DNA from: a virus
Direction: 5' to 3' (one strand)
Length of the DNA: 25,353 bases
Virus record (IMG/VR): IMGVR_UViG_3300027784_000041
Location: 1 to 25,353 of that record
Part shown: in pieces, positions 1-25,353 of the stretch
Layout of the letters: each line of letters begins with the position of its first letter
How positions within the stretch are numbered: position 1 is the first letter of the stretch
Translations under genes and position numbers: made by a program
Notes under the pieces: generated by a model
What the model was told of the DNA's origin: nothing
Database searches by the model: none
What the model saw: only the letters and a program-made list of their open reading frames with translations

Positions 1-177
1 GTGTAATAAAGCTGTATTAGTAGTAGTAAAGTATTTATTTAAATATTCATTTAATAATAAATTACTGCCATCTCTTCTTTCTACTATTTCTCCTGTTCGT
101 GTGTCTTTTAATACTAGTTCAACATGACCACCTATACCCATTTTAGCATTTATGTCTTCTTTGTACTCTTTAACCAT
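1..177 (-). CDS. Partial phage structural protein (N-terminal 59 codons)
   Basis: An open frame begins with ATG at 177 and runs off the left edge without a stop, giving 59 residues. The start follows an AAAGGAGTGG ribosome binding site at good spacing. The visible part opens with a charged stretch (MVKEYKEDINAKMGIGG), then a predicted beta segment (HVELVLKDTRTGEIVERRDG) and an NLLLNEYLNKYF segment. The pattern of a short beta segment with 'D-x-R-T-G-E-I' followed by N-L-L is one I associate with phage tail and fibre proteins, but I do not recognise a named family. It is the next gene after the protease/Ig-like cluster and is separated from it by the largest non-coding gap in the window, so it may start a new transcription block. 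Confidence that it is coding is good; function is unknown. Confidence 0.7.
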   Translation of the reverse strand, partial: MVKEYKEDINAKMGIGGHVELVLKDTRTGEIVERRDGSNLLLNEYLNKYFTTTNTALLH

Positions 178-303
178 TTAGTACCACTCCTTTAAGAGAT
201 TTAACTGCCATAAAAAAAATATAAATTTTATAGCTTTTTTATTTGATTTAAATTTTTTATAAATTTATCTTTATTTTATAAGGATCTTTAAATATTCACT
301 AAA
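178..303 (-). other. Non-coding gap of 126 bases, very AT-rich
   Basis: This is the longest gap without an apparent gene in a window where most gaps are 3 to 30 bases. It is almost all A and T and contains a small AT hairpin followed by a T run (listed separately), a TATAAAAT-like stretch near 275-285 on the minus strand, and the ribosome binding site of the gene ending at 177. It could hold a transcription boundary (weak terminator and/or a phage promoter). I see no clear -35 element. Confidence 0.45.
212..232 (-). terminator. Possible weak terminator: AT-only hairpin plus T run
   Basis: Bases 220-232 read TATAAA-T-TTTATA, a perfect 6-bp inverted repeat with a one-base centre. On the minus strand it is followed immediately by eight T (212-219). 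This has the form of an intrinsic terminator downstream of the gene ending at 304. The stem has no G-C pair and too small a loop for its full length to pair, so it would be weak, and it may be chance in AT-rich DNA. Confidence 0.2.
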
Positions 304-1290
304 TTAATCGTCCCATTCTATACCGTCAAAATCAGCTGATAAACTTAAATCTTCTTCTTTATCCTCAATTAATTGTATTGTATAGACGAAAGGATCGTTA
401 TGATAAATACCACCTGTATGAATTTTACCTTCATGCTCAATTTCATAGATATAAACAGCGTCACTTACAAACTTAAATTCAAAATACCCATTTTCATCTG
501 TTGTGAAAGTTTGTTCATGTATATCGGTGTATTTTGATTGCATATATACTTCTACATCATTTAGTAAATTATTATCACTGTCATATACTGTAACTTCTCC
601 TTCTTCTCTCATATCTTCAAATTCAAACTCAGAGTCAAAATTAAACTTTAATTCTTCACTATATAAATTACCTGCCAGTATATTAGCAGTTATTATTTTT
701 TCAATTCTTTTATCATTAAAATAAACATGGATATTAACTTCATCTATACCTTTTTCATCAGCATATTCTAATATATCTTCTGTTTGAATAACTAATAAAT
801 CATTATTTAAATCATATTTTTCGCTATCAATATTTATATATCCTTCAATCTTAATATCTAATATTTCTTTTGCGTCATTAAATGTAACTATAAATTCTTT
901 TTCTACAACATTCTCATAAATATCGAAATTAATAGGATCTATTGTTGGCATTTCGTACCAAAGATTGATAAAATCTTTTATCCAACCTTGAATAATTTCA
1001 AAATCTCTAGCTGTCATTAATCTCTTAATTTCCTGTCCAGAACTCCAACTTTGAATTTCTCCTTGAACACCTCTAGTGATTTTCTTTATTTTATTATTAG
1101 ATTCATCTATTTCTTGATATATAATAGTTTCAAAATCTTCATCATCTACTAAAGTAAGTATATTAGGAGGATCAGGAAGAAGACTTACATCATTAACTTC
1201 TGCTTCAGTATCATCCTCACTCATGGAAGAAGTTAATTCAGCAGCTGGACTACCTGCTTGCGGTGAATATATAATATTTGTACTAACCAA
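304..1290 (-). CDS. Tail/baseplate-periphery protein with a C-terminal Ig-like module shared with the subtilase
   Basis: A 328-aa protein. The start is TTG at 1290, chosen because a GGTGG ribosome binding site lies 8 bases upstream and the preceding gene ends at 1305. Residues 1-90 are low in structure and acidic. Residues about 120-215 look beta-rich. Residues about 215-328 form an Ig-like unit: a strand with an aromatic (FEFEDMREEGEVTVYD), then D-N-N-L-L-N-D-V-E-V, then the turn T-T-D-E-N-G-Y-F-E-F typical of carboxypeptidase-regulatory-like or invasin-type beta domains. It ends with EEDLSLSADFDGIEWDD, which resembles the last residues of the protease at 2711-5923. I infer a virion-surface or fibre-associated role from that shared module and position; no enzyme motif is visible. 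Confidence 0.6.
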   Translation of the reverse strand: MVSTNIIYSPQAGSPAAELTSSMSEDDTEAEVNDVSLLPDPPNILTLVDDEDFETIIYQEIDESNNKIKKITRGVQGEIQSWSSGQEIKRLMTARDFEIIQGWIKDFINLWYEMPTIDPINFDIYENVVEKEFIVTFNDAKEILDIKIEGYINIDSEKYDLNNDLLVIQTEDILEYADEKGIDEVNIHVYFNDKRIEKIITANILAGNLYSEELKFNFDSEFEFEDMREEGEVTVYDSDNNLLNDVEVYMQSKYTDIHEQTFTTDENGYFEFKFVSDAVYIYEIEHEGKIHTGGIYHNDPFVYTIQLIEDKEEDLSLSADFDGIEWDD

Positions 1291-1304
1291 TTAACTCACC
1301 ACCT

Positions 1305-1775
1305 TTAAATAGATATATAAAATAGCCCATCTTCATGCCAATTAACTTCAAATCTTCCATTCAAACTTGATCTTTCTTCTTCTAAATCTACGAATAACAT
1401 AAGAGGACTATCATCAATATTTTCATCATCGACCACAAAAATGACCATATAACTGGCAGTTAAAGTTACTTCATCGCCATAAGTTATATTATCTGCTCTA
1501 AAATAAATTTCTTTTTCCTGCTCATCAAAGAATATTTCTTTGTTCTCTAAATCTACAGGAGAATAATGGTCTTCAGGATCATAATCTTCTCTCCCCTCTA
1601 TTTCATGAGTTTTAACATCAAGCCAATATCTGTCAGATTGTTCATGTGTTAAATTTTCATCCATCAAAGCACATCTAACAACAGTATCTACTGCCTGTAA
1701 AGATTCTAATTTTCCATCAAAAACTTTTTCAATAAAACTTCCATATCCATGAATAGTAGCAGTTTCTTCTGCCAT
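1305..1775 (-). CDS. Small phage structural beta-protein (tail/fibre-region family)
   Basis: A 156-aa protein starting at ATG 1775, with an AGGAGG site 9 bases upstream. Its layout matches a family I know from many phage tail and fibre regions: a 'dG...l...DTVvrcALm' start (residues about 20-40), a short 'W-L-D-V-x-T-H-E-I-x-G' segment, an 'FxAD-N-I-T-Y' segment around residue 92, a hydrophobic 'YMVIFVVDD' strand, then P-L-M-L-F-V-D and a closing 'F-E-V-N-W-x-x-D-G-L-F-Y-I' strand. Members are virion structural proteins, usually without known enzymatic activity. No signal peptide or membrane segment is visible. Gaps to both neighbours are short, so it is co-transcribed with the protease cluster. 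The family match is from memory of the pattern, not from a search. Confidence 0.6.
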   Translation of the reverse strand: MAEETATIHGYGSFIEKVFDGKLESLQAVDTVVRCALMDENLTHEQSDRYWLDVKTHEIEGREDYDPEDHYSPVDLENKEIFFDEQEKEIYFRADNITYGDEVTLTASYMVIFVVDDENIDDSPLMLFVDLEEERSSLNGRFEVNWHEDGLFYISI

Positions 1776-1801
1776 TTACTTAAACCTCCTTAATATATTT
1801 A

Positions 1802-2242
1802 TTAACAATAACAAATATATGTTTTATCATTATCTTCAGAAAAATTAACTTCGATTTTAGGTTTACAGGGATCAGGACCTTCATCTTCTACTGTTAATTC
1901 AAACCAGTATAATTGAGGATTATTTTCTAACTTTAACAAATGAACTTCCTCAATTATTAAAATTTGTCTTATTACTAAAAATCCTTCGTAATGTAAAGGT
2001 CTATCAAAAGTAACTCCTTTAGTTAAATTTATCCAACTATCTCTATTATCAAAACTTATCTGCATTAATTCAGAGCAATTTTCTGGAATAAAACTTTCCC
2101 AGTTAGGAGTAAGCTTATTAACAAATTCTGAACTAAAATACAGATCAGGTGAATATCTTGTACCCCATATTCTTGCATATTCTTCTATAACATTTATAGG
2201 TTCTTCTTCATATTTTTTAGCAGGCATCCAATCAAAACTCAT
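1802..2242 (-). CDS. Uncharacterised protein of the tail periphery cluster
   Basis: A 146-aa protein. I place the start at ATG 2242 and not at GTG 2251, because the GTG lies inside the AGTAGGTG ribosome binding site that would serve ATG 2242. It begins MSFDWMPAKKY and includes an N-terminal 'EEYARIWGTRYSPDLYFSS' segment, a central 'DRPLHYEGFLVIRQILIIEE' strand region and a Cys-containing end (CKP, then CYC as the last three residues). I recognise no family. It sits directly after the 147-aa Ig-like protein and before a phage structural beta-protein, which suggests a virion component. Confidence 0.55.
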   Translation of the reverse strand: MSFDWMPAKKYEEEPINVIEEYARIWGTRYSPDLYFSSEFVNKLTPNWESFIPENCSELMQISFDNRDSWINLTKGVTFDRPLHYEGFLVIRQILIIEEVHLLKLENNPQLYWFELTVEDEGPDPCKPKIEVNFSEDNDKTYICYC

Positions 2243-2251
2243 GAAAATCAC

Positions 2252-2695
2252 CTACTTAACTTTTATTGAATTTTTATCAGTATCAATTTTTATAACTTTT
2301 TCAACTTTATCTTCTAAAACTTCAATTTCACAAGTATTTTCAAAAATTATATCATTTTCATTGTATTTAAGCTTGCAATCAAAAACACCTGCGTTTCTTA
2401 AATCAAAAATACATTCTCCTTTTTCATCAGTAACCAAAGTATTATCTTCTAAAGTTACATTTACTTTTTCTAAAGGAAAACTTTCTTTATCTATAACTTT
2501 TAGTGTAAGAGTAGGATCTACATTAAAAAATTCATCTTTTTCTAAATTATAATACTTAAAATTTTTATATTTTTCTTCTTGTTCCACAACTACTCCTTTA
2601 GGATTATCAGGTATAGTATAATTTCTTAATTTAATTCTTAAAATATTATCTTTTATAAAGTCTCCTCGTAATTCGACTTTTCTTGATTTTTTCAT
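2252..2695 (-). CDS. Small Ig-like/carboxypeptidase-regulatory-like structural protein
   Basis: A 147-aa protein starting at ATG 2695 with an AAGGAGGG site about 10 bases upstream. The stop at 2252-2254 is ten bases before the next ATG. The N-terminal half is Lys/Glu-rich (MKKSRKVELRGDF). Residues about 70-125 form one beta module: FFNVDPTLTLKVIDKES, then PLEKVNVTLEDN, the turn T-D-E-K-G-E-C-I-F-D-L, then FDCKLKYNEND. This strand-turn-strand plan, with its D-E-K-G turn, is the same plan as the three repeats in the neighbouring protease and the C terminus of the protein at 304-1290. I infer a virion structural or adaptor role. There is no catalytic motif. Confidence 0.6.
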   Translation of the reverse strand: MKKSRKVELRGDFIKDNILRIKLRNYTIPDNPKGVVVEQEEKYKNFKYYNLEKDEFFNVDPTLTLKVIDKESFPLEKVNVTLEDNTLVTDEKGECIFDLRNAGVFDCKLKYNENDIIFENTCEIEVLEDKVEKVIKIDTDKNSIKVK

Positions 2696-2710
2696 TAATA
2701 ATAACCCTCC

Positions 2711-5700
2711 TTATATTATTTCAACCCATAACATTGAGTCTAAACTAGGATTTAAACTAATTACTTCTTCTCTTGGAAAATTAAAAGTCTTTATTAAAAA
2801 CAAACCTTCCATTCCATAAACAAAAACTTCAGTATGATAAGTTCCATAAGTTTCATGTTCGACTTTCATATCATATGGAGTAGAATAAGCATTTAGAGTA
2901 AATTGTATTTCACCGTTAGAATCAGTTACACCACTGACAGTATCTTGTGTTCCTTGCCCATAAACTGTAATATTTGTATCAGGTATAGGCTGCCCCTCTG
3001 GACTAAGAATTCTAAATAATACATCATGAGTTGTTCCTTCCCATAAAAAATCAAAACTAATAGTTGGAGTTATTTCTTCTTCAAAAGGATCAAAATAATG
3101 CAACTCTACATCCATAGTTCTCTCTAATTCAGGATCAACTATTTCATCATAAATTAAAAATCCCCATTTATTTTCTAAACCTAATTCTGAATGATAAACT
3201 TCTACTCTATACTCACTAGGATACGCATTTATTTCATATAGAGTAACTTGTCCGTTTACATCAGTAACTCCATCTAAAGTTTCCTGATCTATTTGTCCTA
3301 AAAGAGTTAATTCTGCATCGGGAACAATATTGCCTTCTTGATCAAAAACATTGAATGTCACATCATATCTTACATCTTCCCATAACCAATTTAATTCAGG
3401 TTTTAAGGTAATTATTTCTTCTAAGATAGGATGCTCTATATATTGAAAATGAAATACTGCCCCTTCTTCTAGTTGATCCGATAATAACCAAAAATAATCA
3501 GCTTCACCTAACACATGATGATTAATAATAACATTATAATCAGTTGCATAAGGTCTTATTCTAATTTCACCAGTTCCTCCGTCAGATCCAGTAACACGAG
3601 AAACAGTAGGCTGATCGATTTGCCCTACTATTGTAACATGAGCATTTGGAAGTAAATTCCCATCATAATCATAAACAAATATTTCTATACCTACTCTTAG
3701 ATCTTCCCAATCCATATTATTAAATTCTACAAAAATATCCCCTAAATTATCTGAAGGACAATAAGCTTTTCTAGGATGTTCTGCATAATATTTCAACCCT
3801 TCGACTTCATCCTCATAGAAAACTGCAGGAGTCGGCACTGATCTGATAGAATCATCTTCGTATAAAACAGGATATCTTAATCTAACTCCTTCTTCAGGTT
3901 CATCTTCTAAAAGAGGAGTAGGATTACCACTAAAATCGTGTTCTAAATAAACTATTTGTTTTCGATCTAAAGTTTCATAAAATAGATAGATATTCCCTTC
4001 AAAAGTTTCTAAAAATCGAGGATTATATCCATACCCCACACGTCTTAATCCCTCTCCTGTATACGGAGGTTCAAGTACCCAAATTTCAGTATCAACTGCT
4101 CCTGCAGGAATTAACTGGAAAGCTAAAATATATTGCCCTCTTCTATTAAAAATAATAGCAGGATGGCTAGATCCTGTTGGAGACCAAACTATCGGTTGTA
4201 TATTTTTCCAATCCATTCTATCTTCTGTAGCTTGAGCTATTTCTATTTCATAATCTTGACCTCTATAAGTTATCCATAAATTATCATAAAACTCTTTTTC
4301 TTCGCAGGGAGAGACAGGTAATGATATAGAATCTCCTAAATTTTCAGGACCTCCAGAAATATCGATTTGTTCAGGAATTTGTAAAGTATGACTTCTAGTA
4401 ACTAATACTCTAAGGTCTCCTCTTAACCAATCTGCATCAAATTCCTCCCTATATCTATGTCCCATAAAAGACTGTATTTCTGAAATAAGATCAAAATAAT
4501 TAAAATGATAACCTTCTATATTACTAATATTAATTATCATATCTTCTACAGGTATTGGAGGTTCAATAGGAGGTTTTTCTTCTTCAGGTACATCCATAAC
4601 AGTTTCATAGATGTTTAATCTTCCCCACCCCCATCTTATGTCTTTATCTACTTCCTCATCAGATGGTTCGTTTTCTAAATCAAGATGATGATGTTCTCCT
4701 GTATTTCTATATAACCTTTCCATAACCTCTCTAGGAGATAGTTGATAATTATGTCTTAATAACAAAGCACACGCTCCAGCCACATGAGGTCCTGACATAG
4801 AAGTACCACTTAGTCCTGAATAACTTCCATCATCCATAGAAGAATATACATTAACTCCTGGTGCTACTATATCAGGTTTTATATGCTCGTAATTATCATA
4901 ATCATAATCATAGTCATAATCATCTACTTCGTCACCGCCACTAAAATTAGCTACATCTCCCGATGAATTAGTAGCACCTACTCCGATCCCCCAAGGAGTA
5001 TTTCCGGGAGTGCCTGTATTACCTTCTCCATCATTACCTATTGAATTACTTACTACGACTCCTAACTCATATAAAGTTTTAATAGCGTCTCCTACAGAAT
5101 GATTTACTCCAGAAGCACCCCAAGAGTTCTGTACTACATCTATATGGTCTGAATTGTCAGCTATCCATTGTAGCCCTCCAAGTACTTGTTGAAAACTACC
5201 ACCGCCTCCGGGAATTAATGATACGGCAGCTAAAGTAGCTTGAGGAGCCATGCCTATACGATAATTTACATTTCTTCCTAATACTGTTCCTGCTACATGA
5301 GTACCGTGATAATGATTAATATCTCTAGGCTCACTATTTTCTACAACGTTACCTCCACTATCTATCTCAGCCCAATATCCTTCGTGATAAGGAGGTTCTC
5401 CTCCCATTGCCCCTTCTAATTCTTCGTGATCAATTGCCACTCCTGTATCAGCTACACAAACTGTAATTCCCTGACCATAATTTCCCATAGCCCATACATC
5501 TGGAGCTCCAGTTCTTTCTATATGTTCCCAAGTACCTATATCATCTGACATAGATAAAGGGTCAGTCGCTGTTATATGATATTTTTCTTTTTCATCTATA
5601 GTAATTTCTTTTGATTCTTCAATTACTTTAATTTCTGAAAAATTATCTATCTCCTCGACTATAAATACTTTTACCTTTGCTAATATAGTATTAGCTACCC

Positions 5701-5923
5701 AAAAAGATTTATGCCATTTTACATTCCCTAGTTCTTGTTGTTCATCTAAATATCTTTTAACTCTATACTCACAATAATCCGCTTCTTCTCTAAGTCCTTC
5801 TTTAGTAACTTCATAATCTCCATTAGCAAAACTCTTATCTAAATCCTTAAAATCTATAGCAACTTCTATCCAATCTTCATCAGAGAGGTCTTTTATTTTA
5901 TTCTTTAATTCATTTTCTATCAT
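2711..5923 (-). CDS. Subtilisin-like serine protease (family S8) with C-terminal Ig-like repeats, virion-associated candidate
   Basis: A 1070-aa protein starting at ATG 5923. Residues 1-110 resemble an S8 propeptide (inhibitor I9-like; the 'KWHKSFWVANTILAKV' segment is typical) and there is no signal peptide. The catalytic domain spans about 135-445. The triad is visible: Asp159 in V-A-D-T-G-V, His206 in H-G-T-H-V-A-G, Ser375 in G-T-S-M-S-G-P-H-V-A-G. Asn297 (S-I-G-N-D-G) is the likely oxyanion residue, so the enzyme looks intact. A D-Y tandem tract (335-345) interrupts the domain before the KPDIVAPG motif. Residues 460-735 are a beta-rich region I cannot assign. Residues 744-803, 852-911 and 965-1023 are three Ig-like repeats. 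The C terminus ends EEVISLNPSLDSMLWVEII. Its place after the baseplate genes suggests a tail appendage that cleaves host-surface protein or matures virion proteins; that role is inference. Confidence 0.9.
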   Translation of the reverse strand: MIENELKNKIKDLSDEDWIEVAIDFKDLDKSFANGDYEVTKEGLREEADYCEYRVKRYLDEQQELGNVKWHKSFWVANTILAKVKVFIVEEIDNFSEIKVIEESKEITIDEKEKYHITATDPLSMSDDIGTWEHIERTGAPDVWAMGNYGQGITVCVADTGVAIDHEELEGAMGGEPPYHEGYWAEIDSGGNVVENSEPRDINHYHGTHVAGTVLGRNVNYRIGMAPQATLAAVSLIPGGGGSFQQVLGGLQWIADNSDHIDVVQNSWGASGVNHSVGDAIKTLYELGVVVSNSIGNDGEGNTGTPGNTPWGIGVGATNSSGDVANFSGGDEVDDYDYDYDYDNYEHIKPDIVAPGVNVYSSMDDGSYSGLSGTSMSGPHVAGACALLLRHNYQLSPREVMERLYRNTGEHHHLDLENEPSDEEVDKDIRWGWGRLNIYETVMDVPEEEKPPIEPPIPVEDMIINISNIEGYHFNYFDLISEIQSFMGHRYREEFDADWLRGDLRVLVTRSHTLQIPEQIDISGGPENLGDSISLPVSPCEEKEFYDNLWITYRGQDYEIEIAQATEDRMDWKNIQPIVWSPTGSSHPAIIFNRRGQYILAFQLIPAGAVDTEIWVLEPPYTGEGLRRVGYGYNPRFLETFEGNIYLFYETLDRKQIVYLEHDFSGNPTPLLEDEPEEGVRLRYPVLYEDDSIRSVPTPAVFYEDEVEGLKYYAEHPRKAYCPSDNLGDIFVEFNNMDWEDLRVGIEIFVYDYDGNLLPNAHVTIVGQIDQPTVSRVTGSDGGTGEIRIRPYATDYNVIINHHVLGEADYFWLLSDQLEEGAVFHFQYIEHPILEEIITLKPELNWLWEDVRYDVTFNVFDQEGNIVPDAELTLLGQIDQETLDGVTDVNGQVTLYEINAYPSEYRVEVYHSELGLENKWGFLIYDEIVDPELERTMDVELHYFDPFEEEITPTISFDFLWEGTTHDVLFRILSPEGQPIPDTNITVYGQGTQDTVSGVTDSNGEIQFTLNAYSTPYDMKVEHETYGTYHTEVFVYGMEGLFLIKTFNFPREEVISLNPSLDSMLWVEII
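2855..3694 (-). repeat. Three diverged Ig-like repeats in the protease C terminus
   Basis: Residues 744-803, 852-911 and 965-1023 of the protease share one plan: a strand ending in F-x-V or F-R-I, then 'xGNxxPDAxxTxxGQxxQxTxxGVTDxNG', then a short strand, 'NAYxxxYxxxxxH'. Between repeats lies a linker with 'E-E-I-x-x-L/T-x-P-x-L/I-x-F/W-x-x-W-E'. The starts are about 108 and 113 residues apart. The repeats have diverged at DNA level. Confidence 0.75.
4889..4921 (-). repeat. Asp-Tyr tandem tract inside the protease catalytic domain
   Basis: Residues 335-345 of the protease alternate Asp and Tyr (DYDYDYDYDNY), coded by near-tandem GAT/TAT and GAC/TAT codon pairs. It is a low-complexity insertion between the S-G-G-D-E-V segment and the conserved KPDIVAPG motif. 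It could expand or contract by replication slippage. Confidence 0.8.
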
Positions 5924-5944
5924 ATTAGATAATACCTCCCCGAA

Positions 5945-6307
5945 TTACATCGTTATTCTAGGAATTTCTACCAATAAATCTATTTCTATCTCATCTTGGA
6001 GTGATTCTATGCTAATAGGAGGATCGAATTCATCAATAGCAACAGCATCTCCAGTAAAATCATCAGAATACAAAGAAATATACCTGAGTGTTACAGGCAA
6101 TTCAGGCATATCGTGATCATTTCCTTTAATAATTAAATTTAATTCGATTAGCTGTTCTCCTTCTCTTTCGTTGAATTGCAAACGATAATCCTCTGGAAAT
6201 AGTTTAATTATTTCCTGCTCATTCTCATCTTTTAACCTAACATATTTCCAAGAAGCAAATATTTTTTCTTTTATAAATTTATACCCTTGAGGTGTAATTT
6301 CTGGCAA
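5945..6307 (-). CDS. Small phage tail/fibre-region structural protein
   Basis: A 120-aa protein starting at TTG 6307, with GAGG 9 bases upstream. It opens 'MPEITPQGYKFIKEKIF-SW-KYVRL', a layout I associate with small phage tail-fibre or baseplate-periphery proteins ('Lt..G..f...k....w.yv.l'). It continues with alternating strands (QLIELNLIIKG, LPVTLRYISLY) and ends with an acidic strand pair (DEIEIDLLVEIPRI). No Cys, no membrane segment and no enzyme motif are visible. It lies between the 50-aa gene and the protease and is closely spaced with both, so it may help mount the protease on the baseplate; this is inference. Confidence 0.6.
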   Translation of the reverse strand: MPEITPQGYKFIKEKIFASWKYVRLKDENEQEIIKLFPEDYRLQFNEREGEQLIELNLIIKGNDHDMPELPVTLRYISLYSDDFTGDAVAIDEFDPPISIESLQDEIEIDLLVEIPRITM

Positions 6308-6319
6308 CTAAGATCACCT

Positions 6320-6472
6320 CTATTCCTTATTTTCTAACTTATCAAAAATTTTATCTAACTCTTTAATAAACAATTCTCCAATTTCAGAATCTAACATAAC
6401 TTCTTTTTCAGGCTTATCACTTTCAACAGAAAAATTACATTTTTTCACATTAATATTGACATCTTTTGACAT
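6320..6472 (-). CDS. Short uncharacterised acidic protein (50 aa)
   Basis: A short open frame from ATG 6472 to TAG 6320 codes for 50 residues. The start follows AAGGAGG with 7-base spacing, among the best ribosome binding sites in the window. The TAG is followed by the GAGGTGAT site of the next gene, so it fits the operon's spacing. The protein reads MSKDVNINVKKCNF at its start, then an acidic middle (ESDKPEKEVMLDSE) and a predicted amphipathic helix (IGELFIKELDKIFDKLENKE) at the end. I recognise no family. It fills what would otherwise be a 182-base gap between the gp25-like gene and the next structural gene. A small adaptor or assembly factor is possible. Confidence 0.7.
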   Translation of the reverse strand: MSKDVNINVKKCNFSVESDKPEKEVMLDSEIGELFIKELDKIFDKLENKE

Positions 6473-6489
6473 TTCATCTCCTCCTTAAC

Positions 6490-6924
6490 TTATTCTAACC
6501 CCGGAAAATCTCTAGGCTCAGTTCTATAAGGATATACATATGAAGCTTTTATATTTGACTTACTAATAAGATAAGATATATAAATATAAGCTGTATGAGG
6601 TGGAACTTCATCAGGATAACTTTGATGAGTTTTAATATCAACATTAGTAATTTCTATACGAGGCTCCCAATGTTCCAATGCTTGTAAAGTATAGATAGCT
6701 AATTGATCAGCTAAAAAATCATCATTAGGATCAAAAATAACTCTATATAAATCAGATCCATACTCAGGCTGAAGAACTCTTTCTCCTTTTCTAGTTGACA
6801 ATATATCGTGTATACTTTGATTAATCTTATCAACCCCATCTAAAACAGCTGTCCTTTTAGTTGCTAAAGAAAACATATTAGGAAATCTTATCCCTGTACC
6901 TACATCCATAGTTCTTTCTGGCAT
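6490..6924 (-). CDS. Baseplate wedge protein, gp25/W-like
   Basis: A 144-aa protein of the T4 gp25 / P2 W family, which forms the core of the baseplate wedge and helps trigger sheath polymerisation and contraction. Diagnostic features: 'STRKGERVLQPEYGSDLYRVIF' (residues 43-64, written here as the conserved R-x-G-E-R and P-x-Y-G-x-x-L elements), the hydrophobic helix 'LADQLAIYTLQALEHW', and the conserved E-P-R core in WEPRI (86-90) followed by an I-T-N-V strand. The length is usual for the family. The start is ATG 6924 after AGAGGTGATTA. It follows PAAR and spike genes, as in many contractile systems. A gp6/J-like gene normally comes next but is not seen here. Confidence 0.9.
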   Translation of the reverse strand: MPERTMDVGTGIRFPNMFSLATKRTAVLDGVDKINQSIHDILSTRKGERVLQPEYGSDLYRVIFDPNDDFLADQLAIYTLQALEHWEPRIEITNVDIKTHQSYPDEVPPHTAYIYISYLISKSNIKASYVYPYRTEPRDFPGLE

Positions 6925-6937
6925 TAATTATCACCTC

Positions 6938-7264
6938 TTAATTCGCTATTACATTTCCTGATCCGTCAACATCTGCCCCTACTGCTCCACACATATTACA
7001 AATATTCTCATCCCCGATTCTTACCACAGGTAAATTATTAACAAATACATTAGGAGACCCTTCTACATTAGTATAAACTGCATTACAAACACAATTAGTT
7101 AACCCTTGATCAGTTTCTCTAACTGTAGCTAGACCGTTAGTAAATACATCAGGAGAATAAGATAAAAGTTGGACTCCTGCTCTTGCTACAGTAGAAGGAG
7201 GATCTATACAGGGCTGATAACAACTACCTGCTTCAGCATCTCCATATCTTACTACTCCCGGCAT
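6938..7264 (-). CDS. PAAR-like spike tip protein with Cys but no His
   Basis: A 108-aa PAAR-repeat-like protein. PAAR proteins form a sharp metal-bound cone on the trimeric spike and pierce the host envelope. Visible motifs are two copies of the 'S-P-x-V-F-x-N-x-L-x-x-V-R' element (residues about 37-49 and 70-82) with G-D after the second, and a final 'G-S-G-N-V-I' copy. Six cysteines are present (15, 19, 58, 60, 89, 92) and no histidine at all, whereas characterised PAAR tips bind zinc mostly through His plus Cys. An all-Cys metal site is therefore possible. The start is ATG 7264 after AAAGGAGTG. It sits directly downstream of the gp5-like spike gene, as expected for its partner. Confidence 0.85.
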   Translation of the reverse strand: MPGVVRYGDAEAGSCYQPCIDPPSTVARAGVQLLSYSPDVFTNGLATVRETDQGLTNCVCNAVYTNVEGSPNVFVNNLPVVRIGDENICNMCGAVGADVDGSGNVIAN

Positions 7265-7279
7265 AAATAATCACTCCTT

Positions 7280-8569
7280 TTAATCAACAAATCTTTCTGG
7301 CAATTCGTCAGACCATGTAGTGTTATCAGATGGGGGTTCATAATCAAAAAATTCCCCTCCATAGGGAGAGGAAGTTCCAGAATTCAAATGAATATTAGGA
7401 GCATCAGTATTAAAGTTACCTCCTGCCATATTATTCATTTCTCCCCCTGATTGCCTATTAAATTCTCCACTGGCACTCATCTCTAAATCTCCTCCGTCTG
7501 CTGTTATGTTCATTTCATCATCTGTATGAATTCTTATTCTATCAATAGATTGGATTTCAGTTTCACCTGTAGCATATTGAAGTATATCATCGGTCATTTC
7601 TTGACGTGATATCTCTTCCCCACCTTCAACTACAACTAGCTCCAATTTAGGTTCTATAGCGTCTGCATAAATATATACTCTATTATCTAATTCTTCATCC
7701 TCAGCTAACAACATATAATTAACATTACTTTCACCAGAATTCATTTCAAATGCTACTCTTCTATCATCATCCTTGTGATAATTATGAGAAACTATCTCTA
7801 TTCTTTCTTTACCATACTCAGCTACAGTTCTGATTAACTGGCCAGCTAAATCCCTTAAAAACATAATAGCTGTAGATTGAAAAGATTCGTCTTCATAATC
7901 AAATTGATCTTCTTGATAGCCTGGTTCAGTAGATTTTATCCCTCTTTGAAATGATTCATCTCCTGTATGATTTTCATCCCACAAGATAGGACTTATAAAT
8001 TTTATTGCCTGTCCAGCCCTATCTATTATCGTAAAAGATTCTTTTTCGTCTTTATCTTCACTATATATCGTATGTCCTTTTAAAGATTTATACAGAACAC
8101 TTTTCGTTGGAATATGATCTTCTCTACCTTCTCTAGCGTCTTTAGGCACTTCATTTTCTCCAACAGGAGCATCCCATTGTCCTGCTGGTATATCATCAGG
8201 TACTGGAAGTTCTTGTCTAGGATCTAAACATCCAAAAGTATGGGCTACTTCACTTTCTGTACCGTGAACTCCTCCCATATAAACTGGTCTTTCTATATCT
8301 CCTGTTTCAAACATAACATACACAATTGATCCTACTGGAGGAACTTGAGAATCCCCTATATCATATCCTGCAAATACAGTACATCTCCTAGCCCACGGGA
8401 GGTCTCTTATTTTAAAATATTCATCTTCTTCATCAAATTCAGGTATCCCATGAAATTTAGGCACTCTAACTTTAACTCTATCTATTTCCAGAGGATCATT
8501 TATATATTCAACTCTTGCTCTATAGAGTCCTGGAATTTTTTCTTTTTTCTTATAGTCTTCAGGTCTCAT
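7280..8569 (-). CDS. Baseplate central spike, gp5/VgrG-C-like (OB fold plus beta-helix, no lysozyme insert)
   Basis: A 429-aa spike protein. Residues about 12-103 form the OB-fold domain of gp5/VgrG proteins: 'GLYRARVEYINDPLEIDRVKVRVP', then 'PWARRC', 'PPVGSIVYVMFETGD' and 'RPVYMGGVHG' (conserved elements only). A middle beta-rich region follows. Residues about 335-400 have short alternating repeats (IQSIDRIRIHTDDEMNITADG, then GG-x-x-N-M-A-G-G-N-F-N) typical of the trimeric beta-helix needle. Unlike T4 gp5 there is no lysozyme domain between OB fold and needle; a muralytic domain is found in the tape measure instead. The start is ATG 8569 after AGGAGGATAGT. It is flanked by the gp27-like hub gene and the PAAR tip gene, matching assembly order. 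Confidence 0.9.
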   Translation of the reverse strand: MRPEDYKKKEKIPGLYRARVEYINDPLEIDRVKVRVPKFHGIPEFDEEDEYFKIRDLPWARRCTVFAGYDIGDSQVPPVGSIVYVMFETGDIERPVYMGGVHGTESEVAHTFGCLDPRQELPVPDDIPAGQWDAPVGENEVPKDAREGREDHIPTKSVLYKSLKGHTIYSEDKDEKESFTIIDRAGQAIKFISPILWDENHTGDESFQRGIKSTEPGYQEDQFDYEDESFQSTAIMFLRDLAGQLIRTVAEYGKERIEIVSHNYHKDDDRRVAFEMNSGESNVNYMLLAEDEELDNRVYIYADAIEPKLELVVVEGGEEISRQEMTDDILQYATGETEIQSIDRIRIHTDDEMNITADGGDLEMSASGEFNRQSGGEMNNMAGGNFNTDAPNIHLNSGTSSPYGGEFFDYEPPSDNTTWSDELPERFVD

Positions 8570-8581
8570 ACTATCCTCCTC

Positions 8582-9841
8582 TTAAGTCATAATTGGCTCA
8601 TCGGCAGCAGTAGGATGAGAAACAACGTCATCACCCGGTTTAGTTCTTTCTCCTTCTCTTGAAGCATTTTTCATAAGAGTACATGTAGTTTCAAAATCCC
8701 CTCCACCTATAGTATCTTCAATTTCAAAAATTTTATAATCTCCTGCTGTATGATGAGGCTCTCCCCACACATATGGAATTACAGTTATTGTATTATAAGC
8801 CTCTAAATAAGGATCTCCGTCAACAATTAATTCTGCCTCATAAGCTTCTGACATAGATGTAAAAAAGTTTGCTACTTCTTTGCCTTTAGCTTCATCTTTA
8901 CTTACAGAAGAAACATCCAAAGTATTTTTATACTCACTATAATCTTTATCTTTAAACCCAGAAAGCTGTTTATCAGGGTTGCTATCATCATCATATTCTT
9001 CTTTAAGCATATCGTTAGAAGTTTCTTCTACAGCTTTAATTTCAGTATTTGAATTAGAAGTTGCTATCGCACGTATTAAACCACTAAATCTAGGATTAAA
9101 ATCTCTAACATTACCTTCTGGAGAATTCCATTCAAACTCATATTCTTCATAAGGATCTTCTAAATAATCAGGAGGAGCAAAGTTAATAGTTGGAGGACTG
9201 GTATGATCCTCAAACCATAATCTATACCCTCCTTCTTCGTTTTCTTCTGTCATAGCATACTCCTCTAAACTTCGTAAAAAAGATACAGAAGTTTGGTTAC
9301 TCTGTTTAAATACTTTATGAACTTCTTCTTCAGTTTCAGTACCTTCTTTCTTATAAACTGGAGCAGTAGGCTCTATATGTCCTATCTCCCATCCTTCCAT
9401 TTCTGCAACTTCTTCTACAATTTCATGAATTTTTAAGCCCTCATCAGAATCTTCATCTACTCTATAAGCCTTTTCTCTAGGCTTTCCTTGACTTTTAACT
9501 CCTACTGTAAAACCTGTTATCGATAAAGTCGCCCCTCCTGCTTCAAAATCTGATTCATAATCCATTATAATAGCATTATAAGTTGGAGATCTTATCTCTC
9601 CATCTCCACCAAACCAGCCATAAGAAAAAGATACATCATCCATTCCTTGAGCAATTCTAAACCCCATTTCTAAAGCTGTCTGATCATATACAGTTATAAC
9701 AAATTCATTAGACGCATTTCTTACCGTTCTAGTATAAGAAAAATCTAGAAAATATTCAGGAGGTATGGGAGTTAATTCAAAATCACCTAACTGAAAATCA
9801 AGAAAAGGTACAAGTATTTGTCTATCAGCTACTTCACTCAT
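8582..9841 (-). CDS. Baseplate hub protein, gp27/gpD-like
   Basis: A 419-aa protein of the T4 gp27 / P2 gpD / VgrG N-terminal group, which forms the ring connecting tail tube to spike. Features seen: an N-terminal strand pair with 'DFSYTRTVRNASNEFVITVYD' (residues about 29-49; the 'N-x-F-x-I-T-V-x-D' element is typical), 'V-S-F-S-Y-G-W-F-G-G', 'A-T-L-S-I-T-G-F-T', a helix 'IHEIVEEVAEMEGWEIG' common at the domain boundary, and 'S-F-L-R-S-L-E-E-Y-A'. A long acidic, probably flexible segment with Ser/Asn and Glu/Asp lies at about 265-310. The start is ATG 9841, only one base after the stop of the LysM gene, with the GGAGG 14 bases away, so translation is probably coupled. Confidence 0.85.
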   Translation of the reverse strand: MSEVADRQILVPFLDFQLGDFELTPIPPEYFLDFSYTRTVRNASNEFVITVYDQTALEMGFRIAQGMDDVSFSYGWFGGDGEIRSPTYNAIIMDYESDFEAGGATLSITGFTVGVKSQGKPREKAYRVDEDSDEGLKIHEIVEEVAEMEGWEIGHIEPTAPVYKKEGTETEEEVHKVFKQSNQTSVSFLRSLEEYAMTEENEEGGYRLWFEDHTSPPTINFAPPDYLEDPYEEYEFEWNSPEGNVRDFNPRFSGLIRAIATSNSNTEIKAVEETSNDMLKEEYDDDSNPDKQLSGFKDKDYSEYKNTLDVSSVSKDEAKGKEVANFFTSMSEAYEAELIVDGDPYLEAYNTITVIPYVWGEPHHTAGDYKIFEIEDTIGGGDFETTCTLMKNASREGERTKPGDDVVSHPTAADEPIMT

Positions 9842-9842
9842 T

Positions 9843-10187
9843 TTAGGCTAAGAAACCTCCTCTACCATATAAAGTACTTTTTGCAGGTATTACTAAAGAA
9901 TCACCTACTTCTACGTCTAACATTGGATCTAATATATTATTAGCATAAGTTATAACCCACCATAAAGTAGGATTATTATAATATTTATATGCTATCAAAT
10001 CTAATCTATTTTGTTCTCCCGGTTTTACTTCATGAACTCTGTCTTTAGGGGAGGATTTAAAATTTATTAATGATCTAGTAGTAAAAAACCTATTGCCTTT
10101 TACATCAACAGCAATTTGAAGATTTCTATAACGGGAATCTTTATATTCGCCTCTATCTATATCCTCTTTTCTTTCTATATCATACAT
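9843..10187 (-). CDS. LysM-domain baseplate protein, gp53/X-like
   Basis: A 114-aa protein. Residues about 50-101 form a LysM domain: 'R-V-H-E-V-K-P-G-E-Q-N-R-L-D-L-I-A', then 'Y-Y-N-N-P-T-L-W-W-V-I-T-Y-A-N-N-I-L-D-P', then 'L-D-V-E-V-G-D-S-L-V-I-P'. In contractile tails such LysM proteins (T4 gp53, P2 gpX and similar) clamp the hub to the wedges and do not act as cell-wall binders. The N-terminal 45 residues are charged with Arg/Asp/Tyr. The start is ATG 10187 after GGAGGG. Its position just before the gp27-like hub is standard. Confidence 0.88.
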   Translation of the reverse strand: MYDIERKEDIDRGEYKDSRYRNLQIAVDVKGNRFFTTRSLINFKSSPKDRVHEVKPGEQNRLDLIAYKYYNNPTLWWVITYANNILDPMLDVEVGDSLVIPAKSTLYGRGGFLA

Positions 10188-10200
10188 AATTTAAACCCTC

Positions 10201-10701
10201 CTAAATATCAGTATCTTTACCACCCTGCACTGAACTGGCTGAAAAAGGTACCTCTACCACATTAGTAAAACTTAAAGACACTTCAGCATATATATAAGTC
10301 ATCTCTCCTGAAACGTGGTCTTCCCTATATGGTTTTCTCCAAGTCACATCACAACTTTCACATGCTCCAAATATCTTAAAAAAAGTTCCAACTCTAAGAT
10401 AAGATTTAGGAGGTTCAATAGATCCACCATATTCAGGATAAGTTAATGCTTTTAAATTATTTACAGTCTGTACTATACCTAAACTGCATAAATCGTCATG
10501 AAGAGGTAGATTGATTGAAACTGTTTTAGGTCCACCTCCAGCATACCCTATTAAGGGAGAACTTCTACCAGTTATATCGATATTCTGCAAATCAGCATTA
10601 TTAGATTCGCTGAATTCTTCAGGTAACATCTCAATTCTGGTAGGAGTGCCAGTTAATACATTTACTATTAAGGCAGGTATAAATGGTTTAGGCATTGGCA
10701 T
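10201..10701 (-). CDS. Tail-tube-proximal baseplate protein (tube-initiator-like)
   Basis: A 166-aa protein encoded between the tape measure and the LysM gene, the usual place for a protein that joins the tail tube to the hub (T4 gp48/gp54-type or Bacillus XkdP-region type). Visible features: 'R-S-S-P-L-I-G-Y-A-G-G-G-P-K-T-V-S-I-N-L-P-L-H-D-D' (about residues 45-70), 'V-N-N-L-K-A-L-T-Y-P-E-Y', 'P-P-K-S-Y-L-R-V-G-T-F-F-K-I-F-G', a C-E-S-C pair, and a 'V-T-W-R-K-P-Y-R-E' turn followed by long strands. These are typical of the beta-barrel fold shared by tube-like proteins. The start is ATG 10701; ATG 10695 is an alternative. The exact family name is not certain. Confidence 0.65.
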   Translation of the reverse strand: MPMPKPFIPALIVNVLTGTPTRIEMLPEEFSESNNADLQNIDITGRSSPLIGYAGGGPKTVSINLPLHDDLCSLGIVQTVNNLKALTYPEYGGSIEPPKSYLRVGTFFKIFGACESCDVTWRKPYREDHVSGEMTYIYAEVSLSFTNVVEVPFSASSVQGGKDTDI

Positions 10702-10721
10702 ATTTCTAATCTACCTCCTTC

Positions 10722-13700
10722 TTAAAACTCACTAACTCTACCTAATAAAGGATGTTTTCCTCTTTCTCTATGGTCTCTAGAAACTTTCTTTCTTATTTCT
10801 TCTCTATCATCTGTATCTTTAATATTATCAAGCTTATCAATAATCTTATCAGCAGATTTCTCTACTGCATTAACAACATCTTCATTATCACTTATCACAT
10901 AAGGACGTTTTTGATCAGAAAAATCAGTACGTGCTGTTCTGCCTCTGTCTGGACTTACAACTGACTGTGCTCTAGCAATTACCGTTCCTATTTTATCAAG
11001 AGGAATAACAGCTTCAGGCTTATGTTCAGCAATAGATGCTAATACAGGTTTCATAGCAATTCCGCCTGTGTATAATCCTACAGCACCTCTTCTGCCTCCT
11101 CCTTCTGCATCCTGTAACATTGCTAGAACTTTCTGTTCTTCTCTACCAAATCTATCTACCACAGCTTGTCTTACTTCAGGACTTGCACTACCAAACCAAG
11201 CCATTCCCTCATCTCTGCCTCTTTCAGCATAAACTCTGCTAATTATAGTAGCGTCATCCATACTAGGATCTATACGAGCATTCTCAAATACTCTTTGAGC
11301 ACCTGCTGCCCCATGTTGTACTGCAGTTGACCATACTGTTTCTTGTAAAGCGTCCGATCTAGACATTACATCTAAACCTATTGATTTTCCTATTCTATCT
11401 ACTGCTGGAGCAAAATGTGACTTTTCTATAAATGCTCTCTGCATTTGACCAAAATCATATCTAGGAGATTCTGCTAACATTGTCCAAACTTCATCAAATG
11501 CTTGAGATCCTATTGTATGTTCTTTTAACATACCTGCTACTTCAGGTGCTTCTCCTTCTAAGAAATTAAGAAAAGTGTCCATAGTACCAGTTTCAGTAGC
11601 AATTTGGTAAGTTCCGTAGGATTTGCCTCCAATATCCCCTGCAGTATCTGCTATCGTACCTGCTCCTCTGCCAGATGACTCAAAATGCTCAGCAACAGAT
11701 CCAATATGAGGAGCAGCACCTGTATAAGTTTCTATTTGTTGTTCTGTTGTAGAAACAGTACCTCCTCTGCCACTAGGACCTCCAGTAGGAGGAGGTGTTC
11801 CTCTAGAAACATCTGCAGTAGAAGGAGCATCCGGCATTTCATCGCTATCATCAAAAAATCTTCCTATAATAGGAATATCAGCTACACCCGGTGTTTCTAT
11901 ATCTAAATCAAATCCTTCTGTCCACCATCTATATAAAGTACCTATCACAGGGATTTCTTCTATATCAGGAAATCTAAACTCTAAACCTAATCCTTCTGTC
12001 ATCCATCCATAAATAACCCCAACTACCGGAACATCTTCAATATCAGGAAAATCAAAATCTAGCCCTACACCTAACTCTCTCCATTTATTAAGAGCACTAA
12101 GCAAAGGAATATCGTCTATAGATAACTGTCTCCATTTATTAATAGTTCCTAATAAAGGTATATCATCTATCGTTAGCTCTCGCCATCTATCGATTAAATC
12201 TATAAGAGGAATATCTTCTCTTTCTATACCGAGTATTTCCCCCCAATCTCCTATAGAAGTCATAGCTAATTCTCCTACAGTTCTAAGAATTCCCCCTAAA
12301 GTTCTTCCTAATAAAGAAATTGGAGCTAAAAATCTTCTTGCTCTATCAATTAAAGGATCTAACCTTTCTCTCATTTCTTCCCAATTATCAGCTATCCAAA
12401 CAGAAATTTCTGCTACAGCATAAAAAGGAGCAGTAACTAATTGGAGTACGGCTGGTAAGTCATGCCACTTCTCAGTTATAAATGTATTTAAATCGTAGAA
12501 CATTCCTCCTAGCCAACTTAAAGCTCCTCCAATTTTTTCTACAGTCCAATCCCATCCTTTATAAATTGCCATTGCTCCTCCTAAGACTGCTAATACTGGA
12601 GCAGCTTTAACCCCTAATACTCCTGCCAATATACCTCCTGTTTTCTTAGCACCTACAGCAATACCTCCTTTTCCTCCTAAAAATCCTGCTACAGTTGCTA
12701 ATCCTCCCCCTATCTTACCTAAGAGAGCAGGAATTTTAAGCATTTTAAATACAATAGCAAATTTCAATATATCATCTAAACCTACATTTAATCTAGCTAG
12801 TTCATCAAATATATCAGAAATAATAGGAGTAGCCATAGCCATATTCTTAAGCTGATTAGTTATTCCTCCCAACATTCCTTCAGTTCTCATTCCTTCTTCA
12901 AGCATATATTCATGCCAATCAGTATGCTCTTTAATGGCTTCATTAGAAGATCTTATAGATTCTTCAAATCCTTCTTGAGTTAACCTACCAGTTCTAATAC
13001 TTTCTATAGTAGACTCAGGAATTTGCATTTCTTCTCCTAATGCTCTTAATAATTCTATTTGACCTTGATCTGCATATCTTTCAAGTTCTCCAAAAATTTG
13101 TATCATTGCTTCATCAAATTCTCCATGTTCAATATATCTTTGAATTTCTTCTAAAGTTATACCTTCCATTCTAGCCATTAGTTCTCGTGCTTCTCTTCCA
13201 CCTTTCATAAGAGTACCGAATAAATCTTCAAATGCTCCTACATCTTCTACTCCAGCTGCCCTTAATCCTCCTAATGTTCTAGTTATGGCTAACATTTGTT
13301 CCTCAAATTCTTCAGCAGAATCTACATTCCCCTGAACTATTTCTCCTAAACCTTCAAATATTTGCCATCCTTCTTCATGTACCTCGATTCCTTCTTTAGC
13401 CATAGCACCTAAAGCTGAAGAAAATCTTTCTACTACTTCTCTTCCTTCATCATATTCATCTATTAAATGTATAATTTCTCTAGTAGCTACATCAGCTACG
13501 TCTCCATGAACTTTTTGTAACTCCATTAAAGTTAAAGTTATTTCTTCCCTGCTAGCTTGAGAAACTTCTATACCAGTTTCCTCTAATCTTCTCCAAGCAT
13601 CAACCATATCTTGAAGTACAAACATCCTGAAACCTCTAGCACCTTCATATTCTTCATCAAGATAAGCAAAATACATATCTCTCATATCTCTTCTTGCATC

Positions 13701-14438
13701 AACATATTCTTCCCATCCTAATCCCATTCTTCGTTGTATATCGTCCTCAACTTCTCTGATTCCCATTATACCTTCCGAAGCAGTTTCTTCTATTAATCCT
13801 CGTATTTGGGCACTTTCCATTAAACCTAATATACCTAAGAATCCTGTTTGGGCTTGATCAAACCAACTATCGCTAGCCTGTCCCGCCCCCCGAAAAGCAG
13901 ACCTAGCATTTCTTTCCATTTGATCAAAAGATTTTTCTGAAGTTTCTTCATATTCTTCCCATTGTTCAGTTCTTTCTTCTATTCTTTCTTTAATCATTTC
14001 ATCGAATTCTTCAACCATTTCCGTCATATCTTCTTCTATAAATCTTTGAATATTTTCTCTTAAATGCTCATCAATATAGTTATCAAAATCCTCTCCACCT
14101 TTTTCAAATTCCTCAGCAAAATGAATACCTTCACCAAACTTACTAAATTGTTTAGAAGAAGGTCTAGAGGAGGGATCTGTTCCTTCTAATTTACGAGATA
14201 TGTTACTTAATGCATCTATAGTTTCTTTATGTTTATCTCCTAAACCGGATGCTTCAGATAAAGTTCTCTCTGCTCTTCTAAAGAAGTTCTGCAATTGCCT
14301 AGGTCTAACTCTTCTATAAAATTGTTGAGCAGATTCATTTATTTCATCTAAAGGACTTATTGCCTTTTTGATAAAAGTAAAAGCACCCATTACATTAGCT
14401 TCTAATTGATTAAGTTGATCAATCTGATTATTTATCAA
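10722..14438 (-). CDS. Tail tape measure protein with embedded lysozyme-like domain
   Basis: A 1238-aa tape measure, which sets tail length and is ejected ahead of the DNA. The start is TTG 14438 with GGAGG 9 bases upstream. Residues 1-550 are mostly charged helix and coiled coil. A hydrophobic Gly/Ala-rich region at about 555-690 is typical of segments that enter the membrane. Residues 741-862 hold six short repeats (separate entry). After a Pro/Gly linker (880-895), residues about 905-1115 look like a lysozyme-like domain: 'EHFESSGRGAGT' with candidate catalytic Glu920, then 'G-D-I-G-G-K-S-Y-G-T-Y-Q-I' (935-946) and further helices. Residues 1125-1150 (GGIAMKPVLASIAEH, then PEAVIPL) match the conserved C-terminal motif of tape measures. 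It is the largest gene here and follows the chaperone pair, as expected. The lysozyme assignment is by motif memory. Confidence 0.9.
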   Translation of the reverse strand: MINNQIDQLNQLEANVMGAFTFIKKAISPLDEINESAQQFYRRVRPRQLQNFFRRAERTLSEASGLGDKHKETIDALSNISRKLEGTDPSSRPSSKQFSKFGEGIHFAEEFEKGGEDFDNYIDEHLRENIQRFIEEDMTEMVEEFDEMIKERIEERTEQWEEYEETSEKSFDQMERNARSAFRGAGQASDSWFDQAQTGFLGILGLMESAQIRGLIEETASEGIMGIREVEDDIQRRMGLGWEEYVDARRDMRDMYFAYLDEEYEGARGFRMFVLQDMVDAWRRLEETGIEVSQASREEITLTLMELQKVHGDVADVATREIIHLIDEYDEGREVVERFSSALGAMAKEGIEVHEEGWQIFEGLGEIVQGNVDSAEEFEEQMLAITRTLGGLRAAGVEDVGAFEDLFGTLMKGGREARELMARMEGITLEEIQRYIEHGEFDEAMIQIFGELERYADQGQIELLRALGEEMQIPESTIESIRTGRLTQEGFEESIRSSNEAIKEHTDWHEYMLEEGMRTEGMLGGITNQLKNMAMATPIISDIFDELARLNVGLDDILKFAIVFKMLKIPALLGKIGGGLATVAGFLGGKGGIAVGAKKTGGILAGVLGVKAAPVLAVLGGAMAIYKGWDWTVEKIGGALSWLGGMFYDLNTFITEKWHDLPAVLQLVTAPFYAVAEISVWIADNWEEMRERLDPLIDRARRFLAPISLLGRTLGGILRTVGELAMTSIGDWGEILGIEREDIPLIDLIDRWRELTIDDIPLLGTINKWRQLSIDDIPLLSALNKWRELGVGLDFDFPDIEDVPVVGVIYGWMTEGLGLEFRFPDIEEIPVIGTLYRWWTEGFDLDIETPGVADIPIIGRFFDDSDEMPDAPSTADVSRGTPPPTGGPSGRGGTVSTTEQQIETYTGAAPHIGSVAEHFESSGRGAGTIADTAGDIGGKSYGTYQIATETGTMDTFLNFLEGEAPEVAGMLKEHTIGSQAFDEVWTMLAESPRYDFGQMQRAFIEKSHFAPAVDRIGKSIGLDVMSRSDALQETVWSTAVQHGAAGAQRVFENARIDPSMDDATIISRVYAERGRDEGMAWFGSASPEVRQAVVDRFGREEQKVLAMLQDAEGGGRRGAVGLYTGGIAMKPVLASIAEHKPEAVIPLDKIGTVIARAQSVVSPDRGRTARTDFSDQKRPYVISDNEDVVNAVEKSADKIIDKLDNIKDTDDREEIRKKVSRDHRERGKHPLLGRVSEF
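11853..12218 (-). repeat. Six-copy repeat array in the tape measure, periods 17 and 26 residues
   Basis: The core [DE]-[IV]-P-[LVI]-[LIV]-x-x-[LI]-x-x-W occurs at residues 741 (EDIPLIDLIDRW), 758 (DDIPLLGTINKW), 775 (DDIPLLSALNKW), 801 (EDVPVVGVIYGW), 827 (EEIPVIGTLYRW) and 853 (ADIPIIGRFF). Start-to-start spacing is exactly 17, 17, 26, 26, 26. The longer units add a G-x-x-L-x-F-x-F-P-D-I-type spacer. Confidence 0.9.
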
Positions 14439-14453
14439 GGAACAGAACCTCCT

Positions 14454-14639
14454 TTATTTGTTATTTGTCTTCTTCTTAACAGAGTCTAATAATTTATTAT
14501 AGAAAAAACTTCTTTCAAATTCTGACATCTCTTCTACATCAGAATAACTAAAATTTCCGTAATATACTAAATCAAATTCTTCTTGCATTATATTATTCCA
14601 TATTTTTTTACGAGCTTCCTGTCCTTCTTCAGTCGTCAA
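14454..14639 (-). CDS. Second tail assembly chaperone reading frame (61 aa), possible +1 frameshift partner
   Basis: A 61-aa frame that overlaps the end of the upstream 251-aa gene by 11 bases, just before the tape measure. The nominal start is TTG 14639, but I see no ribosome binding site in front of it. The frame is open upstream back to 14657, so it could be entered by a +1 shift from the upstream gene. The sequence 'L-V-Y-Y-G-N-F-S-Y-S-D-V-E-E-M-S-E-F-E-R-S-F-F' followed by a basic end (KKKTNNK) resembles the small second chaperone frames found before tape measure genes in many tailed phages. Coupled re-initiation at the overlapping TTG is the alternative. Confidence 0.65.
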   Translation of the reverse strand: MTTEEGQEARKKIWNNIMQEEFDLVYYGNFSYSDVEEMSEFERSFFYNKLLDSVKKKTNNK

Positions 14640-14657
14640 AGCTGGGACGAAAAAACT
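14629..14657 (-). promoter_or_regulatory. Candidate +1 frameshift window (T6-C and CCC-A) between chaperone frames
   Basis: Between 14657 and 14629 both frames are open. Frame 0 reads GAG TTT TTT CGT CCC AGC TTT GAC GAC TGA. At TTT-C a Phe tRNA on TTT could slip +1 onto TTC, and CCC-A could slip to CCA. A shift at TTT (codon 245) would join the frames into a protein of about 309 residues. A 0-frame stop follows closely. No strong stimulator was identified. Confidence 0.3.
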
Positions 14658-15384
14658 CTATATCCATTGGAAGTTCAAATTCCAACTCTGACCTGCATAC
14701 ATTATATTTACATTGCTCATATATAGTAGTATCGTATCCTGCTTTTATATTATCAATTTTATCCCAAATATAAGCAGAATCTCTACCATGTAACCCTTCT
14801 ACATATTTCTGCTTTTTTCTCTCTACCAATTCTTCACCATTAACTGTTTCAATAAACTCTCCTAATCTCAATATATAACTAATATCTCCTTCAAGATTAG
14901 GAAACTTTCTTTGCATTCTCTCAGCTTTTTTACGAATTTTTTTAGTTTGACCAGAAGTAAGCAGAGTAATGCCCACTATATCTTCACTCATAGGCAGTTC
15001 AAGTTCTATCGGAAGAACAAAATCATCGTCTAAGTAATGGATTTCCAAATCCTTTTTTAAATTTATCTGAAATCTTTGAGGGGAATTATTACAGTAAGGA
15101 CATTTATATTTGAACTTATAATCCCCTCCATAAGTTAGGATTCTTATAGCCATCATTAGAAAATGTTTGTCAAAAGTAAATAAACTATCTAAATCATCCA
15201 TGCTAAAATCTTCTGGTTCTTTTATACAGTTAAGAACAATATTATCTACTGCATTCATAGTAGAAGATCCGTATATAAGTTTTTCTTCTTTAGTTGACAT
15301 ATTTTTTACAGTAATATCTGCAGGAATAGTTTCGTATTCTAAAGCTCTTGATGGTAATGTAACTTGATCTAAATACTCAGACAT
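14629..15384 (-). CDS. Tail assembly chaperone / gp26-like baseplate hub assembly protein with zinc ribbon
   Basis: A 251-aa protein encoded between the tube and tape measure genes, the standard slot for tail assembly chaperones. It starts at ATG 15384 with GGAGG 10 bases upstream. Features: an N-terminal region 'TLPSRALEYE' typical of gp26-like proteins, a C-P-Y-C pair (Cys95, Cys98) and a second pair (Cys225, Cys230) that could form a split zinc ribbon, and a central segment with 'L-P-M-S-E-D-I-V-G-I-T-L-L-T-S-G' plus a basic helix. The plan of Cys pair, beta segment with P-x-S/T and final Cys pair is one I know from T4-like gp26/hub-assembly families. Its last 11 bases overlap the next gene. 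Confidence 0.7.
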   Translation of the reverse strand: MSEYLDQVTLPSRALEYETIPADITVKNMSTKEEKLIYGSSTMNAVDNIVLNCIKEPEDFSMDDLDSLFTFDKHFLMMAIRILTYGGDYKFKYKCPYCNNSPQRFQINLKKDLEIHYLDDDFVLPIELELPMSEDIVGITLLTSGQTKKIRKKAERMQRKFPNLEGDISYILRLGEFIETVNGEELVERKKQKYVEGLHGRDSAYIWDKIDNIKAGYDTTIYEQCKYNVCRSELEFELPMDIEFFRPSFDD

Positions 15385-15415
15385 AAAAGAATAACCTCCT
15401 CCTTCTTTTTAATTT

Positions 15416-15919
15416 TTATTCTCTATAAGCTCTATCAACTGATAATGTTACAGTAACATTCTTAGCATCAGAACCGTCATAGTTACCTTCACCGTAATCT
15501 ACACTATTAGGCCAAATACCTTCGAGTACCCAAGTTCTTAAATGCGTTCCGTCTGGAGCATATTCATATTGGTAACCTCTACGTTTAAAATCAGCTGCAA
15601 AGCCCATCTCTCCAGATTCAATATCAAATACTTCTTGTCTCCAATCATACATAGTCTGTGCTATTTCTGCACCTATAAAGTCTCTTAATTCAATGTCAAT
15701 ATCATCAAATGTAGTTTGTCCGGGAAACTTAACATTTGTATTTGCATAAGGAACTTCAATAGGATCATTAGAAATAGTAGGGAATGGCGAACTTAAAACA
15801 GCCATTGTTACATCAGTTTCATCCCCTACATTGACTATCTGAACTTCAAAATGATTAGTCCTTTGAGGTTCATAATCTCTATTTTCACTCATATGCATAG
15901 CATCTAATGTTTTAGGCAT
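15416..15919 (-). CDS. Tail tube protein, gp19-like
   Basis: A 167-aa tail tube subunit, stacked as hexamer rings inside the sheath to form the DNA channel. Features: N-terminal 'Y-E-P-Q-R-T-N-H-F-E-V-Q-I' (typical start of gp19-type tube proteins), 'S-S-P-F-P-T-I-S-N-D-P-I-E-V-P-Y-A-N', 'V-K-F-P-G', the strand 'F-D-D-I-D-I-E-L-R-D-F', and 'W-V-L-E-G-I-W-P-N-S-V-D-Y-G' near residue 130-145, which matches the conserved 'l.g.~P.~i.~g.~.~' segment before the last strands (V-T-V-T-L-S-V-D). Length is usual for the family. It lies directly after the sheath gene, as in T4 and most contractile phages. The start is ATG 15919. Confidence 0.92.
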   Translation of the reverse strand: MPKTLDAMHMSENRDYEPQRTNHFEVQIVNVGDETDVTMAVLSSPFPTISNDPIEVPYANTNVKFPGQTTFDDIDIELRDFIGAEIAQTMYDWRQEVFDIESGEMGFAADFKRRGYQYEYAPDGTHLRTWVLEGIWPNSVDYGEGNYDGSDAKNVTVTLSVDRAYRE

Positions 15920-15952
15920 AAGTTTCTACCTCCTTATTAATTGATTTGATCT

Positions 15953-18496
15953 TTAACTACTTTCAGGGAACTCAGCTCCAGTAGGATGAATTACAAAATC
16001 TATAGGAATAAATTCTGCTGATCTTGTAGGTTTAATATGAACTTTACCTGGCATTCTATTCTGATCAATATCATAATCTGTTACTACTTCCTCATCCATC
16101 TGTACGAAGAAGTCATACAGCCCTCTTGCTCTTTTAATAGATTCAAGATAAGGCTCAACTAACCCTCTCCAAGAATTCCATGTAAATTCGTCATTCGGCT
16201 CAAAAACAACATACCTTGTAGATCCAGCAATAACTCTTCTCATAACTAGAAGTAACCTTCTCACATTAACTCTATCAAGAGCAGTAGGTTGTCTTTGAAG
16301 TGTTCTTTGCCCCCAGATAGTGATACCGTCTTGTGGGAAGTTAACTATAGGATTAACAGCATTTCCTCCAGAATACATAAAGTCTCTATCTCCCTGATTA
16401 GGACTAGTTTCAAGATCAAGAGCTCTGATTAAACGACCTCTTTTCAGTCCAGCAGGTGCAAACCACGGATAAGATACTCTATCGTTTCTAGCATATTGGG
16501 CAGCTGCATATCCACTAGGTGGTACCCATCTTTCAGTTCTCTCAAATTGATCTGCCATCTTCAACCACGGCCAGTACATAGTTCCGTAAGAACTATTTAA
16601 AGCCTGAGCAGGATCATCTTCCCCTTCTCCATCTCCATTATGCCATTCAACTACATCTTGAACGTCATATCCAAATGGAGGGTCTATAATTGCAATAGTA
16701 TCTCCTCTAGATTCAGCAATATCTAACATTTCAGTAGCTACAGTTGCTTTAGCTGACATGCCGGGAGCAATCAAGATATTAATTTCGTACCTTTCTACAT
16801 TTCTGAAAAATTGCATTCCTGTAGGAGGCTCCATATCTCCAACTATATCCCAATCTTCAAGATCTTCAGTTCCGTCTACTCCTCCTGTTAATACATAAGT
16901 TCCTTCTTCCAAAACAGTACCTGAACCATCAGATAAATCAACTGCTCTTACATGTCTAGATCCATCTAATTTATCTTCAAAGTAATCATCGCTTTCAGGA
17001 TCTAAATTAACTTCAAACTGTTCAGAATCTGTAGGAGTTACTACACTTATTTTATAAGGTTTATCTTGTTTATCTATTTCTTCAACTACAATTTCAAAAT
17101 CGTTAGCCCAAGTACCGGGAGTTTTAGCTTCAATTTCCATAATTTCAACAGGCTCATCTGATCCTCCTTCAAAATCAACTTCTTCTTCGTTATCTAAAGG
17201 ATCTTCTCCAGTACCAGTATCTTCGGCATTAAATTCTGGTAAATCATCAATTATTGGAGCAACTAAACTAACCTTATTAGCATCATCATCTAATACCACT
17301 TCGTCATTATCTATAGTTGAAGCCAAAGTAATAACTAATTCTGGGTCAGTAAAATCAACATTTACATCATAAGTATCAGGTTCAACTGCTCCTTCAAAGT
17401 CAGCAGTTTCTTCTGAATCTAATGCGTCTTCTCCAGTACCAGAATAATCAGCAGTAAAATCTGACAATTCGCTAATTTCGTCAGCTACTAGTTCAGCAGT
17501 ATTAGCGTCATCATCTAAAGCTATAGTATCTCCATCAAGTTCAGTTGCTAATTCAATAGTTAAAACTTCTGCGTCAAAACTAGCACTTAAATCAGTATCA
17601 TCTGGAACATCTGCTCCATCAAAGCTAACATTTTCTGCTGTATCTAACGATGCTGATCCATCACCAGAATAACTAGCGTCAAATTCTGGCAAACTGCTAA
17701 TTTCTGCTGCTACTAATTCTGCTGTATTATCTTCAGCAACAAGATTTTCTTCGTTATCAGTAGATAACTGCACTGTTAAAATTTCTGTAGCTTCATCAAA
17801 GCTAGCTTCTAAATCTTCTTCTGATCCTCCAGTTAATACTTCTACATTCCAATCGTTTGTATGCTCTCCCACTTCTTCAGCAGTTATTGTTACTTCTCCA
17901 TCAGTTTCTCCTTCATTAAGAACAGCAGTAGCATAATCTGCAGTTTCCCCTAAATTTTCAGGAGTTGTTACTTCAATAGTATAATTATTAGTATGATCTC
18001 CTATTTCATCTGAAGTAACTGTCACTGTCCCATTATCTCCACTGCCAATTTCAGCAGTAGCATACTCTACATTTTCCTCTAAACCAGTAGGAAATTCCAC
18101 TTTAACTACATAATCATTACCTTCTGTACCAAAATCAGCTACTTCAATATCTATTTGTCCATCATCTCCAGAACCTACAGTAGCTGTAGCATGTGCTGTT
18201 TCGTCTCCGTCAGTAACTATCACATCAGCATATTCTTCGTTTCCGTCAGTAACCCTTACGTACCACATCATATTACCTTCCTGTAAGAACTGTATAGCTC
18301 CATAAGTAGCTAGACACTCAGGAGTAGGATCTCCAAATGTTCTAATAAAATTATTTGGACTTGTTATCATTGTCGGTTCATTAACTGGACCCTTTGTAGC
18401 CCCTCCTACTATCCCCAAAGTAGATGTTGACGCTTGGGCTGCATAAGCACTAAAGTCTAATTCTCTTGTTTTTACACCAGGACTTAACATTACCAT
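15953..18496 (-). CDS. Tail sheath protein, gp18-like, with a large acidic repeat insertion
   Basis: An 847-aa sheath subunit; typical sheaths are about 390 to 660 residues. The N terminus 'LSPGVKTRELDFS' and 'STSTLGIVGGATKGPVNEP' is diagnostic, as is the C-terminal part: 'W-V-P-P-S-G-Y-A-A-A-Q-Y-A-R-N-D', 'P-W-F-A-P-A-G', 'I-W-G-Q-R-T-L', 'V-N-V-R-R-L-L-L', 'F-E-P-N-D', and the final 'P-T-R-S-A-E-F-I-P-I-D-F-V' strand involved in subunit linking. Residues about 101-449 are an inserted acidic region of two repeat types with only two Lys (132, 408) and no Arg. Residues 452-470 (EAKTPGTWANDFEIVVEE) return to the usual sheath fold. The start is ATG 18496; ATG 18490 is an alternative. The insertion probably lies on the outer surface of the tail. 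Confidence 0.95.
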   Translation of the reverse strand: MVMLSPGVKTRELDFSAYAAQASTSTLGIVGGATKGPVNEPTMITSPNNFIRTFGDPTPECLATYGAIQFLQEGNMMWYVRVTDGNEEYADVIVTDGDETAHATATVGSGDDGQIDIEVADFGTEGNDYVVKVEFPTGLEENVEYATAEIGSGDNGTVTVTSDEIGDHTNNYTIEVTTPENLGETADYATAVLNEGETDGEVTITAEEVGEHTNDWNVEVLTGGSEEDLEASFDEATEILTVQLSTDNEENLVAEDNTAELVAAEISSLPEFDASYSGDGSASLDTAENVSFDGADVPDDTDLSASFDAEVLTIELATELDGDTIALDDDANTAELVADEISELSDFTADYSGTGEDALDSEETADFEGAVEPDTYDVNVDFTDPELVITLASTIDNDEVVLDDDANKVSLVAPIIDDLPEFNAEDTGTGEDPLDNEEEVDFEGGSDEPVEIMEIEAKTPGTWANDFEIVVEEIDKQDKPYKISVVTPTDSEQFEVNLDPESDDYFEDKLDGSRHVRAVDLSDGSGTVLEEGTYVLTGGVDGTEDLEDWDIVGDMEPPTGMQFFRNVERYEINILIAPGMSAKATVATEMLDIAESRGDTIAIIDPPFGYDVQDVVEWHNGDGEGEDDPAQALNSSYGTMYWPWLKMADQFERTERWVPPSGYAAAQYARNDRVSYPWFAPAGLKRGRLIRALDLETSPNQGDRDFMYSGGNAVNPIVNFPQDGITIWGQRTLQRQPTALDRVNVRRLLLVMRRVIAGSTRYVVFEPNDEFTWNSWRGLVEPYLESIKRARGLYDFFVQMDEEVVTDYDIDQNRMPGKVHIKPTRSAEFIPIDFVIHPTGAEFPESS
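17150..18190 (-). repeat. Two-type repeat array in the tail sheath
   Basis: Type A, period about 43 residues, starts at 103 (ATATVGSGDDG), 146 (ATAEIGSGDNG) and 189 (ATAVLNEGETDG). Each copy has 'T-x-x-N-D/N-Y/W-x-V/I-x-V' later on. Type B, period about 73-75, covers about 229-300, 301-374 and 375-449. Each has 'L-x-A-x-F-D', 'L-D-D-D-A-N-T-A-E-L-V-A-x-E-I-S', 'Y-S-G-T-G-E-D-x-L-D' and 'F-E/D-G-A'. One type B copy (301-374) has about 25 Asp/Glu in 74 residues by my count and no Lys or Arg. Confidence 0.85.
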
Positions 18497-18528
18497 TTAG
18501 TAAAGCACCTCCTATTTTATATTAAATA

Positions 18529-18705
18529 TTATTTTAATCTTTCCACTCTAATTTGTCTTCTGGATTCTAACTTTTTCATATTCTTAGTTATTTTATCCGA
18601 TTTAATTGATTTCTTAGGATTCAAAAACTTTCTAACCTTTTTGCCGTTTATTACCACATCTACAGGAATCTCTTGATTTAACATATTCCTAACTTTATAA
18701 ACCAT
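18529..18705 (-). CDS. Nested in-frame product: 58-aa C-terminal domain from internal start
   Basis: The in-frame ATG at 18705 (codon 72 of the 129-aa gene) follows AGGAGGTG at 18714-18721, with 10 bases between GGAGG and ATG. This site is as strong as those of the main genes. Translation from here would give 58 residues containing only the basic domain, without zinc finger or acidic linker. Many phages encode a free small protein of this type before the sheath, so the 129-aa form may be a later fusion that kept the old start. The alternative is that the bases only encode I-G-G-V-R-K in the linker and are not used. Confidence 0.45.
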   Translation of the reverse strand: MVYKVRNMLNQEIPVDVVINGKKVRKFLNPKKSIKSDKITKNMKKLESRRQIRVERLK

Positions 18706-18918
18706 TTTACGGACACCTCCTATTTCTTCTTGATTTTCTTCTTCCATACTTTCTACGTCATCTTGATCAGCATTACCTCCTGTAGAATCAGCTGTTAATT
18801 TAGTTTCTGGATATTCTTTTAAAAGTTTTTCTTTACTAATCCCATGAGTGGCAGTTACATGAGTCATTAATCTTACATATTTTTTACCACAAATAGGACA
18901 TTCCACTTTATCTTTCAA
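18529..18918 (-). CDS. Zinc-finger protein fused by an acidic linker to a small basic domain
   Basis: A 129-aa protein. The start is TTG 18918, with GGAGG 8 bases upstream; the nearby ATG at 18922 gives only a 4-codon frame (M-I-E-R-stop). Residues 5-27 form a C2H2-type finger (Cys7, Cys10, His20, His25) in 'C-P-I-C-G-K-K-Y-V-R-L-M-T-H'. Residues 43-68 are an acidic linker. Residues 72-129 are a compact basic domain ('VRNMLNQEIPVDVVINGKK', then 'LNPKKSIKSDKITKNMKKLESR') resembling small proteins often found just upstream of sheath genes. An internal ATG at codon 72 has its own strong ribosome binding site, so two products are likely. The role in sheath assembly or regulation is unknown. Confidence 0.75.
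   Translation of the reverse strand: MKDKVECPICGKKYVRLMTHVTATHGISKEKLLKEYPETKLTADSTGGNADQDDVESMEEENQEEIGGVRKMVYKVRNMLNQEIPVDVVINGKKVRKFLNPKKSIKSDKITKNMKKLESRRQIRVERLK
18714..18721 (-). promoter_or_regulatory. Internal ribosome binding site AGGAGGTG
   Basis: The minus strand reads AGGAGGTG here, inside the 129-aa zinc-finger gene and just upstream of in-frame ATG 18705. It is a near-perfect Shine-Dalgarno sequence at workable spacing. Confidence 0.55.
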
Positions 18919-18954
18919 TCATAATTCCTCCTCTCACTCTCAACAAAATGCAGA

Positions 18955-19866
18955 TCAATCCTGCAATATAATTTCCCAATCAACATCTAATACAGTTTTA
19001 ACATCTTTATGCTGAATTAATCTTGCATTGTCTATATAAAAAGGAAAAGTTAATCTGTATATTCTACCTAAATCCTCAAAAGACATTATATCTGAGTTAT
19101 CTTGTAAATCTTGATCAATAACTATAGTTTTTCTATAGGTAGGAATTTTTTCAGTATTAAAAACTCCAACAGCATCCTCCCAATCAATTTCATTATAGTT
19201 TCCTAAGTCATCTATCATATTATCTCTTACAAATTCAACACTATCAACCCACTCATCCTCTTCTACTCCAATACAATCAGGGACATCCCATCTATAAGCT
19301 ATTTTATCGTTAATTGTAATAATGTTTAAAAATTTGTAATATGAATAGACAGAATAATCTTCAAATTGTTCCTCATATTCAATATTATCTTCCAAATAAT
19401 CAACATCTTCTTCAGCAATTTTATCTGTCAAATAATAAATATAGGAGGTAAGATGATCAGGAGTATCTTCTGACTTAACAATAGGAGCAATAACTTCTAC
19501 AGCAGGGTCGTTAGTTACCCAAAAAAGAATTTCCTCTAATAATTTATCTACATTCCTTTGATTTTTCGACCATAAATCTAGTTGGTAATCAATTCTGAGA
19601 GGAATCATTTTCTCCATAGTTACTTCTCTAGCATAATTTTCATATTTAACTTTTCTCCCCCTCATTCTTGAATGCATATCAAACTGTGCCATTTGTAATG
19701 TATAGTTTTCTCGATAAATAGACAGTAAAGGAAAAGTGACTTCGCCTTTTTTTGGAGGAATTTCAGCACATCTCTGAAAAGCCCTATCAGTAGGAGATAA
19801 AACAGTATTTTTAAACGCACTTTTAAATTTATACAGCAAACCGTCATCATAATGATAAACACTCAA
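18955..19866 (-). CDS. Tail terminator / sheath-stabilising protein, gp15-like
   Basis: A 303-aa protein similar in layout to T4 gp15, which caps the tail tube and sheath and makes the contact with the neck. Features: an N-terminal 'L-Y-K-F-K-S-A-F' segment; 'P-P-K-K-G-E-V-T-F-P-L-L-S-I-Y-R' (residues 37-52); then 'M-I-P-L-R-I-D-Y-Q-L-D-L-W-S-K-N' with 'V-D-K-L-L-E-E-I-L-F-W' (87-117), which matches the gp15 pattern of a Y-x-L-x-I-x-T/S-R/K stretch followed by an amphipathic helix. The C-terminal half is acidic. The start is TTG 19866 after a GGAGGAGAG site. Its position between the gp10-like gene and the sheath supports the call. Identification is by motif layout only. Confidence 0.7.
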   Translation of the reverse strand: MSVYHYDDGLLYKFKSAFKNTVLSPTDRAFQRCAEIPPKKGEVTFPLLSIYRENYTLQMAQFDMHSRMRGRKVKYENYAREVTMEKMIPLRIDYQLDLWSKNQRNVDKLLEEILFWVTNDPAVEVIAPIVKSEDTPDHLTSYIYYLTDKIAEEDVDYLEDNIEYEEQFEDYSVYSYYKFLNIITINDKIAYRWDVPDCIGVEEDEWVDSVEFVRDNMIDDLGNYNEIDWEDAVGVFNTEKIPTYRKTIVIDQDLQDNSDIMSFEDLGRIYRLTFPFYIDNARLIQHKDVKTVLDVDWEIILQD

Positions 19867-19897
19867 ATTCTATCTCTCCTCCTTCATTTTACATAAA

Positions 19898-20434
19898 TCA
19901 ATAAGATTCTGCGTGGAGGTCTATACCCACTTCTGATGCGTATCTCCTCCAAAATCTTCTAATATGTCTTGATATATATCTTTGTAAAGGCCTAAAAAGA
20001 GGACGTGGGGGCATTTTAGATGTTCCATACTCCATATACCGACAAACTTTATACACAGGCACATTAGTATCTGGATATCTTAAATATTTGTCTATACCAA
20101 CAACCCACTTATCTTCTTCTCTCCAATATGTGATAGACTTTTTCAAAAGACCTGTTCTTTCCCAAATCCTAGTAGAAAAACTCTTTTTCTTTTTATATTC
20201 AAAATAAGTTACACTTAAATCATCCCAATTATAATGAAATCTTTGAGTTTCAATTGCTCTAACTAACTCGCCAGAATAAACATCAGCAATATGTTCAGCA
20301 AAGCTACTCATATGATGGGTTAAATCAGGAAAATCTCTAGGAATAAATATCTTACCCGGTCTCCACTCATAAGGAGTTTCTCTACTAGGATCTCCTTCAG
20401 TAGGTTGTATATATACAAACATTGGATTAGGCAA
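19898..20434 (-). CDS. HK97 gp10-like tail completion / head-tail joining protein
   Basis: A 178-aa protein. GTG 20443 would give three more residues, but the AAGGTG site overlaps that GTG and lies 8 bases from TTG 20434, so I prefer the latter. Features: 'F-A-E-H-I-A-D-V' helix, 'W-E-R-T-G-L-L-K-K-S-I-T-Y' (the 'TG.Lr.Si' element of HK97 gp10-like proteins), then 'Y-M-E-Y-G-T-S-K-M-P-P-R-P-L-F-R-P-L' (about residues 133-150), the hallmark 'E-[YF]-G-T-x-x-x-x-P-R-P-F' segment. A basic helix ends the protein. Proteins of this family sit at the head-tail interface and act in tail completion. Gene order just before a gp15-like gene is consistent. Confidence 0.75.
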   Translation of the reverse strand: MPNPMFVYIQPTEGDPSRETPYEWRPGKIFIPRDFPDLTHHMSSFAEHIADVYSGELVRAIETQRFHYNWDDLSVTYFEYKKKKSFSTRIWERTGLLKKSITYWREEDKWVVGIDKYLRYPDTNVPVYKVCRYMEYGTSKMPPRPLFRPLQRYISRHIRRFWRRYASEVGIDLHAESY

Positions 20435-20447
20435 TATAATCACACCT

Positions 20448-20777
20448 TCAATCTTTATCTTTAAACAAATCTAATAATACCTGAGCCTCTCTTTTTATTT
20501 CCTTCAAATCAGATTCGTCTATATCCCCAGATTCAATTCCTTCATTTGATATTTCAATAATCTTAAATAATGAATTTTTCCCACTTTCAATTAAGGCTTT
20601 CTTATTTCTTTCCTGTAATCTTCTTAAACTATCTTTTTTTCTTTTATACAGAGTTGAATCTGCAACTTTAGTTTTCTTAATATGTCCTTTATCTCCATCT
20701 TCACTGTTATTTTTACTTGACTTTTTATTCTTAAATTTATTTCTGTACACATTAATAGTTTTTCTTGGATCAGTCAC
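20448..20777 (-). CDS. Small basic protein of the head-tail joining region
   Basis: A 109-aa protein. GTG 20777 is the better start because GAGGTGG lies 5 bases upstream; GTG 20792 has no ribosome binding site. The N-terminal half is very basic and probably disordered (RKTINVYRNKFKNKKSSKNN, then KKTKVADSTLYKRKKDSLRRL). The C-terminal half is helical and acidic (ESDLKEIKREAQVLLDLF). I recognise no family. A DNA- or RNA-contacting or assembly role in the neck region is possible from charge alone. It is tightly packed between two structural genes. Confidence 0.5.
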   Translation of the reverse strand: MTDPRKTINVYRNKFKNKKSSKNNSEDGDKGHIKKTKVADSTLYKRKKDSLRRLQERNKKALIESGKNSLFKIIEISNEGIESGDIDESDLKEIKREAQVLLDLFKDKD

Positions 20778-20797
20778 TATACCACCTCTCACCCTAA

Positions 20798-21349
20798 CTA
20801 TTTAAACTCTTCTATAAAAAATTTAAACCTCTTCCTCACATTTCTAACTCCTTGTTTTAATGACTTCTTAGCCATCTCTTCGTCCTCAGCATATTCTTCA
20901 ACTATTTTATTCAATTCAGAGAATAAAGAACCATCTGAAAGAGATAGGAAGCCTAATTCCTCTTCTAAAGCAGTTATAATATAATACTCCCAAAATTTAT
21001 CGTTTTCTAAATCAGAAGCATCATCAATCTCCAATAAATGTTTTCGTTCTTCTAAAGCTTCTTTTTCTAATTCAGATGTTTTCTCTTCTAAATTATCATT
21101 ATCTTCCTCAGAACTCTTGTTTAAATCTTCGTTTTCCTTAGCTTCATTAAATTTATTTTTACTATTATATAACCTTTCTAGTATGTTTATCTCTTTTTCA
21201 GCGTCAACATTTGAAGGATTAATTTTAGAGTTAGAAGAAACATTTTCTTTAGGAGCAACCTCTTCTGAATTTTGTCTTTTTTCTTTAAACTTATCTAAGA
21301 TGCCAATTTCACGCTTAGCTTCAACATTTTTGGGCTTTTTCTTAGGCAT
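20798..21349 (-). CDS. Charged helical protein with a duplicated short motif
   Basis: A 183-aa protein starting at ATG 21349, three bases after the stop of the preceding gene. Its N-terminal 70 residues hold two copies of a 14-residue motif: NVEAKREIGILDKF (8-21) and NVDAEKEINILERL (47-60), 39 residues apart. The middle is acidic and low in complexity (about 65-110). The C-terminal part is helical ('F-W-E-Y-Y-I-I-T-A-L-E-E-E-L') and ends with a basic segment (VRNVRKRFKFFIEEFK). I recognise no family. Paired short motifs in a disordered tail suggest docking to a repeated partner such as a portal or capsid ring; that is inference. Confidence 0.5.
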   Translation of the reverse strand: MPKKKPKNVEAKREIGILDKFKEKRQNSEEVAPKENVSSNSKINPSNVDAEKEINILERLYNSKNKFNEAKENEDLNKSSEEDNDNLEEKTSELEKEALEERKHLLEIDDASDLENDKFWEYYIITALEEELGFLSLSDGSLFSELNKIVEEYAEDEEMAKKSLKQGVRNVRKRFKFFIEEFK

Positions 21350-21352
21350 TCT

Positions 21353-21895
21353 TTAAACACACTCCTCCTTAACTCTCAAGATATTATAATTAGCCTCCTG
21401 ATTTTCTTTACCAATATCCTCCTCTATATGATCATATCTATAAGGTGTCAATTTACATACCCAAACATAATAAGGTGTCTTTGCTATATCTGAGATTAAA
21501 TATTGATCTTCTTCAAATTCTTCAATCATCTGAGTCTCTACTTTAATAATAGATTCTCGCATAACTTTTAAATATTCAGGATACTCTTCAGGTTTTACAA
21601 ACTCTTCATCTCTAATTGACTTGATTGATCCTATATAAGCTACAAGAGGTAATATATCATCTTCTTCTTTATACCAATTTAATTTTTCCAACATTCTTCG
21701 ATCAGGTCTTTGATCGAGAATTATATCAATCTCTAATCCTTCTTCATAACTATCAATTTCAGGATCATGATAAATATTTCTATCTACTTCTGTTGGAAGA
21801 ACTAATGTTACTTCTGTACCTTTCATATAGGCTGCTTCAATGAAGAATTTTCTTTGAAGATCCCTCTCTTTCTTAATAGGATCTAAAAAACCCAT
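21353..21895 (-). CDS. Neck / head-completion-like structural protein
   Basis: A 180-aa protein starting at ATG 21895 after GTAGGTGATTAG. The layout 'G-T-E-V-T-L-V-L-P' early, then 'E-I-D-I-I-L-D-Q-R-P-D-R-R-M-L-E-K-L-N-W-Y' (about 55-75), 'L-P-L-V-A-Y-I-G-S-I' (82-91) and a C-terminal 'Y-Y-V-W-V-C-K-L-T-P-Y-R-Y' strand resembles a family I know from the neck region of large low-GC myophages ('vifde.P~~~~l~~lgW~~e~~~~p~iayi'). In those phages it lies a few genes before the sheath. I infer a neck or head-tail connector role. The family name is not certain. Confidence 0.55.
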   Translation of the reverse strand: MGFLDPIKKERDLQRKFFIEAAYMKGTEVTLVLPTEVDRNIYHDPEIDSYEEGLEIDIILDQRPDRRMLEKLNWYKEEDDILPLVAYIGSIKSIRDEEFVKPEEYPEYLKVMRESIIKVETQMIEEFEEDQYLISDIAKTPYYVWVCKLTPYRYDHIEEDIGKENQEANYNILRVKEECV

Positions 21896-21922
21896 CTAAT
21901 CACCTACTTCAATAACAATATT

Positions 21923-22669
21923 TTAAGCTCCTTTAGGGATTAAATTATAATCTTTTAAAACATCTTTAACTGATTCTGGATCCGATGCGTTAATATTATT
22001 TAAATCATCTATTAACGACCTGATAGCAGGTGCTGGAATATGTTGCATATCCCTATAATATACAGGAACACCTAACTCATCAGCTATCTCATAAATAATA
22101 TTGTAATAATCAGATGTATATTCAATATTTGTTAATTCATTAACCTTACTTTCTAATTGCTCAACTAACCTCTTATCGTTACTAGATTCAATCAAAACAT
22201 CTTCAAAACAATAGGGACAAGTATATATCCTTTCTGATAATGATTCAGTAGCTTTAAACTCTTTTCTACACTCAGGACATTCATATACAGACAACTTTAC
22301 AGATGATCTTCCTCCTTTTTTCACAGATTCTTCTATTTCTCTAATACCTCTAACATTTATATCGTGCATTCTAGCTATATATTCAAAAACTTCTTGAGCC
22401 TCCTGCTGACTCATTGCTCTAACGACATTTTCCAATAATAATTCTGCATTATTAACAAAAATTCTATCCAAAACATCATCTAAAATATCGTATCTATCTC
22501 TACGTCCTATTTCAATATCTAATGCTTCATTTGATCCTTCCATTCTAAGAACATACTCAAATATATCTCTAGCTTCATCTCCTGAAAGAGCACCTACAAC
22601 TTCTACCAATAAATCTTCTGCACTACGAAATTTCATAAGCATATCTTCCATCCAATCTAACCTTTTCAT
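21923..22669 (-). CDS. Zinc-ribbon protein with a duplicated helical unit
   Basis: A 248-aa protein. I choose ATG 22669, which has GGAGG 8 bases upstream; TTG 22684 would place that site inside the gene. Residues 20-43 (starting LLVEVVGALSGDEA) and 78-101 (starting LLLENVVRAMSQQEA) are two copies of the same helical unit ending 'IFEYVLRM' / 'VFEYIARM'. A zinc ribbon follows: Cys131, Cys134 (C-P-E-C) and Cys151, Cys154 (C-P-Y-C). The C-terminal 80 residues are helical with 'G-V-P-V-Y-Y-R-D'. I do not recognise a named family. Context suggests a structural or assembly role at the head-tail junction. Confidence 0.6.
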   Translation of the reverse strand: MKRLDWMEDMLMKFRSAEDLLVEVVGALSGDEARDIFEYVLRMEGSNEALDIEIGRRDRYDILDDVLDRIFVNNAELLLENVVRAMSQQEAQEVFEYIARMHDINVRGIREIEESVKKGGRSSVKLSVYECPECRKEFKATESLSERIYTCPYCFEDVLIESSNDKRLVEQLESKVNELTNIEYTSDYYNIIYEIADELGVPVYYRDMQHIPAPAIRSLIDDLNNINASDPESVKDVLKDYNLIPKGA

Positions 22670-22695
22670 ATCTTCCACCTCCAAAAATATTTAAA

Positions 22696-23061
22696 TTACT
22701 GTGTTAAATCGTCATAATGAGTTAAATCTCTATCTGACTCTTTCACTATATATTCTTTAAATCTTTTACTAAAAACTCGTGGCTCTACTTTAGCAAATTG
22801 TATTTGCTCATGACCAAATTCTTCATAGATAAACCCTAATATCACATAAGGATAATCATAATAAACTTCTACTTTATCATATTCAGTATCTCTAATTATA
22901 TCTTTATCTATTAATCTGGCTAAGATATTTGCTCCATCCAAATGTATGGCAAACTCTATTATATCAATAGTAGTAATTTTATCATCATCAGAAACACTGG
23001 TATCCAATCTTTGAAAAACCCTCTCATGAAACTTTTTAATCGTCTCATCTATTCTCTTCAA
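22696..23061 (-). CDS. Uncharacterised protein of the head-tail joining region
   Basis: About 121 residues. The start is ambiguous: GTG 23070 and ATG 23067 overlap the previous stop codon (TGATG arrangement), while TTG 23061 has GAGG 8 bases upstream and is my choice. The sequence starts 'KRIDETIKKFHERVFQRL', has a 'T-I-D-I-I-E-F-A-I-H-L-D-G-A' helix and a 'V-E-V-Y-Y-D-Y-P-Y-V-I-L-G-F-I' strand region, and ends 'DRDLTHYDDLTQ'. No known motif is visible. The overlap with the SWIM gene implies coupled translation and a shared pathway. Confidence 0.5.
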   Translation of the reverse strand: MKRIDETIKKFHERVFQRLDTSVSDDDKITTIDIIEFAIHLDGANILARLIDKDIIRDTEYDKVEVYYDYPYVILGFIYEEFGHEQIQFAKVEPRVFSKRFKEYIVKESDRDLTHYDDLTQ

Positions 23062-23066
23062 GCACA

Positions 23067-23927
23067 TCACCTCACAGAAATAACTAACTTATCTTCAGAA
23101 TACTGACTGACTTCATAGCCTAATGTATTTAAGTCGCTATTTAACTCTTCAATTTTTGCATCAAGGTCATCGTCATTTATATTAATATCAAAGACTATGG
23201 ATACTGTAGTGCTTTCTTCTTCATTTATTGTATATTCACCGCTAACTCTACTCATCCAGTTACTTAAAACACTCATTAAATCAGCAGGTTTATGAATTTT
23301 TTTACCTGTATCTCCGTCTTTTACTATAGAAGTATACTGTGTAATGCCTGCAGTTTCCTGCATTAAAGTCATTAATTGCTCTATTAAACTACTGTCAAAA
23401 TCAATCATAGCCCTAATATACTTTGCAACATAAGGATACCATTCAGAAGGTCTATTAAGAAGATGAGCTAAATGTTTACATACTGCTCCTCTTCTCTCAG
23501 GATTTCTCAAGTCAGGAGGTCGATTTTCAGGATCTCCCGGAGGAGTCGCTAAATATCCTCCTCTGGTAGCCATATACTGAAACCTATACCTAAAATCAGG
23601 GCAGGTACAATGTATGTGTATCTCATTTTCATTTACAGCTTCACTTAACGCTTTTTTGACTCTTTTAAATCTATCAGTATCTTCTGGAGATAAATGATTT
23701 TTAAGAATTTCTAAAAAACCTTCTAATTTTATAGTAGTCTCATAATCTCCTATAGTAAAATGAGCTTTAAAGTCCCCCCGATACAACTCGCCGGGATCAC
23801 TAACTCTAACATCTTTCATAGAATAATTTAATCTCTTTTTAAACCTTGTTTCAGTATCTTGTTTTACTGTATCTAATATTTCTTGCCTTGTTAATTCTAA
23901 TAAATTAGATTCATTTATTTTTAAGAT
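23067..23927 (-). CDS. SWIM zinc-finger phage protein, apparently starting at ATC
   Basis: A protein of about 286 residues. The first ATG (23819) has no ribosome binding site, yet the frame stays open upstream and encodes a convincing extension (I-L-K-I-N-E-S-N-L-L-E-L-T-R-Q-E-I-L). That extension has no ATG, GTG or TTG, but an in-frame ATC at 23927 lies 9 bases after GGAGG. In this numbering the SWIM finger is Cys107-x-Cys109 ... Cys150-x-His152 (C-T-C-P-D-F and C-K-H-L), with a long loop of Gly, Pro and Arg between. SWIM fingers bind zinc and mediate nucleic-acid or protein contact. Similar 'CTCPDF...CKHL' proteins occur in structural regions of large phages in my memory, without known function. 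If the ATC start is wrong, the ATG form has 250 residues. Confidence 0.7.
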   Translation of the reverse strand: MLKINESNLLELTRQEILDTVKQDTETRFKKRLNYSMKDVRVSDPGELYRGDFKAHFTIGDYETTIKLEGFLEILKNHLSPEDTDRFKRVKKALSEAVNENEIHIHCTCPDFRYRFQYMATRGGYLATPPGDPENRPPDLRNPERRGAVCKHLAHLLNRPSEWYPYVAKYIRAMIDFDSSLIEQLMTLMQETAGITQYTSIVKDGDTGKKIHKPADLMSVLSNWMSRVSGEYTINEEESTTVSIVFDININDDDLDAKIEELNSDLNTLGYEVSQYSEDKLVISVR

Positions 23928-23933
23928 AACCTG

Positions 23934-23942
23934 CCACCTCCC
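23934..23942 (-). promoter_or_regulatory. Ribosome binding site GGGAGGTGG pointing to an ATC start
   Basis: The minus strand reads GGGAGGTGG, with 9 bases from GGAGG to ATC at 23927. It is 110 bases or more from the first ATG of the same frame, so it cannot serve that ATG. It lies just after the stop of the preceding gene (23950). Confidence 0.6.
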
Positions 23943-23949
23943 AACTACC

Positions 23950-24369
23950 TTAACATAGTTCTAGCTTTTTGTTGCAATCAGGACATTCTACATAATTTTC
24001 ATTCAAAGTAGGGAAAATATTACCACAAAAAGCACATTCATAATGATATTCATCAGATTCAATATATCTGTCAATACTCATTAAATTCTCTACACGTCTA
24101 ACTTCACTTACAAAAGCTTTATAATCAATAATATTTAACCTATCAAATAACAAAAGCAAATCGTTACTTCTTTCTCTGGCAACTATATATCCAGTATGCT
24201 TAAATAACAAGTTATAGTCCTGAGAATCAAATATACCCTTATCATGCATCTGAGTAACCATTGGTTCTATCAAATTCTCAGGACTGTCTCTTAAATCAGT
24301 AAAAACTAAACCTAAATCATCTTTAAATCTTTCTTTGGCATCTAAATAACTTATCTGTTCAAATCTCAT
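23950..24369 (-). CDS. Zinc-ribbon protein, head-tail region
   Basis: A 139-aa protein starting at ATG 24369, three bases after the previous stop, with GAGG inside the end of the previous gene. The N-terminal 100 residues are helical with charged residues (starting MRFEQISYLDAKERF). The C-terminal end is a zinc ribbon: Cys112 and Cys115 in C-A-F-C-G, Cys129 and Cys132 in C-P-D-C, plus a last-residue Cys139. I recognise no specific family. Zinc-ribbon tails of this kind often stabilise small proteins that contact nucleic acid or protein. It lies directly upstream of the SWIM gene. Confidence 0.6.
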   Translation of the reverse strand: MRFEQISYLDAKERFKDDLGLVFTDLRDSPENLIEPMVTQMHDKGIFDSQDYNLLFKHTGYIVARERSNDLLLLFDRLNIIDYKAFVSEVRRVENLMSIDRYIESDEYHYECAFCGNIFPTLNENYVECPDCNKKLELC

Positions 24370-24372
24370 ATA

Positions 24373-25257
24373 TTACTCATCCTCTAATGATACATTACCC
24401 TCTAGCAAATGAGTTTTCTCGTTCATGGATTCTACATATGTCCTATAATCAAAGTCTAATACTTTAATTTTATTTTCTCTAATCTCAACTTTAATAGTAG
24501 AATCTTTGTCAAATAATTCTTCTTTCTTATCTCCAATATAACATTCAAAAATTCCTTCATCATCAATAACTTTCATTAAACCTTCTATATAAAGTTCTAC
24601 ATTTTTAGATTCATTTTCAGTAACTAATTTAGCTTTTAATGATAAATTTTTACTAGGAAGAGCGTGTGCTTCCTTGACAATTAGATCTCTAAACTTATCT
24701 ATTTCTGCTTTATCTTCCATAGCCTCATTAATATCTTTAAATGCTTTATTAGCTAAAGCTTCTAAAGATTCTTCATCAAAAAAGTAATCATCATATCTCT
24801 TTTCTTTTATTTTTTCTTTTCCTCTAGTAGCAAGCTTTCTGCGTTCATTTCTTCTGTTCCTTCTGCTTCTTTTTCTTTCCCTATAAGAACGTACTCTACC
24901 CCTGTTACGATTTAAATAATTAGATTCGTCTGCTCTTCTACCACCGTCTCCTGGCTTTGTAGTTTTTCTCTCAGGACTACGTTTAGGATCAGTTCCTGCT
25001 CTATCAACTTGAGGAAATCTTCTAGGCTCTTCTGCTTGATCTTCTACATTAGTAGCTGGTAATGAATCGCTTTCTGCGTCATCTTCATCTCTGATAGATC
25101 TTCTCCAACTTCTGTCATCGTCATCTGCCCGTTTAGTAGTTCTGACTTTCCTATTTCTCACATCACTATGATCAGAAATATCTTCGCCAATCCTTCTTCT
25201 CCTTCTTATCTTTTCAAGATAATTTTTACTTCTTCTAAAATTTCTTCTTCTCTTCAC
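24373..25257 (-). CDS. Protein with an Arg-rich N-terminal half and an acidic C-terminal domain
   Basis: A 294-aa protein starting at GTG 25257, with AAGGAG 9 bases upstream. The first 155 residues contain about 40 Arg by my count, in clusters (KIRRRRR, RKRSRRNRRNERRK) alternating with acidic patches (ADDDD, DEDDAESD), and look disordered. Residues 156-294 look folded, with helices ('SLEALANKAFKDINEAM') then strands ('ECYIGDKKEELF', 'TIKVEIRENKIKVLDF'). The charge suggests binding to DNA or RNA, for example packaged DNA or a scaffold role in the head, but no family is recognised. It is the first complete gene in this window's operon and follows a possible promoter. Confidence 0.65.
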   Translation of the reverse strand: MKRRRNFRRSKNYLEKIRRRRRIGEDISDHSDVRNRKVRTTKRADDDDRSWRRSIRDEDDAESDSLPATNVEDQAEEPRRFPQVDRAGTDPKRSPERKTTKPGDGGRRADESNYLNRNRGRVRSYRERKRSRRNRRNERRKLATRGKEKIKEKRYDDYFFDEESLEALANKAFKDINEAMEDKAEIDKFRDLIVKEAHALPSKNLSLKAKLVTENESKNVELYIEGLMKVIDDEGIFECYIGDKKEELFDKDSTIKVEIRENKIKVLDFDYRTYVESMNEKTHLLEGNVSLEDE

Positions 25258-25292
25258 TTAAAATCACTCCTTATTAATTGAATTAAATTTTT

Positions 25293-25321
25293 ATTAAAAA
25301 TAAAGTTCAGAATCCTACCAA
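25293..25321 (-). promoter_or_regulatory. Possible sigma-70-type promoter before the operon's first complete gene
   Basis: On the minus strand TTGGTA (25316-25321, 4 of 6 to TTGACA) is followed after exactly 17 bases by TTTAAT (25293-25298, 5 of 6 to TATAAT). The gap from 25258 to 25322 has no gene. Just upstream, bases 25323-25352 could be the last nine codons (ending R-Y-stop) of a gene entering from the right. Such matches occur by chance in AT-rich DNA, so this is weak. Confidence 0.25.
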
Positions 25322-25353
25322 TTTAATATCTTTTCACATCGTTAATATAAACT

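Follow-up and report, generated by a model that had tools for sequence, protein, structure and literature searches.

A subtilisin-like protease encoded among the contractile-tail genes of an uncultured virus may act on host surface proteins

Why would a virus with a contractile tail encode a subtilisin among its baseplate genes? The gene in question lies in IMG/VR record IMGVR_UViG_3300027784_000041, which was analyzed over its whole length of 25,353 bases (the window) and is probably a genome fragment. Nearly all genes in the window are on the minus strand. A first-pass annotation, made from the sequence alone, had described an intact S8 (subtilisin) protease in a baseplate region and had proposed that the protein is incorporated into the virion.

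The open reading frame is indeed intact, with exactly the ends, strand, and length that had been annotated (Table 1). Its product matches Peptidase_S8 from Pfam (E = 1.8e-42). The proposed triad of Asp159, His206, and Ser375, along with the proposed oxyanion residue Asn297, was found at the expected positions, and all four are invariant columns in an alignment of 37 S8 proteins. An AF2 model built from this alignment has pLDDT mostly above 90 across the catalytic domain, and its top matches in Foldseek are subtilisins (BPN' and Carlsberg), with E values down to 2.8e-23 and a TM-score of 0.87 when normalized by target length. (A single-sequence AF2 model of the whole protease had a pLDDT of 30 and was left out of the analysis.) The protein combines the subtilisin fold, an Asp-His-Ser triad in the S8 order, and the oxyanion Asn, as members of family S8 do. 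As judged by sequence and model, the gene encodes an intact S8 protease, and its residues and fold predict that it is catalytic.

Table 1. Features of the protease gene and of the neighboring tail genes (positions in the window)
Feature	Position	Strand	Basis or remark
S8 (subtilisin) protease gene, 1070 aa, ATG start	2711..5923	-	N-terminal, catalytic, and middle regions plus three Ig-like repeats, as listed below
Propeptide-like N-terminal region, residues 1-128, without signal peptide	5540..5923	-	low-confidence beta-alpha-beta-beta pattern
Catalytic domain, residues 130-440	4604..5536	-	PF00082 at residues 150-408; AF2 and Foldseek
Asp159 codon	5447..5449	-	sequence position and S8 alignment
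His206 codon	5306..5308	-	sequence position and S8 alignment
Asn297 (oxyanion) codon	5033..5035	-	sequence position and S8 alignment
Ser375 codon	4799..4801	-	sequence position and S8 alignment
Middle domain, residues 441-725 (285 aa)	3749..4603	-	orphan in relative searches
Ig-like repeat 1, residues 728-816	3476..3742	-	repeat-module profile
Ig-like repeat 2, residues 834-929	3137..3424	-	repeat-module profile
Ig-like repeat 3, residues 947-1040	2804..3085	-	Pfam and repeat-module profile
Shine-Dalgarno-like GGGGAGGT, upstream of protease ATG	5934..5941	-	
120-aa protein without assigned function, directly upstream of protease	5945..6307	-	
50-aa ORF between gp25 and the 5945-6307 gene	6320..6472	-	
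gp25-like baseplate wedge / sheath initiator	6490..6924	-	PF04965, 2.2e-18
PAAR tip protein	6938..7264	-	
gp5/VgrG-like spike (OB domain)	7280..8569	-	
Tape measure protein with T6SS VgrG3-like C-terminal domain	10722-14438 (domain 11136-11705)	-	PF21277, 1.8e-39
147-aa protein without assigned function, downstream of protease	2252..2695	-	
149-aa protein without assigned function	1802..2251	-	
phrog_644 protein	1305..1775	-	relatives encoded in the tail regions of phages of Xanthomonas and Mycobacterium
Fibre-like protein, final operon gene	304..1290	-	residues 214-303 (382-651) match protease Ig-like repeat

Outside of the catalytic domain, the N-terminal region resembles a propeptide, as had been suggested, by its position and secondary structure; residues 1-129 have pLDDT of about 30-60 in the AF2 model, and Pfam I9 does not match. 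No signal peptide was found, as the first-pass annotation had claimed: the maximum 12-residue Kyte-Doolittle value in the first 60 amino acids is 0.23, versus 2.2-3.3 in six secreted-type S8 controls. The middle domain has no relatives among phages, PDB, or PHROGs. The Ig-like tail was recovered as three C-terminal copies, and Pfam places CarboxypepD_reg and Big_1 domains in this third of the protein. When a profile of the Ig-like module was compared to the open reading frames of 147 sequences (the window and 146 fetched loci), just one further protein matched, which was the fibre-like protein at the end of the same operon (E = 0.0086 in this wide search or 5.9e-6 against nine window proteins). 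This weak but sole match suggests, at the level of sequence, that the module was exchanged within the tail operon.

Gene order, Pfam matches, and gap sizes place the protease gene inside a cluster of tail, baseplate, and fibre genes. From the tape measure gene through the fibre region, the genes form a one-strand operon with intergenic gaps of just 0-26 bp, and the proposed position between gp25 and the fibre-region genes holds, with the refinement that two small genes separate gp25 from the protease. The codon usage of the protease gene matches the rest of the window (GC3 is 14.8%, and the fit is slightly better than expected). Three other features of the region were observed. The sheath protein (15953-18496, minus strand; 847 aa) is long, and its conserved N- and C-terminal parts are separated by a large acidic stretch of repeat-like character. 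A terminator-like hairpin with 9 pairs and a T run lies inside the gp5-like gene, in the 3' portion of its coding sequence (7352-7373, minus strand). Another record, IMGVR_UViG_3300000557_000043, overlaps the window and encodes a 100% identical sheath protein; it extends the window upstream with a head-tail adaptor gene and an HNH/homing endonuclease gene.

We then asked whether S8 genes are found among the tail genes of other phages. A direct scan of viral contigs with the whole protease identified no relatives. A looser search identified S8 proteins from Synechococcus phage Sf-FR1 and from Sinorhizobium phage Phosso. With the Sf-FR1 protein as the query, 43 records from cyanophages and marine viruses were found, and the Phosso protein matched Agrobacterium phage Atu_ph07. 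In Sf-FR1, S-H38, and S-CREM1, the S8 gene directly follows the gene for the "baseplate wedge subunit and tail pin"; S-WAM2, S-RSM4, and P-SSM2 have it flanked by fibre and virion genes. The tail-region subtilase genes of several T4-like cyanophages are often annotated as merely hypothetical or structural. All six proteins examined, four from cyanophages and two from jumbo phages, retain the triad and the Asn, five by alignment and, for S-RSM4, with Asp and His read from the printed sequence (VIVDD and YHGIH). The S8 proteins of Atu_ph07, Phosso, and S-SCSM1 also contain Ig-type or Laminin_G domains. The S8 and Laminin_G protein of S-SCSM1 (gp144) is described in GenBank as "baseplate wedge subunit (virion protein)"; 45 virion proteins of S-SCSM1 were identified by mass spectrometry, and gp144 is not named in the text read (PMC9602691). 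The genes for most virion proteins of Atu_ph07 are clustered, and CDS 284-329 is one of these clusters (PMC6102473). Atu_ph07 gp329, in which an S8 domain is joined to He_PIG Ig domains, lies at the end of this cluster if gp329 is CDS 329, as the numbering of the tail fibre gp327 suggests. The support that these two phages give to a virion location is indirect. We rejected the S8 of MT836178 as a parallel (it has a signal-like N terminus and lies on a contig with cellular-type genes), as well as those of NatCom_34063 and MTATph1, which are not baseplate-adjacent contractile cases. The S8 match in S-TIM54 is weak and partial and was left out as well.

The first-pass annotation had described tail enzymes as usually polysaccharide degrading or muralytic; this is fair for the enzymes that have been described, but a tail-region subtilase is not unique to the window. 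Similar S8 genes in the tail clusters of phages unrelated to this one seem to have been little discussed so far. A literature search for tail- or virion-associated phage proteases found nothing relevant, although absence there is no proof of novelty.

The most likely role, in our view, is that of a tail-borne protease that cuts a host surface protein, and we would give it about an even chance. The protease would be a structural component of the contractile tail that is synthesized, with no signal peptide, in the cytoplasm, and its middle and Ig-like domains would attach it to the baseplate or fibres. The subtilisin domain, on the N-terminal side, would be held inactive by the propeptide until autocleavage. 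At adsorption, it would cut a protein layer or protein receptor of the host surface (candidates include an S-layer, a pilus, a flagellum, and a secreted matrix), and the cut would open the wall to the tail. The muralytic-type domain of the tape measure may act there separately; it gives wall digestion another candidate enzyme. The position of the gene, the intact operon, the lack of a signal peptide, the native codon usage, and the Ig module shared with the fibre-like protein all support a tail component. The earlier proposal is partly supported: incorporation itself, like activation and the host surface substrate, is something we infer, and the S8 genes in the baseplate and fibre regions of other phages, one of whose products is labeled as a virion protein, make it plausible. 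Points that weigh against this role are the lack of relatives of the middle domain, which is the presumed attachment part, and, as described below, the absence of S8 from related tail loci and of baseplate J from its usual place.

In capsids, virion proteins are well known to be matured by proteolysis, and the window protease, whether tail associated or free, might process the virus's own fibre, baseplate, or adhesin proteins, or only itself, with no role at the host surface. Processing of virion proteins had also been named in the first-pass annotation. Its position in the operon and lack of a signal peptide would suit cytoplasmic action on co-expressed fibre proteins. However, a processing enzyme would not need three Ig-like repeats and an extra 285-aa domain, and the tail-region S8s of other phages likewise bear adhesive-type domains (Laminin_G or He_PIG). 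We consider a maturation protease to be rather unlikely.

Another possibility is that the protease is made with the tail operon but does not enter the virion, and instead is freed at lysis and degrades host or matrix proteins, perhaps in the manner of the intracellular-type S8s that Bacillus phages encode. Among the viral contigs recovered, short S8s that lack a signal peptide are common. Also, when the window protease was used as the query, 22 of 50,697 phage records matched, and most of these were Bacillus phages with such proteins, including SP-15 (SP15_260), Goe3 (gp011), and FADO (gp203), whose S8 domains are 26-32% identical to that of the window. However, proteins of this kind have just 300-400 amino acids or so (about 290-380 in these three), with no long propeptide and no Ig tail, and in all three phages, which were examined individually, the gene sits away from the tail genes. 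More broadly, gp25 was present in just 2 of 50 viral records with S8 (SP-15 and Goe3, where it is far from the S8 gene), although many of these records are fragments. In contrast, the window protease is a multidomain protein, and in a tree of 76 S8 domains it lies outside the intracellular-type group, albeit on a long branch. Release at lysis therefore seems quite unlikely to be its role.

The order of propeptide, protease, and adhesin could also mean that catalysis serves only for self-cleavage, which would release or activate a C-terminal Ig-like adhesin as the functional tail part; but an open, subtilisin-type active site with a conserved oxyanion Asn would be expected to act in trans, and no specific cleavage motif was seen, so we regard this as very unlikely.

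Finally, we considered whether the protease gene belongs beside gp25 at all. The order of sheath, tube, hub, tape measure, gp53, gp5, PAAR, and gp25 in the window, together with homology that can be detected between nine of its proteins and proteins of SP-15, identifies an SP-15-like (Thornevirus) tail module. In related loci, the gene for the wedge protein baseplate J directly follows gp25 in 106 of 108 cases and is elsewhere in the other 2. (These are the loci with at least 1.2 kb downstream, out of 118 with a relative of gp25; some are near-duplicate contigs.) In the window, J was not found by Pfam or by phmmer with its relatives; at the site after gp25 (6308-6490), the expected position of J is occupied by the S8 cassette. 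J may lie beyond the end of the contig. Because J is missing from a nearly universal place, an assembly error or an unusual rearrangement is possible. The first-pass annotation had also suggested looking for subtilases next to gp25 in other phages: none of 135 related tail loci contained an S8, although several of these loci are short fragments, so S8 is not a conserved feature of this tail type, and the parallels come from the baseplate and fibre regions of cyanophages and jumbo phages. No other contig matched a 43-base probe that spans the beginning of the protease gene, and no second contig was found to cross the junction. A scan of genome contigs with a gp5 alignment found one locus, from a Bacilli MAG; the protease had no match at E ≤ 1e-25 in 295 genomes of that MAG's phylum, a result that carries no information because no positive control matched either. 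An assembly chimera or a recent cellular insertion, which the absence of J, the single contig, and secreted types with signal-like N termini among the nearest S8s in the tree would fit, is highly improbable given that the genes from gp25 to the protease are all intact, with their own ribosome-binding sites and gaps of 12-21 bp, and given the codon usage, the shared Ig module, and the lack of a signal peptide.

In the tree, the window S8 has a long branch, which makes its placement uncertain, and its neighbors are S8s with signal-like N termini that are encoded on viral contigs (support of 98/87 for four rows). It is separate not only from the intracellular phage type but also from the cyanophage group and from the pair of Atu_ph07 and Phosso; the four cyanophage proteins form their own branch without it (100/100 support). 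Since the window S8 groups with neither the cyanophage nor the jumbo-phage set, the simplest reading of these sequences is that it was probably acquired independently.

How contractile phages pass through proteinaceous surface layers is of broader interest: the S-layer-penetrating phage phiCD508 reportedly has no enzymatic domains for S-layer passage (PMC11948020). A virion-borne protease, if confirmed, would directly explain such passage in some phages. We tentatively propose, with somewhat less than even confidence, that tail-borne subtilases are recurrent phage entry enzymes, a proteolytic counterpart of tailspike depolymerases. Cyanophages, Rak2-like jumbo phages, and the SP-15-like phage in the window would each have acquired such an enzyme separately and fused S8 to adhesive domains to breach protein surface layers. 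Because cultured cyanophages and Atu_ph07 have parallel S8 genes, this idea can be tested now, without the uncultured virus.

Among known systems, the Thornevirus tail modules of Bacillus phage SP-15 and Listeria phage LIS04 have their genes in the same order as the window from the sheath to gp25, but they continue with baseplate J right after gp25 and contain no S8, whereas the window has the S8 cassette instead. The best PHROG match of the window protein is phrog_3677, "protease" (1.6e-47, residues 87-423), which includes the vir520 S8 of a Methanofastidiosa virus; that gene, however, lies among hypothetical genes upstream of terminase and not in a baseplate operon. The Rak2-like jumbo phage proteins (Atu_ph07 gp329 and that of Phosso) are also large, at about 1250-1290 amino acids, with an Ig-type (He_PIG) C terminus, and their genes adjoin tail fibre or minor tail genes; they differ in their branch of the tree, in having He_PIG rather than Big_1/CarboxypepD_reg-like repeats, and in their middle region. 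The tail S8s of T4-like cyanophages (T4-GC_292, with PSSM2_297 of P-SSM2 and S-MbCM7_177; also SfFR1_192 of Sf-FR1, S-RSM4_039, and S-SCSM1 gp144) lack repeats of the window type and belong to T4-like phages rather than to SP-15-like tails. Nevertheless, they share with the window protease an intact triad, a propeptide-like N-terminal region with no signal peptide seen in the sequence, and a place in a contractile phage between the baseplate or tail-pin genes and the fibre genes.
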